Assembly: GCA_040371205.1 (NCBI GenBank)
Contig: AP031382.1
Coordinates: 248,001-312,000 of the forward strand
DNA length: 64,000 bases
DNA from: Rhodanobacter sp.
GTDB taxonomy: Bacteria > Pseudomonadota > Gammaproteobacteria > Xanthomonadales > Rhodanobacteraceae
Direction of reading: 5' to 3'
Below, in pieces: positions 1 to 64,000 of the stretch. The notes beneath the pieces were generated by a model, which was not told where the DNA came from, searched no databases, and was given only the letters and a program-made list of their open reading frames with translations. The number at the start of each line of letters is the position of its first letter. The first letter of the stretch is position 1. Position numbers and translations under genes: made by a program.

Positions 1-656
1 GCGCGGCTGGCGTCGGCGGCGGCCAGCGCCTGCTGCCGCGCGCGCTGCGCGTCGCGGTCGGCCTTGATCTCGCGCAGCGTGCTGAACAGCGCGAGCTGCT
101 GGCGTTGCAGCGCGTCGGGCTGGGCCGCCTGCGGGTCGTCGGCGAATTTCAGGATGGCGACGGGCGAGGTGACGCCGCTGGCGAGGTCGTAGCTGTACCA
201 GTCGTTGCCGTCGCGGAACTGCAGCGCGCGGCCGTCGGCGCTGAACTGCGGCGAGGACTCCGGTTGCGGCGAGCGCGTGACCTGCACGCGCCGGCCGCTG
301 GCGAGGTCGATCATGAACACGTCGCCGTGCAGGATGAAGGCCGCGTGCGTGCGGTTGCGGTCGTACACCGCCGGGCCCTCGGCCTGCGCCATCGCGGCGG
401 GATCGAGCTTGCCGCCCGCGCCGTTGCCGGCGTCGACGCGGTAGAGGTCGCGCACCTCGTCGCCGTCGCGCTTCAGCGCGTAGTACAGGCTGCGGCCGTC
501 CACGCTCCAGTACGGGCTTTCCACCGCATGACCCAGCCAGTCGGGGCTGGCCATGATGGTCTGCAGATCGAGCGGGGCGACGGCCGGCGTCGCGGCCAAA
601 GTGGCGGCGGGCAGCACGGCGAGGGCGATCAGGCTGGCGAGCAGCAGGCGGCGCAT
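1..656 (-). CDS. S9-family peptidase (DPP-IV-like), N-terminal part, cut by window edge
   Basis: About 218 N-terminal residues are visible; the rest lies outside the window. The protein opens with MRRLLLASLIALAVLP and an AATLAA-type cleavage region, a clear Sec signal peptide, so it acts in the periplasm. What follows (PLDLQTIMASPDWLGHAVESP, then repeated blade-like stretches such as YWSVDGRSLYY and QFSADGRALQF) resembles the beta-propeller that precedes the hydrolase domain in DPP-IV/acylaminoacyl-type S9 peptidases. The catalytic domain cannot be seen. An AAGGA ribosome site lies 6 bases before the ATG. It is divergent from a second S9 peptidase, with 136 bases between the two starts. Confidence 0.75.
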   Translation of the reverse strand, partial: MRRLLLASLIALAVLPAATLAATPAVAPLDLQTIMASPDWLGHAVESPYWSVDGRSLYYALKRDGDEVRDLYRVDAGNGAGGKLDPAAMAQAEGPAVYDRNRTHAAFILHGDVFMIDLASGRRVQVTRSPQPESSPQFSADGRALQFRDGNDWYSYDLASGVTSPVAILKFADDPQAAQPDALQRQQLALFSTLREIKADRDAQRARQQALAAADASR

Positions 657-792
657 GGGTGATCCTTGCAACGTAAAAAGGCAGCATAAACGAGCGCGCG
701 GCACGTGCGACCTTCCCCGTGCCGGAAGTCAGGTGCGTGGCGGTTGGTGCGGGAGTACGCTCGAAGACCGACCGAGCTGCCGGAGAAACCGC

Positions 793-2970
793 ATGCGTCC
801 CATGTTCGCCCTTTCTCTCGCGCTGGCCGCCGGTATGGCGGTCAGCAGCGCGGCCGCCCAACAGGTTCCCAAGCCGCCACACGACGATGTGTCGCTGATC
901 GGCGACCGCGCGCAGCCGCCCGCCTCGCCGCAGCACGACGACGCCAGCGTGCTGCACGGCGTGCGCGTGCCCGATCCCTGGCGCTGGCTGGAGGACGCCG
1001 ACGCGCCGGCCGTGCGGCAATGGATCGCCGCGCAGAACCGCTACACCGACTACATGCTCGGTGCGATGCCGGACGGCAAGGCGATGAACGCGCGCGTGCA
1101 GCAACTGGCGATCACCTCGGTCACCCGTTCCTCGCCGCTGCTGGCCGGCGGCACGCTGTTCTACCTGCGCGAAACGCCGCCGCAGCCCCAACCGCAACTG
1201 ATCGCGCAGCGCTGGCCGGACGGCGTGCCGCGCGTGCTGGTGGACCTCAACGCCCACGGCGGCAACACCGCGATCACCGGCTACTGGCCGTCGCCCAGCG
1301 GTCGCTACCTCGCCTACGGCACCGCCGAGGGCGGCAGCGAACTCACCACCCTGCACGTGCTCGACGTGGCCAGCGGCAAGACCCTGCCCGATACCCTGCC
1401 ATGGGCCGGCGGCGGCACCACGCCCGAAGGTGTGGCCTGGGACGCCGACGAGAAGGGCTTCACCTACGTGCGCTTCCCGCCGCCGCCCGCGGGCAAGGCG
1501 GTGGTGCAGTTCGACGCCGCGCTGGCGCATCACGCGCTGGGCCAGCCCGCGGCAAAGGACGCCGTGGTGTTCGGCCAGGATTTCTCCAAGGTGGCCGAAT
1601 ACCGCCTGCTCACCTCGCCCGGCGCCCAACAGCTCGCCGTGCTGGCCAACGCGGGCGACGGCGGCCCCGCCCAGGTATGGCTGCGCGAAGGCGCGCAATG
1701 GAAGAAGATGCTGGGCGACGAAGCCGACGTGCGTTTCGCCCACTGGGTGGGCCAGCAGCTCTACGCCGCCAGCTTCGCCGGTGCGCCGCGCGGCAAGCTG
1801 CTCGCGCTGGACGCGGACGGCCATGCGCACCAGGTGCTGGACCAGCGCGAAGGCGCCCTGCAGGACGTGGCGCCGGTCGCCGACGGCTTCCTGGTGGTGC
1901 GCAGCTGGGGTCCGGACTGGTGGGTGGAGCAGTACGACCATGCCGGGAAATTCGTGCGCCGCCTGCCGCTGCCCGCACAGGGCATCGCCATCGGCGGCAT
2001 CGCGGCCGAGCAGGGGCAGGACCGCGCGCTGGTCAGCTACGGCGGCTGGACGCTGCCCACACGCTGGGCCGAATACGACGCCAAGGACGGCACGCTCAAG
2101 ACCGTGTTCGCGGTGAAGGCCGCCGCGGATTATTCGCGGATCAAGGCCTACCGCATCGAGGGCACCTCGAAGGACGGCACCAGGATCCCGGTCACCGTGC
2201 TGGCGATGCAGGGCGTGACGCCGGACGGCGCGCGTCCCGCCATCCTCTACGGCTACGGCGGCTTCGACATTCCGGTCGCGCCGCATTTCATCGGGCCCGA
2301 GCTGGCCTGGCTGGAGCGCGGCGGCGTGCTGGCCTTCGCCAACATCCGCGGCGGCAACGAGAACGGCGAGCTGTGGCACGAACAGGGCCAGAAGCTGCGC
2401 AAGCAGAACGTGTTCGACGATTTCCATGCCGCCGCGCTGGCGCTGTTCGGCATGCACTGGACCGACCGCCGGCACCTCGGCATCCTCGGCGGCAGCAACG
2501 GCGGACTGCTGATGGGCACGCAGATCGTGCAGCATCCGCAGGACTACCGCGCGGTGGTGAGCATGGTCGGCATCTACGACGTGATCCGGCACGAGACCGA
2601 ATTCGCCAACGGCGCCTACAACGTGCCCGAGTACGGCACGGTGGCCGATCCGGCGCAGTTCAAGGCCACGCTGGCCTATTCGCCGCTGCAGAACGTGCAG
2701 CCGCACACCGCCTATCCGGCCGTGCTGATGACCACCGGCGCGAACGATCCGCGCGTGGCGCCGTGGCAATCGCGCAAGTTCACCGCCGCGCTGCAGGACG
2801 CCACCAGCTCGGGCCGGCCGGTGCTGCTGCTCACGCGCATGAATGCCGGCCACGGCATCGGCGCGCCCTTCAGCCAGCGCGTGGGCAACACGGCGCTGAT
2901 GCTGACGTTCTTTGCGCAGGAGCTGGGCTTGCCGCCCGCGGCCACGGGAGGCGCCGCCGCTTCGCATTAA
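793..2970 (+). CDS. Prolyl oligopeptidase, family S9A, exported
   Basis: A serine peptidase that cuts peptides after proline. The start at ATG 793 gives 725 residues, is preceded by GGAGAAACCGC, and is followed by a signal peptide (FALSLALAAGMAVSSAAAQ); in-frame codons upstream have no signal-like character. Residues about 30-450 form the S9A N-terminal propeller (DPWRWLEDADAPAVRQWIAAQN is typical of its beginning). The C-terminal alpha/beta-hydrolase domain carries the triad Ser568 in GGSNGG, Asp652 in GANDPRVAP and His687 in NAGHGIG. Length and motif spacing match the family. The enzyme is probably periplasmic. A small esterase gene follows after 30 bases. Confidence 0.93.
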   Translation: MRPMFALSLALAAGMAVSSAAAQQVPKPPHDDVSLIGDRAQPPASPQHDDASVLHGVRVPDPWRWLEDADAPAVRQWIAAQNRYTDYMLGAMPDGKAMNARVQQLAITSVTRSSPLLAGGTLFYLRETPPQPQPQLIAQRWPDGVPRVLVDLNAHGGNTAITGYWPSPSGRYLAYGTAEGGSELTTLHVLDVASGKTLPDTLPWAGGGTTPEGVAWDADEKGFTYVRFPPPPAGKAVVQFDAALAHHALGQPAAKDAVVFGQDFSKVAEYRLLTSPGAQQLAVLANAGDGGPAQVWLREGAQWKKMLGDEADVRFAHWVGQQLYAASFAGAPRGKLLALDADGHAHQVLDQREGALQDVAPVADGFLVVRSWGPDWWVEQYDHAGKFVRRLPLPAQGIAIGGIAAEQGQDRALVSYGGWTLPTRWAEYDAKDGTLKTVFAVKAAADYSRIKAYRIEGTSKDGTRIPVTVLAMQGVTPDGARPAILYGYGGFDIPVAPHFIGPELAWLERGGVLAFANIRGGNENGELWHEQGQKLRKQNVFDDFHAAALALFGMHWTDRRHLGILGGSNGGLLMGTQIVQHPQDYRAVVSMVGIYDVIRHETEFANGAYNVPEYGTVADPAQFKATLAYSPLQNVQPHTAYPAVLMTTGANDPRVAPWQSRKFTAALQDATSSGRPVLLLTRMNAGHGIGAPFSQRVGNTALMLTFFAQELGLPPAATGGAAASH

Positions 2971-3000
2971 GCTGTGCGCTTTCCCTTGCCGATTGCCGCC

Positions 3001-3672
3001 ATGCCGAGCTTGCTTCCCGCCGTCGAACACGAAACCGCCGCCGATCCGCGCTACAGCGTGATCTGGCTGCACGGCCTGGGCGCGGACGGGCACGACTTCG
3101 CGCCGATCGTGCCCGAGCTGGTGGCGGCGGACTGGCCGGCACTGCGTTTCGTGTTTCCGCATGCGCCGGTGCAGCCGGTGACGGTGAACGGCGGCATGCC
3201 GATGCGCGCGTGGTACGACATCGTCGGTTTCGACCTGCTGGCGCGGCAGGACGAGGCGGGTGTGCGCGCATCCATCGGCGCGGTCGAGACGCTGATCGCG
3301 CGCGAGAACGAACGCGGCGTGCCGGACGAACGCATCGTGCTCGCCGGTTTTTCGCAGGGCGGCGCGATCGCGCTGGCCGCGGGCTTGCGCCACGCCAGGC
3401 GGCTGGCCGGCGTCGTGGCGCTGTCCACCTACCTGCCGATCGCCGACACGCTGGCCGCCGAACGCAGCGCGGCGAATGCCGGCGTGCCGATCTTCCAGGC
3501 GCACGGCACGTTCGATCCGGTGGTGATCCCACCGCGCGGCAGCGACAGCCGCGACCTGCTGCAAGGCCTGGGCTATCGCGTCGAATGGCATGCCTACCCG
3601 ATGGCCCATGCGGTGTGCGCGGAGGAAATCGCCGACCTGCGCGCGTGGCTGGGACAGCGTTTCGCCGGCTGA
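3001..3672 (+). CDS. Carboxylesterase/lysophospholipase-like alpha/beta hydrolase
   Basis: A 223-residue cytoplasmic hydrolase of the phospholipase/carboxylesterase family (PF02230 type) that cleaves short acyl esters. Family features visible are IWLHGLGADGHDF at the oxyanion strand, FPHAPVQPVTVNGGMPMRAWYDI, the nucleophile Ser118 in GFSQGG, Asp172 in HGTFDPVV and His203 in MAHAVC. The ATG at 3001 fits the usual family N-terminus; a GTG at 2974 would add nine residues without support. It lies between a prolyl oligopeptidase and algZ, with 30- and 17-base gaps, so the three may be co-transcribed. Confidence 0.9.
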   Translation: MPSLLPAVEHETAADPRYSVIWLHGLGADGHDFAPIVPELVAADWPALRFVFPHAPVQPVTVNGGMPMRAWYDIVGFDLLARQDEAGVRASIGAVETLIARENERGVPDERIVLAGFSQGGAIALAAGLRHARRLAGVVALSTYLPIADTLAAERSAANAGVPIFQAHGTFDPVVIPPRGSDSRDLLQGLGYRVEWHAYPMAHAVCAEEIADLRAWLGQRFAG

Positions 3673-3689
3673 CGCCGCATACTGCGCGC

Positions 3690-4760
3690 ATGCGCCTGCC
3701 TGCCATCGGCCCCACCGACGAACCCAGCCCGCTGCCGGATTTCTGCAGCCTGCCGGTGCTGTTCACCCTGCTGGTGACCGGCGCGTTGGCCGCCACGGTG
3801 GTGTGGCTGGCCGCGGGCGACCATCGCGACGTCTCCGGGTACAGCGTCGGCATCCTGTTCGTGAGCTGGCTGGCGCTGGTGATCGTGGTGGTGCTGTGCC
3901 TGCTGCGCCCGTGGCTGCAGCGCCTGCCGGGGCATCTGCCGTATCTCGCTGCGTGGTTGCTGGTGATGCCCATCGTGGGCGCGGCGAGCTGGGTGGCGCA
4001 CGGGCTGGACGAATCGCTGCACATGGGCCTGGTGGGCGAGGGCGCGGCGGCCTTCGTGCGCGACAACGTGCTGATCGCCGGCCTGCTCGGCGCGGCGATC
4101 CTGCGCTACTTCTACGTCGCCGCGCAGTGGCGCTTGCGCCTCGCCGCGGTGACCCGCGCGCAGGTGGAGGCGCTGCAGGCGCGCATCCGCCCGCACTTCC
4201 TGTTCAACAGCATGAACACCGTGGCGGCGCTGATCCCGCTGGATCCGGTGGCGGCGGAGCGCACGGTGGAGGATCTCGCCGAGCTGTTCCGCGCCGCGCT
4301 GGGCCAGCACGAACAGGGCGACGGCACACTGGGCGAGGAGCTGGCCCTGCTGGACCGCTACCTCGCCATCGAACAGCTGCGCCTCGGCGACCGCCTGCGC
4401 GTGGAGCGCGCGCTGGAGGCGTTGCCGCGCGATTTCCCGTTGCCGCGCCTGCTGCTGCAACCGCTGGTGGAGAATGCCGTGCACCACGGCATCCAGCCGC
4501 TGCGCGAGGGCGGCGTGGTCAGCCTGCGCGGCGCGCGCGAAAGCGATGCCATCCTCATCGAGATCGCCAACCCGCTGCCCGACGTGCCCGCGCGCGGCGG
4601 CAACGGCCACGGCCTGGACAGCGTGCGCCGGCGCGTGGCCTTCCGCTACGGACCGCGCGCCGTGGTGCGGGCGGGGCCGCAGGGCGAGCGCTACGTGGTG
4701 AGTCTGCGCCTGCCGCTGCCGGACAAGGAAAGGGACGATGCGCGTACTGATCGTCGATGA
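3690..4760 (+). CDS. algZ: Sensor histidine kinase of the LytS/AlgZ type
   Basis: 356 residues. Four hydrophobic spans occupy roughly residues 18-145, followed by a His_kinase domain (PF06580 type) with the phospho-acceptor His169 in IRPHFLFNSMN. The ATPase part shows LLLQPLVENAVHHG (N box) and GGNGHGLDSVRRR (G box). This kinase class pairs with LytTR response regulators, and the next gene, overlapping by 23 bases, is exactly that. In Pseudomonas the AlgZ/AlgR pair controls alginate and type IV pili; the target here is unknown. The overlap indicates translational coupling with algR. Confidence 0.9.
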   Translation: MRLPAIGPTDEPSPLPDFCSLPVLFTLLVTGALAATVVWLAAGDHRDVSGYSVGILFVSWLALVIVVVLCLLRPWLQRLPGHLPYLAAWLLVMPIVGAASWVAHGLDESLHMGLVGEGAAAFVRDNVLIAGLLGAAILRYFYVAAQWRLRLAAVTRAQVEALQARIRPHFLFNSMNTVAALIPLDPVAAERTVEDLAELFRAALGQHEQGDGTLGEELALLDRYLAIEQLRLGDRLRVERALEALPRDFPLPRLLLQPLVENAVHHGIQPLREGGVVSLRGARESDAILIEIANPLPDVPARGGNGHGLDSVRRRVAFRYGPRAVVRAGPQGERYVVSLRLPLPDKERDDARTDRR

Positions 4761-5442
4761 CGAGCCGCTGGCGCGCCTGCGCCTCGCCGCCCTGCTGGGC
4801 GAATGCGAAGGCGTGGAACTCGCCGGCAGCGTGGGCGACGGCGAAGCCGCGCTGGCCGCGCTGGCCGAAGCGCAGCCCGACGTGTTGCTGCTCGACATCA
4901 ACATGCCGGGCCTGGACGGCCTGGCGCTGGCCGCGCGGCTGGCCGGGCAGGGGCGGCCCAAGGTGGTGTTCTGCACCGCCTACGAGAACCACGCGCTGCA
5001 CGCCTTCGAGCTGGACGCGGTGGACTACCTGCTGAAGCCGGTGCGGCTGGAGCGTCTGCGCGAGGCCCTGCAGCGCGCGCAGAAGCGGCTGGCCGACGCG
5101 CCGCGCGCCGCCAACGCATGGCTGCACGCGCGGGTGCGCGACGAGCAGGTGCGCGTGGCGTTGGACGAGGTGATCTGCCTGCTCGCCGAGGAAAAATACG
5201 TGCGCGTGCGGCATGCCGGCGGCGAGCTGCTGATCGACGAATCGCTGCGTCAGCTGGAGGAAGCCTACCCCGAGCAGTTGATCCGCCTGCACCGCAACTG
5301 CCTGGTGCCGCCCGCGCGTCTGCTGGGGCTGAAGCCGCTGGCCGACGGACGCATGCTCGCGCGCCTGGCCGGCACCGACTTCAGCCCCGAGGTCAGCCGC
5401 CGCAACCTGCCGGCGCTGCGCAAGCTGCTGCGCATGGGCTGA
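4738..5442 (+). CDS. algR: LytTR-family response regulator AlgR
   Basis: 234 residues. The receiver domain (1-120) has the acidic pair Asp7-Asp8, phospho-acceptor Asp53 in [12 protein letters not shown], a TAY switch stretch, and Lys in LLKPV. The C-terminal LytTR DNA-binding domain (about 135-234) shows [22 protein letters not shown] and [11 protein letters not shown]. It starts inside algZ behind GGAAAGGGAC, so it is co-translated with its kinase. LytTR proteins bind tandem 9-bp repeats; I did not identify target boxes with confidence. Confidence 0.93.
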
Positions 5443-5516
5443 TCGACGCCGGCTCCGCAGGGACGAAGCATCGGCGACAATCGCGTCTTCCGTTCCGTTG
5501 CCGCCATGGAGACCTC

Positions 5517-6428
5517 ATGATCCCCAACACCTTGCGCATCGCCACCCGCCGCAGCCCGCTCGCGCTGTGGCAGGCGGAGCACGTGGCGGCCCTGCTGCGC
5601 GCGGCGCATCCGGGGCTGGCGGTGGAACTGGTGCCGATGACCACGCGCGGCGACGAGATCGTCGACCGGCCGCTGGCGGCCATCGGCGGCAAGGGGCTGT
5701 TCCTGAAAGAGCTGGAAGTGGCGATGCTGGAAGGCCGCGCCGACCTGGCCGTGCACTCGCTCAAGGACGTGCCGGCGGAGCTGGAGCCGGGCTTCGTCCT
5801 GCCGGCGATCCTGCCGCGCGCGGATGCGGCGGACGCCTTCGTCAGCAACCGCTACGCCGGGCTCGCCGACCTGCCGCAGGGCGCCAAGGTGGGCACGTCC
5901 TCGTTGCGCCGGCAGGCACAGTTGCGTGCGTTGAGGCCGGATCTTGAACTGCTCGACCTGCGCGGCAACGTGGGCACGCGGCTGGCCAAACTGGACGAGG
6001 GCCGCTACGACGCCATCGTGCTGGCCTGCGCGGGGCTGGAGCGGCTGGGCCTGGCCGCGCGCATCCGCAGCCGGCTCGCCGCGCCGGACTGGCTGCCGGC
6101 GCCGGGCCAGGCGGCCATCGCCGTCGAGGCGCGCGCCGACCAAGCGCACACGCTGGCCCTGTTGGCTGCGCTGGACGATGCCGACACGCGGCTGGAAACG
6201 GGCGCCGAGCGCGCGATGAACCAAGCGCTGGGCGGCAGCTGCACGGTGCCGGTGGGTGCGTGGTGCACGCTCACCGAGCGTGGCCTGCATCTGAGCGGAC
6301 TGGTGGGCGACGCATCCGGCGGCCGGCTGCTGCGGGCGCAGGCGGACGGCGGGGACGCCGTGGCGCTCGGGCGCGCGGTGGCCGAAGCGCTGCTCGGCCA
6401 GGGCGCGGCAGAGTTCCTGGGCAGGTAG
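5517..6428 (+). CDS. hemC: Porphobilinogen deaminase (hydroxymethylbilane synthase)
   Basis: Third common step of haem synthesis: joins four porphobilinogen units into hydroxymethylbilane. 303 residues, the normal size. Seen are the N-terminal [36 protein letters not shown], the substrate-binding [11 protein letters not shown] and [13 protein letters not shown], and Cys242 in [10 protein letters not shown], which holds the dipyrromethane cofactor (the same number as in E. coli). The ATG at 5517 has GGAG just upstream. It follows algR by 74 bases, the Pseudomonas-like order, but no hemD follows: downstream are four hairpins and a gene on the other strand. Confidence 0.97.
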
Positions 6429-6459
6429 GCACCAGAGTATGAAGCAGCCTTCGCTCAGT

Positions 6460-6584
6460 GTCCGGAAGTGCTTTCCTGCACTTCCCGGACTTGGCTCCGC
6501 CGATGATCAAGCCCCTTGGTGCTTGATCGGCGTGCAATCCATCCGTGGATTGCGCTGACCAGCGGTCAATTGACCGCTGGTCAG
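6460..6584. repeat. Cluster of four consecutive inverted repeats between convergent genes
   Basis: Four dyads in a row. (1) 6460-6471 GTCCGGAAGTGC against 6478-6490 with one bulged base. (2) GATCAAGC 6504-6511 against GCTTGATC 6521-6528. (3) GCAATCCA 6534-6541, loop TCCG, TGGATTGC 6546-6553. (4) A perfect 30-bp palindrome 6555-6584, centred on AATT, that overlaps the stop codon of the minus-strand gene. None is followed by a clear T run on either strand. They probably work as bidirectional terminators or mRNA 3' stabilisers for hemC and the DUF481 gene; this role is inferred. Confidence 0.8.
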
Positions 6585-7405
6585 AAGTTGTAGACCAGGT
6601 TGGTGGTGGTCAGCGTGTCGGTCCGCTTGATGCCCGGCAGCACGGTGCTGTTGTGGCGCACCTGGAAGCCGACCTTGAGCGCCAGCTTCTTGGTCATGTT
6701 CACCGCGAGGCCGGCATCGTTCTGGATGTAGGTGTCCTTGGAACCGGCTTCGGTGAGGAACGTATCCTCGAACGCGGTGTTGTCGGTGAGGCGGAACTTG
6801 TAGTTGACCAGGCCGCGCGCCACGGCTTCGTGTTCCACCGGCTGGACCTGGTTGACCTTGACGCCGTTGATTTCCACCGGGAGCGCCGCCGGGCGGTATT
6901 CCTTGTAACCGGGGCCGATTTCGAACGACAGCTCGTTGCGTGCGTCTTTCAGCGCGATGTAGCCGTAGCCCAGCGACACCACGCCTTGCCACAGGTTGGC
7001 GCCGAAGTCGTCGTGGTCGTAGCGTGCGGCGCCCACGATGTAGCTGCGCGGGTCGAGCTTGTAGCCCACCGAGGCGCCGCCGTCGTAGCGGTTGGCGGTG
7101 GTTTCGAACTGGTCGACCGTGTTGCCGGCGGGCGTAACCACCTTCTCCTGCACCTTGGTGCGCAGCACGTCGAGGAAGAAGCTGTTCTTCCACTGCTCGT
7201 TTTCCTGGTTCAGGCCGAGCTTGGCGTTGACGTTCTGCGAACGGGTGTTGCCGGTGGCGGAGGCGTAGCCGAATTCGCCCGAGCCGCTCCAGCCGCCGTT
7301 GTTGGCGGCGTTGCTGGCATTGGCGTTCGCGTCGGTGTCCTGGGCCTGTGCGGCGAAGCTGGTGCAGGCGGCCAACAGCAGGGCGGCGATCAGGGTCTTC
7401 TTCAT
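6581..7405 (-). CDS. DUF481 outer-membrane beta-barrel protein (YdiY-like)
   Basis: 274 residues with a signal peptide (MKKTLIAALLLAACTSFAAQAQ) and a low-complexity Asn/Ala stretch, then alternating amphipathic strands (WSGSGEFGYASATGNTRSQNVNAKLGL is the DUF481 opening; VGYKLDPRSYIVGAARYDHDD and KLALKVGFQVRHNS follow). It ends in Phe (LVYNF), the usual C-terminal signal of outer-membrane barrels. DUF481 members are described as salt-induced outer-membrane proteins in some bacteria; the true role is unknown. The ATG at 7405 is chosen because the signal peptide begins there. Confidence 0.85.
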   Translation of the reverse strand: MKKTLIAALLLAACTSFAAQAQDTDANANASNAANNGGWSGSGEFGYASATGNTRSQNVNAKLGLNQENEQWKNSFFLDVLRTKVQEKVVTPAGNTVDQFETTANRYDGGASVGYKLDPRSYIVGAARYDHDDFGANLWQGVVSLGYGYIALKDARNELSFEIGPGYKEYRPAALPVEINGVKVNQVQPVEHEAVARGLVNYKFRLTDNTAFEDTFLTEAGSKDTYIQNDAGLAVNMTKKLALKVGFQVRHNSTVLPGIKRTDTLTTTNLVYNF

Positions 7406-7554
7406 GGGTGGGGATTCCCGTTTGTTAAGCAAATGTAAGTGGCACACCTTAACGGAAGCAATTGAATTTGCAATGAACATGGCAGGCGATCCCGTCGCGG
7501 ACCGGCTGGTACGCCAGCTGCCCGGCTCACTGGCCGGCAAGGTTCGCCTGCGCG

Positions 7555-7568
7555 GTTCGGGCCCGAAC
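7555..7568. promoter_or_regulatory. 14-bp perfect palindrome in divergent intergenic region
   Basis: GTTCGGGCCCGAAC is a perfect dyad about 90 bases before the WYL regulator start, in the 250-base gap shared with the divergent DUF481 gene. WYL regulators often control neighbouring genes, so an operator is possible; GC-rich chance palindromes are also expected here. Confidence 0.3.
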
Positions 7569-7655
7569 ACGTGTGCCAGAGGCGCCGGGCAATCTTGCGG
7601 GCACTGCCGTGGATACCCATAGTTCCCATCTGCCGCCGCGACCGCCGAGCCCGCC

Positions 7656-8642
7656 ATGGACCGCTACGAACGCACCCTCACCCTGCATCGCCTGCTGAAG
7701 TCGGCGCATTACCCCGTGCCGCTGGCCAAGCTGATGGAAGAACTGGAATGTTCGCGCGCCACGGTGTACCGCGACATCGACTTCCTGCGCGACGCGCTGG
7801 GCGCGCCGATCGAGAGCATGGGCAGCAAGCAGAACGCGGCCTGGCGCTACGAACGGGACGAAGGCGAGCGATTCGAATTGCCCGGGCTGTGGCTCACTTC
7901 CGACGAACTGGCCGCGCTGCTGGCGCTCAACGAGCTGATCGGCCGCAGCGGCCCCGGCGTGTTGGCCGGCTCGCTGGCGCCGTTCAAGTCGCGCATCGAG
8001 CAGCTGTTGTCCGGCCACGGCAGCGGCAAGGCGCTGCCGATCGAACGCATCCGGGTGATCCCGTGGGGTGCGCGCAAGCTCGACCAGCAGGCGTTCCGCA
8101 TCGTGGCCGGCGCGGTGCTGGAGCGAAAGCAGTTGCGCTTCCGCTATCGCGCCCGCACCACCGGCTCGGACAGCCGCCGCACGGTGTCGCCGCAGCGGCT
8201 CACGCATTACCGCGACAACTGGTATCTCGACGCCTGGGACCACGACCGCGAGGCGCTGCGAAGCTTCGCGGTGGACCGCATCGTCGAGGCGCAGGCGCAG
8301 GACGCGTCCGCGCGCGACGTGGACAAGGACGAACTCGATCAGACGCTGGCCTCCAGCTACGGCATCTTCGCCGGCCAGCCCAAGGCCAGGGCCACCATCC
8401 GTTTTTCCGCGCATGCCGCACGCTGGGTGGCCGACGCGCACTGGCACTCGCAGCAGGTCGGCACGTGGCTGCCCGACGGCCGCTACGAACTCCAACTGCC
8501 GTATTCCAATTCCAAGGAACTGCTGATGGACGTGCTCAAGTACGGCCCGGACGCCGAGGTGGTGGCGCCGCTGCCGTTGCGCGAGGAGATGAAGATCCTG
8601 TTGCAGCTGGCGCAGGGCGCGTACCAGAACCCGCCGCGCTGA
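7656..8642 (+). CDS. WYL-domain transcriptional regulator (YafY-like)
   Basis: 328 residues. The N-terminal helix-turn-helix (about 5-60: ERTLTLHRLLKSAHYPVPLAKLMEELECSRATVYRDIDFLRDAL) is the HTH_11 type; the middle and C-terminal part is a WYL domain (RYRARTTGSDSRRTVSPQRLTHYRDNWYLDAWDHDREALRSFAVDRI) followed by the WCX extension. WYL domains sense ligands, often nucleic acids or nucleotides. The start GCCATGGACCGC has no strong ribosome site, but the protein begins at the standard family N-terminus. Its target is unknown; the divergent DUF481 gene is a candidate. Confidence 0.9.
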   Translation: MDRYERTLTLHRLLKSAHYPVPLAKLMEELECSRATVYRDIDFLRDALGAPIESMGSKQNAAWRYERDEGERFELPGLWLTSDELAALLALNELIGRSGPGVLAGSLAPFKSRIEQLLSGHGSGKALPIERIRVIPWGARKLDQQAFRIVAGAVLERKQLRFRYRARTTGSDSRRTVSPQRLTHYRDNWYLDAWDHDREALRSFAVDRIVEAQAQDASARDVDKDELDQTLASSYGIFAGQPKARATIRFSAHAARWVADAHWHSQQVGTWLPDGRYELQLPYSNSKELLMDVLKYGPDAEVVAPLPLREEMKILLQLAQGAYQNPPR

Positions 8643-8744
8643 ATGGCGCGTAGGCGTCACGCGCCTTGGCCGTGGCGTGGAGCGCGCGCTAGGATGGATG
8701 CCAGCCACGCGTAGTCGCCCGTGAATTCCAGAGGGAGCTGATTC

Positions 8745-9356
8745 ATGCCCAGCGTGTACGAGATCAAGCCACGCTTCCAGGCGCTACTGCGGCCGCTGGT
8801 GAACCGCATGGCGAACGCCGGTATCCGGGCGAACCAGGTGACGGTGGCGGCGATGCTGGTCTCGCTGATGGTGGGCCTTGGCCTAGCCTGCCTGGCCGGC
8901 GGCCATCGGTGGCTGTGGGCGCTGCTGCCGCTGTGGCTGATGCTGCGCATGGCGCTGAATGCCATCGACGGTATGCTGGCGCGCGAGCACGCCCAGGCAT
9001 CCAGGCTGGGCGCGGTGCTCAATGAGTTGGGCGACGTGGTGGCCGACGCTGGCCTGTACCTGCCGCTCGCGCTGACGTCGATGTTCTCGCTGTGGCCGCT
9101 CGCGGTCTTCGTGCTGTTGGCCGTCATGACTGAGATGACGGGCGTGCTCGGCATGCAGATCGGCGCTTCGCGCCGCTACGATGGGCCGTTGGGCAAGAGC
9201 GACCGCGCGCTGGTGTTCGGCATGCTCGGCCTGCTGTTCGCGTTGGGTGTGCCGGCCGGGCATTGGCAGGATGGCCTGCTTTGGCTGCTCAGCCTGCTGT
9301 GCGTGCTGACGGTGCTGAACCGAGCCCGCGCGGCCCTGGGCGAATCTTGCGAATGA
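8745..9356 (+). CDS. ynbA: CDP-alcohol phosphatidyltransferase (YnbA-like)
   Basis: 203 residues with about six membrane spans. It should transfer a phosphatidyl group from CDP-diacylglycerol to an alcohol. The signature reads N72-x2-D75-G76-x2-A79-R80-x8-G89-x3-N93-x3-D97, so two of the four usual aspartates are Asn. As I recall, E. coli YnbA has the same NALDGMLAR and LNETGD arrangement, so this looks like a subfamily trait rather than decay. GAGGGAG precedes the ATG. It leads a four-gene lipid operon; the alcohol substrate is not known. Confidence 0.85.
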   Translation: MPSVYEIKPRFQALLRPLVNRMANAGIRANQVTVAAMLVSLMVGLGLACLAGGHRWLWALLPLWLMLRMALNAIDGMLAREHAQASRLGAVLNELGDVVADAGLYLPLALTSMFSLWPLAVFVLLAVMTEMTGVLGMQIGASRRYDGPLGKSDRALVFGMLGLLFALGVPAGHWQDGLLWLLSLLCVLTVLNRARAALGESCE

Positions 9357-9401
9357 CACGGGCGCAATGACGAGTGCCTGCCGAAAAGCCATGGGGGATG
9401 C

Positions 9402-10019
9402 ATGCTTGAGCCGTTGGTTGCCCGCGCAATGACGGGTTTCATCCGCCTGCTTACGGGCAGTCGGGTGCTTTGGAACGAGAAGCTCGCGCCCGGGCGCCGG
9501 GTGTATTACGGCAACCACAGCAGCCATGGCGATTTCGTGCTGATCTGGTCGGCGCTGCCGGCCGCCTTGCGCGCGCAGGCTCGCCCGGTGGCGGCGGCGG
9601 AGTACTGGCGTCGAGGCATCCTCCGGCGTTACCTGATCCAGCGCGTGTTCAAGGGCGTGCTGGTCGAGCGCAATGCCGAGAAGCGCACCGAGGATCCGGT
9701 CGCGGCGATGGCGGCGGCGATCGAGGCGGGCAATGCGCTGATCCTGTTTCCGGAGGGCACGCGCAACCCCGGCGACGGTGTGCTGCCTTTCAAGAGCGGC
9801 CTCTATCACCTGGCCACGCGATGCAGCGGCCTGGAGCTGGTGCCGGTCTGGCTGGAGAACCTCAACCGCGTGATGCCGAAGGGTCGCCTGGTCCCGCTGC
9901 CGTTGCTGTGCACGGCGCGCTTCGGTGCACCGCTGCATTTGGTCGAGGGTGAGGACAAGCAGGGTTTCCTGGAACGGACGCGCGCCGCGCTGCTTGCGCT
10001 GTCACAGGAGGTGGCCTGA
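9402..10019 (+). CDS. PlsC-type lysophospholipid acyltransferase
   Basis: 205 residues. Acyl transfer to a glycerolipid is indicated by the H-x4-D motif at His39-Asp44 (NHSSHGD) and by FPEGTRN with downstream PVWLENLNRVMPKG. It is membrane-associated at the cytoplasmic face. GGGGGATG lies directly before the ATG. The stop codon shares one base with the start of the CdsA-like gene (TGATG), so the two are translationally coupled. Acyl donor and exact acceptor cannot be read. Confidence 0.88.
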   Translation: MLEPLVARAMTGFIRLLTGSRVLWNEKLAPGRRVYYGNHSSHGDFVLIWSALPAALRAQARPVAAAEYWRRGILRRYLIQRVFKGVLVERNAEKRTEDPVAAMAAAIEAGNALILFPEGTRNPGDGVLPFKSGLYHLATRCSGLELVPVWLENLNRVMPKGRLVPLPLLCTARFGAPLHLVEGEDKQGFLERTRAALLALSQEVA

Positions 10020-10966
10020 TGCCGCACCTGACCTCGCATCAACAGGCCATGGCCCTGTTCGCCGGCATCGGCGCGGTGTTGCTGCTGGCCACCCTCGTCG
10101 GCCGGGTATTGGCATGGCGGGTGGCGCCGGCGGGTCGTTCGACGGTGGACAACCTCAACGCACGCATCAACGCCTGGTGGGTGATGGCAGCCCTGGTCGG
10201 CACCGCCTTCCTGTTCGGCAAGCCTGGCGTGCTGGTGCTGTTCTTCCTGGTCTCGCTGCTGGCGCTGCGCGAATTCATCACGCTGCTGCCGACGCGCGGC
10301 GGCGATTACTGGGCGCTGGTGGCGGCGTTCTATCTGGTGCTGCCGATCCAGTACGTGCTGGTGGGCATCGCCTGGTACGGCATGTTTGCGATCTTCATTC
10401 CGGTCTATGCGTTCCTGCTGCTGCCGATCCTGGCGGCGGCCGGCGGCGACACCGCGCACTTCCTGGAGCGCGCGGCCAAGGTGCAATGGGGGCTGATGAT
10501 CAGCGTGTTCTGCATCTCGCACGTGCCGGCGCTGCTGACTCTGCAGATCCCCGGTTACGAGCATCGGCAATTGCTGCTGATCGCGTTCCTGGTGATCGTG
10601 GTGCAATCTTCGGACGTGCTGCAGTACGTGTGGGGCAAGTTGTGCGGCAAGCGCCTGATCGCGCCGGTGCTGTCGCCATCCAAGACGCTGGAGGGCTTTG
10701 TCGGCGGCGTGGTTTCGGCCAGCCTGCTGGGCGGCCTGTTGTGGTGGATCACGCCGTTTTCGCCACTCGGCGCGATGGGCATGGCGCTGGTCATCAACCT
10801 GATGGGCTTCCTCGGTGGCCTGGTGATGTCGGCCATCAAGCGCGACCGCGGCATCAAGGACTGGGGCCACATGATCGAGGGTCATGGCGGCGTGCTGGAC
10901 CGGCTGGATTCGGTCTGTTTCGCCGCGCCGGTGTTCTTCCACATGACGCGCTTCATCTTTACATGA
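10019..10966 (+). CDS. Phosphatidate cytidylyltransferase (CdsA/YnbB family)
   Basis: 315 residues with eight or so membrane spans; makes CDP-diacylglycerol from phosphatidate and CTP. The C-terminal signature is complete: SAIKRDRGIKDWGHMIEGHGG then VLDRLDS, which fits S-x-x-K-R-x4-K-D...HGG-x-x-D-R-x-D. Its position after a YnbA-like transferase suggests it supplies the CDP-lipid used by that enzyme, as for YnbB in E. coli. A second, main cdsA beside the lpx/uppS genes is expected elsewhere in the genome. Confidence 0.92.
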   Translation: MPHLTSHQQAMALFAGIGAVLLLATLVGRVLAWRVAPAGRSTVDNLNARINAWWVMAALVGTAFLFGKPGVLVLFFLVSLLALREFITLLPTRGGDYWALVAAFYLVLPIQYVLVGIAWYGMFAIFIPVYAFLLLPILAAAGGDTAHFLERAAKVQWGLMISVFCISHVPALLTLQIPGYEHRQLLLIAFLVIVVQSSDVLQYVWGKLCGKRLIAPVLSPSKTLEGFVGGVVSASLLGGLLWWITPFSPLGAMGMALVINLMGFLGGLVMSAIKRDRGIKDWGHMIEGHGGVLDRLDSVCFAAPVFFHMTRFIFT

Positions 10967-11018
10967 TGGCCGGTTCCTGCGGTCAGGCCGGCTAGCATTC
11001 ACCATATACGGAACCGCC

Positions 11019-12893
11019 ATGAGCCAGTTCGCCCTGTTCGGCCAGCGCCGTTTCGCGCCGTTCTTCTGGACGCAGGCGCTGGGGGCGTTCAACGACAACG
11101 CGTTCCGCAACGCCTTGCTGATGCTGGTGGGATTCCAGCTTGGTTCGGATGACCGGATCGCTGGGTTGTACGCCAGTTTCGCCCCGGCGTTGTTCATCCT
11201 GCCGTTCTTCCTGTTTTCGGCCACTGCGGGGCAGCTTGCCGAGAAGATCGAGAAGACGCGCATCATCCGTTGGGTGAAGCTGTTCGAGATCGTTGCGATG
11301 ACGATCGCGGCGGCGGGTTTCATCACCCACCACGTGAGCCTGCTGCTGGTGGTGCTGTTCATGATGGGCCTGCACTCCACCGTGTTCGGGCCGATCAAGT
11401 ACGCGATCCTGCCGCAGGCGCTGAAGCCGGCGGAACTGGTGGGCGGCAACGGCCTGGTGGAAATGGGCACGCAGCTGGCGATGTTGCTGGGCATGGTCGC
11501 GGGCAACCTGCTGATGGGCGTGGCGCATGCGGGGCCGTGGCTGTCGGCGGGGGCGACCATCGCGGTCGCGGTGACGGGCTATCTTGCCAGCCGCGCGATT
11601 CCGCCGGCGCCGGCCACCGCGCCGGAACTGAAGATCAACTGGAATCCTTTCGGCGAGACGGCGCGCGTCATCGGCATCACGCGCGCCGACCGCACGGTGT
11701 GGAATGCCGTGCTCGGCATCTCGTGGTTCTGGTTCTTCGGTACCGTGCTGATCGCGCAGTTGCTGAACTACACGCGGCAGACGCTGGGCGGCGACGGCTC
11801 GGTCTACACCCTGGCGCTCACGCTGTTCTCGGTCGGCAGCGGCATCGGCGCGCTGCTGTGCGAGAAGCTGTCTGGCCGGCGCGTGGAAATCGGCCTGGTG
11901 CCCTTGGGTGCGTTCGGGCTCACCGCGTTCGGCGTGGACCTGTACTTCGCCCGGCATGGCCTTGCGCCCGTGCGCGGGCTGGACTGGTTGAGCTTCCTGC
12001 ACGCGCCGGGCAGCGGGCGCGTGGTGCTCGACCTCACCCTGATCGGCGCGTTCGCGGGCCTGTACGTGGTGCCGCTGTTCGCCTTCGTGCAGGCGCGCGC
12101 GCCGCGCGAGAAGCTCTCGCGCATCATCGCCGGCAACAACATCATGAACGCGGTGCTGATCGTGGCGGCGTCGCTCTTCTGCATGGGCCTCGCTGCGCTG
12201 GGGCTGCATGCGGTGCAGATCTTCCTCGCCGCCGCGCTGCTCAACGTGCTGGTGGCGGCCTACATCTTCACTCTGGTGCCGGAGTTCATCCTGCGCTTCG
12301 TCACCTGGCTGCTGACCAGCACGCTGTACCGCGTGCGCGCGGACGGCCTGCGCAACATTCCCGAAGAAGGACCGGCGCTGTTGGTGTGCAACCACGTGAG
12401 CTTCGTCGATCCGCTGCTGCTGATGGCGAACCTGCGCCGCCCTGCGCGTTTCGTGATGTATTACCGGATCTTCAACCTCCCGCTGCTGCGGTTCCTGTTC
12501 AGGACCGCGAAGGCCATCCCCATCGCGGGGCAGAAAGAGGATCCCGCCATCCTGCAGCAGGCCTACGACGCGGTCGACGCGGCGCTCGCCGACGGCGAGT
12601 TGGTGTGCATTTTCCCCGAGGGTGCGCTCACCCGCGACGGCGCCATCGCGCCGTTCCGCCCGGGCGTGGAGAAGATCCTCGCGCGCCGTCCGGTGCCGGT
12701 GGTGCCGATGGCCTTGCGTGGGTTGTGGGGCAGCATGTGGAGCCGGCGCGACTCCGCGCTGGGCCGCGCCCGCCTGCCGCGGCGCTTCCGCGCACGTGTG
12801 GAGCTGGTGGTGGATGCGCCGCTGCCGCCCGAGCGCGCCAGCGCCGCGGTGCTTGAGGCGCGCGTGAGCGCGTTGCGCGGCACGATGGCTTGA
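11019..12893 (+). CDS. MFS transporter fused to a PlsC acyltransferase
   Basis: 624 residues. Residues 1 to about 420 form a 12-span major-facilitator domain like LplT (FWTQALGAFNDNAFRNALLMLVGFQ); residues about 435-624 are an acyltransferase with His459-Asp464 (NHVSFVD) and FPEGALTRDG. Fusions of a lysophospholipid flippase with acyltransferase recycle lysophospholipids; longer relatives also carry an acyl-ACP synthetase, which is missing here. It follows the CdsA-like gene by 52 bases, with CGGAAC before the ATG, and closes the lipid operon. Confidence 0.9.
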   Translation: MSQFALFGQRRFAPFFWTQALGAFNDNAFRNALLMLVGFQLGSDDRIAGLYASFAPALFILPFFLFSATAGQLAEKIEKTRIIRWVKLFEIVAMTIAAAGFITHHVSLLLVVLFMMGLHSTVFGPIKYAILPQALKPAELVGGNGLVEMGTQLAMLLGMVAGNLLMGVAHAGPWLSAGATIAVAVTGYLASRAIPPAPATAPELKINWNPFGETARVIGITRADRTVWNAVLGISWFWFFGTVLIAQLLNYTRQTLGGDGSVYTLALTLFSVGSGIGALLCEKLSGRRVEIGLVPLGAFGLTAFGVDLYFARHGLAPVRGLDWLSFLHAPGSGRVVLDLTLIGAFAGLYVVPLFAFVQARAPREKLSRIIAGNNIMNAVLIVAASLFCMGLAALGLHAVQIFLAAALLNVLVAAYIFTLVPEFILRFVTWLLTSTLYRVRADGLRNIPEEGPALLVCNHVSFVDPLLLMANLRRPARFVMYYRIFNLPLLRFLFRTAKAIPIAGQKEDPAILQQAYDAVDAALADGELVCIFPEGALTRDGAIAPFRPGVEKILARRPVPVVPMALRGLWGSMWSRRDSALGRARLPRRFRARVELVVDAPLPPERASAAVLEARVSALRGTMA

Positions 12894-12932
12894 GCGTTTT
12901 CCATTTCCTGCATGGACGCAGGGAGCGTGGGA

Positions 12933-13802
12933 TCAGCGCAGCCAGCCGCCGATCACGATCAACGCCACCACGCTTAGCCAGGCCAGCAGGGCGCGCAGCA
13001 AGGCGTCGCGCAGGCGGCGCAGTTCCAGCAGCGCATCGCTGCGCTCTTCCACGTAGCCTTCGCCGCCTTCGATGTCGACCTGGATGTCCGCGCGCGCCGC
13101 GGCGCCGAGGAAGCCGGGGCCTTCGTTGAGCCAGCTGTTCGGCAAGGCCTGCTGGTGCCAGCGGTTCCATGCGCCGATCACGGCGTCCCAATGGCCGACC
13201 AGCGCCAGCGTGAACACCATCAGCTGCGCGGGAACCCAGTCCAGTCCGTTGGCCAGCTGACGCGCGGTGCCGCGCGCCTCGGTGTCCAGGCGCAGCGTGT
13301 CGTCGTGGCCCAGCGCTCGCGCCAGCCGGTACAGCAGCGCCCCGAGCGGGCCGAGCAAGAAGAACCAGAACAGCACGCCGAAGCGTCGGCGCAGCGCGGC
13401 ATAGACGGTGGCCTCGCCCAACTCCACCGCGCGCCACGGCACATGCTCGCCGTCCTCGGCCAGCGCCTGCGCGGCGGCTTCGCGGCCGGTGTCGTCCTGC
13501 GCGGCGAGGATGGCTTCGAGATCGGCTTCGAAGGCATGCGGGCCGAAGCAGAACAGCAGCACCACCAGCGCAAACAGCAGGTGCGACAGGTCGGCCAGCG
13601 GCAGATGGCGCAGCAGCCAGGTGGCCAGCGCGCACAGCAGCAGCGGCAGCAGCAAGGCCAGCACCACGCGGCCGGCGCCGGCGGTGTCGCTCAATTGCGC
13701 CACCCAGCGGCGGAAGCCGCCGTCGTTGCGCCAGTGCGCCAGCCGCGGTTGCCAGTGCAGCAGGCCGAGGGCGATCAGGGCGGCAAGCAGACGTAAGGCC
13801 AT
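12933..13802 (-). CDS. ampE: AmpE-like inner-membrane protein
   Basis: 289 residues, integral membrane protein of the AmpE/CobD-like family. N-terminal hydrophobic span (ALRLLAALIALGLLHW), a pair of spans near residues 50-85, and the family-typical stretch RRFGVLFWFFLLGPLGALLYRLARAL followed by LDWVPAQLMVFTLALVGHWDAV. In enterobacteria AmpE accompanies AmpD and is linked to beta-lactamase signalling; ampD is not adjacent here. The ATG at 13802 begins the first span. Downstream of nudC, same strand, 49-base gap holding a hairpin. Confidence 0.8.
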   Translation of the reverse strand: MALRLLAALIALGLLHWQPRLAHWRNDGGFRRWVAQLSDTAGAGRVVLALLLPLLLCALATWLLRHLPLADLSHLLFALVVLLFCFGPHAFEADLEAILAAQDDTGREAAAQALAEDGEHVPWRAVELGEATVYAALRRRFGVLFWFFLLGPLGALLYRLARALGHDDTLRLDTEARGTARQLANGLDWVPAQLMVFTLALVGHWDAVIGAWNRWHQQALPNSWLNEGPGFLGAAARADIQVDIEGGEGYVEERSDALLELRRLRDALLRALLAWLSVVALIVIGGWLR

Positions 13803-13822
13803 GCGCAGTGCTCCGTGGGGTA

Positions 13823-13841
13823 CCTCGCATTGTATGCGAGG
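13823..13841. other. 8-bp perfect hairpin between nudC and ampE
   Basis: CCTCGCAT, loop TGT, ATGCGAGG. On the minus strand the same segment contains TACAAT, a good -10 match, 14 bases before the ampE start region, so it may be an ampE promoter element, a hairpin ending nudC mRNA, or both. No T run follows. Confidence 0.4.
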
Positions 13842-13851
13842 CATCCTGCCG

Positions 13852-14817
13852 TCACAGGGTGCCTTGGGCGGCGATCAGTTTGTCCAAGGCCATGCCGGCG
13901 CGTTCGTGCAACCAGTGCTGCAGCAGCCGGTAGGACACCGACAGCGGCGACGACGGTACGAAGCTGCCGTCGGCGATGCCCTCGGCAATTTGTGTGGGTG
14001 TGAACCAGCGGGCCTCTTCCAGCTCGCCGTCGCGGAGGCGGATCGCGGGGTCGAGCGCCACGGCGGTGAAGCCCACCATCAGCGAGGCCGGCATCGGCCA
14101 GGGCTGCGAGGAGTGGTAGCGCACCTCGCCCACGCGCACGCCCGATTCCTCCATCACTTCGCGGCGCACGGCATCCTCCAGCGCCTCGCCCGGTTCGATG
14201 AAACCGGCCAATGTGGAATAGCGCCCGGGCGGCCAGCCGGCCTGGCGGCCGAGCAGGCAGGCGCCCGCGTGTTCGACGATCACGATGATCGCCGCATCGG
14301 TGCGCGGGAAATGCATGCGGCCGCAGGCGGCGTGGGTGCAGCGCAGGCGGTGGCCGGCGGAAACCACGGCGAGCGGCGAACCGCAGTAGGCGCAGTGCCG
14401 CGTTTCGCGGTGCCAGTGCGCCAGGCCCTTGGCGTAGGCGAACAGGCCGGCTTCGTCGGCAGGCAGCAGCAGGCCGGCCTCGCGCAGGCTCGCGCGGCGG
14501 GCGCGTAGTCCGGCTTCGAGCGCCGCGAGCTGCGTCTCGTCTTCCAGCGCCAGCAGGAAATGCGGACGACCGTCGGCAATGCCGAGCAACGAAACGGAAG
14601 CGTCGTCGGGCAGCTGCCGGCGTTCTTCGGCATCCAGCCAGCGCAGCGCGTCGCGGTCTGCATGCAGGAAACCGCGGCCATCGGCATCGAGCAGCAGATG
14701 GCGTGCCGCCGGCGACGCGGCCTGCCCGGCCAGCCAGGCCGCGTCGTCGCGGCGTTCGGCCATGCGGTCGAGGATCAGGCTGAGTCCGGCGAAGGTATTG
14801 GATGGCACCGCGGACAT
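13852..14817 (-). CDS. nudC: NAD(+)/NADH diphosphatase (NudC-type Nudix hydrolase)
   Basis: 321 residues. Splits NAD(H) to NMN(H) and AMP and removes NAD caps from RNA in homologues. A zinc ribbon is formed by Cys142, Cys145, Cys160 and Cys165. The Nudix box covers 205-227 (GFIEPGEALEDAVRREVMEE). The NudC-specific SQPWPMPAS at 237-245 follows and separates this enzyme from other Nudix proteins. The start at 14817 fits the usual length. It lies 13 bases after erpA. Confidence 0.95.
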   Translation of the reverse strand: MSAVPSNTFAGLSLILDRMAERRDDAAWLAGQAASPAARHLLLDADGRGFLHADRDALRWLDAEERRQLPDDASVSLLGIADGRPHFLLALEDETQLAALEAGLRARRASLREAGLLLPADEAGLFAYAKGLAHWHRETRHCAYCGSPLAVVSAGHRLRCTHAACGRMHFPRTDAAIIVIVEHAGACLLGRQAGWPPGRYSTLAGFIEPGEALEDAVRREVMEESGVRVGEVRYHSSQPWPMPASLMVGFTAVALDPAIRLRDGELEEARWFTPTQIAEGIADGSFVPSSPLSVSYRLLQHWLHERAGMALDKLIAAQGTL

Positions 14818-14830
14818 CGGCAGACGGCGC

Positions 14831-15208
14831 TCAGGTGGAGAACGAGGAGCCGCAGCCGCAGGTGGTCTTCGCGTTCGGGTTGCGTATCACGAACTGCGAG
14901 CCGTTGAGGTTCTCGCTGTAGTCGATCTCGGCGCCGGTGAGGTATTGCAGCGAGAGCGGATCGCACAGCAGGGTCACGCCCTCGCGCTCCAGCGCGAAGT
15001 CGTCCTCGGCCTGCGCCTCGTCGAAGGTGAAGCCGTACTGGAAGCCCGAGCAGCCGCCGCCGGAGATGTAGACGCGGAGTTTCAGGCTGGGGTTGCCTTC
15101 CTCCGCGATCAGCTCGTGCACCTTGCGCGCGGCGGCCTCGGTGAACACCAGCGGCGCGCCGTTGCTGCGGTAGTCGGGAACGGTGGGAAGGGAGACGACG
15201 GTATCCAT
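14831..15208 (-). CDS. erpA: Iron-sulfur cluster insertion protein ErpA
   Basis: 125 residues of the A-type carrier family, which hand Fe-S clusters to apo-proteins. The three cluster cysteines are in [11 protein letters not shown] and in the C-terminal CGCGSSF. An acidic [10 protein letters not shown] follows the first Cys as in ErpA. The ATG at 15208 is preferred; a GTG nine bases upstream (15217) is possible. It lies between bfr and nudC on the same strand, which suits a role in iron handling. Confidence 0.93.
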
Positions 15209-15284
15209 GGCACTCACATGGGGATGCTGGCGGGCGGTACAAGGATACTTCGCCCGCCTGGCGCTGGCGTGACTGTCGCGGGGA

Positions 15285-15755
15285 TCAACTCTGCATCTTG
15301 CTCTGCAGGTAGCGCTCCGCGCCGATGTCCTTGATCAGGCTCTGCTGGGTTTCCAGCCAGTCGATGTGTTCTTCCTCGTCGTGCAGGATGCCCTTGAACA
15401 GGTCGCGGCTGATGTAGTCGGCGACGCCCTCGCTGTAGGCGATCGCCTCGCGCAGATCCTTGGAGGCGAGCAGTTCCAGGTCGAGGTCGCCCTGGATGCA
15501 TTCCGGTACGTTCTCGCCGATGCGCAGCTTGCCGAGGTGCTGCAGGTTGGGCAGGCCGTCGAGGAACAGGATGCGCTCGATCAGCCGGTCGGCGTGGCGC
15601 ATCTCCTCGATGGATTCCTTGTATTCGTGCTCGGCCAGTTCGCCGTAGCCCCAGTTCTTGAACATGCGGGCATGCAGGAAATACTGGTTGATCGCGGTCA
15701 GCTCGTTGTAGAGCACCTTGTTGAGGAATTCGATGACCTTGGCATCGCCCTTCAT
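15285..15755 (-). CDS. bfr: Bacterioferritin
   Basis: 156 residues, exactly the family size; forms a 24-mer that stores iron. The ferroxidase ligands are all present: Glu18, Glu51, His54, Glu94, Glu127 and His130. Met52, which binds haem between subunits, is also present, so this is a haem-type bacterioferritin. The gene follows bfd (its release ferredoxin) after 103 bases, the normal pairing. Confidence 0.97.
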
Positions 15756-15858
15756 GGCCGTCTCCGTGCGGGTGGGGATGCCGCGACTATACGGAGTTCG
15801 CCGTGCGGCCTGCGTAACACGAATGGCAACGGTTCGCGCGCGCTTTTGCGCAGCGCGC

Positions 15859-16068
15859 TCAGGCGACCGCGACGAAGGCCGGCAGCGCCGCCGCGGAGCC
15901 GTGCTGCCCGACCGCCTGCGCGAGGCAGGCGCGCGCCTCGGATTCGCAGCAGCCGCAGCAGTCCGAGCAGCCGGTGCGCGACTGCAATTCGGCGAAGCTG
16001 CGCACGCCGTCGGCGACTTCGCGGCGGATGTCGTGGTCGGTGACGGCATTGCACAGGCAGATGTACAT
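15859..16068 (-). CDS. bfd: Bacterioferritin-associated ferredoxin
   Basis: 69 residues; a [2Fe-2S] protein that delivers electrons to bacterioferritin for iron release. Starts [11 protein letters not shown], the standard Bfd opening, with Cys4 and Cys6. The second cysteine pair sits in a cysteine-rich run: Cys34, 37, 38, 40, 41, and another at 48, more than the four a [2Fe-2S] cluster needs. Start 16068 is preferred over an ATG nine bases upstream because of the family N-terminus. A possible Fur site lies just upstream. Confidence 0.92.
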
Positions 16069-16083
16069 GCCGCACATAAGAAC

Positions 16084-16102
16084 GCGAATGCGAATGATTG
16101 TC
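16084..16102. promoter_or_regulatory. Possible Fur box upstream of bfd
   Basis: On the minus strand the 19 bases read GACAATCATTCGCATTCGC, which match the classical Fur consensus GATAATGATAATCATTATC at 12 of 19 positions. The site is 16 bases before the bfd start, in the short gap after rppH. bfd is Fur-repressed in several gammaproteobacteria, so the location is sensible. The match is moderate. Confidence 0.5.
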
Positions 16103-16108
16103 AACTTC

Positions 16109-16669
16109 TCAGGCGGCGCGCCAGTCCTGCTGCGGCTCGTCTGTCTGGACGTCGCCGGTTTCGCGCGGCGGGGCATGGCCGAGTTCGATCCGGCACATGC
16201 CTTCCACCAGCGGGGCGAAATGGCGCAGGGCGCGCTCGTAGACCTGGCGCTTGAAATTCACCACGTGGGCGGCCGGGTACCAGAAATCCACCCAGCGCCA
16301 GATGTCGAACTCGGGCTTCTCGGCGGCATCGAGCCGCAGTGCGTTCTCCGCGCTGACCAGCTTGAGCAGGAACCAGACCTGTTTCTGGCCGATGCAGGTG
16401 GGGTGCTGGTGGTGCCGCACATAGCGTTGCGGCAGCTTGTAGCGCAGCCAGCCGCGGGTGGAGGCCACCACTTCGACATGCTCTGGCGCCAAGCCGGTTT
16501 CTTCTTCCAGTTCGCGGTACATTGCCTCCAGCGGCGTCTCGTCGCTGCGCATGCCGCCCTGCGGGAATTGCCAGCCGTCGCGGTTGATCCGGCGCGCCCA
16601 GAACAGGCGGCCGTCCGCGTTCAGCAGCACGATGCCCACATTCGGACGGTAGCCATCGACGTCGATCAT
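16109..16669 (-). CDS. rppH: RNA 5'-pyrophosphohydrolase RppH
   Basis: 186 residues. Removes pyrophosphate from mRNA 5' ends to start decay. Opening [17 protein letters not shown] is the family N-terminus and sets the start at 16669. The Nudix box occupies residues 38-60 ([20 protein letters not shown]). [11 protein letters not shown] and the QKQVWFLL stretch are RppH-specific. It is divergent from tRNA-Met and ends 40 bases before bfd, in the same direction. Confidence 0.94.
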
Positions 16670-16770
16670 CTCGTCATCCTCGGGCCAAGCCGCGCAGCGG
16701 CAGCAGCCGGCGCGCGCAGGGCGATGGACCGATTCAACCATGCGGCCGGGGGCGCGGCAAGCCGGATGGC

Positions 16771-16799
16771 TTGAACCTGGACGTGCGCGCCATTAAACT
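16771..16799 (+). promoter_or_regulatory. Sigma-70 promoter of tRNA-Met
   Basis: TTGAAC (16771-16776), 17-base spacer, TAAACT (16794-16799). The expected start near 16806 lies in a GC-rich run (GCCGCGCCCC), the type of discriminator found at stringently controlled stable-RNA promoters. It lies about 52 bases before the mature tRNA. Confidence 0.65.
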
Positions 16800-16851
16800 G
16801 CCGCGCCCCGCCACCGGCTTCGTTGCGATCCGGTGCGGCGGCCCACCCCAT

Positions 16852-16928
16852 GGCTATGTAGCTCAGCCGGTTAGAGCACAGCACTCATAATGCTGGGGTC
16901 GGTGGTTCGAGTCCACCCATAGCCACCA
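16852..16928 (+). tRNA. tRNA-Met (elongator, anticodon CAU)
   Basis: 77 bases including encoded CCA. Acceptor arm GGCTATG pairs with CATAGCC; D arm GCTCAGCCGGTTAGAGC; anticodon loop CTCATAA with CAT at 16886-16888; T arm GGTGGTTCGAGTCCACC. The first acceptor pair is G-C, unlike initiator tRNA, and the sequence closely resembles E. coli elongator tRNA-Met; tRNA-Ile2 with the same encoded anticodon is less likely. Confidence 0.95.
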
Positions 16929-16992
16929 TGCCATCACGCGCTCCATCCCGCGCCCGTGCGATCCGCGGTCGACGGACCGCCGGAGCCACAGC

Positions 16993-17349
16993 GTGCGCAT
17001 CTTCAAGGTTTTCCAGATCGAGGCGGCCCACCGCCTGCCCAACGTGCCTGCGGGGCACAAGTGCGCGCGCCTGCACGGGCATTCCTTCCGCGTGGAAGTC
17101 CATCTCAGCGGCGGAATCGGTGCGAATAGCGGCTGGGTGATGGATTTTGCCGACGTCAAGGCGGCGTTCCAGCCGCTCTACGATCAGCTCGACCACCACT
17201 ACCTCAACGACATCACCGGCCTGGAAAATCCGACCAGCGAGCGCTTGGCCGTGTGGATCTGGGAACGTCTCAAGCCCGCCTTGCCGCTGCTGGCCGAGGT
17301 GGTGGTGCACGAGACTTGCACCTCGGGTTGCAGCTACCGTGGCGATTGA
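16993..17349 (+). CDS. queD: 6-carboxytetrahydropterin synthase (QueD)
   Basis: 118 residues. Converts dihydroneopterin triphosphate to 6-carboxytetrahydropterin, the first committed step to queuosine. Zinc ligands His13, His28 and His30 are in AAHRL and LHGHS, and the catalytic Cys24 is in HKCARLHGH; Glu in VVHETCTSG completes the site. The start is GTG at 16993. The gene begins 64 bases after tRNA-Met with no clear terminator between, so read-through from the tRNA promoter is possible. Other que genes are not in the window. Confidence 0.93.
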
Positions 17350-17446
17350 TGGCGCCCGCGAGGGCGCAGGAACCCGATGCCGCGATGCCCGTCAGGGCCG
17401 TCGCGGCGGACGGTGGCTTTTCACTTTGTAACGACGGGACACAAGC

Positions 17447-18490
17447 ATGACGACGGATGCGAAGGGCGGTTTGCAGTTGGGCTTCGTCGGCCTGGGGCGC
17501 ATGGGCCTGAACATGGTGGGCCGCATGCAGGCGGCTGGCATCCATTGTGTGGCGTTCGACACCAATGCCGACGCGCGGACCGCCGCCGCCAAAGCGGGCG
17601 CGCAGGCGGCGGATTCGATCGAGGCGATGGTCGGCAAGCTGTCCGGCCCGCGCGCGGTCTGGCTGATGCTGCCCACCGCGGTGGTGGACAAGGTGCTCGA
17701 CACCCTGGTGCCGCTGCTCGGTCCCGGCGACATGGTGATCGACGGCGGCAACTCGCATTACGTCGAAGACCTGCGCCGCGCGAAGGCGCTGGGCGAAAAG
17801 GGCATCCGCTACGTGGACGTGGGCGTCAGCGGCGGCGTGTGGGGCCGCGAGCGCGGTTACTGCCAGATGATCGGCGGGCCGAAGGAAGCCTATGAGCACC
17901 TCGAGCCCGCGTTCGCTGCGCTGGCGCCGGGCGTGGCCACCGCGCCGCGCTCGCCGGGGCGCGAGGGCGACCCGTCGCCGGCCGAGCAGGGGTACCTGTA
18001 TTGCGGGCCGAATGGCGCCGGGCACTTCGTGAAGATGGTGCACAACGGCATCGAATACGGGCTGATGGCGGCTTATGCCGAAGGCCTCAACATCCTGCAC
18101 GGCGCCAACGTGGGCAAGCAGGCGCAGGTGATCGACGCCGAGACCACGCCGCTGGAGCATCCCGAGCGCTACCAATACGACTTCCCGCTCGGTGAGGTGG
18201 TCGAGCTGTGGCGGCGCGGCAGTGTGGTCGGTTCGTGGCTGCTCGACCTCACCGCGATCGAGATGGGCCGTGATCCCAGCCTCGCGCATTACGCCGGCCG
18301 CGTTTCCGATTCCGGTGAAGGTCGCTGGACGGCGCTGGCCGCCATCGAGGAGGGCGTGCCCGCGCCCGTGCTTACGGCGGCGTTGTTCGGCCGTTTCAGT
18401 TCGCGTGGCAATGATGCATTCGCCAACCAGGTGATGTCGGCGATGCGCCATGCGTTCGGCGGCCACGACGAGAAGCCGGCCAAGGCCTGA
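17447..18490 (+). CDS. gnd: 6-phosphogluconate dehydrogenase, decarboxylating, short (NAD-type) form
   Basis: 347 residues, shorter than the 468-residue classical enzyme, matching the short GndA/YqeC-like class. Oxidises 6-phosphogluconate to ribulose 5-phosphate and CO2. Seen are the dinucleotide-binding GFVGLGRMGLNMVGRM, DGGNSHYVEDLRRA, VGVSGGVWGRERGYCQMIGG and HFVKMVHNGIEYGLMAAYAEG with the catalytic Lys and Asn. The acidic residue in VAFDTN at the end of the second strand suggests NAD rather than NADP use (inference). It stands alone in its operon. Confidence 0.9.
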   Translation: MTTDAKGGLQLGFVGLGRMGLNMVGRMQAAGIHCVAFDTNADARTAAAKAGAQAADSIEAMVGKLSGPRAVWLMLPTAVVDKVLDTLVPLLGPGDMVIDGGNSHYVEDLRRAKALGEKGIRYVDVGVSGGVWGRERGYCQMIGGPKEAYEHLEPAFAALAPGVATAPRSPGREGDPSPAEQGYLYCGPNGAGHFVKMVHNGIEYGLMAAYAEGLNILHGANVGKQAQVIDAETTPLEHPERYQYDFPLGEVVELWRRGSVVGSWLLDLTAIEMGRDPSLAHYAGRVSDSGEGRWTALAAIEEGVPAPVLTAALFGRFSSRGNDAFANQVMSAMRHAFGGHDEKPAKA

Positions 18491-18599
18491 GTGTCATCGC
18501 GGCGCGGAGTTGACGCGCTGCGACGAAGGTTTTCCTCCGGCAAGAGGCCGTGTTTCCTGAATATTTCCCGATTGGTCTGGTCGCCCGAAGAAAAATATA

Positions 18600-18628
18600 T
18601 TGCATTGCACAAAAATGCTTGCTAGAGT
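18600..18628 (+). promoter_or_regulatory. Putative promoter of the phasin gene with TGCA-rich core
   Basis: TTGCAT (18600-18605), 17-base spacer, TAGAGT (18623-18628). The segment holds repeated TGC/GCA words (TGCATTGCAC...ATGCTTGC), reminiscent of the sites bound by PhaR at phasin promoters in other proteobacteria. Both promoter hexamers are only partial matches. Confidence 0.4.
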
Positions 18629-18666
18629 GTTTCCTACTACCCGCACACCCCAGCGAGGGCAAGCAT

Positions 18667-19050
18667 ATGACGCAGCAATTCAACACCCAGTTTTTCGCCT
18701 ACACCAAGCAAGCCACCGAGAGCGCGTTCAAGGCGCAGTCGCTGGCGCTGAAGGGTCTGGAGACGGTCGCCGCGCTGCAGCTCAAGGCGTTCGAGCAGCA
18801 GACCCGCGACTCCGCTGCCTTCGTGGCCGAGGCGCTGGAAACCCGCGACGCCGACGCCCTGCGCGGCCTGTGGGAGAAGGGCGCCAACCTGAGCCGCGAG
18901 CAGGCCGAGCGTGCCGTGGCGGTTTCGCAGGAAATCATCGCCGTTGCGCAGAAAACCGCGGAATCGCTGCAGGCGCTTGCGCAGGAGCAGCGTCAGGCCG
19001 CCAACGACGCGGTCGCCGCGCCGGTGGTCAAGAAGGCGGCCGCCAAGTAA
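18667..19050 (+). CDS. Phasin-family protein
   Basis: 127 residues, almost wholly helical and rich in Ala, Gln and Glu, of the Phasin_2 type (FNTQFFAYTKQATESAFKAQ, then LKAFEQQTRDSAAFVAEAL). Phasins coat polyhydroxyalkanoate granules. It ends with a lysine/alanine tail (VVKKAAAK), a histone-like end also seen in granule proteins that touch DNA. GAGGGCAAGCAT precedes the ATG at 18667. A strong terminator follows. No phaC, phaB or phaZ lies nearby, so the link to PHA is by family only. Confidence 0.85.
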   Translation: MTQQFNTQFFAYTKQATESAFKAQSLALKGLETVAALQLKAFEQQTRDSAAFVAEALETRDADALRGLWEKGANLSREQAERAVAVSQEIIAVAQKTAESLQALAQEQRQAANDAVAAPVVKKAAAK

Positions 19051-19107
19051 GGCAGCACGTCGCAACAAAGCACTCTCTGCCGGCATCTCCCCTCCGCTCG
19101 GCAGTCT

Positions 19108-19141
19108 GGGCCGGACTTCCCCAAGTCCGGCCCTTTTCTTT
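19108..19141 (+). terminator. Rho-independent terminator after the phasin gene
   Basis: GGGCCGGACTT (19108-19118), loop CCCC, AAGTCCGGCCC (19123-19133), then TTTTCTTT. Eleven perfect base pairs and a T run; one of the clearest terminators in the window. Confidence 0.92.
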
Positions 19142-19208
19142 AGGCGAATCAGGCGACGGCGGCCGTCCGGCGGGTTGTCCGCGAGGCGAGTTGCGTGGCG
19201 TGTGCAGC

Positions 19209-19238
19209 TTGTCGCTGCGAGCGCGGCGCTGATATACT
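19209..19238 (+). promoter_or_regulatory. Candidate promoter of the ATP synthase operon
   Basis: TTGTCG (19209-19214), 18-base spacer, TATACT (19233-19238), about 60 bases before atpI. The -10 is a good match, the -35 weak. No other likely promoter is seen between the phasin terminator and atpI. Confidence 0.5.
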
Positions 19239-19297
19239 TTTGCAGATAGGATCGCGTTCGCGGCTGGTATCGGTGAGAACCGGTGCGGAGAAGTTAC

Positions 19298-19666
19298 GTG
19301 CTCAACAGTCTCGATGCCGGTCGGCGCCTCGCATTGCGCATTGTCCTGCTGCAATTGGTGGCAGCGGCGGTGGTCGGTGCGGTGTTCCTGATCGCCAGGG
19401 GGCATCGGGAGGCTGTTTCGGCTGTGGCCGGGGGATTCACGGTAGCGCTGGGTACCGCGCTGATGTCCGTGCAAACCTTCGGTCGACTGGTCGGTGGTGC
19501 GGTAGCTTTCTTCCGCCTGCTGCTCGGCCTGTTGCTGAAATGGGCAGTGGTCGTGGGTGGGTTGGGGCTGATCCTGTTCAAGTACAAATTGCCGCCGCTG
19601 GCTGCCGTGACGGGGCTGGTGGCTGCTTACGCGGTTTATCTGGTGGCATTCAGGTTCAAGGGTTGA
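19298..19666 (+). CDS. atpI: ATP synthase protein I (AtpI)
   Basis: 122 residues with four hydrophobic spans (IVLLQLVAAAVVGAVFLIA; AVAGGFTVALGTALM; FFRLLLGLLLKWAVVVGGLGLILF; AAVTGLVAAYAVYLVAF). AtpI helps assemble the c-ring. The GTG at 19298 is chosen because GGAG lies seven bases before it; another GTG at 19283 is in frame but lacks a ribosome site. First gene of the ATP synthase operon, three bases before atpB. Confidence 0.85.
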   Translation: MLNSLDAGRRLALRIVLLQLVAAAVVGAVFLIARGHREAVSAVAGGFTVALGTALMSVQTFGRLVGGAVAFFRLLLGLLLKWAVVVGGLGLILFKYKLPPLAAVTGLVAAYAVYLVAFRFKG

Positions 19667-20828
<1,162 letters not shown>

Positions 20829-20922
20829 TCGACGCTGGCGGCGCTGGTCGCCGCCATCCTTTCGGTGCGGGTCGCGCAAAGGCCCGCACCGGTTCCGTTC
20901 CGTATTTGCAGGTAACGCAGCG

Positions 20923-21393
20923 ATGCTTCCCAACGGCACACTGATCGGCGAGATGATTGCTTTCGCCATCCTCATCTGGTTCTGCGTCCAGTTCATCTGG
21001 CCGCATCTCACCAAGGCCATCGAGGAGCGGCAGGTCAAGATCGCCGAAGGCCTCAGCGCCGCCGAGCGTGCGCACGCCGAGCTGAAGGATGCCGACGCCA
21101 AGGTGGCGGACGAGATCCGCAAGGCGCGCCAGCAGGCGTCGGAGATCATCGACAAGGCGCAGCAGCAGGCCAACGGTATCCTCGACAAGGCCCGCGCCGA
21201 CGCCATCGTCGAGATCAACCGCCTGAAGGCCGTGGCCCAGGACGACATCGCCGCGATGGCGCAGCAGGCGCGTGAGCAGTTGCGCGAGCGCGTGGGTGCG
21301 CTGGCCGTGCAGGGCGCGTCCAAGATCGTGCAGCGCGAGGTGGATGCCTCCACGCACAAGGCGTTGCTCGACCAGCTCGCCGCCGAGGTCTGA
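20923..21393 (+). CDS. atpF: ATP synthase F0 subunit b
   Basis: 156 residues: one N-terminal membrane span (MIAFAILIWFCVQFIWPHL) and a long charged coiled coil (ADEIRKARQQASEIIDKAQQQ), the peripheral stalk. Matches E. coli b in length. A 94-base gap separates it from atpE; atpH follows after three bases. Confidence 0.97.
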   Translation: MLPNGTLIGEMIAFAILIWFCVQFIWPHLTKAIEERQVKIAEGLSAAERAHAELKDADAKVADEIRKARQQASEIIDKAQQQANGILDKARADAIVEINRLKAVAQDDIAAMAQQAREQLRERVGALAVQGASKIVQREVDASTHKALLDQLAAEV

Positions 21394-21396
21394 TCC

Positions 21397-21927
21397 ATGG
21401 CCCAGGCAATCACCCTCGCCCGTCCCTACGCCCGCGCCGCGTTCGAGCTGGCCCACGCCCACGGCACGCTGCCTGCGTGGTCGCAGGCGCTGGCGTTCGC
21501 GGCGGCGGTGGCGCAGGACGCGCGCGTGGCCGCGCTCGGTAGCGACCCGCGCGTGCAGCCGGCGCAACTGGTGGCGCTGCACCTGCCGGAAGGCATGGCG
21601 GCGGATGCGCCGTTTGCGCAGTTCCTGGGCGAAATGGCCGAGAACCGCCGCATGGCCCTGTTGCCCGAGGTGGCCGCGTTGTACGAACAGTACCGCCGCG
21701 AATCCGAGTCGCAGCTGCTGGTCAAGGTGACCAGCGCGATGGCGCTGGATGCCGCGCAGGCCGAACAGCTCAAGGCTTCGCTGAAGCGCCGTTTCAAGCG
21801 CGAGATCGAACTGGAAACATCCGTCGACGCCTCGCTGCTGGCGGGCGTGGTGGTCGACACCGGCAGCGAAGTGATCGACGGCTCCGCGCGCGGCCGCCTG
21901 GAGCGCCTGGCCGGAGCCCTGGTCTAG
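21397..21927 (+). CDS. atpH: ATP synthase F1 subunit delta
   Basis: 176 residues; joins the stalk to F1. Opening ARPYARAAFELAHAHG and the C-terminal ELETSVDASLLAGVVVDTGSEVIDGSARGRLERL are the conserved delta/OSCP ends. It is followed by a 154-base gap with a tandem repeat before atpA. Confidence 0.96.
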   Translation: MAQAITLARPYARAAFELAHAHGTLPAWSQALAFAAAVAQDARVAALGSDPRVQPAQLVALHLPEGMAADAPFAQFLGEMAENRRMALLPEVAALYEQYRRESESQLLVKVTSAMALDAAQAEQLKASLKRRFKREIELETSVDASLLAGVVVDTGSEVIDGSARGRLERLAGALV

Positions 21928-22045
21928 TTTCACGCGAAGTCCGTTTCGCGAAGAGCAAAAACCGGCCATCCGTGGCTGGACAGTCAATAGGTTTCACGCG
22001 AAATCCGTTTCGCGAAGAGCAAAAACCAGCCATCCATGGCTGGAC
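21927..22045. repeat. Tandem 55-bp direct repeat between atpH and atpA, each with two hairpins
   Basis: Copy 1 is 21927-21981 and copy 2 is 21991-22045; they differ at three positions only, all G in copy 1 and A in copy 2. Each unit contains CGCGAAA-TCCG-TTTCGCG (perfect in copy 2: 21997-22014) and CCAGCCA-TCCA-TGGCTGG (perfect in copy 2: 22026-22043; copy 1 has one G-T wobble). The first copy starts at the last codon region of atpH. It is inside the operon, so it would be transcribed; roles in mRNA processing or in tuning atpA relative to upstream genes are inferred. Confidence 0.93.
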
Positions 22046-22081
22046 TCTTAAAAGAGCTTTCAAATTTCAGGATATCGACCC

Positions 22082-23632
<1,551 letters not shown>

Positions 23633-23694
23633 TCCCAGGAACGGCGCGCCGGTCGTGAACCGGCATTGCACAGACCCGACAGGTTGAGGCAGAC

Positions 23695-24612
23695 GTGGCT
23701 AGCGGACGCGAAATCAAAACCAAGATCAAGAGCACGCAGAACATGCGCAAGGTGACGCGCGCGCTCGAAATGGTCTCGGCCTCGAAGATCCGCAAGGCGC
23801 AGGATCTGATGAAGGCCTCGCGTCCCTACGCGCGGGCCATGCGCAAGGTGATCGCGCACGTGGCGCAGGCCAGCACCGACTTCAGGCATCCGTTCCTGGT
23901 CGAGCGCGCCAACGTGGCGCGCGTCGCCTACATCGTGGTCTCCACCGACCGCGGCCTGTGCGGCGGCCTCAACTCCAACATGTTCCGCCGCCTGTTGCCC
24001 GCGATCCGCGAGTGGCAGGAGCAGGGCGTGCAGGTGGACGTGGTGGCGATCGGCCAGAAGGCGCTGCAGTTCTTCCGCCGCATCAAGGGCGTCAACCTCG
24101 CCGGCAGCGTCACCCACCTGGGCGAGCGGCCGAAGCTGGAGCAGTTGGTCGGCGTGATCAAGGTAGTGCTGGACGCCTACTCGGCGAACAGCCTCGACCG
24201 CGTGTTCCTGGCCTACAACGACTTCGTCAACACCATGACGCAGAAGCCCACCATCGACGCGCTGTTGCCGCTGCCGCTGGTGGCCGCCGAGATGGAAGCG
24301 CACCAGGCGGCTGGCGAATCGGCCTACGCCGGCATTGCGCTGGAGCAGGCCCACGACTGGGACTATATCTACGAGCCCGACGCGCAGACCGTGCTGGAGC
24401 ACGTGCTGGGCCGCTACATCGAGTCGGTGGTGTACCAGGGCGTGCTGGAGAACCTTGCCAGCGAACACGCCGCGCGCATGGTCGCGATGAAGAGCGCGTC
24501 GGACAATGCGAACAAGGTGATCGACACGCTCACGCTGGTCTACAACAAGACCCGCCAGGCGGCGATCACGCAGGAAATTTCCGAGATTGTAGGCGGTGCC
24601 GCGGCTGTATAA
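23695..24612 (+). CDS. atpG: ATP synthase F1 subunit gamma
   Basis: 305 residues; the rotating shaft. N-terminal helix [22 protein letters not shown] and C-terminal [22 protein letters not shown] are standard. It is about 18 residues longer than E. coli gamma; the extra residues sit before [17 protein letters not shown] (around [16 protein letters not shown]). The start is GTG at 23695. Confidence 0.97.
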
Positions 24613-24614
24613 GT

Positions 24615-24664
24615 GCGGTCATCCATGACCGCAATCCGAATAAAAGCAACCGCTTCGTGGTTGC
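24615..24664. repeat. Two small hairpins between atpG and atpD
   Basis: GCGGTCA-TCCA-TGACCGC (24615-24632), a perfect 7-bp stem directly after the atpG stop, then GCAACC (24646-24651) with GGTTGC (24659-24664). The first has the same ATCCAT apex as the atpH-atpA repeats and the hemC hairpin. Possibly an mRNA stabiliser or processing site; inferred. Confidence 0.6.
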
Positions 24665-24669
24665 ACTAA

Positions 24670-26163
<1,494 letters not shown>

Positions 26164-26205
26164 GCGACTTCCTTCCGACCCACTTCGAGTGCAGCGAGAA
26201 CCATC

Positions 26206-26634
26206 ATGACCACCACCATCCGCGTCGAAGTCGTCAGCGCCGAGGCCGAGATCTATGCCGGCGAGGCGACCATGGTCGTCGCCACCGGCGAAATCGGCGA
26301 GCTGGGCATCACGCCCCGCCACGCGCCGCTGATCACCCGGCTGAAGCCGGGCAAGGTCGTCGTCACCGACGTCAACGGCGAGAAGATCGACATCTCGCTC
26401 ACCGGCGGCGGCATCCTCGAAGTGCAGCCGCAGTCCGTGACGGTGCTGGCCGATACGGCCATCCGTTCCGAGGACATCGACGAAGCCGCCGCCCAGCGCG
26501 CCAAGAAGGAAGCCGAGGACGCGCTGGCCAGCCGCACCGACGCGGTGGAAGTGGCCGAAGCCCAGGCCAAGCTCGCGATGGCGATGGCCCAGCTGCAGGC
26601 GCTGGAACGGCTGCGCAGGAACCTCAAGCACTGA
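26206..26634 (+). CDS. atpC: ATP synthase F1 subunit epsilon
   Basis: 142 residues; beta-sandwich ([39 protein letters not shown]) and C-terminal helical hairpin ([12 protein letters not shown]...[11 protein letters not shown]) that restrains ATP hydrolysis in bacteria. Last gene of the operon, with a terminator 35 bases after its stop. Confidence 0.97.
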
Positions 26635-26668
26635 GCCTTGGCTTGTCCTGGCGGTCGTATCGAATCAG

Positions 26669-26692
26669 ACGCCGGCCTCGTGCCGGCGTTTT
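26669..26692 (+). terminator. Rho-independent terminator of the ATP synthase operon
   Basis: ACGCCGGC (26669-26676), loop CTCGT, GCCGGCGT (26682-26689) then a short T run. Eight perfect pairs; its place right after atpC supports the call. Confidence 0.85.
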
Positions 26693-26766
26693 CGTGTCCG
26701 TGGTAGGTGCCGCGGCCGGTAGTAGTCTGGTGACATGTGGCCTGCATCGGAGCGAGGAGTCGAGCC

Positions 26767-27276
26767 ATGACCGTTCGCCAGCCTCTCGTCAGCCTGCTGG
26801 CGCTGTGCCTCGCAGCCTGCGCTTCCACCCCCGCGGGCAAACCGGCGAACGGCGAGAGTTCCGGCACAGTCAGTGTGCCGTTGGCGTTGGGCGAGACCAG
26901 CAGCGGTGGCGAGCCGCTGGACTGGAAGATGCCGTCGTACCCGGCTGCGATGCGGCAGGCCTGTCCCGCGCTTGAAGCAATCGACGTGTCGGTACGCGTC
27001 GATGCGGCCGGCAGGGTGAGCGATGTCATCGGTATCGTGGTGGACATGGCATTGCCGCCATGGGACGCGTACTTCGCCGCTGTGCGCCCGGCAGTGATGC
27101 AGTGGCGCTTTTGGCCCCTGCGCGTGGATCACTGGGCCGCTGACGCCGCTGGAACCACGCATGCCGTGGACGGCAGTGCACGGCCGTTCGAGCGTGAGTA
27201 CGCCTTTGATTTCGTCTGTCGCGCCGGCAAGACGAGCGTCTCTGTCAGGGCAAGAGGCGGCGCCCGCCCGCGCTGA
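26767..27276 (+). CDS. Putative lipoprotein with TonB-C-like domain
   Basis: 169 residues. N-terminus [14 protein letters not shown] has a lipobox with Cys18, so a lipid-anchored periplasmic protein. The middle ([20 protein letters not shown] then [17 protein letters not shown]) resembles the TonB C-terminal fold in pattern (YP-x-x-A...VDxxGxVxxV), though no proline-rich spacer or membrane anchor of true TonB is present. The ATG at 26767 starts the signal; the GTG at 26737 is rejected. Function unknown. It stands alone between the ATP synthase operon and glmU. Confidence 0.65.
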
Positions 27277-27334
27277 TCCGGTGGCGGGAGCGGCTGCTAG
27301 ACTTCCCGGCCAGCACACGTCCTGGCCGACCCGC

Positions 27335-28705
27335 ATGAACCACGTCCCGCTGCACGTCATCGTCCTCGCTGCCGGCGCCGGCACGCGCATGAAGTCCACG
27401 CGGCCCAAGGTACTGATGCCGCTGGCCGGCCGGCCGTTGCTGGCGCATGTGCTGGATACGGCGCGCGCGCTGCAGCCGACCGCGATCCACGTGGTGTACG
27501 GCCATGGCGGCGACCAGGTGCAGGCCGCGTTCGCGGGCGACAAGGACCTGCACTGGGTGCTGCAGGCCGAGCGCCTCGGCACCGGCCACGCGGTGGAGCA
27601 GGCGCTGCCTGATGTGCCCGACGCGGCGCAGGTGCTGGTGCTCTACGGCGATGTGCCGCTGATCCGCGCCGACACCCTGCGCCTGCTCACGGAAGTGGAA
27701 GGCGGCTTTGGCCTGCTGGCGATCCGGGTCGCCGACCCTTACGGCTACGGCCGCGTTTCGCGCGACGGCAACGGCCGCGTGCGCTGCGTGATCGAGGAGA
27801 AGGACGCCACCGACGAGCAGCGCGCCATCGACGTGGTCAACACTGGCATCCTGGCAGCGCCTGCTGCGGCGTTGCGCGTCTGGCTGGCCGGGCTCGACAA
27901 CGAGAACGCGCAGGGCGAGTACTACCTCACCGACATCTTCGGCATGGCGAACGAGGAGGGGCGTCCCGCGCTCGGCATCGAATGCGCCGACCCGATGGAG
28001 GCGTCGGGCGCCAACGATGCGCAGCAGTTGGCCGGGCTGGAAGCCGAATACCGGCGCCGCGCCGCGCAGGCGTTGATGCAGGGCGGCGTGCGCCTGGCCG
28101 ACCCGGCGCGTGTCGACGTGCGCGGCGAGGTCAGCCACGGCCACGACGTGGAGCTGGACATCGACGTGATCCTGGAAGGCGCCGTGCATCTGGGCGACGA
28201 AGTGCGCGTCGGCCCGTTCACCCGGCTGAAGGACGTGCGGCTCGCCGCCGGCACCGTGGTGCAGCCGCATTGCGACCTGGACGGCGTGGTCACCCACGGC
28301 CCTTGCACCATCGGCCCGTTCGCGCGGCTGCGCCCAGGCACCGAACTCGACGCCGGCGTGCACGTGGGCAACTTCGTCGAAACCAAGAAGACCCGCATCG
28401 GCGCGGACAGCAAGGCCAATCACCTGAGTTACCTTGGCGACACCGTGATCGGCCGCGGCGTCAACGTCGGCGCCGGCACCATCACCTGCAACTACGACGG
28501 CGTGAACAAGTTCGTCACCCGGATCGGGGACGGCGCCTTCATCGGCTCCAACGCCGCCCTGGTGGCGCCGGTCACCATCGGCGCGCAGGCCACCATCGGC
28601 GCCGGTTCGGTCATCACCAAGGATGCTCCCGCGGACGCGCTCACGGTGGCACGCGGGCGGCAGCTCACCTTGGCCGGCTGGAAACGGCCGACGAAAAAGG
28701 CGTAG
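27335..28705 (+). CDS. glmU: Bifunctional GlcNAc-1-P uridyltransferase / GlcN-1-P acetyltransferase
   Basis: 456 residues, identical in length to E. coli GlmU. Makes UDP-GlcNAc for peptidoglycan and LPS. The N-terminal pyrophosphorylase has [29 protein letters not shown] and [13 protein letters not shown]; the C-terminal left-handed beta-helix has hexapeptide repeats and the acetyltransferase site [11 protein letters not shown]...[10 protein letters not shown]. As is common, it follows the ATP synthase operon closely. Confidence 0.97.
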
Positions 28706-28822
28706 CGCTGGGAGCGCGGCTATCGAGGCTCGCGTACCGCGCATCGCGGCAAAAAGTGTCCGGCCTGCTGCAGACGCGCCGTGCGCAAAGCTGCTGCCGG
28801 CGCGTCCGTGCCAGCGGGCGCG

Positions 28823-29815
28823 CTAGGCATACCGCCACCCATCAAGCTCCACCAACAGCTCGCTGCGGCAGACGTCGCCGTGCAGCAGCAGCACCGGCAC
28901 GCCGGGCAGCCGCTGCCGGAGCAGTTCGCGCACGTGCGGCGCATCGGTGGCGTGGCGCACGTAAGCCTTGAGGGGCGCGTGGGTGTCGAAGCCGGCGGGC
29001 ATGTCGGCGCTGGCCAGCAGGGCTTCGAGGTTGACCAGAATTTCGCCGAGCTGCGCGGCGGTATCGCCCTCGTGGGCGGAGGCGTGGCCCACCACGGCGG
29101 CGGTGCCGGAGATCGCCAGCGCATCCTGCGCGGGCAGGCGCATCGCGCGGGCGAAGCCCGGCGCGGTGCGGCCGTATTGGCGCGGGTAGCGCCAAGCGCT
29201 GGTCTGGCGCGGGTTCTCCACCGCGGTGCCGGCCTCCGCGCTGGCGAGCAGGTAGACCTGCAGCAGATGCGGGTCGCCGTGGTGGCCGATCGCGGTGGCA
29301 GCCGGATAGCCGTCGGCGAACCAGTCGCCGCAGCCTTCGGCGCGGCCGTCGCAGAACAGCTTGTAGCGTTCGGCGTCGCCCTCGCCCTGGTTGATCGCGC
29401 CCTGGTAATTCCAGATGCGCAGCACTTGCCGCTCGTCGCGGCTGCGGACGAAATCGCGCAGTTGGGCGTAGACCACGCGGGCCGCGCCGGCCGGGCCGCC
29501 GTGCTCGCGCTCGTCCAGCTCCAGCGCGGCGAACAGCCAGCCGCCGCCAGCCGACCAGCGCAGCGTGCCATGGCGGCCATGCCGTACCGGGCCGTCCACC
29601 TGCCACAGCTCGAAGGGCGTGGGGGCGTCGAAGGCCTCCAACGGCACACGCAGCAGGCGCGGGTCGCCGCTGGCGGCCACGTGGTTGCCGAAGCCAAACA
29701 CGGCCAAGGCGCCAGGTTCGGCCAACAAAGCGGTGGCGTCGTCCATGCGGTAGGAAATGCGCGGCGCGCATGCCGGGCCGGCTCCGGCCCACTTGCTTTC
29801 ACAGCCCTCGATCAT
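28823..29815 (-). CDS. xanB2: Chorismatase (XanB2-like), 3-/4-hydroxybenzoate forming
   Basis: 330 residues of the FkbO/Hyg5/XanB2 family, related in fold to the YjgF/RidA superfamily. In Xanthomonas XanB2 hydrolyses chorismate to 3-hydroxybenzoate (for xanthomonadin) and 4-hydroxybenzoate (for ubiquinone). Seen are FGFGNHVAASGDPRLLRVPL, RIWNYQGAINQGEGDAERYK, AWRYPRQYGRTAPGFARA and AISGTAAVVGHASAHEGD, all family landmarks. Start is uncertain: ATG 29815, 29845 or 29746. Divergent from an ACP and an acyltransferase that are also xanthomonadin-type genes. A dedicated ubiC was not seen. Confidence 0.88.
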   Translation of the reverse strand: MIEGCESKWAGAGPACAPRISYRMDDATALLAEPGALAVFGFGNHVAASGDPRLLRVPLEAFDAPTPFELWQVDGPVRHGRHGTLRWSAGGGWLFAALELDEREHGGPAGAARVVYAQLRDFVRSRDERQVLRIWNYQGAINQGEGDAERYKLFCDGRAEGCGDWFADGYPAATAIGHHGDPHLLQVYLLASAEAGTAVENPRQTSAWRYPRQYGRTAPGFARAMRLPAQDALAISGTAAVVGHASAHEGDTAAQLGEILVNLEALLASADMPAGFDTHAPLKAYVRHATDAPHVRELLRQRLPGVPVLLLHGDVCRSELLVELDGWRYA

Positions 29816-29902
29816 GCTTGCAACCGGGAATGACAAGGCCGCCATGTTACACTTTGCGGCTGCATTCCACTGATTCGACGACGTTTCCGGGGTTTCCTGC
29901 CG

Positions 29903-30175
29903 ATGGCCGAATTGACCGCTGCCCAGCACGAGCTGGCCACCCTGATCGTGGAAAGCCTGAACCTCGAAGCCGTCGATCCCGCGAAGATCGACCCGGACGC
30001 GCCGTTGTTCGGCGGCGAACTGGGGCTGGATTCCATCGACGCGCTGGAAATCGCGCTGGCGGTGACCCGGCGCTACGGTTTCCAGCTGCGCTCCGACCAT
30101 CCCGACAACCGGCGCATCTTCGCCAGCCTGCGCGAACTGAGCGCGTTTGTCGAAGCGCACCGCAGCCAGGGCTGA
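29903..30175 (+). CDS. xanC: Acyl carrier protein, xanthomonadin/aryl-polyene type (XanC-like)
   Basis: 90 residues. Phosphopantetheine attachment Ser44 in GGELGLDSIDALE; helix 1 LATLIVESLNLEAVDPAKID. The GLDSIDALE(I/L) form is characteristic of ACPs in aryl-polyene clusters rather than the fatty-acid AcpP (which has GADSLDTVE). It is divergent from xanB2 and followed 10 bases later by an acyltransferase, as in the Xanthomonas pig cluster. Confidence 0.8.
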   Translation: MAELTAAQHELATLIVESLNLEAVDPAKIDPDAPLFGGELGLDSIDALEIALAVTRRYGFQLRSDHPDNRRIFASLRELSAFVEAHRSQG

Positions 30176-30185
30176 GGCCCGCGGC

Positions 30186-31112
30186 ATGGCCGACGCCACG
30201 CACTGGCGGGCGCAACGCGAAGGCGGCGGCCGTTTCGCGCTGTGGCTGATCCGCGCGCTGGCCTTGCATGGCGGCCGCCGTTTCGCGCGGCTGCTGCTGT
30301 ATCCGATCACGCTGTATTTCTTCCTGCGTCGCGGTGCCGAGCGGCGCGCGTCGCGGCAGTATCTCGCGCGCGTGTTCGGGCATGCGCCCGGCATCTGGCC
30401 CATGCTGCGCCAGTTCCATGGCTATGCCGCCACCACGCTGGACCGGGTGTTCCTGCTGGCGCGCGGCGAACGCGGTTTCGACATCGAGGTGGAAGGCCTG
30501 GCCGAGCTGGAGCGTCGGCTGGCCGGGGGGCGCGGCGTGCTGCTCGTCGGTTCGCACCAGGGCAGCTTCGAAGCGTTGCGCGTGCTCGGTTCGCGCCGTC
30601 TCGACATGCCGCTGCGCGTGGTGCTGGACAAGGCCAGGACGCCGGCAATGACGGAGCTGCTCGAGGCGCTGGCGCCGGAAGTGGGCAAGTCGGTGATCGA
30701 CGCCGCACAGGGAGGCGCCAGCGTGGTGCTGGCGGCCGCCGAAGCCTGTGCGCAGGGTGCGATGGTGGCGTTGCTCGCCGACCGCGCCGGCGAGCAGGAG
30801 GCGCAGCGGGCGGTGGATTTCCTCGGCGCGCCCGCGCCGCTGCCAGTGGGGCCGTGGTTGCTTGCCGCTGCGCTCCAGGTACCGGTGCTGCTGTGCTTCG
30901 GGCTGTACCTCGGCGGCAATCGCTACCGGCTGGTGTTCGAGCCGTTCGCCGAGAGCGTGGCGATCCCGCGCGAGCGACGTGGCCCGGCGTTGGATGCGTT
31001 GCTCGCCCGCTATGCCGCGCGGCTGGAACACTACGTGCGCGTGGCGCCGTACAACTGGTTCAACTTCCACGATTTCTGGCGGCCCGTCGAGGGCGGCCCG
31101 GCAACGCCGTAG
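30186..31112 (+). CDS. LpxL/HtrB-like acyltransferase, xanthomonadin-type
   Basis: 308 residues. Belongs to the lipid A acyltransferase family: H-x4-E motif in SHQGSFEAL, then MVALLADRAGEQEAQRAVDFLGAPAPLPVGP. An N-terminal amphipathic/hydrophobic region (FALWLIRALALHGGRRFARLLLYPITLYFFL) anchors it to the inner membrane. In aryl-polyene and xanthomonadin clusters such an enzyme links the polyene acyl chain to its lipid head. The ATG at 30186 gives the expected start; it follows the ACP by 10 bases. The remaining ketosynthase and dehydratase genes are not present downstream. Confidence 0.8.
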   Translation: MADATHWRAQREGGGRFALWLIRALALHGGRRFARLLLYPITLYFFLRRGAERRASRQYLARVFGHAPGIWPMLRQFHGYAATTLDRVFLLARGERGFDIEVEGLAELERRLAGGRGVLLVGSHQGSFEALRVLGSRRLDMPLRVVLDKARTPAMTELLEALAPEVGKSVIDAAQGGASVVLAAAEACAQGAMVALLADRAGEQEAQRAVDFLGAPAPLPVGPWLLAAALQVPVLLCFGLYLGGNRYRLVFEPFAESVAIPRERRGPALDALLARYAARLEHYVRVAPYNWFNFHDFWRPVEGGPATP

Positions 31113-31120
31113 TCCAGCGC

Positions 31121-32518
31121 TCAGAGCAGCCGGTTCACCAACCGGTCCAGTCGCACCCGGCTCAGCCGCCGCAGCAGGCGCCGCACTTCCGGCGGATAGC
31201 TGCGCGCACTCTGCAGCGCACGGTGGTCGACCAGCCGCGTGGCGTGCTGGCGCAGCGCCGTCCACTCCGCCTCGTGCATCGCGTGCAGACAGCGCGTGGG
31301 GTCGCGCAGCAGCAGCCCGTTTTCCAGATCCAGCGCCCACGCGCGCGGGTTGAGGTTGTGGCCGGTGAGCAGGGCGCAGTCGTCGTCCACGAACAGGCCC
31401 TTCAGGTGGTAGCTGTTGTCGCCGTCGCGCCACAGCCACAGGTTCAGCTGGCCGCTGGCGAGCTGGCGCGCATGCGTGCGCGCGAAGCGGCGCAGATTGT
31501 TCTCGTAGAGATAGGGCAGCAGGCCGATGGTGCGGAACGGCTGCTCGGGCGAAATGTAGAAATCGTTGGCGGTCTTGTCGCCCACCATGATCTCGACCGT
31601 GCAGCCGCGCCGCAGCGCTTGGCCGATCGCCGCGCGCACCGGCCGCGGCAGGTTGAAGTACGGCGTGAGCAGCACGATGCGCCGCCGCGCGCTGCGCAGC
31701 AGGGCCAGCATGGCGTCGTTGAGTGCGTTGTCGTTGCGGCCGAAACCCTTCAGCGGCGTGACGGCCACCGCGCCGGGCGGCAGGGCCGCCATCGGCACCA
31801 GGTAGCCGGCCTGCTGCAACTGCTGGCGGAACGTGCGGATCGCCGGCAGCAGCGTGCGCGTCGGCGGCGGATCGGGAAGGTCGAGCCGGCGCACCGCCTC
31901 GCTGTCGCGGAACTGCCGTAGCGTGAACGCTGCCATGCTCTCGGCCAGGGCAGCATCGCGGATGCGGTGGCAGCGGTCGAGCCGGTAGCGTCCGTGCCTG
32001 GCCAGGTAGACGTCGTTGAGGCTGGCGCCGCTGTACAGCACGGTGTCGTCGAACACGAAACCCTTGAGGTGCAGCACGCCGAACAGTTCGCGGTTCTGCA
32101 CCGGCACGCCCCACACGCGCACGCCGCCGCCGTGGCGCTGCGCGAAGTCGCGGTACATCGCCGCGTTGCCCGGACTCTTCTGCTTGCCGATCAGGCCGCG
32201 CTGCGCACGATGCCAGTCCACGAAAACGTCGATCTCCAGCCCGGACCGCTGCGCATGCGCCGCGTGGAGCGCTTCCATCACCTCGCGGCCCGCATCGTCG
32301 TCCTGCAGGTACAGCGCCACCAGCACGATGCGCCGCGTGGCCTGCGCGATCTGCGCCAGCAGCGCCTGGTGCAAGGCCTGCGGCCCGTGCAGGGTCTCGA
32401 CGGCGTCCGCAGGCGCCGCGAAACCGGGCAGTGTCTCCAGCCACGCCCGCGATTTCGGGCGCAACGGGGAGACGAGGCGGCGCGCAATCCGCCGTGGTGC
32501 GTCGATCAGCGTGTTCAT
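31121..32518 (-). CDS. pssA: CDP-diacylglycerol-serine O-phosphatidyltransferase (PLD-type PssA)
   Basis: 465 residues with two HKD motifs: His150-Lys152-Asp157 and His371-Lys373-Asp378. The stretch LTGHNLNPRAWALDLENGLLLRD and the basic C-terminus VRRLLRRLSRVRLDRLVNRLL closely follow E. coli PssA and distinguish it from cardiolipin synthases. It makes phosphatidylserine, the precursor of phosphatidylethanolamine, at the membrane surface. Convergent with the acyltransferase gene, nine bases apart. Confidence 0.92.
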   Translation of the reverse strand: MNTLIDAPRRIARRLVSPLRPKSRAWLETLPGFAAPADAVETLHGPQALHQALLAQIAQATRRIVLVALYLQDDDAGREVMEALHAAHAQRSGLEIDVFVDWHRAQRGLIGKQKSPGNAAMYRDFAQRHGGGVRVWGVPVQNRELFGVLHLKGFVFDDTVLYSGASLNDVYLARHGRYRLDRCHRIRDAALAESMAAFTLRQFRDSEAVRRLDLPDPPPTRTLLPAIRTFRQQLQQAGYLVPMAALPPGAVAVTPLKGFGRNDNALNDAMLALLRSARRRIVLLTPYFNLPRPVRAAIGQALRRGCTVEIMVGDKTANDFYISPEQPFRTIGLLPYLYENNLRRFARTHARQLASGQLNLWLWRDGDNSYHLKGLFVDDDCALLTGHNLNPRAWALDLENGLLLRDPTRCLHAMHEAEWTALRQHATRLVDHRALQSARSYPPEVRRLLRRLSRVRLDRLVNRLL

Positions 32519-32811
32519 GGGCTAGAGGATACGCAATGGCTGCGGGCGAGAGCAGTCCGTCCGGCGCCTCGCCTCCAGACGAACACGCCGCCGCGTCATT
32601 CCGCATCGATGCGCCGCTGCCGCCGTTGTCGCCGAATGTAGAAAGCGAAGAACGTCGGATGAGGGTGTTGTATTCCGGGTGGTTGGTGCACCGCGGCTTG
32701 CGCATCGCATGGGCGTCGTCGTGTGTGCGCCTGTGCGGATGCTTGACCAGGCCGCCGGCACCGCCGGCACGCGCGGAACCTAGAGACGATCGCGTGGCGT
32801 TGTTCGGGGGC
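32519..32811. other. Intergenic region without recognisable gene
   Basis: About 290 bases upstream of pssA and downstream of the DUF4156 lipoprotein terminator. Open frames here lack family character, ribosome sites and codon bias. I see nothing beyond the presumed pssA promoter. Confidence 0.5.
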
Positions 32812-32843
32812 AAAAAGCCGAAGAGCGCCTTGAGGCGCCCTTC
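32812..32843 (-). terminator. Terminator after the DUF4156 lipoprotein gene
   Basis: Read on the minus strand: GAAGGGCGCC (32843-32834), loop TCAA, GGCGCTCTTC (32829-32820) forming ten pairs with one G-T, then GGC and five T (32816-32812). Confidence 0.82.
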
Positions 32844-32865
32844 GATGCATGGATGACGCGTTGGC

Positions 32866-33264
32866 TCAGCCCTTGATCGGATAGGTCTTGGTCGCGCCGC
32901 TGTCTGCCGGCTGGGCTGGGTTGTTCGTGGTGGCGGGCTGGATGACGCGCGAGCCGCACTGGTAGGCGCCCCAGGGCTGCGAGCCGTCGGCGGGGTCGGC
33001 CAGCGGCTTGATGGTGTCCGCATGCATGCTCACGGCTTCGTTGCGCGCCATCACCTGCAGCTCGTCGCGCACCTTGATGTCGTTGCGGTCCACCGGGCCG
33101 ACGTGGTCCATCACCGACACGGTGATCTTGCCGAGGTCTCGGCAGCCGGAGACGTCGCCGTTCCATGCCGTGCGCACGTTCCGCGAGGCCGGCGTGGGAT
33201 TGATGCCCCAGGTGCAGGCGCCGAGCAGCAGGGTGGGAACGATCAGCAACACGGTCTTGCGCAT
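32866..33264 (-). CDS. DUF4156-type lipoprotein
   Basis: 132 residues. Signal with lipobox LLLGAC (Cys17), so lipid-anchored in the envelope. The body fits DUF4156 in pattern: GCRDLGKITVSV, then LQVMARNEAVSMHADTIKPL, and the late AYQCG cysteine. The C-terminal tail (QPATTNNPAQPADSGATKTY) is low-complexity. The role is unknown. Divergent from the sigma-54 unit that follows, with 375 bases between. Confidence 0.75.
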   Translation of the reverse strand: MRKTVLLIVPTLLLGACTWGINPTPASRNVRTAWNGDVSGCRDLGKITVSVMDHVGPVDRNDIKVRDELQVMARNEAVSMHADTIKPLADPADGSQPWGAYQCGSRVIQPATTNNPAQPADSGATKTYPIKG

Positions 33265-33471
33265 GGGACGGCTCCGGTGTCGGGTTGGGAAAGGCCGGAC
33301 GGCGAGCGTCCAGTCGCCATGCTAGCGCGCGATGCTGGATCGCGCCTGTATGCGCGATTACTCCGGTGCGGAGCCGCCATCGGCACCGATCACGCAGGCT
33401 GCGGCATGTGCAACGGGTCGCGAGCATGGGCGAACGGGCGGTCTGCGCGACGGGCGAGCTGGGCATGCGTC

Positions 33472-33485
33472 CGGACAGCTGTCCG
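33472..33485. promoter_or_regulatory. Upstream palindrome 1 (possible enhancer site)
   Basis: CGGACAGCTGTCCG, perfect 14-bp dyad centred about 128 bp before the expected sigma-54 start site. Shares the half-site CGGACA/TGTCCG with the second palindrome 28 bp downstream. Confidence 0.55.
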
Positions 33486-33500
33486 CTTTACGGGTGCGGC

Positions 33501-33512
33501 TGTCCGCGGACA
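33501..33512. promoter_or_regulatory. Upstream palindrome 2 (possible enhancer site)
   Basis: TGTCCGCGGACA, perfect 12-bp dyad centred about 100 bp before the expected start site. Distance and shared half-site are what one expects for a sigma-54 activator bound as a pair of dimers. Confidence 0.55.
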
Positions 33513-33579
33513 AGCGATCGGCGTGCAGGCTTGTCTAATTAATCATCGACATTTCAATGAGTTGAAGAAATTTTTCGGT

Positions 33580-33596
33580 TTGGCACGGAACCTGCT
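33580..33596 (+). promoter_or_regulatory. Sigma-54 (RpoN) promoter
   Basis: TTGGCACGGAACCTGCT. Against the consensus TGGCACG-N4-TTGCW only one base differs (C at 33592 for T). The invariant GG (33582-33583) and GC (33594-33595) are separated by exactly ten bases. Expected start near 33607, leaving a leader of about 33 bases with a GGAG site before the ATG at 33640. Confidence 0.82.
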
Positions 33597-33639
33597 GATT
33601 ACCTCGTGCAGGAACCACCCATCCAAGTCGGAGACAACC

Positions 33640-33837
33640 ATGAAATACGAGAACCTGATGTTGAGCGGCCTGTTCGTCGCCTGCCTGTTGGTCTGCATCC
33701 TGGTGCTGGGCACGATGTTGCGGACGCCGTCCTCGCCGCAGCTGGCCGCCGGCGGCATCGCCAACGCCTTGCTCGCCAGCCCCGCGCAATGCGCGTTGCC
33801 GGCCGACGGCGTGATCTGCCCGCGCCAGCCGGGCTGA
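33640..33837 (+). CDS. Small single-span membrane protein, copy 1
   Basis: 65 residues, not recognised as a known family. MKYENLMLSGLFVACLLVCILVLGTML gives one membrane span at about 7-27, followed by a 38-residue tail ending in C-A-x4-G-x2-C-P-x3-G. GGAG precedes the ATG. The downstream gene encodes a paralogue with the same span and the same tail pattern, which is the best evidence that both are real. Transcription is likely sigma-54 dependent. Function unknown; with the two cysteines at fixed spacing a disulfide in the periplasmic tail is possible. Confidence 0.72.
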   Translation: MKYENLMLSGLFVACLLVCILVLGTMLRTPSSPQLAAGGIANALLASPAQCALPADGVICPRQPG

Positions 33838-33871
33838 GCAGGTGCACCGAACCCGCGACCGAACGCACCAG

Positions 33872-33889
33872 TCCGCCTGCGGATTTTTT
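33872..33889 (+). terminator. Weak hairpin with T run between the two small genes
   Basis: TCCGCCTGCGGA (33872-33883) folds as a 4-5 bp stem with a small loop, followed by six T. It could partly end transcription after copy 1, lowering expression of copy 2. Confidence 0.4.
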
Positions 33890-33934
33890 CCCGCTGTGCC
33901 GGATTCCTACCGAAGCCTTTGCCGGAGATTCCCC

Positions 33935-34111
33935 ATGAAAAGCGAAACCGTGATGCTGGGCAGCCTGTTCGCCGCCTGTCTGTTGGTCTGCACCTTGGTG
34001 CTGGGTTCGATGTTCACGATGCGCCCGGCGGCCACCCGCACGCTGGCCAATGCGGACCGCGCCTGCGCCACGGCGGTCGCCGGCACGGCCTGTCCGCTGG
34101 CGCGCGGCTGA
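33935..34111 (+). CDS. Small single-span membrane protein, copy 2
   Basis: 58 residues. MKSETVMLGSLFAACLLVCTLVLGSMF aligns without gaps to copy 1 across the membrane span (both MK-x-E, LF-x-ACLLVC-x-LVLG-x-M). The tail is shorter but ends with the same C-A-x4-G-x2-C-P-x3-G spacing. GGAG lies eight bases before the ATG. Separated from copy 1 by 97 bases. No family recognised. Confidence 0.7.
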   Translation: MKSETVMLGSLFAACLLVCTLVLGSMFTMRPAATRTLANADRACATAVAGTACPLARG

Positions 34112-34160
34112 TGCTCGCGCCATCTCGCCTGCGCGGCGCCGCGCACGCGATAATCGCCGC

Positions 34161-34628
34161 ATGCTGCATGTCATCCTGTTCCGTCCCGAGATTCCGCCGA
34201 ACACCGGCAACGCCATCCGGTTGTGCGCCAACACCGGCGCCGCCTTGCACCTGATCCGCCCGCTGGGCTTCGAGCTCGACGACGCTCGCCTGCGCCGCGC
34301 CGGACTGGATTATCACGAGTACGCCCGCGTGGCGGTGCACGACAGCCTCGACGATTGCCTCGCCGCCATCGGCCAGCCGCGCGTATTTGCCTTCACCACG
34401 CGTGGCCGCGTGCGTCACGTCGATGTGCGTTATGCGCGCGGCGATGCCTTGTTGTTCGGCTGCGAAACCGCCGGCCTGCCGGGCGAGGTCTTGGACGCCG
34501 TTCCCGAGGCGCAACGCCTGCGCCTGCCGATGCAGCCGGACAGCCGCAGCCTGAATCTCTCCAATACCGTGGCCGTGGCGGTGTACGAGGCGTGGCGGCA
34601 GTTCGGTTTCGACGGCGCGACGGCGTAG
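34161..34628 (+). CDS. trmL: tRNA (cytidine/uridine-34-2'-O)-methyltransferase TrmL
   Basis: 155 residues of the SPOUT family (E. coli YibK). Methylates the wobble ribose of tRNA-Leu isoacceptors. MLHVILFRPEIPPNTGNAIRLCANTG is the family opening, fixing the start at 34161; the knot contains FGCETAGLP and RLPMQPDSRSLNLSNTVAVAVYEAWRQ. TAAT-rich sequence lies only a few bases before the ATG, so the mRNA leader may be very short. Confidence 0.95.
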   Translation: MLHVILFRPEIPPNTGNAIRLCANTGAALHLIRPLGFELDDARLRRAGLDYHEYARVAVHDSLDDCLAAIGQPRVFAFTTRGRVRHVDVRYARGDALLFGCETAGLPGEVLDAVPEAQRLRLPMQPDSRSLNLSNTVAVAVYEAWRQFGFDGATA

Positions 34629-34700
34629 CCGGCAGGCCGATGCCCGCCATCCCGGCATGAACCGGAACGGCGGGCCGCAGGCAATCCGCGGGGCGATCCC

Positions 34701-35996
34701 TTATGCCGCAGCGGGCCGGGCGAACTGCGCTTCCTCGGTGGAGCCCTTCAATGCCGTGGTCGACGACAGGCCCTGCTGGATCGCCTGCGTCACCGCGTCG
34801 AAGTAGCCGGTGCCCACCTCGCGCTGGTGCTTCACCGCGGTGAAGCCGCGCTCGGCGGCGGCGAACTCCCTTTCCTGCAATTCCACGAAGGCGCTCATCT
34901 GGCGGCGCGCATAACCGTGCGCCAGGTCGAACATGCCGTAGTTGAGGCTGTGGAAGCCGGCCAGCGTGATGAACTGGAACTTGTAACCCATTGCGCCCAG
35001 CTCGCGCTGGAACCTGGCGATGGTGCTGTCGTCGAGGTTCTTCTTCCAGTTGAAGCTGGGCGAGCAGTTGTAGGCGAGCAGCTTGCCCGGGAACTGCCGG
35101 TGGATCGCCTCGGCGAACTGGCGCGCCTCTTCCAGGTTCGGCTTGCTGGTCTCGCACCACACCAGGTCGGCGTAGGGCGCATAGGCCAGGCCGCGGCTGA
35201 TCGCCTGCTCGAGCCCGGCGCGCACGCGGAAGAAGCCTTCCACGGTGCGCTCGCCGGTGACGAAGGGCTTGTCGTTGTCGTCGATGTCGGAGGTGAGCAG
35301 GTCGGCGGCGTCGGCGTCGGTGCGCGCCACGATCAGGGTAGGCACGCCGGCCACGTCGGCGGCGAGGCGCGCGGCGGTGAGCTTGTCCACCGCTTCGCGC
35401 GTCGGCACCAGCACCTTGCCGCCCATGTGGCCGCACTTCTTCACGCTGGCGAGCTGGTCCTCGAAATGCACGCCGGCGGCGCCGGCCTCGATCATCGCCT
35501 TCATCAGTTCGAAGGCGTTGAGCACGCCGCCGAAACCGGCCTCGGCATCGGCCACGATGGGGGCCAGCCAGTCGATGCCGTCCTGGCCTTCGGCGTGGTG
35601 CAACTGGTCGGCGCGCAGCAGGGTGTTGTTGATGCGCTTGACCACCTGCGGCACCGAGTTGGCGGGATACAGCGACTGGTCGGGATACATCTCGCCGGCG
35701 AGGTTGGCGTCGGCGGCGACCTGCCAGCCGGAGAGGTAGATGGCTTTCAGGCCGGCCTTGACCTGCTGCATGGCCTGGTTGCCGGTGAGCGCGCCCAGCG
35801 CGTTGACGAAGTCTTCCTCGTGCAGGCTCTTCCACAGGCGTTCGGCGCCGTGGCGCGCCAGCGAGTGTTCGATGGCCACGGTGCCGCGCAGGCGCACCAC
35901 GTCGGCGGCGCTGTAGTTGCGGCGGATGCCGGCCCAGCGGGGGTTGTTGTTCCAGTCCAGCTCGATCTGCTCGGCGGTGGGTAGATGGGTCTTCAT
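34701..35996 (-). CDS. aceA: Isocitrate lyase
   Basis: 431 residues. Splits isocitrate to glyoxylate and succinate. Signature KKCGHMGGK with the catalytic Cys188; also [29 protein letters not shown] and [18 protein letters not shown] precedes the ATG. Downstream of aceB with a 40-base gap; the two form the glyoxylate shunt operon. Confidence 0.97.
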
Positions 35997-36036
35997 GGTG
36001 TGGCTTCCGTTGAGTTGGGTGCAGTGGATGCCGCGA

Positions 36037-37653
36037 TCAGGCGAGCTGTTCGTAGGCGGGCAAGGTGAGGAAATCGGCCAGCGTGTCGGCGTGGATCAGT
36101 TCGCGCAGCAGCCGCGCGGCGGCATCCACGCGCCTTGCGCCGGGCACATGGCTGTCGCGCAGGCGATGGGCGTGCGTGGCCAGCGCGTGGTCGAACAGGG
36201 CGAAGTCGATCGGCGCGTGGTCCGGGAATGCCAGGCCGCCTCCGGCCGGAGCGTCGGCATGGTGCAGCCACTGCCACAACTGCGCGCGGGCGATCTCGGC
36301 GGTGGCGGCGTCTTCCATCAGGTGGTGGATCGGCACGCAGCCCTGGCCGTCCAGCCAGGCCGCGGTGTAGCGCAGGCACACCTCGACGTTGTTGTCGAAG
36401 CCGGCGCGGGTGATGGTGCCGGCGCACGGCGCCAGCAGTTGCTCGCGGCCCACGCGCACGTCGTCGCGCTCGACGTCACGCTGGTTCGGCTCGGGCATGT
36501 ATTCGTCGAACACCGCCTGCGCCACCGGCACCAGCGCGGGGTGCGCCACCCAGGTGCCGTCATGGCCGGCCTTCACCTCGCGCAATTTGTCGGCGCGCAC
36601 CTTGGCCAGCGCGGCCTCGTTGGCCGCCTCGTCGCCCTTGATCGGGATCTGCGCCGCCATGCCGCCCATCGCGAACGCGCCGCGCCGATGGCAGGTCTGG
36701 ATCAGCAGCTCCGAATACGCCTTGAGGAAAGGCACCGTCATCAGCACCTGGCCGCGCTCGGGCAGCAGGCGGTCGCGGTGGCCGCGCAGGGTCTTCAGGT
36801 AGGAGAAGATGTAATCCCAGCGGCCGCAATTGAGGCCCACGGCGCGCGACTGCAGCGCGTGCAGGATCTCGTGCATCTGGAACGCGGCGGGCAGCGTCTC
36901 GATCAGCACGGTGACCTTCATGCTGCCGGGCGGCAGGTCCAGCTCGGCTTCGGCGTGCGCCATCACCGCGTCCCACAGCGCGGCTTCCTCCATGCATTCC
37001 AGCTTGGGCAGGTAGAAATACGGGCCGAGGTCGCGGCGGTGCAGGGCGCGTGCGTTGTGGAAGGCGAACAGGCCGAAGTCCACCAGCGCGCCGCTCATGG
37101 TCTCGCCGTCCACCGTGAGATGGCGCTCCGGCAGGTGCCAGCCGCGCGGGCGCACCACCAGCACGGCGGGGTTCGCGTTCACGCGGTAGTGCTTGCCTTC
37201 GGGCGAGGTGTAATCCAGCATGCCGGCCACCGCGTCGCGCAGGTTGATCTGGCCGTCGAGCTGGTTGGCGAAGCTGGGCGCGGAGGAGTCCTCGAAATCC
37301 GCCATGAACACCTTCGCGCCCGAGTTCAGCGCGTTGATGATCATCTTGCGTTCCACCGGCCCGGTGATCTCCACGCGGCGGTCGCGCAGGGCGGGCGGGA
37401 TCGGGCCCACGGTCCATTCCGACTCGCGGATCGCGGCGGTGTCGGCGCGGAAATCGGGCAGCTCGCCGGCGTCGTAACGGGCCTGCCGTTCGCGGCGGGC
37501 GGCCAGCAACTCGCGGCGGCGAGGGTCGAAGCGCCGGTGCAGGTCGGCGAGGAAGGCCAGCGCCTGCGGATCGAGGATGGCCTGCTGGGCAGGGCTGGGC
37601 TGGCCGTGCAGGCGCACGGCGTCGGTGGCTAGGCGTTCGCGGGGCAAGGCCAT
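36037..37653 (-). CDS. aceB: Malate synthase A
   Basis: 538 residues. Condenses glyoxylate and acetyl-CoA to malate. Seen are [61 protein letters not shown]-like A-form landmarks (catalytic Asp and Arg region) and EMPEPNQRD-type C-terminal segment. CCGGAG precedes the ATG. First gene of the aceB-aceA operon, with a strong promoter 40-70 bases upstream and a divergent LysR regulator. Confidence 0.96.
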
Positions 37654-37695
37654 GATCGGCTCCGGTCATTGGACGACTCGAAGCTAGGTCATCGG

Positions 37696-37724
37696 ATTGT
37701 AGTTTGACAAAGCAAATGTTTCAA
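37696..37724 (-). promoter_or_regulatory. Strong sigma-70 promoter for aceB-aceA
   Basis: On the minus strand: TTGAAA (37724-37719), 17-base spacer, TACAAT (37701-37696). Each hexamer matches consensus at five of six. Expected start near 37689, about 36 bases before the aceB ATG. Confidence 0.75.
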
Positions 37725-37732
37725 TTTTTGAT
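37704..37732 (+). promoter_or_regulatory. Divergent promoter for the LysR gene, overlapping the aceB promoter
   Basis: TTGACA (perfect, 37704-37709), 17-base spacer, TTTGAT (37727-37732). It overlaps the aceB promoter and its -10 touches the inverted repeat, so binding there could repress the regulator while activating aceB. Confidence 0.5.
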
Positions 37733-37746
37733 ATTGTCTATATCAA
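37728..37746. promoter_or_regulatory. Inverted repeat TTGATAT-N5-ATATCAA, likely LysR operator
   Basis: Perfect 7-5-7 dyad in an AT-rich island, three bases upstream of the aceB -35 box (about -39 to -57 relative to the aceB start). This is the usual place of a LysR-type activator site, and a LysR gene starts 22 bases away. Confidence 0.65.
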
Positions 37747-37767
37747 TGTTAGTTTCAAGTCATTGAC

Positions 37768-38817
37768 ATGAAAGATCAAAAATCATCATCAAGGGTGGCG
37801 AAATCGGTCCGAAAGCCGTCCCGCAGTGCAGCAGAAAAGCGTACGCACGCGCATGGTTCGGCCGGCGAAGCGGCCCGCTTCTACTACAAGGGCAACCGCC
37901 ACAAGCAGCTGCGCGCCTTCGTGGCCACGGTGAAGCTGGGCACGCTGAGCCGTGCCGCCGAGGCGTTGTACCTGTCCCAGCCCTCGGTGAGCCTGCAGTT
38001 GCAGGCGCTGGAACGCGAACTGGGCACGACCCTGCTGGAACGGCGTCGCCGTCGCATCAACCTCACCGATGCCGGCGAGGCGCTGTACGAGCTGGCGCGC
38101 CCATTGGTCGAAGGCTGGGACAACCTCGACCGCGACTTCCAGGCCAAGGTGCAGGGACTCACCGCGGGCCAGCTCACCATCGCCGCCGGCACGTCCACCA
38201 TCCAGTACCTGCTGCCCGAGCTGGTGCGCCGCTACCGCGAGCGCTATCCCGCCGTGCACCTGCAGCTGGCCAACGTCACCGGACGGGACGGCATGGCGAT
38301 GCTGCGCGAGGACAAGGCCGATTTCGCCGTGGGTTCGATGCTGGACGTGCCGCACGACATCGCCTGGGCGCCGGTGCGCCACTACGACCCCATGCTGATC
38401 CTGCCGCCCGACCATCCGCTGGCGGCCAAGCCGGAAGTGACGCTGGCGGACCTGTCGCCCTACGGGTTGATCCTGCCGCCGCAGCGGCTATCCACCTACC
38501 GCCTGGTGGACCTGGTGTTCCAGCAGAACCAGGTGCCCTACCAGGTGGCCATCGAAGTGGGCGGCTGGGACGTCATCAAGGAATACGTGGCGATGGGCCT
38601 CGGCATCTCCATCGTCACCGGCATCTGCATCGCCGAGGCCGACCACGCGCGCCTCGCCGTGCGCAACATGTCGCGCTGGTTCCCACAGCGCAGCTACGGC
38701 GTGGTGATGCGCAAGGGCAAGTTCCTGAGCGCCGAGGCGCGCGCCTTCATCGACCTGATCCGCCCTGGATTGCTCACGCATCGCGATTACGACGAGCCGG
38801 GGCATTCGGGGCGGTGA
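37768..38817 (+). CDS. LysR-family regulator, likely of the glyoxylate shunt
   Basis: 349 residues, longer than usual because of about 45 N-terminal residues rich in Lys, Ser and Arg. The winged helix (about 46-105) has HKQLRAFVATVKLGTLSRAAEALYLSQPSVSLQLQALERELG. The effector domain (about 135-330) resembles the CysB/Cbl-like class (GTSTIQYLLPELVRRYRERYPAVHLQLANVTG). Divergent from aceB-aceA with 114 bases and a dyad between, so it most likely regulates them. The basic N-terminal tail is not needed for the fold; an internal start is possible but no better ribosome site is seen. Confidence 0.88.
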   Translation: MKDQKSSSRVAKSVRKPSRSAAEKRTHAHGSAGEAARFYYKGNRHKQLRAFVATVKLGTLSRAAEALYLSQPSVSLQLQALERELGTTLLERRRRRINLTDAGEALYELARPLVEGWDNLDRDFQAKVQGLTAGQLTIAAGTSTIQYLLPELVRRYRERYPAVHLQLANVTGRDGMAMLREDKADFAVGSMLDVPHDIAWAPVRHYDPMLILPPDHPLAAKPEVTLADLSPYGLILPPQRLSTYRLVDLVFQQNQVPYQVAIEVGGWDVIKEYVAMGLGISIVTGICIAEADHARLAVRNMSRWFPQRSYGVVMRKGKFLSAEARAFIDLIRPGLLTHRDYDEPGHSGR

Positions 38818-38826
38818 AGTGCTCGA

Positions 38827-39423
38827 TCACACCCCGTGGTGCTTCCCCCGGAACGGCGCATAGAAGGCGCGCAGCCGTTCGACGTCGGCGGCCATGTCGC
38901 CGGTGGTGTCGAACAGCGGGCCGAGCCGGATGGTCTTGTCGGGGTAGTTGAAGGCGACCGGGAACACCGGCACGCCGGCGCCGTGGGCGATGCGCCAGAA
39001 GCCGCTTTTCCACTTCGGCACGTGGCGGCGCGTGCCTTCGGGGGCGATGCCCAGCCACAGCGTCGGCTGGCGGGCGAAGCGCTCCACCATCTGCTCGACC
39101 ATGCCGGCGGCGGCGCTGCGATCGATGGGGATGCCGCCGAGCTTGACCAGAAGCGAGCCGAGCGGCCCGCGGAACAGCTCGCGTTTGGCCATGAAGTGCA
39201 CGTCGGCGCCGATCGCGGCCTTCGTCAGCAGGCCCCAGATGCCGTCCCACCACGAGGAATGCGGCGCGGCGATCAACACCAGTTTCGGCACGTCGGGAAA
39301 TGTGCCGACCAGGCTCCAGCCGCACAGGCGCAGCACGCCGCGGCACAGTTTGCGGCGCCAACTGTCGCGCAGGCGCGGCATGCACGGCGGCAGTTGCGAA
39401 GGCGCGAAGACCGTGCCGCTCAT
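38827..39423 (-). CDS. PlsC-like 1-acylglycerol-3-phosphate acyltransferase family protein
   Basis: 198 residues. H-x4-D in APHSSWWDGIW, GIPIDRS, and APEGTRR; membrane-associated acyl transfer to a glycerolipid is expected. The ATG overlaps the arfB stop (ATGA), so the two are translationally coupled, although their functions are unrelated. It is one of four acyltransferase genes in the window. Confidence 0.88.
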   Translation of the reverse strand: MSGTVFAPSQLPPCMPRLRDSWRRKLCRGVLRLCGWSLVGTFPDVPKLVLIAAPHSSWWDGIWGLLTKAAIGADVHFMAKRELFRGPLGSLLVKLGGIPIDRSAAAGMVEQMVERFARQPTLWLGIAPEGTRRHVPKWKSGFWRIAHGAGVPVFPVAFNYPDKTIRLGPLFDTTGDMAADVERLRAFYAPFRGKHHGV

Positions 39424-39842
39424 TCGTCCCCCGGTTTCTTCGCGCGCAGCTGCTTGAGCTTGCCGCGTTGCTGCTTGCCGGCGAGACGGCGTTCTTTGGA
39501 GGCGCGCGTGGGCTTGGTCGCCACGCGCTTCTTCGGCACCACCTGCGCGGCGCGGACGATCTCGACCAGCCGCTCGCGCGCGTCGTCGCGGTTGCGCGCC
39601 TGGTCGCGGAAGCGGCGCGCCTGGATCACCAGCACGCCGTCGTCGGTGAGCCGGCGGTCGCGCCGAGCCAGCAGGCGTTCGCGCAGCGGCTCCGGCAACG
39701 TGGGCGAGCGCGCCACATCGAAGCGCAGCTCCACCGCGCTCTCGGTGCGGTTGACGTGCTGGCCGCCGGGGCCGTCGGCGCGCAGGAAGCGCTCGACGAG
39801 CTCGGTTTCGGGCAGGGCAAGGGTGCGGCTGACGGTCAGCAT
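39420..39842 (-). CDS. arfB: Alternative ribosome-rescue factor ArfB (peptidyl-tRNA hydrolase)
   Basis: 140 residues. Frees stalled ribosomes by hydrolysing peptidyl-tRNA. Gly-Gly-Gln at 26-28 in RADGPGGQHVNRTESAVELRFD. The C-terminus is highly basic (PKKRVATKPTRASKERRLAGK), the tail that enters the empty mRNA channel. Its size and lack of release-factor domain 2 separate it from PrfA/PrfB. Start at ATG 39842. Confidence 0.95.
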   Translation of the reverse strand: MLTVSRTLALPETELVERFLRADGPGGQHVNRTESAVELRFDVARSPTLPEPLRERLLARRDRRLTDDGVLVIQARRFRDQARNRDDARERLVEIVRAAQVVPKKRVATKPTRASKERRLAGKQQRGKLKQLRAKKPGDE

Positions 39843-39884
39843 GCGCGGAGTGTAGGGGATGGCGCGGGCGAGAGGCGGCACATG

Positions 39885-39981
39885 CCGTTCGGGCTGAGCG
39901 TCGCCGCATAGCGGCGGAGTCGAAGCCTTGTCGCGGAATGTCCTTCGACTTCGCGCTGCGGCGCTACACCCGGAACGAACG
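39885..39981. repeat. Interspersed inverted-repeat element, copy A (degenerate)
   Basis: Outer arms CCGTTCGGGCTGAGCGTCGC... and ...CGGAACGAACGG, inner arms GGAGTCGAAG and CTTCGACTTCG. The same layout and words occur at 51700-51796. It lies between truC and arfB, both on the minus strand. A REP-like element shared among related genomes is likely. Confidence 0.55.
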
Positions 39982-39998
39982 GGATGCGGAAGCGTGCG

Positions 39999-40718
39999 TC
40001 ATCCGGCGGACGGTTTCGTGTCTTCGGCCAAGGCCCAGCCGAAGCGTTCGAGTACGCCGGCGTATTCGCGGTCCAGCGGCGCGTGCAGCGTCATCGCCGC
40101 GCCGCTCGCCGGATGCCGGAAATCGAGCTTCCACGCGTGCAGCAACATGCGGTGGCAGGCGAAGTGCTGCTTGTAGAGGCGGTTGTGGTCGCTGCGGCCG
40201 TGCTGGCAGTCGCCGATCACCGGGTGGTGGATGTGCGCGAGGTGCTTGCGGATCTGGCGGAAGCGGCCGCTTTCCGGTTCGGCCAGCAACAGCGCATAGC
40301 GCTGCTGCGGGTAGCGGCCGAGCGCTATCGGCACCTCGACGGTGGCGAGGCGGTGGTAGCGCGTGCGCGCTTCGCGGCGCGGGCCCGTCTCGCGCGAGCC
40401 GGGCAGCGGGTAGTCGACCACGCCCTCGTCCGGCTCGGGCCAGCCGCGCACGACAACGAGGTATTGCTTGCGCACGTCGCGACCCATGAACTGCTCGCCC
40501 AGCGCGGCGGCGATCTCGCTCGATCGCGCGACCAGCAATACGCCGCTGGTGGCGCGGTCGAGCCGGTGCGCGAGGTAGACGTTGCCGCCGACCTGCTCGC
40601 GCAGCACGTCCACCAGGTACTGCTCGGCGTCGTTCACCATCGCGGAGCGGTGCACGGGCAGGCCCGCGGGCTTGTTCACCGCGATGAGGGCGTCGTCCTG
40701 GTGGAGGATGTCGAGCAT
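39999..40718 (-). CDS. truC: tRNA pseudouridine-65 synthase TruC (RluA family)
   Basis: 239 residues. Catalytic Asp54 in AHRLDRATSGVLL; family opening ILHQDDALIAVNKPAGLPVHRS; later FRQIRKHLAHIHHPVIGDCQHG. The lack of an S4 domain and the HPVIGDCQHGRSDHN segment point to TruC rather than RluC/RluD. Follows ubiB by 13 bases. Confidence 0.9.
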   Translation of the reverse strand: MLDILHQDDALIAVNKPAGLPVHRSAMVNDAEQYLVDVLREQVGGNVYLAHRLDRATSGVLLVARSSEIAAALGEQFMGRDVRKQYLVVVRGWPEPDEGVVDYPLPGSRETGPRREARTRYHRLATVEVPIALGRYPQQRYALLLAEPESGRFRQIRKHLAHIHHPVIGDCQHGRSDHNRLYKQHFACHRMLLHAWKLDFRHPASGAAMTLHAPLDREYAGVLERFGWALAEDTKPSAG

Positions 40719-40731
40719 GGGTCGCTCGGGT

Positions 40732-42381
40732 TCAGCGCGAGCGCAGCCAGCCGAGGCCGAAGGCCAGCACTCCCGCGACGCCCATGCCCAGCGGCAGCCA
40801 GGGCCCGTGCTGGGGCGACAAGGCCCACAGCAGGGTGGCGCACAGCACCAGGGTGGCGCCGAGCGCGCTGCCTGCGATCATGCGCAGCAGCCGGCGCAGC
40901 AGCTGGCTCTGGTGGCTGAGCGTATCGGCGTCGGCCAGCAGCCGGTGTTCGCCCTGGGCGATGCGTTGCAGCGATGCGCGCAACAGCTCGGGCCACTGCG
41001 GCGCCAGGTGCAGCCACTCGGGCAACTGCCTGCGCACTTCGCGCAGGGTGCGCAGCGGGCTGTAGCGTTCGCGCAGGATGCGCTTGAGCACCGGATGCGC
41101 CACCGCCCAGATGTCGATCTCGGGATCGAGCATGCGCCCGACGCCCTCGATGTTGAGCAGGGTCTTCTGCAGCAGGATCAGCTGCGGCTGCAGGGTCAGC
41201 TCGAAGCGTCGCGCGGTCTGGAACAGTTTCACCACCAGCTCGGCCAGCGAGATCTGCGACAGCGGACGGGTGAAGTAGGGTTCGCACACCGTGCGCACGG
41301 CGGCTTCCAGTTCGTCCAGCCGCACGGTGTCGGGCATCCAGCCGGCGTCGACGTGCAGCTTGGCGATGCGCGCGTAGTCGCGCTCGAACAGCGCGATGAA
41401 GTTCTGCGCCAGCCAGTACTGGTCGGCCTCGGGCAGCGAGCCCATGATGCCGAAATCCAGCGCGATGAAGCGCGGCTCGGTGGGGCGCGTGGCGTCCACC
41501 CAGATGTTGCCGGGATGGGCGTCGGCGTGGAAGAAGTTGTCGCGGAACACCTGCTCGTAGAACACCCGCACGCCCTTGGCGGCCAGCGCCTTGCGGTCGA
41601 TGCCGGCGTCGTCGATGGCGGCGATGTCGTCGCTGCTGATGCCGTGCACGCGTTCCAGGGTGAGCACGCGCTGCGCGGTCAGGTCCCAATGCACCTCGGG
41701 CACGTAGAGATCGACGCCGCTGGCGAAGTTGCGCCGGAGCAGGCTGGCGCTGGCGCCTTCGCGCTGCAGGTCCAGTTCGTTCTCCAGCATCTTCTCGACT
41801 TCGGCCACCACGTCGAGCGGGCGGATCTTGTCGGCGTTGGGGTGCCAGCGGTTCGCCAGCTCGCCCAGCGACTGCAGCAGCTTCACGTCGCGCGCGATCC
41901 GTGCGTCGATGCCGGGGCGCAGCACCTTCACCACCACGGCGCGGCCGTCCGGCAGTTCGGCGGCGTGCACCTGGGCGATCGAGGCGGAGGCCAGCGGCGT
42001 CTCGTCGAAGGCGGCGTAGAGACGGCCGACCGGCGCTTTCAGCTCGCGTTCGACGATGGAGCGCGCCTCGGCGCCGGGGAAGGGCGGCACCTGGTCCTGC
42101 AGCAGCGCCAGTTCGTCGGCGATGTCGGCGGGCACCAGATCGCGGCGGGTGGACAGCACCTGGCCGGCCTTGACGAAGATCGGCCCCAACTCGGTAAGGG
42201 CGAGGCGCAGCCGCGCGCCGCGCGGCAGGCTGCGCACGTCCACCGCGGGGCGGCCCAGCAGCGGGCGCACCAGCTTCAGCGGGCGGAACAGGTGGGCGGC
42301 GTCCACCAGCTCGTCGAGCCGGTAACGCAGCAGCACCACGGCGACGCGCAGCAGGCGCGGAACGACGGCCAGCGAGGTCAC
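40732..42381 (-). CDS. ubiB: Ubiquinone biosynthesis protein UbiB (atypical kinase family)
   Basis: 549 residues. ABC1/ADCK-type protein needed for ubiquinone synthesis. The KxGQ motif is in [21 protein letters not shown]; the kinase-like core shows [42 protein letters not shown] and ALDFGIMG. Two C-terminal membrane spans ([24 protein letters not shown] and [19 protein letters not shown]). Starts with GTG overlapping the ubiJ stop by four bases. Confidence 0.95.
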
Positions 42382-43052
42382 GCGCCGGCTCCCTTGCCGT
42401 GAGGCTTGAGGCGGGCTTCGAGGCGCGCCAGCCGCGCTTCCAGCCGTTCGCTGCGCTCGCGCAGGGTGTCCACGCCGTCGAGGAAGGCTTCCGCCTCGCC
42501 GGGCGCCAGTGCGAGGCGCGACTCGTCGCGCAGCCACGCGGCGCCGTCCTCGGTGAGGTGGCTGGCGGTTTCCTTCGCATGCGCCAGCGCCGTGCGCACC
42601 GCACGCGCCAGCGGCACGCCCAGCACGTCGCCGAAGGTGCGCGCGAAGGCCTCCTCGAAATCCGGCGCGAACTGCGTGGCCAGCTTTTCCAGCCGGCGTG
42701 CGAGGTCGGCGTCGCCGGCGATCTCCACCTTGCCCGGCGCCACGCCGTCGTCGCCGCGACGCAGCGCCATCGCCAGCAGGCTGCCCGGCGTGGCGGCCAC
42801 GCGCAGCGTGCCCGCAGCGGTTTCGCCGTCGTCCGGCGGGCCGACGCGCAGTTGGCCGTCTTCCACGTTCACCGCCAGCGCCAGTTCCGGCCCGCGCAGG
42901 TGCAGCAGCACGCGGCGGCCGTTCAATCCGGCGAGCCTGCCCTGCGTGTCGGGATCGAGCGAGAGCGTGTGGTTGAGCGCGGTTTCCAGCGCGCGGGCGG
43001 CGAGCCTGCGCAACGGCGCGGGGAGCCAGGCGTTTGGGGCGGGCGAAGTCAT
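42378..43052 (-). CDS. ubiJ: Ubiquinone biosynthesis accessory factor UbiJ
   Basis: 224 residues. An SCP2-like lipid-binding domain at about 15-120 ([43 protein letters not shown]), then a C-terminal coiled coil ([25 protein letters not shown]). UbiJ with UbiK scaffolds the soluble Ubi complex. It is coupled to ubiB by a four-base overlap; ubiE, the usual upstream partner, lies 21 kb away at the right edge. Confidence 0.9.
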
Positions 43053-43080
43053 CCGCCGATTGTAGCGGTGCGATCGCCGT

Positions 43081-43806
43081 CTACGCGCGGTGGCCGGGTG
43101 AAGGCGCGCGTGCCAGTGCCCACACGTCAACCCGCTGCACACCGGCCTGCTTCAGCATGCGGGCGCATTCGGCGAGGGTGGCGCCGGTGGTCATCACGTC
43201 GTCGAGGACGGCCACGTGCGCGGGCAGCGCGATGCCCGCGCGCACGGCAAAGGCGCCGCGCACGTTGCGGCGGCGGGTGACGGCGTCCAGTTCGGTTTGC
43301 GCCGCCGTGCTGCGAAGCCGTAGCAGCAGGTCGCGGCGCAGCGGCACGCCGAGCGCGCGCGCCAGCGGTTTCGCGAGTTCCAGCGCCTGGTTGTAGCCGC
43401 GCTGGCGTAGCCGCGTGCGGTGCAGCGGCACCGGCAGCAGCAGGGCGGGCCTGGCCAACGGCATCGGTTCGCCCTGCCACAACGCGGCCAGCGCACGCCC
43501 GGCGGCGAGATCGCGGCCGAACTTGAAGCGCGCCTCCAGCCGGTCCAGCGGCCAGCCGTAACGGAAGGGCGCCCATGCCGCGTCCCACGGTGGTGCATGG
43601 CGCTGGCACTCGCCGCACAGCGCGGCGGCTGCGGGCAACGGCAGTGCACAACGCGCGCAGCAACTGCGGTTGCGCGGCAGCTCCGCGGCGCAGGGCGCGC
43701 ATAGATCCAGGTCGTTCGCGCCCGCGGCGCCGCACAGCAGGCAGCAGGACGGCAGCAGCCAGTGCTGCAGCCCGCGCCACGGTTGTAGCCATGCTTCCCT
43801 GGGCAT
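43081..43806 (-). CDS. comF: ComF-family phosphoribosyltransferase-like protein
   Basis: 241 residues. Two cysteine clusters near the N-terminus (CCLLCGAAG..CAPC and CCARC...CGEC) suggest zinc binding, followed by a type I PRTase fold with the PRPP loop VAVLDDVMTTGATL. ComF proteins act in DNA uptake or interbacterial DNA processing. Divergent from bioB, an arrangement common in related genomes. Start at ATG 43806. Confidence 0.92.
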   Translation of the reverse strand: MPREAWLQPWRGLQHWLLPSCCLLCGAAGANDLDLCAPCAAELPRNRSCCARCALPLPAAAALCGECQRHAPPWDAAWAPFRYGWPLDRLEARFKFGRDLAAGRALAALWQGEPMPLARPALLLPVPLHRTRLRQRGYNQALELAKPLARALGVPLRRDLLLRLRSTAAQTELDAVTRRRNVRGAFAVRAGIALPAHVAVLDDVMTTGATLAECARMLKQAGVQRVDVWALARAPSPGHRA

Positions 43807-43852
43807 CGTCGCCTTGCCTCCTTGCCGGACGGGTCGATGGTAGCGGCAGCTC

Positions 43853-43887
43853 GCGTCAACCTCGATACCCATGCGAACGGTTGACGC
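43853..43887. promoter_or_regulatory. Perfect inverted repeat upstream of bioB, possible biotin repressor operator
   Basis: GCGTCAACC (43853-43861), 17-base spacer, GGTTGACGC (43879-43887). The core (T)NAACC...GGTTNA resembles the BirA operator TTGTAAACC-N14/15-GGTTTACAA, though outer bases and spacing differ. It sits 50-84 bases before bioB in the comF/bioB divergent gap and overlaps a TTGACG that could be the bioB -35. Confidence 0.6.
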
Positions 43888-43936
43888 ATGTGTGCACGCC
43901 GCCCACACTTCGCGGCCTCAGCCACGGAGCCACCCC

Positions 43937-44980
43937 ATGCCCGAAGCCGCCGTCCGCCACGACTGGAGCCGCGAGGAAGTCGCCGCGCTGTTCGCGCTGC
44001 CGTTCAACGAGCTGCTGTACCGCGCGCACACCGTGCACCGCATGCATCACGACGAGAACGCGGTGCAGGTTTCCACCCTGCTGTCGATCAAGACCGGCGG
44101 CTGCCCGGAGGATTGCGCCTATTGCCCGCAGGCGGCGCGCTACGACACCGGCGTGGCGGCGCAGAAGCTGATGGAAGTGGACGCCGTGCTGGCGCGCGCC
44201 AAGGCCGCCAAGGCGGCCGGCGCCAGCCGCTTCTGCATGGGCGCGGCGTGGCGCGGGCCGAAGGACCGCGACATCCCCAAGGTCGCCGAGATCGTGCGCG
44301 CGGTGAAGGACCTCGGCCTGGAAACCTGCGCCACCCTGGGCCTGCTCGGCGACGGTCACGCGCAGCAGCTCAAGGACGCCGGGCTCGACTACTACAACCA
44401 CAACATCGACACCGCGCCGGAGTTCTACGGCGAGATCATCCACACCCGCGAATACCAGGATCGCCTGCAGACGCTGGAACAGGTGCGCGACGCCGGCCTG
44501 AAGACCTGCTGCGGCGGCATCGTCGGCATGGGCGAGACGCGCGAGCAGCGCGCCGGCCTGCTGCAGGCGCTGGCCAACCTGCCCGAGCATCCGCATTCGG
44601 TGCCGATCAACCAGCTGGTGCCGGTGCCGGGCACGCCGCTGGGCAACGCGGAGAAGCTCGATCCGTTCGAGTTCGTGCGCACCATTGCGGTGGCGCGCAT
44701 CCTGATGCCGTTGTCCGTCGTGCGGCTTTCCGCCGGACGCCAGCAGATGGACGACGCGGTGCAGGCGCTGTGCTTCCACGCCGGCGCAGGCTCGATCTTC
44801 TACGGCGAGAAACTGCTCACCACCGGCAACCCGGATACCGAACACGACCGCGCGCTGTTCCGCCGGCTCGACCTGCATGCGATGGAAGTGGTGGAGGAAG
44901 CCGGCACGGTGCACGCGGACATCATGGAAGCGGCGCCGGCGGGATGCGGTCATGGCTGCGGGTGCAGTGCGGCGGCGTGA
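43937..44980 (+). CDS. bioB: Biotin synthase
   Basis: 347 residues, radical-SAM enzyme that inserts sulfur into dethiobiotin. [4Fe-4S] cysteines Cys56, Cys60, Cys63 in [12 protein letters not shown]; also [12 protein letters not shown] and [33 protein letters not shown] His/Gly/Cys-rich tail [12 protein letters not shown] ends the protein. The ATG at 43937 gives the usual start. First gene of bioB-bioF-trhO-bioH-bioC. Confidence 0.97.
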
Positions 44981-45039
44981 TCGCCGCCACCTCGGATTCG
45001 TCGTTCCGGCTTTCGCGGGATGACGTTCAAGAGCGCGAC

Positions 45040-46239
<1,200 letters not shown>

Positions 46240-46267
46240 TGGCGGGCCGCTTCGCCGCATTGTCCCC

Positions 46268-47008
46268 ATGAACACCGTCAACCTTTCCGCCTACCGCTTC
46301 GTCGCGCTGGACGACCTGCCCGTGCTGCGCGAGCGCGTATTCGAACGCGCTGCCGCGCTGGCGCTGAAGGGCACCGTGCTGCTGGCGCCCGAGGGCATCA
46401 ACCTGTTCCTCGCCGGTCCGCGCGAGGCGGTGGATGCGTTCATGGCCTGGCTGCGCACCGATCCGCGTTTTGTCGGGCTCGAAGCGAAGGAGTCGCTGTC
46501 CAGTGCGGCGCCGTTCGGCCGTCTGCGCGTGCGGCTGAAGAAGGAGATCATCACCATGCGCCAGCCGGCGATCCGTCCCGAAGGCGGGCGTGCGCCGGCG
46601 GTGGACGCGCCCACGCTGAAGCGCTGGCTGGATGCGGGCCACGATGACGACGGCCGCGAAGTGGTGTTGCTGGACACGCGCAACGACTACGAGACCGACG
46701 TGGGGAAATTCGAGCAAGCGGTGGACTACCGGCTCGCCAGCTTCACGGCGTTTCCCGAAGCCGTGGCCGCCGACCGCGCGCGCTACGCGGGCAAGACGGT
46801 GGTGTCGTACTGCACCGGCGGCATCCGTTGCGAGAAGGCCGCGCTGCACATGCAGGAGCTCGGCATCGAGCACGTGCACCAGCTCGAAGGCGGCATCCTG
46901 AAGTACCTGGAACTCACCGACGGCGCGCACTGGCAGGGCGACTGCTTCGTGTTCGATGGTCGCGGTGCGGTGGGCGCCGACCTGCGGCCTGCAGGCGAGG
47001 GCGCGTGA
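46268..47008 (+). CDS. trhO: tRNA uridine-34 hydroxylase TrhO (rhodanese domain)
   Basis: 246 residues (E. coli YceA). Oxygen-dependent formation of 5-hydroxyuridine in tRNA. N-terminal acylphosphatase-like domain ([20 protein letters not shown]), conserved AKESLSS, and a rhodanese domain with Cys182 and Cys188 in [13 protein letters not shown]. It sits between bioF and bioH and its stop overlaps the bioH GTG by four bases, so it is coupled to biotin genes although unrelated in function. Confidence 0.93.
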
Positions 47009-47787
47009 GCCTGTACATCGAAAAACTGGGCCACGGTCCGGTGCCGCTGGTACTGCTGCACGGCTGGGCGATGCACGGCGGCGTGCTGGCGCCGCTGGTG
47101 GACGCGCTGGCGGAGCGCTGCACGCTGCACGTGGTGGACCTGCCCGGCCACGGCCATTCGCGCCACTGCGGGCTGCCGCTGGAGCCGTCGGCCTGCGCGG
47201 CCGCCATTGCGCAGGCCACGCCGCCGGCGCTCTGGCTGGGCTGGTCGCTGGGCGGGCTGATCGCGCTCACCGGCGCGCTGGAGCAGACGGAACACGTGCG
47301 CGGCCTGGCCATGCTGTGCGCCACGCCGAAATTCGCGCGCGCAGACGATTGGCCGTGGGGCAGCGATGCCGCGCTGGTGCATCAACTCGCGCTTGACCTG
47401 GAAACTGACTACCACGCCACCATCGAGCGCTTCCTTGCGTTGGAGGCGATGGGCAGCCCCGATCCGCGCGCCGAGCTGCGCCACCTGCGCACGCTGGCGT
47501 TCGCGCGCGGCGAGCCGGAGCTGCGCGTGTTGCAGGAAGGCATCCGCATCCTGGAAACCCGGGACCTGCGCGCGCAGTTGCCCGCACTGCGCCAGCCCAG
47601 CGTGTGGATCGCCGGCCGCCGCGACCGCCTGGTGCCGCCGCAGGCGATGGCGTGGTCGGCGCAGCAGGCGCAGGGCGGCTACGCGCAGATCGAGCATGCC
47701 GGCCACGCGCCGTTCTTCACCTACCCCGACGACGTGGCGCAGGCGCTGCGGCCGTTGCTGGACCGCTTCGATGAATACGGCTCATGA
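47005..47787 (+). CDS. bioH: Pimeloyl-ACP methyl ester esterase
   Basis: 260 residues; frees pimeloyl-ACP from its methyl ester. Alpha/beta hydrolase with Ser81 in GWSLGG, Asp in [10 protein letters not shown], and His in EHAGHAPFF; family opening [17 protein letters not shown] and DLPGHGHS. Starts GTG overlapping trhO by four bases and overlaps bioC (ATGA) by four, a tightly coupled run. Confidence 0.94.
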
Positions 47788-48665
47788 GTGACTTCCACCT
47801 GGATCGCGGGCGCGTGCGCCGCAACTTCGGCCGCGCCGCGCGCAGCTACGAGAAGCACGACGCCCTGCAACGCGAGGTACAGCAGACGCTGCTGGAGCGT
47901 CTGGACGTCTATCTGGAAACGCCCGCCTGCGTGCTCGACGTGGGCGCCGGTACCGGTCGCGGCACGGCCCTCCTGAAGCAGCGCTACGCCAAAGCGGAGG
48001 TGATCGCGGTCGACCTGGCGCTGCCGATGCTGCGCGAGGCGAAGGCGAACAGCGGCTGGCTCAAGCCGTTCCGCCGCGTCTGTGCCGAGGCCACCGCGCT
48101 GCCCTTTTCCGACCACAGCGTGGACGTGCTGCACTCCAACCTGTGCTTCCAGTGGATCGACGACCTCGCCGCGTTGTTCGGCGAATGCGCGCGCGTGCTG
48201 AAGCCCGGCGGCCTGCTTGCCTTCACCACCTTCGGCCCCGACACGCTGAAGGAGTTGCGTGCGGCGTGGGCCGCGGCGGACGGCCGTTCCCACGTCAGCC
48301 GCTTCCTCGACATGCACGACATCGGCGACGCGATGCTCAATGCCGGCCTGCGCGATCCGGTGCTGGACGTGGAGCGCTACACGCTCACCTACAGCGAGCC
48401 GCGCAAGCTGCTGGAGGAACTGCGCGGCCTCGGCGCCACGCATGCCGACAGCCAGCGCGACCGCCACCTCACCGGCAAGTCGCACTACCGCGCCATGCTC
48501 GCCGCCTACGAGGCGATGCGCGTGGACGGCCGCATTCCCGCCACCTGGGAAGTGGTGACCGCGCATGCGTGGGGTCCGCCGCCGGGGCAGTCGCGGCGCA
48601 TGGCCGGCGGCGGCGAGATGGCCAGTTTCTCGGTGGACAGCCTGCGCGGATCGCGACGGCGCTGA
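47784..48665 (+). CDS. bioC: Malonyl-ACP O-methyltransferase
   Basis: 293 residues; primes pimelate synthesis by methylating malonyl-ACP. SAM-binding motif VLDVGAGTGRGTALL, then EVIAVDLALPML and the BioC-typical SNLCFQWIDDLAALFGECARVLKPGGLLAFTTFGPDTLKEL. Last gene of the biotin run; bioA and bioD are not in the window. Confidence 0.95.
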   Translation: MSDFHLDRGRVRRNFGRAARSYEKHDALQREVQQTLLERLDVYLETPACVLDVGAGTGRGTALLKQRYAKAEVIAVDLALPMLREAKANSGWLKPFRRVCAEATALPFSDHSVDVLHSNLCFQWIDDLAALFGECARVLKPGGLLAFTTFGPDTLKELRAAWAAADGRSHVSRFLDMHDIGDAMLNAGLRDPVLDVERYTLTYSEPRKLLEELRGLGATHADSQRDRHLTGKSHYRAMLAAYEAMRVDGRIPATWEVVTAHAWGPPPGQSRRMAGGGEMASFSVDSLRGSRRR

Positions 48666-48678
48666 GCGCCACGGCGGC

Positions 48679-49287
48679 TCAGCCGCGCGCGCCGGCCAAT
48701 CGCCCCAGCCGCAATGCCAGCCAGCGGCCGACATCCGGCCACTCGTGGTCGAGGATGGAATAGCACACGGTGTGGCGCAGGCTGCCGTCGGGGCGGCGCT
48801 TGTCGTTGCGCAGCACGCCGTCGCGATGGGCGCCCAGGCGTTCGATGGCGCGTTGCGAATCGAGGTTGCGATGGTCGGTGTGCAGCACCACGGCCACGCA
48901 GCGCAGCGTTTCGAACGCGTGCGCGAGCAGCAGGCGCTTGCAGGCCGTGTTGAGGTGGCTCTTCTGCCAGCGCTTCGCGTACCAGGTGTAGCCGATGGCC
49001 AGTCGCGGCAGCTCGGGCGCGATGTCGTAGTAGCGGGTGGTGCCGACGATCTCGCCGCTGCCCAGTTCGCGCACCGCGAACGGCAGCATCGTGCCGTCGC
49101 GCTGGCCGGCCAGCGCTTTCTCCACGTAGGCGCGGGTCTGGCCGGGGGCGGGTGCGCTGGTGAACCAGAGCTTCCACAACTCGCCGTCGGCCGCGGCGGC
49201 TTCGAGCGCGGGGACATGGTCGAGGCCGAGCGGCTCCAGCGCGACGTGCTCATCGCGCAACCGGGCAGGTTGGGCGAAGGTCGTCAT
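48679..49287 (-). CDS. GNAT-family N-acetyltransferase
   Basis: 202 residues, RimJ/RimL-like. LRDEHVALEPLGLDHVPAL opening, IGYTWYAKRWQKSHLNTACKRLLLAHAFE (acetyl-CoA-binding region) and AVVLHTDHRNLDSQRAIERLGAHRDGVLR. The substrate cannot be inferred. Start overlaps the stop of the YdcH gene by three bases. Convergent with bioC. Confidence 0.85.
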   Translation of the reverse strand: MTTFAQPARLRDEHVALEPLGLDHVPALEAAAADGELWKLWFTSAPAPGQTRAYVEKALAGQRDGTMLPFAVRELGSGEIVGTTRYYDIAPELPRLAIGYTWYAKRWQKSHLNTACKRLLLAHAFETLRCVAVVLHTDHRNLDSQRAIERLGAHRDGVLRNDKRRPDGSLRHTVCYSILDHEWPDVGRWLALRLGRLAGARG

Positions 49288-49484
49288 GCGTCCAGATCGG
49301 GGATCAGTTTGCTTTCCAGCCGCGCGATATGGTCCTTCAGCAGCAGCTTGCGCTTCTTCAGGCGAGTGAGCTGCAGTTCGTCGCGGCCGAGGGAACTCGC
49401 CAACTGGCCGATCGCGACGTCGAGGTCGCGGTGTTCCTGCCGCAATTCGGCAAGCAGCTGGGCGGTTTCGGCAGGATCCTGCAT
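49284..49484 (-). CDS. YdcH-family small coiled-coil protein (DUF465)
   Basis: 66 residues forming two amphipathic helices: ETAQLLAELRQEHRDLDVAIGQL and ELQLTRLKKRKLLLKDHIARLES, the DUF465 pattern with its LKKRKL motif. No function is established. The start at 49484 fits the family; in-frame upstream sequence has no coding character. A TACACT -10 candidate lies on the minus strand at 49518-49513. Confidence 0.85.
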   Translation of the reverse strand: MQDPAETAQLLAELRQEHRDLDVAIGQLASSLGRDELQLTRLKKRKLLLKDHIARLESKLIPDLDA

Positions 49485-49543
49485 GACGGTGCGTGGCGTG
49501 GGCGATCCGACTAGTGTAACGCCGCCGGATGCGGGCAGGCAGG

Positions 49544-49549
49544 TACAAT
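49544..49549 (+). promoter_or_regulatory. Candidate -10 box for ttcA
   Basis: TACAAT, 27 bases before the ttcA ATG. No convincing -35 at 17 bases. Backed by position only. Confidence 0.35.
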
Positions 49550-49576
49550 GCGCCTTCCCCCGCTGCCGCACCCGCC

Positions 49577-50395
49577 ATGTCCGCGCTGCCCGAATCCGCC
49601 GCCACGCCTGCCGCCGAGGTCGAACGCCTCGCCACGCGCTTGCGCCACCAGGTCGGCAAGGCGATCACCGATTTCCGCATGATCGAGGACGGCGACAAGG
49701 TGATGGTGTGCCTGTCCGGCGGCAAGGATTCCTACACCCTGCTGGACGTGCTGCTGCAGCTGCAGGCCAAGGCGCCGGTGCGCTTCGAGCTGATCGCGGT
49801 AAACCTGGACCAGAAGCAGCCGGGTTTTCCGGAGCACGTGCTGCCGGAGTACCTGAGCTCGCGCGGCGTGCCGTTCCACATCATCGAGCAGGACACCTAC
49901 AGCACGGTCACGCGGGTGATCCCGCAGGGCAAGACCATGTGCAGCCTGTGCTCGCGGCTGCGGCGCGGCTCGCTGTACACCTGGGCGGCAGCCAACGGCA
50001 TCACCAAGATCGCGCTGGGCCACCACCGCGACGACATCCTCGCCACCTTCTTCCTCAACCTGTTCCACCAGGCCAGCCTGAAGGCGATGCCGCCCAAGCT
50101 GCGCTCGGACGACGGCCGCCACGTGGTGATCCGCCCGCTGGCGTACTGCCGCGAGAGCGAGATCGCCGACTACGCGGCCCTGCGCGAATTTCCCATCATC
50201 CCGTGCAACCTGTGCGGCTCGCAGGAGAACCTGCAGCGCAAGCAGGTGCGGCGCATGCTGGACGAATGGGAGCGCGACCACCCCGGCCGCAGCGAGACGA
50301 TGTTCCGCGCGCTGGGCAACGTGGCGCCCTCGCAGCTGGCCGACCGCAGTCTGTTCGATTTCGAAGGCCTCGGGGCGGGCGGCGGCGAAATCTGA
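49577..50395 (+). CDS. ttcA: tRNA 2-thiocytidine-32 synthase TtcA
   Basis: 272 residues. ATP-binding PP-loop SGGKDS at 47-52; Fe-S cluster cysteines Cys122 and Cys125 (MCSLCSR) plus [24 protein letters not shown] is the usual TtcA signature. Start at ATG 49577. Divergent from ydcH. Confidence 0.95.
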
Positions 50396-50414
50396 GATCA
50401 TGGGGCGTTCGTCC

Positions 50415-50430
50415 GTATGGACGTCCATAC
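50415..50430. promoter_or_regulatory. 16-bp perfect palindrome before the aminotransferase gene
   Basis: GTATGGACGTCCATAC, nested inside GTTCGT (50407-50412) and ACGAAC (50450-50455). It lies 43-58 bases before the start of the aminotransferase gene in an otherwise short gap after ttcA. A repressor operator is likely; the factor is unknown. Confidence 0.5.
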
Positions 50431-50472
50431 TTCCATTTGAAATCATCATACGAACCAGCAGCGAGGAATCAC

Positions 50473-51675
50473 GTGTCCATTTTTGCTTCCGTGGCGATGG
50501 CGCCGGGCGACCCCATCCTCGGCCTCACCGAGACCTACAACGCCGATCCGCGCAAGGAGAAGGTGAACCTCGGCGTGGGCATCTACGTGGATGAGCAGGG
50601 CAAGGTGCCGGTACTGGACGCGGTGCGCCAGGTGGAACAGGCGCTGGCGCGCGACGACCAGCCGCGCAGCTACCTGCCGATCGATGGCCTGCCCGCGTAT
50701 GCCCGTGCCACGCAGAAGCTGCTGTTCGGCGAGGATGCGGCCATCCTCGACGCGGGCCGCGTGGCCACTGCGCAGACCATCGGCGGCAGCGGCGCGCTGC
50801 GCGTGGGCGCGGACCTTCTCAAGAAGGTGCTGGGCGACAAGGCCACGCTGGCGATCAGCAACCCGAGCTGGGGCAACCACCACGTGGTGTTCCGCACCGC
50901 CGGCTTCCAGTTGATCGACTACCGCTACTACGACGACGCCAGCCACGGCCTCGATTTCGCCGGCATGCTGGAAGACCTGGGCAAGCTGGCGCCCGGCACC
51001 GTGGTGCTGCTGCACGCCTGCTGCCACAACCCCACCGGCGTGGACCTGGACGCCGCGCAGTGGGCGCAGGTGGTGGCGCTGCTGAAGGAGCGCGGCCTGC
51101 TGCCCTTCGTGGACATGGCCTACCAGGGCTTCGACAGGAATTCGGCCGACGACGCCCTCGCGGTGCGCCTGCTGGCCGACTCCGGCATCCCCGCTTTCGT
51201 GGTGGCGAACTCGTACTCGAAGTCGTTCTCGCTGTACGGCGAGCGCGTGGGCGCGCTGAGTTTCGTCGGCGCCGACCGCGACGAGGCCGCGCGCCTGCTG
51301 TCGAACATCAAGACCACCATCCGCGCCAACTACTCCAGCCCCGCCACGCACGGCGGCAAGTTGGTGGCCGGCGTGCTGGAAAGCGCCGAGCTGCGCGCGC
51401 TGTGGGAGCGTGAGCTGGGCGGGATGCGCGGCCGCATCCACACCATGCGCGCAGCCTTCGTGGACAAGCTCGCCGCGCTGGGCGCGCCGGACTTCGGCTT
51501 CATCAACAAGCAGGCCGGCATGTTCTCCTACTCGGGCCTGAGCAAGGCGCAGGTGGATCGCCTGCGCGAGGAGTTCGCCATCTACGCGCTCTCCAGCGGG
51601 CGCATTTGCGTGGCCGCGCTCAACACCGGCAATATCGACTACGTGACCAGGGCGGTTGCGGCTGTGTGCCGCTGA
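50473..51675 (+). CDS. Aromatic-amino-acid/aspartate aminotransferase
   Basis: 400 residues, class I aminotransferase of the AspC/TyrB group. Opening SIFASVAMAPGDPILGLTETYNADPR; substrate/PLP landmarks GSGALRVGADLLK, SNPSWGNHH, HACCHNPTGVD; PLP Lys250 in NSYSKSFSLYGERVG. AspC and TyrB cannot be told apart by eye, so no symbol is given. GTG start behind AGCGAGGA. Confidence 0.92.
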   Translation: MSIFASVAMAPGDPILGLTETYNADPRKEKVNLGVGIYVDEQGKVPVLDAVRQVEQALARDDQPRSYLPIDGLPAYARATQKLLFGEDAAILDAGRVATAQTIGGSGALRVGADLLKKVLGDKATLAISNPSWGNHHVVFRTAGFQLIDYRYYDDASHGLDFAGMLEDLGKLAPGTVVLLHACCHNPTGVDLDAAQWAQVVALLKERGLLPFVDMAYQGFDRNSADDALAVRLLADSGIPAFVVANSYSKSFSLYGERVGALSFVGADRDEAARLLSNIKTTIRANYSSPATHGGKLVAGVLESAELRALWERELGGMRGRIHTMRAAFVDKLAALGAPDFGFINKQAGMFSYSGLSKAQVDRLREEFAIYALSSGRICVAALNTGNIDYVTRAVAAVCR

Positions 51676-51699
51676 TCCCGCTGCCCAGCTCTCCAAGCC

Positions 51700-51796
51700 G
51701 TTCGCGCTGAGCGTAGCCCGCGCCGCGGGTGGAGTCGAAGCGTCGCCGATCCGTGTGGCGGCCGCTCGACTCCGTTTCGCTACGCTCAGGGCGAAC
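51700..51796. repeat. Interspersed inverted-repeat element, copy B
   Basis: Outer arms GTTCGCGCTGAGCGTAG (51700-51716) and CTACGCTCAGGGCGAAC (51780-51796) pair with one mismatch; inner arms GGAGTCGA (51731-51738) and TCGACTCC (51766-51773). Located between the aminotransferase gene and rdgC. Similar to the element at 39885-39981. Confidence 0.8.
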
Positions 51797-51827
51797 AGCG
51801 TTTTGTCCGTACTTTCCTGGATTCTGC

Positions 51828-52745
51828 ATGTTCTTCCGCAACCTCACCCTGTTCCGCTTTTCCCCCGCCGTTGCCGACGACCTGAAGCGCCTCGACGAGG
51901 CGCTGGGCGAGCATCGCCTGCGTCCCTGCGGCCCGCTGGAGATGTTCACCAAGGGCTTCGTGCCGCCGGTCGGCCGCGGCGACGAAGCCGCGCTCACCCA
52001 CGTGGTGAAGCACTGCACCTGGCTCACCGTGGGCGGCGAGGACAAGCTGTTGCCCGCCGCGGTGGTCAACGACGAGCTGCAGCGCAAGGTGCGCAAGATC
52101 GCCGAGGAGGAAGGCCGCAAGGTCGGCGGCCGCGAGCGCAAGCGCCTGAAGGAAGACCTGCTCACCGAACTGCTGCCGCGCGCCTTCGTGCGCAGCTCGC
52201 GGCTTTCCGCCTACGTGGACACGCGGCACGGCTGGCTGGTGCTGGACACCTCCAGCCGCAAGAGCGCCGAGAACGCGCTCAGCCAGATCCGCGAGGCGCT
52301 GGGCAGCTTCCCTGCCGTGCCGCTGGCGCCGGAGGAAGGCCCGCGCGTGCTGATGACCGATTGGCTCGCCAACGGGACGCTGCCCGCCGGCCTCGCGCTG
52401 GGCGACGAGGTGGAACTGCGCGACCCGTCCACCGCCACCGGCGCCATCGCCAAGTGCCGCCGCCAGGACCTCGATGCGGAGGAGGTGAAGGAGCACCTGC
52501 GCAACGGCAAGCAGGTGTTCCAGCTCGGCCTGGTGTTCGACGAGCGCATGAGCTTCGTGCTGGGCGAGGATCTGATCGTGCGCAAGCTGAAATTCCTCGA
52601 CGTGGTGACCGAGGAACTGGGCGACAGCCACGAGGACGCCGCTGCCGAAGCCGACGCCGGCTTCGCCCTGCTCACCCTGGAACTGGAGCGCTTGCTGGCC
52701 AAGCTGGAGGAATGGTTCGGCCTGCCGCGTCCCAGCGACGGCTGA
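51828..52745 (+). CDS. rdgC: Recombination-associated protein RdgC
   Basis: 305 residues. Ring-shaped DNA-binding protein that limits RecA. Opening MFFRNLTLFRFS and TWLTVGGEDKLLPAAVVNDELQRKV...LLPRAFVRSSRLSAYVDT are family landmarks. The ATG at 51828 matches the known N-terminus. Confidence 0.95.
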   Translation: MFFRNLTLFRFSPAVADDLKRLDEALGEHRLRPCGPLEMFTKGFVPPVGRGDEAALTHVVKHCTWLTVGGEDKLLPAAVVNDELQRKVRKIAEEEGRKVGGRERKRLKEDLLTELLPRAFVRSSRLSAYVDTRHGWLVLDTSSRKSAENALSQIREALGSFPAVPLAPEEGPRVLMTDWLANGTLPAGLALGDEVELRDPSTATGAIAKCRRQDLDAEEVKEHLRNGKQVFQLGLVFDERMSFVLGEDLIVRKLKFLDVVTEELGDSHEDAAAEADAGFALLTLELERLLAKLEEWFGLPRPSDG

Positions 52746-52873
52746 GATTGGCGCCAGACAAGGCTTTCCCGGAGGCGTGACGATCGCCTCTTGCACCCGG
52801 CCCCGGTTCTCCCCACATACTGGCTACCCGGCCCGCCGTCGCTGACGGGCCGGCCGTACCGGCGGCAAGGATC

Positions 52874-53644
52874 ATGGCGCAACATCTCGAAGGCGACTGG
52901 CTGGAACTGGCGACCGCAGGCGGCAACACCATCCGCGTGCTCAAGGCCGCCCATCCGCGTGCGCGCCGCCTGCGCCTCACCGTCACGCCCAAGGGTGCCC
53001 GCGTCACCTATCCCGACGGCACGCATCCCGCCCAGGTCAGCGCCTTCCTGCGCCACCACGCCGACTGGCTGGAACAGAAACTCGACGAGCTGCACCTGAT
53101 CGTGAAGCCCTTGCCGCCGCTGCGCGTGGGGCACGCCACCACCTTGCCGCTGCGCGGCGAGCAGGTCGCGCTGGACTGGGACGAAGGCGCCTATCCCCGC
53201 GTCGAGGCATCGACCGACAAGCTCGTGCTGGTGATCCCGCGCCCGCATACCCGCGCCCTGCTGGTGGCGCGCGGCCTGCTGGCCTCGCATTTCGAATCGT
53301 TGATCCGCCGCGACGTGTCGCGCTGGCTGGCGTTCTACGTGCCGCAGCTCGGCCTCGCCCCCACCGCGCTGAGGGTGCGGCCGATGAAGAGCCTGTGGGG
53401 CAGCCTCGACACCCGCGACCGCATCAACCTCGACCTCGCGCTGGCGCTCGCGCCACCCGCCGCGCTGCGCTACGTGCTGGTGCACGAACTCTGCCACCTC
53501 AAGGTGCGCAGCCACGCGCCGCGTTTCTGGGCGCAGGTGGAGCAACTGATGCCCGAGTGGCGCGAGCAGCGCAATTGGCTGCGCGTCAACGGCGCCACGT
53601 TGAAGGCCGAGCTGGATCGGCTGGTGGCCGACGTGGCGGATTGA
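52874..53644 (+). CDS. YgjP-type zinc metallopeptidase (M48/DUF45)
   Basis: 256 residues. Zinc motif HELCHLKVRSHAPRFW (HExxH with the downstream His/Glu region), preceded by MKSLWGSLDTRDRINLDLALALAPPAALRYVLV, the SprT/YgjP-like pattern. Cytoplasmic; substrate unknown. AAGGA lies just before the ATG. A hairpin CCGGCCCG-N10-CGGGCCGG (52828-52853) lies between rdgC and this gene, without a T run. Confidence 0.9.
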   Translation: MAQHLEGDWLELATAGGNTIRVLKAAHPRARRLRLTVTPKGARVTYPDGTHPAQVSAFLRHHADWLEQKLDELHLIVKPLPPLRVGHATTLPLRGEQVALDWDEGAYPRVEASTDKLVLVIPRPHTRALLVARGLLASHFESLIRRDVSRWLAFYVPQLGLAPTALRVRPMKSLWGSLDTRDRINLDLALALAPPAALRYVLVHELCHLKVRSHAPRFWAQVEQLMPEWREQRNWLRVNGATLKAELDRLVADVAD

Positions 53645-53777
53645 GCGACTCGGCGGCGTGAGAGTGCCTTCAAGGCGCCGTCGTGCGGCGCCGAGTATGC
53701 GAGCCACCTGACGTCCGTCGCTCAATGGCATCGCAGCGGCGGCGCGTGCTTGGCATGGCCATGCCGCATCGCACCGA

Positions 53778-54764
53778 TCAGTGCGACAGCGCGAACGCGG
53801 TGAGGATCTGCGCGGTTTCTTCGGGTTTTTCCAGTTGCGGCATGTGGCCGCAGCCGATCAGCGTGCTGGTGCTGATGGCGCTGGCGTGGACGAGGCCGTT
53901 GCGCAGGCTGTCCTGCGCGGAGATGTCGATGACCTTGTCGCCGTTGCACCACAGGCCCAGCACCGGCATGGTGAGCTGGCCGAGGCGGTTTTGCAGGGCG
54001 AGGTATTGCGAGGGCGCGCGCAGTTCGTCGAACACCTTGGCGATGAAGGCGTGGTCTTTCACGTTGTGCGCCACCAGCACGTCCACGAAGCGGCCGGGGA
54101 TGTCGGGGCGCTTGGCCAGCACCAGGTCGGTGGCACGCCAGAAGCCGGCGCGATCGTCGAACACGAAGGGGTCCTTGCCGGCCAGCGTCTCGCGCGCGAA
54201 GGCGTTCTCGTCGAACTTCAGTCCGAAGCTGTCCAGCAGCGCGAGGCTGCTCACGTGCTCGGGGTGCTCGGCGGCGTAGACGCCGGCGATGGCGCCGCCC
54301 ATCGAGTGGCCGACCAGCAGGAAGCGGCCTAGACCCAGCGTCTGCACGAAGGTCTGCAGGCGCGCGGCCTGCGCGTCGATGTCGTAGCTCGCGTCCATGT
54401 TGCGCGAGGACTCGCCCCAGCCCGGCAGGTCGGGAATGACGAGATGGAAATGCGGCGTCAGCTGCTTGGCCATGTCCAGCCACACGTCCTTGCTGTCGGC
54501 GAAACCGTGCAGCAGCACGATGGTGGGGCCGCTGCCGCCTTCGTAGTACGACCAGCGGGTGTCGCCGGCCTGCACCGATTTCTTCTCAAGGTGCGCGGCC
54601 ATCGCCTCGCGCGCGATGTTGGCGTTGAACAGCCATTGCGGCGCGAACAGGTAGCTGCCGCCCAGCAGCACGCCCAGCGCCGCCACCACGATGGCGAGGA
54701 ACTTCAGCCGGCGGATGAGCATGCGCTGCCAGAGCGGTCGGGTGGAGGGGCTGGTATTGGGCAT
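53778..54764 (-). CDS. Membrane-anchored alpha/beta hydrolase
   Basis: 328 residues. One N-terminal span (FLAIVVAALGVLLGGSYLF), then an alpha/beta hydrolase with LLHGFADSKDVW, Ser in VGHSMGGAIAG, Asp in WCNGDKVID and His in GCGHMPQLE. Resembles lipase/epoxide-hydrolase-like proteins; the substrate is unknown. Orientation would place the catalytic domain in the periplasm. Confidence 0.88.
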   Translation of the reverse strand: MPNTSPSTRPLWQRMLIRRLKFLAIVVAALGVLLGGSYLFAPQWLFNANIAREAMAAHLEKKSVQAGDTRWSYYEGGSGPTIVLLHGFADSKDVWLDMAKQLTPHFHLVIPDLPGWGESSRNMDASYDIDAQAARLQTFVQTLGLGRFLLVGHSMGGAIAGVYAAEHPEHVSSLALLDSFGLKFDENAFARETLAGKDPFVFDDRAGFWRATDLVLAKRPDIPGRFVDVLVAHNVKDHAFIAKVFDELRAPSQYLALQNRLGQLTMPVLGLWCNGDKVIDISAQDSLRNGLVHASAISTSTLIGCGHMPQLEKPEETAQILTAFALSH

Positions 54765-54797
54765 GGATGCGAGTCCCGCTGGACGGATGATTCGTCA

Positions 54798-54815
54798 TTC
54801 CGGCATCCGCCGGAA
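54798..54815. repeat. Hairpin TTCCGGC-ATCC-GCCGGAA
   Basis: Perfect 7-bp stem in the gap between the M1 aminopeptidase and the downstream hydrolase (both minus strand). Apex ATCCG is shared with other hairpins in the window. Possibly a REP-like element or weak terminator. Confidence 0.6.
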
Positions 54816-54832
54816 GGACGGGCTTGCGGCGA

Positions 54833-56698
54833 TTAGTGCGTGGACGCCGGCTTTTCGTTCGCCTTCGCGAACAGCCGCTCGATGGCCTGCTGCGTCAGCG
54901 GGTGGTAGCCGGCCTTCGCCTTGGCGTAGACCTGTTCGGCGTAGGCCAGCCCCTGCGGCGTCTTGGCGAATGCCGCGTACACCGGCATGGTGAGGTAGAG
55001 CCGGCCGATGCGGCGCATGTGCTCGGCGGCGGCGGGCCACACGGCCCGGTCGCCGGCGGCGATGGCATGGATGTACCAGCGCATGCCGATCTCCGCGTTC
55101 GGCGTGCCGGTGAGGTGCCACGCGGCGTCGATGGCCTGTACCTGCGCCAGCGTCGGCGCATCGGGCAGGCGGTCGAGGAAGTACATCCACTCCTGCGTGT
55201 TCCAGCCCTTGGCGGCCAGCTGCGCGGCCGGCAGCGTGCCGGCGAGGAAGGCGCTGCGCTGCTTGTCGATGGCGTCGAACTGCGGCGAGTCGGGGATCGG
55301 CGCATCCTTCGGGATGCCGGTGCCGTAGACCCATGCGCGCACTTCGTCCCAGCGCATCTTGCCGGGGTATTTGTCGATCAGGTTGGGCCGCAGGTAGGCC
55401 AGCATCTGTTCGGTGGTGATGCTGTGCCAGGCGAAGTGGTTGAAGTAGCCCTTAAGGTAAGCGTCGAAGTCCTTACGGCCGAAGCGCTGTTCCAGCGTGC
55501 GCAGGAACCACGAGCCCTTGTTGTAGGCCACGTCGGACAGCGAATCGTCGGCGCCCAGGCCGCGCGGGTCGGGCGCCAGGCGCTGCGCGTTGGCGGGCAT
55601 CGCGCCGATCTCCTTCTGCAGCGCGCGGATGTCGAGCAGGGTCTCCTCGTCGGCCTGGCGCTTGCCGTACAGCGCCTCGGTGATGCGGCCCTGCACGTAG
55701 GTGGTGAAGCCTTCGTTGAGCCAGATGTCGCGCCAGCTCGCGGCGGTGACCAGGTTGCCCGACCAGGAGTGCGCCAGCTCGTGCGAGATCACGCTGACCA
55801 GGCTCTTGTCGCCGACGATGATGGTCGGCGTGGCGAAGGTCATGTCGGGGTTTTCCATGCCGCCGTAGGGGAACGAGGGTGGCAGCACCAGCAGGTCGTA
55901 GCGGCCCCAGCGGTAGGGGCCGTACAGCGACTCGGCGGTCTCGATCATCTTCTCGGTGTCGGCGAATTCGCGCGCGGCCTTGTCCACCACGCTGGGCTCG
56001 GCGTACACGGCCGAGCGCGGCCCGGTTTCCTTCACCGCGATGTCGCCGGCGGCGATGGCCAGCAGGTAGGACGGGATCGGGTGCGGCTGGTCGAAGCGGA
56101 AGTCGCCGTCCAGCGGATGCTTCGCGTCGTTGAGCGCGCTCATCACCACGCGGATGTTCTTCGGCGCGCTGACGTGGGCGTCGTAGGTGAAACGGATCGC
56201 CGGCGAATCCTGCAGCGGCACCCACGAGCGCGCGTGGATGGATTCGGACTGGGAGAACATGAAGGGCTGCTTCTTGTCCGCCGTCTGCGCGGGCGGCAGC
56301 CATTGCAGGCCGGTGGCGTCGGGCGAGGTGACGTAGGCGATGCGCACCTGTGCCGGATGCCGCGGCGCGTCGATGGTGAGCTTGCTGCCGAGCGTCTTGT
56401 CCGCCGGCGCCAGCGCGTATTTCAGCGCGTGCGTCTTGCCGTCGGCGTCCACCGCGTCCACTGCGGCGATGGTCAGCGCGCGCGTGTCCAGCACCAGCGC
56501 GGGCGCCTTGGGGTTCTTCCAGTCGAGCTTGAGCGTGGCCACGCCGTCGAGCTGCCGGTGCGGGAAGTCGATCTTCAGGTCGAGGTCGAGATGGGTCACC
56601 ACGACCTGGTCGGGTTGGGCGTAGGAATCCGGGTCGTTGGCGTGGGCCGCCAGCGGCAACGCGAGCGTGCCGAGGGCAAGGAAGGAAAGCAGGCGCAT
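54833..56698 (-). CDS. M1-family aminopeptidase, exported (LTA4-hydrolase-like)
   Basis: 621 residues with signal peptide MRLLSFLALGTLALPLAAHA. Zinc site His306, Glu307, His310 (HELAHSW) and Glu329 (LNEGF), substrate-anchoring GGMEN at 279-283. The C-terminal helical domain (KQRSAFLAGTLPAAQLAAKGWNTQEWMYFLDRLP) is the leukotriene-A4-hydrolase type, so it belongs to that branch rather than PepN. Periplasmic peptide degradation is likely. Confidence 0.93.
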   Translation of the reverse strand: MRLLSFLALGTLALPLAAHANDPDSYAQPDQVVVTHLDLDLKIDFPHRQLDGVATLKLDWKNPKAPALVLDTRALTIAAVDAVDADGKTHALKYALAPADKTLGSKLTIDAPRHPAQVRIAYVTSPDATGLQWLPPAQTADKKQPFMFSQSESIHARSWVPLQDSPAIRFTYDAHVSAPKNIRVVMSALNDAKHPLDGDFRFDQPHPIPSYLLAIAAGDIAVKETGPRSAVYAEPSVVDKAAREFADTEKMIETAESLYGPYRWGRYDLLVLPPSFPYGGMENPDMTFATPTIIVGDKSLVSVISHELAHSWSGNLVTAASWRDIWLNEGFTTYVQGRITEALYGKRQADEETLLDIRALQKEIGAMPANAQRLAPDPRGLGADDSLSDVAYNKGSWFLRTLEQRFGRKDFDAYLKGYFNHFAWHSITTEQMLAYLRPNLIDKYPGKMRWDEVRAWVYGTGIPKDAPIPDSPQFDAIDKQRSAFLAGTLPAAQLAAKGWNTQEWMYFLDRLPDAPTLAQVQAIDAAWHLTGTPNAEIGMRWYIHAIAAGDRAVWPAAAEHMRRIGRLYLTMPVYAAFAKTPQGLAYAEQVYAKAKAGYHPLTQQAIERLFAKANEKPASTH

Positions 56699-56771
56699 GA
56701 CGGGGACTCTGGGCCGGGAAACCGCAAGTATGCCATCCGCCCCCGGGCGACGAACCGTGGCGAAAGTGCGC

Positions 56772-57944
56772 TCAGCCGGCGGCGGCGACGGCGGGCTCCG
56801 GGTGGATCCGGTAGCCGTGCTTGCCCGCGTGCTTGACCTGGTACATCGCCTGGTCGGCGTGCTCCAGCAATTCGGTCAAGGTGCGCCCGTGCTGCGGATA
56901 GAAGCTGATGCCGATGCTGGCGTGCATGGTCCAGGCATGGCCGGCGACCGTGACCGGTTCGGCCAGCGCGTCCAGCAGCTTTTGCGCAATGGCGTGGACC
57001 TGCCCGGCCTGTTCGAGCTGGGTGCAGATCGCCACGAATTCGTCGCCGCCCAGGCGGGCGCAGATGTCGCTGCTGCGGGTGGCCTGGCCGAGCCGTTCCG
57101 CCACCGCTTTCAGCACTTCGTCGCCGGTCCGGTGGCCGGCCTGGTCGTTGATGGCTTTGAAGTCGTCCAGGTCGATGCACAAGACGGCCACCAGGTCGTG
57201 CGTGCGGTCGGCCAGGAGCAGCGCGTTTTCGAACAGCGCGTTCATGTAGCGCCGGTTGCTGAGGCCGGTGAGCGGGTCGCGGAACGCCATGTCCAGTGCG
57301 CTGGATTCGGCCAGCAGGAGCCGCCGCTGGAAGCTGCGCAGCAAGGCGGCGAGCAGGGCGAAGTACTGCACCAGGGTCAGCGCCACGCCCAGCAGAAAGC
57401 CGTGCGACGACCAGGCGGGTATCCACGCGGTGATCGTGTAAGCCAGCGCCCAGTGCGTAGCCAGCAGCAAGCTGGCGAGGCTGAAGACCGGCATCCAGCG
57501 CGGATCCAGCTCGTGGCGGAAGCGCAGGGCGATCCAGGCGGCAGCCCATTGAACCGTCACGTTGATGCCCACCAGGGTCAGGCCGCGCGCGTGCGGACTG
57601 AGGCCGAGCACCGGGCACAGCCATATCCATGCCTCGGCCAGCAGCCACGCCAGCGCCACGAGGCGCAGGTCGAGCTCGATCCGGAAGCAGCGGATCAGGC
57701 CGGTGATCATGCAGGTCGCTACCGTCACGCTCAGGCTGGCGAAGACCACTCCGGTGGGCGGCCCCACGCTGGACACGGGGTACAGCAGGTAGTCCACGTG
57801 TCCGGCGCAGGCGAACAACAGCGCCGCCGCCCACCATGCCGCACCGGGGTGGGTGCGCGGGATGCCGCGTATCCACAGGAACAGCACGCAGAAAACCAGG
57901 TAGACGGCGGCGCCGACCGCGTGGATGGCTTCGTGCGACAGCAT
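56772..57944 (-). CDS. Membrane GGDEF diguanylate cyclase
   Basis: 390 residues. About six to seven N-terminal membrane spans (1-205), then a GGDEF domain with intact active site GGDEF at 299-303 and inhibitory site RSSD at 290-293, five residues upstream as required. It should make cyclic di-GMP under product inhibition. No EAL domain. The start at 57944 begins the first membrane span. Confidence 0.93.
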   Translation of the reverse strand: MLSHEAIHAVGAAVYLVFCVLFLWIRGIPRTHPGAAWWAAALLFACAGHVDYLLYPVSSVGPPTGVVFASLSVTVATCMITGLIRCFRIELDLRLVALAWLLAEAWIWLCPVLGLSPHARGLTLVGINVTVQWAAAWIALRFRHELDPRWMPVFSLASLLLATHWALAYTITAWIPAWSSHGFLLGVALTLVQYFALLAALLRSFQRRLLLAESSALDMAFRDPLTGLSNRRYMNALFENALLLADRTHDLVAVLCIDLDDFKAINDQAGHRTGDEVLKAVAERLGQATRSSDICARLGGDEFVAICTQLEQAGQVHAIAQKLLDALAEPVTVAGHAWTMHASIGISFYPQHGRTLTELLEHADQAMYQVKHAGKHGYRIHPEPAVAAAG

Positions 57945-58101
57945 GGTTCCCCCGCAGCTTGTCCCGCCCCGCTCGCCGCCGGTTGCAGCGGCTGGGCGTC
58001 CTCGGCAGGTGGGTTCGGCTCCGCAGTCAGTCTGGAGCGCCGCCGCCGCGGAAATCAAGCGGCGCCGCGTGAATGCTTGGCGGCCTCCGCGGCGGCGTGG
58101 C

Positions 58102-59055
58102 TCAGGCGTATCGGTCCGCCAGCCGGTCGGTGGCCTCGATCAGCGCGTCGACGATGGCCGGGTCGGCGGCGCTGTGGCCGGCGAGCACGATGCGCAGTTC
58201 CGCCTCAGGCCAAGCCGCGTGCAGGTCCAGCGCGGTCTTCACCGGGCAGATGATGTCGTAGCGGCCGTGCACGAGGGTGGCGGGGATGCGACGGAGCTTC
58301 GCCACGTCGCGCAGCAGCTGGTCCGGTTCGAGGAACATGCCGTGGCGGAAGTAATGCGCTTCCAGCCGTGCGAGGCTCACCGCCTTGTGCGGCTCGGCAA
58401 AATCGCCGGAGGCGTCGGGATCGTGCAGCAGCGTGGTGCTGCCGCCTTCGTACTCGCTCCAGGCCTGCGCGGCGGCGAGGCGCAGCGCCTCGTCGTCGCC
58501 GTCGAGGCGCTTCCAGTACGCCTCGATCATGTCGCCGCGCTCGGCCTCCGGAATGAAGTCGCGGAAGCGCGCCCAGCGCTCGGGGAAAATGAAGCGCGCG
58601 CCGCCGTCCGCCTCGTTGAACCAGCGCAGCTCCTCGTTGCGGGCGAGGAAGATGCCGCGCAGCACCAGGCCCAGCACGCGCTCGGGATGCGCCTCGGCAT
58701 AGGCCAGCGCCAGCGTGGAACCCCAGGAGCCGCCGAACACCACCCAGCGCTCGATGCCCAGCTCCTCGCGCAGCGCCTCGATGTCGGCGACGAGGTGCGC
58801 CGTGGTGTTGTCGACGAGGTCGGCGAACGGCGTGGACTGCCCCGCGCCGCGCTGGTCGAACAGCACCACGTGCCAGCGCGCGGGATCGAAGAAGCGGCGG
58901 TGGTAGGGCGCGATGCCCGCGCCGGGGCCGCCGTGCAGGAACACCACCGGCAACGCGCCGGGCGTGCCGCACTCTTCCACGTGCAGGGTGTGGCGCGCGT
59001 CCACCGCGAGGCGGCGGGTGCGAAAGGGTTCGGTCGCGGGATAAAAGTCGCGCAT
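58102..59055 (-). CDS. pip: Proline iminopeptidase
   Basis: 317 residues, S33 peptidase releasing N-terminal proline. HGGPGAG at 41-47, Ser110 in GGSWGSTLALAYA, Asp in HGRYDIICP and His in LAGHSA. DQRGAGQSTPFADLVDNTT is diagnostic. Starts five bases after the AcpA-type gene stop, probably co-transcribed. Confidence 0.95.
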   Translation of the reverse strand: MRDFYPATEPFRTRRLAVDARHTLHVEECGTPGALPVVFLHGGPGAGIAPYHRRFFDPARWHVVLFDQRGAGQSTPFADLVDNTTAHLVADIEALREELGIERWVVFGGSWGSTLALAYAEAHPERVLGLVLRGIFLARNEELRWFNEADGGARFIFPERWARFRDFIPEAERGDMIEAYWKRLDGDDEALRLAAAQAWSEYEGGSTTLLHDPDASGDFAEPHKAVSLARLEAHYFRHGMFLEPDQLLRDVAKLRRIPATLVHGRYDIICPVKTALDLHAAWPEAELRIVLAGHSAADPAIVDALIEATDRLADRYA

Positions 59056-59060
59056 GGCGG

Positions 59061-60758
59061 TCAGCCGAACTGCAGCGTGTTGGTCAGATCGCCCGGCGCC
59101 GGCCCGCCCGCAGCGAGCATCGCCTTGTCGCGCATCACGATGCCGGGCAGCGGCTGCAGCCCGAAGCGGCGGTTGAGCAGGCGCTGGATGGAGCCGGTGT
59201 CGTAGACGGTGTGGTCGACGTGGCCCTTCTTCGCGTAGGGCGAGATCACCAGCGCGGGGATGCGCGTGCCCGGCCCCCAGCGGTCGCCCTTGGGCGGCGC
59301 CACGTGGTCCCACCAGCCGCCGTTCTCGTCCACGGTGATGACCACCATGGTGTGCGGCCACAGCGGACTCTTCTGCAGCGCATCGACGACGGCGGCGATG
59401 TGCGCGTCGCCCGCGGCGATGTCGGAATAGCCCGCGTGCATGTTGAGGTCGCCCTGCGGCTTGTAGAACGCCACCGCGGGCAGCGTGCCGCGGGCGATGT
59501 CGGCGATGAAGCGGTTGGTGGCGGCGTCGCTGCCGACGCCCGCGTCGCGCAGGTGCTGCGCGCGCGCCGCGGTACCGGGCGCGAACGCGCGGAAATAATT
59601 GAGCGGCTGGTGGTGCTCCTGAAAATTCGGCCCGTAGGGGAAGCGGTCGTGCGAGCCGCGCACGCCGGCGCCGTCGAGCGCGAGTTGCCAGCCGCCGGCG
59701 TACCAGGCCCAGTCCACGTTCGCCGCGCTGAGGCGGTCGCCGATGCTGGCGTGCACCTGCGGCGGCAGCGTGCTGGGGTCGGCGGGATCGGCCAGCGCCG
59801 GATTCTTCGGGTCCTTGGTGAAGGCCGGCGCATACGGCGGACCCATCGTGTTCACCGCCCAGAAGTCCGGCGTGAGCGCCATCCGCGAGGCGTACTTCGG
59901 CCGGCCCTGCATCGCGCTGGCCGGGGAGTCGTCGGCCAGCTTGGGGCGGATGCCGGTGGGGTCGTCGCCTTCGAGCTGGGTGATCTGGAACTGCGCCGGC
60001 GTCTTGTCGGCATCCGGGAAGAACGGCGGCCGCGCGGCGACCAGGTACTGGTGGTTGAGGAAGGAGCCGCCGAAGGCGCCCATGAAGAAGTTGTCGCACA
60101 GCGTGTACTGCCGCGCCAGCCGCCACAGCGCGAAGTTGTCCGCGCCGGTGGCGTAGTGGCCCATCACCAGCGCGCCGCTGTCGCCCCAAGCCACGAAGCC
60201 GTCGTTCCTGCCGCCGTTGATCTGCAACTGGTTGGTGTAGAAGCTGTGGATCAGGTCGCGCGTGACCAGCGCGTGCGGCAGCGGCTCGCCTTCGGGCGTA
60301 TGCAGCGCGAACGGCGCGTTGGCGATGTCGCGGATCGCATCTTCGGCGATGTGGTACGCGCGCCCGTCCAGCGTCTGCTGGTGCGGCACCAGGCCGTGCC
60401 AGATCGGCGGCAGCGTGGCCAACGGCGTGCCGTCGCGGTCACGCTGCTGGAACTGCGCAGGTTGCAGCGCGGACAGCGGCTGCGCAAGGCCGGGGAAGCC
60501 GCCGAACAGGTTGTTGAAGCTGCGGTTCTCCGCGTAGATCACCACCACGTGCTGGATGTGTTCGCGCAACGCGGCGTCCATCGCCTTGCCGGCGGCGTCC
60601 GTCGCGACGGCGTCGCCGCCGCGCGTGCCGCCCTGGCAGCCGCCCACGGCCAGCGCGGCGCCGGCCAGCGCGATGCCGCCCAGCACGCGGCGGCGCGCGG
60701 GATCGGCGGGTGCGTCGTCGGCGGTCGCGGAGGGAACGGGCGGCAGTTTCTCGGTCAT
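59061..60758 (-). CDS. AcpA/phospholipase-C-like phosphoesterase
   Basis: 565 residues of the PF04185 phosphoesterase family. N-terminus ARRRVLGGIALAGAALAVGGC has a twin-arginine-like run and a lipobox-like GGC, so Tat export as a lipoprotein is possible. Metal and nucleophile landmarks: VVVIYAENRSFNNLFGGF, GDNFMGAFGGS-like DNFFMGAFGGSFLNHQYL, VITVDENGGWWDHVAPPKG, and RIPALVISPYAKKGHVDHT. Acid phosphatase or phospholipase C activity is likely; the substrate cannot be fixed. Confidence 0.88.
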   Translation of the reverse strand: MTEKLPPVPSATADDAPADPARRRVLGGIALAGAALAVGGCQGGTRGGDAVATDAAGKAMDAALREHIQHVVVIYAENRSFNNLFGGFPGLAQPLSALQPAQFQQRDRDGTPLATLPPIWHGLVPHQQTLDGRAYHIAEDAIRDIANAPFALHTPEGEPLPHALVTRDLIHSFYTNQLQINGGRNDGFVAWGDSGALVMGHYATGADNFALWRLARQYTLCDNFFMGAFGGSFLNHQYLVAARPPFFPDADKTPAQFQITQLEGDDPTGIRPKLADDSPASAMQGRPKYASRMALTPDFWAVNTMGPPYAPAFTKDPKNPALADPADPSTLPPQVHASIGDRLSAANVDWAWYAGGWQLALDGAGVRGSHDRFPYGPNFQEHHQPLNYFRAFAPGTAARAQHLRDAGVGSDAATNRFIADIARGTLPAVAFYKPQGDLNMHAGYSDIAAGDAHIAAVVDALQKSPLWPHTMVVITVDENGGWWDHVAPPKGDRWGPGTRIPALVISPYAKKGHVDHTVYDTGSIQRLLNRRFGLQPLPGIVMRDKAMLAAGGPAPGDLTNTLQFG

Positions 60759-60816
60759 GGCGATTCGTGCGTGGGAGATCGAAGGAAGCGACCATGCGCC
60801 GCAGGCCGCGTGTGCG

Positions 60817-61353
60817 TCAATCCTGCGGCAACTTGCGCGCGGCGTCCCACATCGCGCGGGTGACCGCGCGGTTCGCATGTGGGGCCTGCAGCACCACCAG
60901 CGTGGTGGTGCTGACGCTGGCGTGGATCTTCAGCAGGCGGTCGAGCACGCTTTCGAGGTGGGTGATGGACATCGCCACCACGCGCAGGATGGCGGAATCC
61001 TCGCCGGCCAGGCGGCGGCAATCCAGCACTTCGGGAACGTCGGCGACGATCTGGCCGATGCGCGCGCAGATGCCGCCGTCGCAGCGCAGCCGCACCATCG
61101 CCTCGATGCGGTAGCCCAGCCGCTTCGGCTCCACCACGGCGCGGTAGCCGCAGATCACGCCGGCATCCTCCAGCCGCTTCACGCGCTCGGCCACGGCCGG
61201 CGCGGAGAGCTTCACCTTGCGGCCCAGCTCGGCGTAGCCCAGCCGCGCGTCGCGCTGCAGGGCTTCCAGCAACTGCCAGTCCTTGGCGTCCAGTTCGGGT
61301 TTCGATTCCAAGGCAGTGTGCTCCGGTTTTCGTTTCGATCGACGGCGAAACAT
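60817..61353 (-). CDS. Lrp/AsnC-family transcriptional regulator
   Basis: 178 residues from ATG 61353. Helix-turn-helix ELDAKDWQLLEALQRDARLGYAELGRKVKLSAPAVAERVKRLEDAGVI, then the RAM ligand domain (CRRLAGEDSAILRVVAMSITHLESVLDRLL). The first 24 residues are basic and outside the fold; starts at 61374 or a TTG at 61311 are possible. Divergent from an EamA transporter, which it probably controls. Confidence 0.9.
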   Translation of the reverse strand: MFRRRSKRKPEHTALESKPELDAKDWQLLEALQRDARLGYAELGRKVKLSAPAVAERVKRLEDAGVICGYRAVVEPKRLGYRIEAMVRLRCDGGICARIGQIVADVPEVLDCRRLAGEDSAILRVVAMSITHLESVLDRLLKIHASVSTTTLVVLQAPHANRAVTRAMWDAARKLPQD

Positions 61354-61435
61354 CGCAATCGCCTGCCGATGCATTATTCATCGGCATCGCGGGCAAGACT
61401 AGGATGCGCACTCCCCATCGCAGGAATTCACACCC

Positions 61436-62347
61436 ATGAGCGCCACCGAGCGCCTCGACGCGCGCGCCCTCATCTGCATCGCCATCGCACTGGTCACCTG
61501 GTCGTCGGCCTATGCCGCGATTGCCTATGCGCTGGCCTCGTTCACGCCGGGCGAGGTGGCGTTCGCGCGGCTCGCGATCGGCTCGCTGTGCTTTGCCGCG
61601 CTGCTGGCGGCGAAGCGCGTGCCGCTGCCGGCGTTGCGCGACTGGCCGAAGCTGTTCGTGCTGGGGCTGATCGGGCTCACCGCCTACCACGTCTGCCTCA
61701 ACTGGTCGGAGACGCGCATCGCCAGCGGCACGGCGTCCATCATCATCTGCCTGGTGCCTGCGGCGACGGCGGCGGTGTCGGCGCTGTGGCTGCACGAGCG
61801 GCTGAGCCTGCGCACCTGGGCCGGCCTGGCCATCGCGCTGGCCGGCACGGTGCTGGTAGTGCTCGCCAGCGGGCAGAAGGTCGAGGCTGACCCGAAGGCG
61901 CTGCTGGTGCTGGTCTGCGTGCTGGCCTCGGCGATCTTCTTCGTGGGGCAGAAGCCTTTGTTCGCGCGCTCCAGTACGCTGGCGGTCACGGCGTTCGCCT
62001 TCTTCGCCGGCACGCTGGGTTGCCTGCCGTTCGCGGGCGGCCTGCCGCAGGCGTTGGCGGCGGCGCCGTGGTCGCACATCGCCGCGCTGTTGTGGCTGGG
62101 CATCGCGCCGAGCTTCATCGGCTACCTTGCGTGGAACGTGGCGGTGCACCGCGCCAGCGCCTCGCGCGTGTCCAGTTTCATCTACCTCTCGCCGCCCATC
62201 GCCATCGTGATCGGCTGGGTGTGGCTGGGCGAGGTGCCGGGCGCGACGGTGCTGGTGGGCGGCGCCATCGTGATCGGCGGCGTGGTGCTGGCGAACGCGC
62301 GGCGCCGGCCCGCGGCGCCGGCGGTGCTGGCGGCCGATTCGACCTGA
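61436..62347 (+). CDS. EamA/DMT-family transporter
   Basis: 303 residues with ten membrane spans in two EamA repeats (about 12-140 and 155-290; ...SGTASIIICLVPAATAAVSALWLHERLS and ...ASRVSSFIYLSPPIAIVIGWVWLGE). Drug/metabolite superfamily, likely exporting amino acids or metabolites given the divergent Lrp-type regulator. Substrate unknown. Confidence 0.9.
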   Translation: MSATERLDARALICIAIALVTWSSAYAAIAYALASFTPGEVAFARLAIGSLCFAALLAAKRVPLPALRDWPKLFVLGLIGLTAYHVCLNWSETRIASGTASIIICLVPAATAAVSALWLHERLSLRTWAGLAIALAGTVLVVLASGQKVEADPKALLVLVCVLASAIFFVGQKPLFARSSTLAVTAFAFFAGTLGCLPFAGGLPQALAAAPWSHIAALLWLGIAPSFIGYLAWNVAVHRASASRVSSFIYLSPPIAIVIGWVWLGEVPGATVLVGGAIVIGGVVLANARRRPAAPAVLAADST

Positions 62348-62369
62348 CCATCCAACGGAGGAGTGCCGC

Positions 62370-63062
62370 GTGTACGAGCTCAACATCGCCAACAAGAATT
62401 ACTCCTCGTGGTCGCTGCGGCCGTGGGTGCTGATGCGCGCGCGCGGTATCGCGTTCGCGGAAAAACTGGTGCCCTTCGAGGGCGGCATGGGCGAGAGCTG
62501 GGCAGCGTTCCGCGCGTTCTCGCCCAGCGGCAAGGTGCCCTGCCTGCGCGACGGCGGCACCGTGGTGTGGGATTCGCTGGCGATCGCGGAATACCTCGCC
62601 GAGCGGCACGCCGGCGTGTGGCCGGCCGATCCGCAGGCGCGCGCCTGGGCGCGCTGCGCCGCCGCCGAAATGCATTCGGGCTTCGCCGCCTTGCGCAGCG
62701 TGTGCCCGATGAATTGCGGCGTGCGCGTGCGCGTGAACGCGCCGGGCGAAGCCTTGGGCAAGGACGTCGCGCGCGTCGAGGAGCTGTGGAGCGAGGGCCT
62801 GGCGCGCTTCGGCGGCCCCTTCCTCGCTGGCGACGGGTTCACCGCGGTCGACGCGTTCTACGCGCCGGTGGCCTTCCGCATCCAGGGCTACGGGCTGCAG
62901 TTGGGCGATGCGGCGATGGCCTATGCGCAGCGCCTGCTCGACCTGCCCGCGATGCGCGAGTGGTACGAGGCGGCGCTGGCCGAACCCTGGCGCGACCCGG
63001 AGCACGAGGACGAGGCGCGCCAGGCCGGCACGTGGCTGCAGGATCTGCGTGCGCCGGCCTGA
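62370..63062 (+). CDS. Glutathione S-transferase family protein
   Basis: 230 residues. Thioredoxin-like N-domain (YELNIANKNYSSWSLRPWVLMRARGI, FSPSGKVPCL, VWDSLAIAEYLAE) with Ser in the YSSWSLR position typical of YfcF/zeta-like GSTs; all-helical C-domain. GTG start behind a strong AACGGAGGAG. It follows the EamA gene by 22 bases. Confidence 0.9.
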   Translation: MYELNIANKNYSSWSLRPWVLMRARGIAFAEKLVPFEGGMGESWAAFRAFSPSGKVPCLRDGGTVVWDSLAIAEYLAERHAGVWPADPQARAWARCAAAEMHSGFAALRSVCPMNCGVRVRVNAPGEALGKDVARVEELWSEGLARFGGPFLAGDGFTAVDAFYAPVAFRIQGYGLQLGDAAMAYAQRLLDLPAMREWYEAALAEPWRDPEHEDEARQAGTWLQDLRAPA

Positions 63063-63074
63063 CGCCGGCAGCGG

Positions 63075-63752
63075 TCAGGTTCGCCCTGGCCGTGCGGCCC
63101 GAGCCTGCGCGGATCGCAGCGCCTGCCAACGCCCCAACGCGATCAGCACCAGGGCAACCACGACGAACGCGAGCAGCATCACGCAGGCATTGCCCAGCAC
63201 GCGCAGATAGCCCAGCGAGGCGACGTTGACGAACGGATACGGATACCGGCCGTCCACCGCGCCGCGCAGCAGCACGTAGACGAAATAGGCGGCCGGATAG
63301 CCTTGCCAGGCGAATGCCTGCGGCCAGCGCAGCGTCGCCTTCGGCACCGCCCGCCACCAGTGCAGCAGGAACAGCGCCGGCATCGCCACGTGCAGCAGGT
63401 TGTCGGCCACGGCGCGCCAACCGTGCGGCTGCCACAACTGGCGCAGCATCAGGTTGTAGACCAGCGCGACGATCACGATGTTCATCGCGGTGGCGGCCTG
63501 CACGTCCGCGCGCACGAGGAAGCGGCCGACCGCCCCTCGCCAGCGGCAGGCTTCCGCGGTCAGTACCAGCGCCACCAGTCCGTTGGTGAGGATGGTGAAG
63601 TAGCCGAGGTAGACCCACACGCCGCTCCAGCCGTCCTGGCCGTTGGCGATGCTCGTCTGGATCGTCAACACCAGCTGCAGCGCCAGCGTGAGCCAGCCCA
63701 GCAGCGCGGCCACGGCGGCGAAGATGCGGAGGCGGTCGGTTGGTCGCTGCAT
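63075..63752 (-). CDS. Pr6Pr-family membrane protein
   Basis: 225 residues with six hydrophobic spans. The motif RYPYPFVNVASLGY and the span order (FTILTNGLVALVLTAEACRW; LYNLMLRQLW-like NLMLRQLWQPHGW) fit the Pr6Pr/FAR-17a group. Function unknown. Upstream of it on the same strand is ubiE. Confidence 0.8.
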   Translation of the reverse strand: MQRPTDRLRIFAAVAALLGWLTLALQLVLTIQTSIANGQDGWSGVWVYLGYFTILTNGLVALVLTAEACRWRGAVGRFLVRADVQAATAMNIVIVALVYNLMLRQLWQPHGWRAVADNLLHVAMPALFLLHWWRAVPKATLRWPQAFAWQGYPAAYFVYVLLRGAVDGRYPYPFVNVASLGYLRVLGNACVMLLAFVVVALVLIALGRWQALRSAQARAARPGRT

Positions 63753-63774
63753 CGGTGTGCCGGTCAGCGTGGCA

Positions 63775-64000
63775 TCAGAACTTGTATGCCCGGTGGATCG
63801 CCACGATGCCGTTGGAGAGGTTGCGCACTTCCACGCGGCCGAAGCCGGCGCGTTCCATCATGCCCTTCAGCGTCTGCTGGTCGGGGTGCTTGCGGATGGA
63901 TTCGGCGAGGTACTGGTAGCTGCCGGCGTCGCCGGCGAACAGGCTGCCGAGCTTGGGCAGCACCTTGAACGAGTGGAAATCGTAGAGCTTGCCGAACAAC
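63775..64000 (-). CDS. ubiE: UbiE C-terminal part (ubiquinone/menaquinone C-methyltransferase), cut by window edge
   Basis: The last 75 residues are visible: [41 protein letters not shown] and [11 protein letters not shown] closely match the C-terminus of E. coli UbiE. The SAM-binding domain is outside the window. In E. coli ubiE precedes ubiJ and ubiB; here those two are 21 kb away. Confidence 0.93.

Follow-up and report, generated by a model that had tools for sequence, protein, structure and literature searches.

The window analysed here is a 64,000-nucleotide stretch (G000:C1:248001-312000) inside a 3.48-Mb single-contig Rhodanobacter genome. Within it, two genes predicted to encode small membrane proteins, mini membrane protein A and its paralogue B, probably form one operon, and upstream of A lies a sigma-54 -24/-12 element preceded by an IHF-like site and by two palindromes, which we call dyad 1 and dyad 2 (Table 1). 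The A-B order with short gaps recurs in several relatives. Visual inspection had raised the possibility of a terminator in the A-B gap, but testing gave no support for one. The divergent neighbour of the mini genes (window positions 32866-33264, minus strand) is a 132-aa lipoprotein-like open reading frame (ORF) with a DUF4156 match (E 2.7e-11).

Table 1. Coordinates of the predicted features in the window and of related features elsewhere in the genome
Feature	Position	Strand	Description
Dyad 1, CGGACANNTGTCCG (CGGACA-GC-TGTCCG)	33472-33485	.	Perfect 14-bp palindrome; full form not conserved
TGTCCG half-site (right arm of dyad 1)	33480-33485	+	21 bp before dyad 2; conserved part
Dyad 2, TGTCCGCGGACA	33501-33512	.	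Perfect palindrome; predicted core upstream activating site
IHF-like site, TTTCAATGAGTTG	33552-33564	+	One mismatch to WATCAANNNNTTR; presumed DNA bend
Sigma-54 -24/-12 element, TGGCACGGAACCTGCT	33581-33596	+	GG at 33582-33583, GC at 33594-33595 (GG-N10-GC)
Predicted transcription start	33607	+	Counted 12 nt past the C of -12
Mini membrane protein A, 65 aa	33640-33837	+	One membrane helix; short tail with Cys51 and Cys60
Paralogue B, 58 aa	33935-34111	+	97 nt after A; 46% identical to A
Pump gene run	downstream of G000:C1:1065080	same strand as that site	HlyD/MacA-like adaptor, ABC ATPase, TolC, many MacB/FtsX-type permeases
Candidate activator	G000:C1:1092434-1093789		NtrC-type; PF00072, PF00158 and PF02954 above cut-off (receiver, sigma-54 AAA+, Fis-type HTH)
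Paralogous activator L053	L066:5924-7663; box L129 at G000:C1:3083867-3083881	box: minus	Beside other FtsX permeases; loop GAYTDA

Based on direct reading, TGGCACGGAACCTGCT matches the TGGCACG-N4-TTGC consensus at 11 of the 12 specified positions, the sole miss being a C that replaces the first T of TTGC; this agrees with the initial annotation, which had described an RpoN promoter one base away from consensus with exact GG-N10-GC spacing. One Sigma54_DBD match in the genome (E 1.6e-68) represents rpoN. Searched by itself, the box TGGCAC-N6-TGC was less frequent in the genome (54 matches) than its reversed control (88). A lone box is thus no evidence, and the case for a promoter is instead built from the combined sequence pattern and its conservation. 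A sigma-70-like promoter was not found in 33300-34250, a negative result that says little because shuffled sequences averaged just 0.1. We infer that the -24/-12 element of the window is active as a promoter.

Dyads 1 and 2 have their arms in opposite order, and each is a perfect palindrome. Their centres lie at approximately -128 and -100 relative to the predicted start near 33607, where the initial annotation had placed them, and the AT-rich stretch suited to bending that it had noted between the dyads and the box is present and holds the IHF-like site (WATCAANNNNTTR is the IHF consensus). The copy of CGGACANNTGTCCG in the window is the only exact one in the genome. With its centre at approximately -100 and its spacing conserved, dyad 2 is placed as a putative enhancer site in the sense of a site ~100-200 bp upstream.

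Neither mini protein matched a Pfam or NCBIfam model (for A, even at E 1), and the family is conserved; the initial annotation had called the product of the controlled gene an undescribed mini membrane protein. In an alignment of 26 mini sequences, the N-terminal membrane segment is conserved, Cys51 is invariant, and Cys60 is nearly so; further family members have the N-terminal segment in common and differ in their tails. In the predicted structure of A (mean pLDDT 66.3), only the helix at residues 2-27 is confident; the tail is disordered. A codon-position count of the mini gene against three relatives gave a third-position excess in one of the three. At E 0.01, mini protein matches were found in 21 of 41 genomes, two of them marginal and the genome studied here being counted.

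The upstream region in relatives

A scan of public genomes identified 59 mini-gene loci, mostly in Rhodanobacter, Dyella, Frateuria, Fulvimonas and Luteibacter, with a few in unclassified bins; the closest relative of the mini gene (92%) comes from an unclassified proteobacterial bin. A neighbouring mini paralogue is present at no fewer than 8 of the 59 loci, a lower bound obtained with a strict pattern. In all 59 relatives, the 700 nt ahead of the mini gene contain a GG-N10-GC box with ≥10/12 matches. This box lies 182-261 nt from the mini gene in four loci (L177, L205, L206 and L213), in two of which (same records as L012 and L016) an upstream paralogue intervenes. The -12 region reads TTGC in 59/59 relatives, whereas the window copy has C instead.

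Exact TGTCCGCGGACA is found in 54 of the 59 relatives, with a gap to the box of 65-68 nt (most commonly 67), and by eye the remaining five (L159, L179, L184, L198 and L210) have the palindrome with one changed base. The initial annotation had suggested a comparison of relatives as a check on the -24/-12 element and the dyads, and this comparison does not refute it: the box and dyad 2 are conserved. Dyad 1 fared differently. Among the 54 loci, TGTCC occurs 18-24 nt ahead of the palindrome start in 53, with exact TGTCCG at -21 in 30 loci and at -22 in 17, but both arms with the 2-base spacer occur in a single locus (L194); the nearest relative, L130, also has both arms, but with a 3-base spacer. 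Of the twin palindromes in the initial annotation, dyad 2 is thus retained, dyad 1 is kept in relatives as a half-site, and the reading of dyad 1 as another full enhancer palindrome is rejected. On this comparison, the conserved layout is one palindrome plus one phased half-site, with the full form of dyad 1 a local feature of the window. A column profile built from the 40 loci with a gap of exactly 67 nt also contains other clearly conserved columns, namely a TGTCCG-like block further upstream and, within the spacer, CA-N5-TT.

We aligned the IHF consensus WATCAANNNNTTR against the spacers of the same 54 loci. On the forward strand, 20 spacers contain a perfect match and 11 a match with one mismatch, most of them at offset 37-39, as compared with 0.1% and 2.1% (together 2.2%) in mononucleotide shuffles. 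The other 23 spacers have two or three mismatches, like the shuffles. On the reverse strand, there were 0 perfect matches and 6 with one mismatch. The order of putative enhancer palindrome, phased half-site, predicted bend site and -24/-12 element is the layout of a classical sigma-54 promoter. The half-site, at two helical turns' distance from dyad 2, is probably an auxiliary contact for the activator.

A second site and the genes downstream of it

The palindrome TGTCCGCGGACA occurs exactly three times in the genome, and two of the copies have a downstream sigma-54 box: the copy in the window and a copy at G000:C1:1065080, whose box matches the consensus at 12/12 positions. A looser search for TGTCC-N2-GGACA plus box (spacing 50-80, TGG-N-A) returned the same two sites only, with 0 for the control. 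The pump gene run that follows the second site, presumably a single operon, ends with an NtrC-type response regulator and then a histidine kinase. Two members of its permease string were scanned by Pfam. The kinase contains a HAMP and an ATPase domain, and its periplasmic loop, as judged by eye, is ~25 residues long. The frame of the ABC ATPase (L059:6623-7347) is apparently broken near L059:7010, which could reflect either an error in the sequence or a genuine defect.

The genome holds 12 Sigma54_activat matches, of which eight are strong (211-252 bits) and four are weak (21-32 bits). None of the 12 is inside the window, in keeping with the initial annotation, which had stated that the activator is encoded elsewhere, and the response regulator at the end of the pump gene run is the best candidate for the regulator of the mini operon. 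In sigma-54 activators, the GAFTGA loop contacts sigma-54; the loop of the candidate activator is GAYTGA in 12 of the 13 orthologues read and GAFTGA in one, a departure that speaks against the candidate, although such loop variants can work. Eight strong matches would also accommodate a real sigma-54 promoter that answers to another activator, for instance the paralogue L053 or a global regulator (e.g., PilR or NtrC). The recognition helix of L053 (ITRQSLYR) resembles that of the candidate activator, and an 11/12 sigma-54 box lies ~10 kb upstream of L053, where its permease genes should begin. L053 could share sites or cross-talk with the candidate activator; however, the promoter on the L053 side lacks TGTCCGCGGACA.

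The third exact copy of TGTCCGCGGACA (G000:C1:2972207-2972218; L034:1501-1512) lies between a TetR-type gene and pcm-tolC and has no sigma-54 box. Another protein could bind this copy. It may also be a remnant left after a deletion, as pcm in the relative L110 has both palindrome and box. Short perfect palindromes are typical of dimeric-repressor operators, and this resemblance, together with the TetR-type gene next to a copy that has no box, would agree with palindromes that serve as operators of a dimeric repressor (e.g., of TetR type) atop sigma-54 control. However, the near-fixed spacing to -24, the phased half-site and the interposed IHF-like site suit an activator, and the L110 arrangement weakens the argument from the lone copy; we consider a repressor highly improbable and treat dyad 2 as a predicted activator site in what follows.

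Distribution, linkage and targets in the family

The pattern TGTCCGCGGACA-N55-80-TGGCA-N7-TGC is present in 185 of 233 family genomes, representing 23 of 26 genera, and the reversed-pattern control in the 233 genomes gave 0 among the matches listed. In an even draw over the order, 53 of 250 genomes carry the pattern, 46 of them in this family and 7 in two others; the reversed control in this draw also gave 0 among the matches listed. The regulon probably belongs to Rhodanobacteraceae. Outside the family, the pattern was found in g58 (four genomes), g50 (two genomes) and one g23 genome, with a gap that is mostly shorter; the genomes and loci concerned include G286, G379, G413, G427 and G359 as well as L245 and L246.

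An activator match with E 1e-90 or better was identified in 212 of the 233 genomes, many of which have a second match, paralogues included. Linkage was counted in the 74 genomes that have both a site and the best activator match among the matches listed; G119, with no activator at the cut-off, and G121 were left out. With the site on the activator's contig taken wherever a genome has several, a choice that favours linkage, 68 of the 74 genomes (39/42 plus 29/32) have a same-strand site upstream of the activator orthologue, at a distance of 6.1-30.6 kb. Site and activator are on different contigs in four genomes (G096, G098, G049 and G009). More distant pairs were found in G013 (38 kb) and in G203, where 221 kb separate the orthologue (C14:576764) from the closest site listed on its contig (C14:355539). 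The G203 distance would suit control by some other activator, but the 68 genomes with a palindrome-plus-box at 6-31 kb before the gene of the proposed activator argue against it, and we judge such control unlikely. The candidate at the end of the pump gene run is the preferred regulator.

We recorded the next gene after 50 site-plus-box units, comprising 30 loci from the family pattern search and 20 chosen from multi-site genomes (7 of 7 sites in G108, 6 of 7 in G114, 4 of 5 in G106, 2 of 4 in G045 and 1 of 4 in G101; the sites omitted from G114 and G106 are the activator-linked ones). The adaptor gene came next in 16 units and a mini-protein gene in another 16; an FtsX-type permease gene followed in 11 and the gene for the isoaspartate methyltransferase Pcm in 3. 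In the remaining 4 units, the next gene was of none of these kinds, and a small number of pattern hits may therefore reflect chance or other targets. Four of the 16 mini cases (L215, L224, L226 and L230) are weak, with E values from 8e-8 to 1.3e-6. These four sites, all in genus g30, precede a weakly mini-like ORF; in L215 and L230 there is a larger ORF ~0.2 kb after the box, and the one in L230 (1270-2427) encodes a beta-lactamase-fold serine hydrolase (PF00144). Among the nameable targets, which are those of 46 of the 50 units, we saw no Psp protein.

Chance, under which box and dyads would be unrelated to expression of the mini ORF, could explain the 4 units that precede no recognised target and is in line with a lone box that is outnumbered by its reversed control. 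It is contradicted by the conservation of the box upstream of the mini gene in every one of the 59 relatives and by the combined pattern, which recurs in most family genomes as against 0 control hits among the matches listed; we regard chance as scarcely credible. A profile search at E 1e-5 identified a mini protein in 141 of the 233 family genomes and in 17 of 26 genera. Genus g26 has sites in 16/16 genomes and a mini-gene match in 0/16, which indicates that the regulon can exist without them. Within a wider pump regulon, they would be a lineage-specific component.

Among the matches listed, the exact pattern is missing throughout g5, g28 and g37 and partly in g9 and g39. We searched for the adaptor in twelve genomes from these five and other small genera, and ten had it. 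All ten adaptor promoters contain a sigma-54 box, with 10-12 of the 12 positions matched; the palindrome is present in L145 and L146, and each of the other eight contains at least two TGTCC half-sites that are arranged otherwise. When 30-38 kb after the adaptor was examined in four pattern-less genomes, the activator was present in three, and its recognition helix (LGLSRQALYR) is identical to that in the genome studied here; in G022 there was no activator within 30 kb after the adaptor gene and one elsewhere in the genome. The unchanged helix and the TGTCC half-sites suggest that the half-site and its presumed reader are constant and that the arrangement varies, which fits a pairing of activator and site without proving it.

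Proposed regulon and comparison with known systems

The genomes show the sites and how they are conserved, the order of the genes, and a promoter type shared by the mini operon and the pump gene run. On this basis we propose, with a probability of roughly 77%, a small sigma-54 regulon in which the candidate activator would act on both the mini operon and the pump operon. Under this model, the histidine kinase encoded after G000:C1:1092434-1093789 would activate that response regulator, which would then bind TGTCCGCGGACA with the aid of the phased TGTCCG half-site 21 bp upstream. IHF would bend the AT-rich spacer and thereby bring the bound activator to sigma-54 RNA polymerase at the -24/-12 box, and this contact would initiate transcription of the mini operon A-B. 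The activator would likewise turn on its own operon, with the adaptor, the ABC ATPase, TolC and the FtsX/MacB-type permeases. We infer binding to TGTCCGCGGACA from the linkage in 68/74 genomes and from the unchanged recognition helix; the action of IHF, transcription of the operon as a unit, the signal and the function of the mini proteins are predicted parts of the model.

A conserved switch in Rhodanobacter-like bacteria thus appears to turn on mini membrane proteins and a peptide-type export pump, and their placement under one switch suggests a shared cell-envelope response. Because the activator would be common to the pump operon and the mini operon, the mini proteins are probably accessory parts of this envelope response, which may be directed at peptide-like or membrane-active agents. 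Judged by co-regulation, the most plausible role of a mini protein is that of an accessory to the pump/kinase complex or of an exported substrate.

A computational study (PLoS One 2025; PMC12316311) describes, in the passages on permeases, sigma-54 promoters before FtsX-like permeases (COG0577), a link that is enriched in Gammaproteobacteria among others and for which its authors claim the first evidence. The likeness to the genes described here is that sigma-54 promoters lie ahead of FtsX/MacB-type permease genes in both, and by those passages this kind of system is already known. The same passages name no enhancer site, activator or small membrane protein for the permease genes, and the text of PMC12316311 makes no mention of Rhodanobacter, Lysobacter or Stenotrophomonas. 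In the excerpted text of PMC1569441, the PrsK/PrsR system controls envelope proteins, and a PEP-CTERM box motif lies on average ~63 nt before the sigma-54 box. We considered PrsR/PEP-CTERM because the layout is similar, with an NtrC-type regulator and a conserved motif upstream of the sigma-54 box in both. Identity with that system was rejected: in the same excerpt the PEP-CTERM motif was first seen as TTTACA, whereas the motif here is TGTCCG, and the activator scores 335.5 bits as compared with the cut-off of 502.6 for the PrsR model (TIGR02915). In a limited search of the open-access literature (which does not cover subscription papers or preprints), the site, the activator, the mini family and the regulon appear undescribed; the letters of the palindrome gave one unrelated match, in a paper on a human gene.

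As in MacAB-TolC and the darobactin exporter DarBCD, the pump genes comprise an adaptor, an ABC ATPase, FtsX/MacB-type permeases and TolC. The adaptor exceeds the cut-off of the general RND_mfp subfamily model, and scores for the DarBCD/MacAB equivalogs are far below cut-off (DarC 85 vs 450 bits, MacA 69 vs 342). MacB fuses ATPase and permease, whereas the two are encoded here by separate genes, with many permease genes in series. In the Psp system, the sigma-54 activator PspF drives small membrane proteins in an envelope context; the activator described here differs in having a receiver domain and scores 250 bits as compared with the PspF cut-off of 443.55.

Bce-type modules of Gram-positives combine FtsX-type permeases for antimicrobial peptides with a two-component system whose kinase has a short loop. 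The genes described here likewise link FtsX-type permeases to a two-component system and, by eye, have a short kinase loop between the membrane helices; however, the regulator is a sigma-54 activator, not an OmpR-type regulator, and the pump is linked to TolC. Tentatively, and with the odds against it, the system could be a Gram-negative sigma-54 counterpart of Bce modules, in which the two-component system controls a TolC-linked FtsX array and the single-span mini family. If so, single-span proteins of ~45-75 residues, with a common N-terminal membrane segment, variable tails and separate loci, would be dedicated partners of the pump or kinase, as a sensor bait, an adaptor or an exported substrate.

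For the proposed sigma-54 regulon itself, an isolated promoter guess has become a concrete set of predictions that extends over much of the family. These cover an enhancer site, candidates for the activator and the kinase, a run of pump genes and a family of mini proteins. It adds site-level detail to the recent report on sigma-54 and FtsX-like ABC transporters, and it may offer a handle on small membrane proteins, to which function is usually hard to assign.
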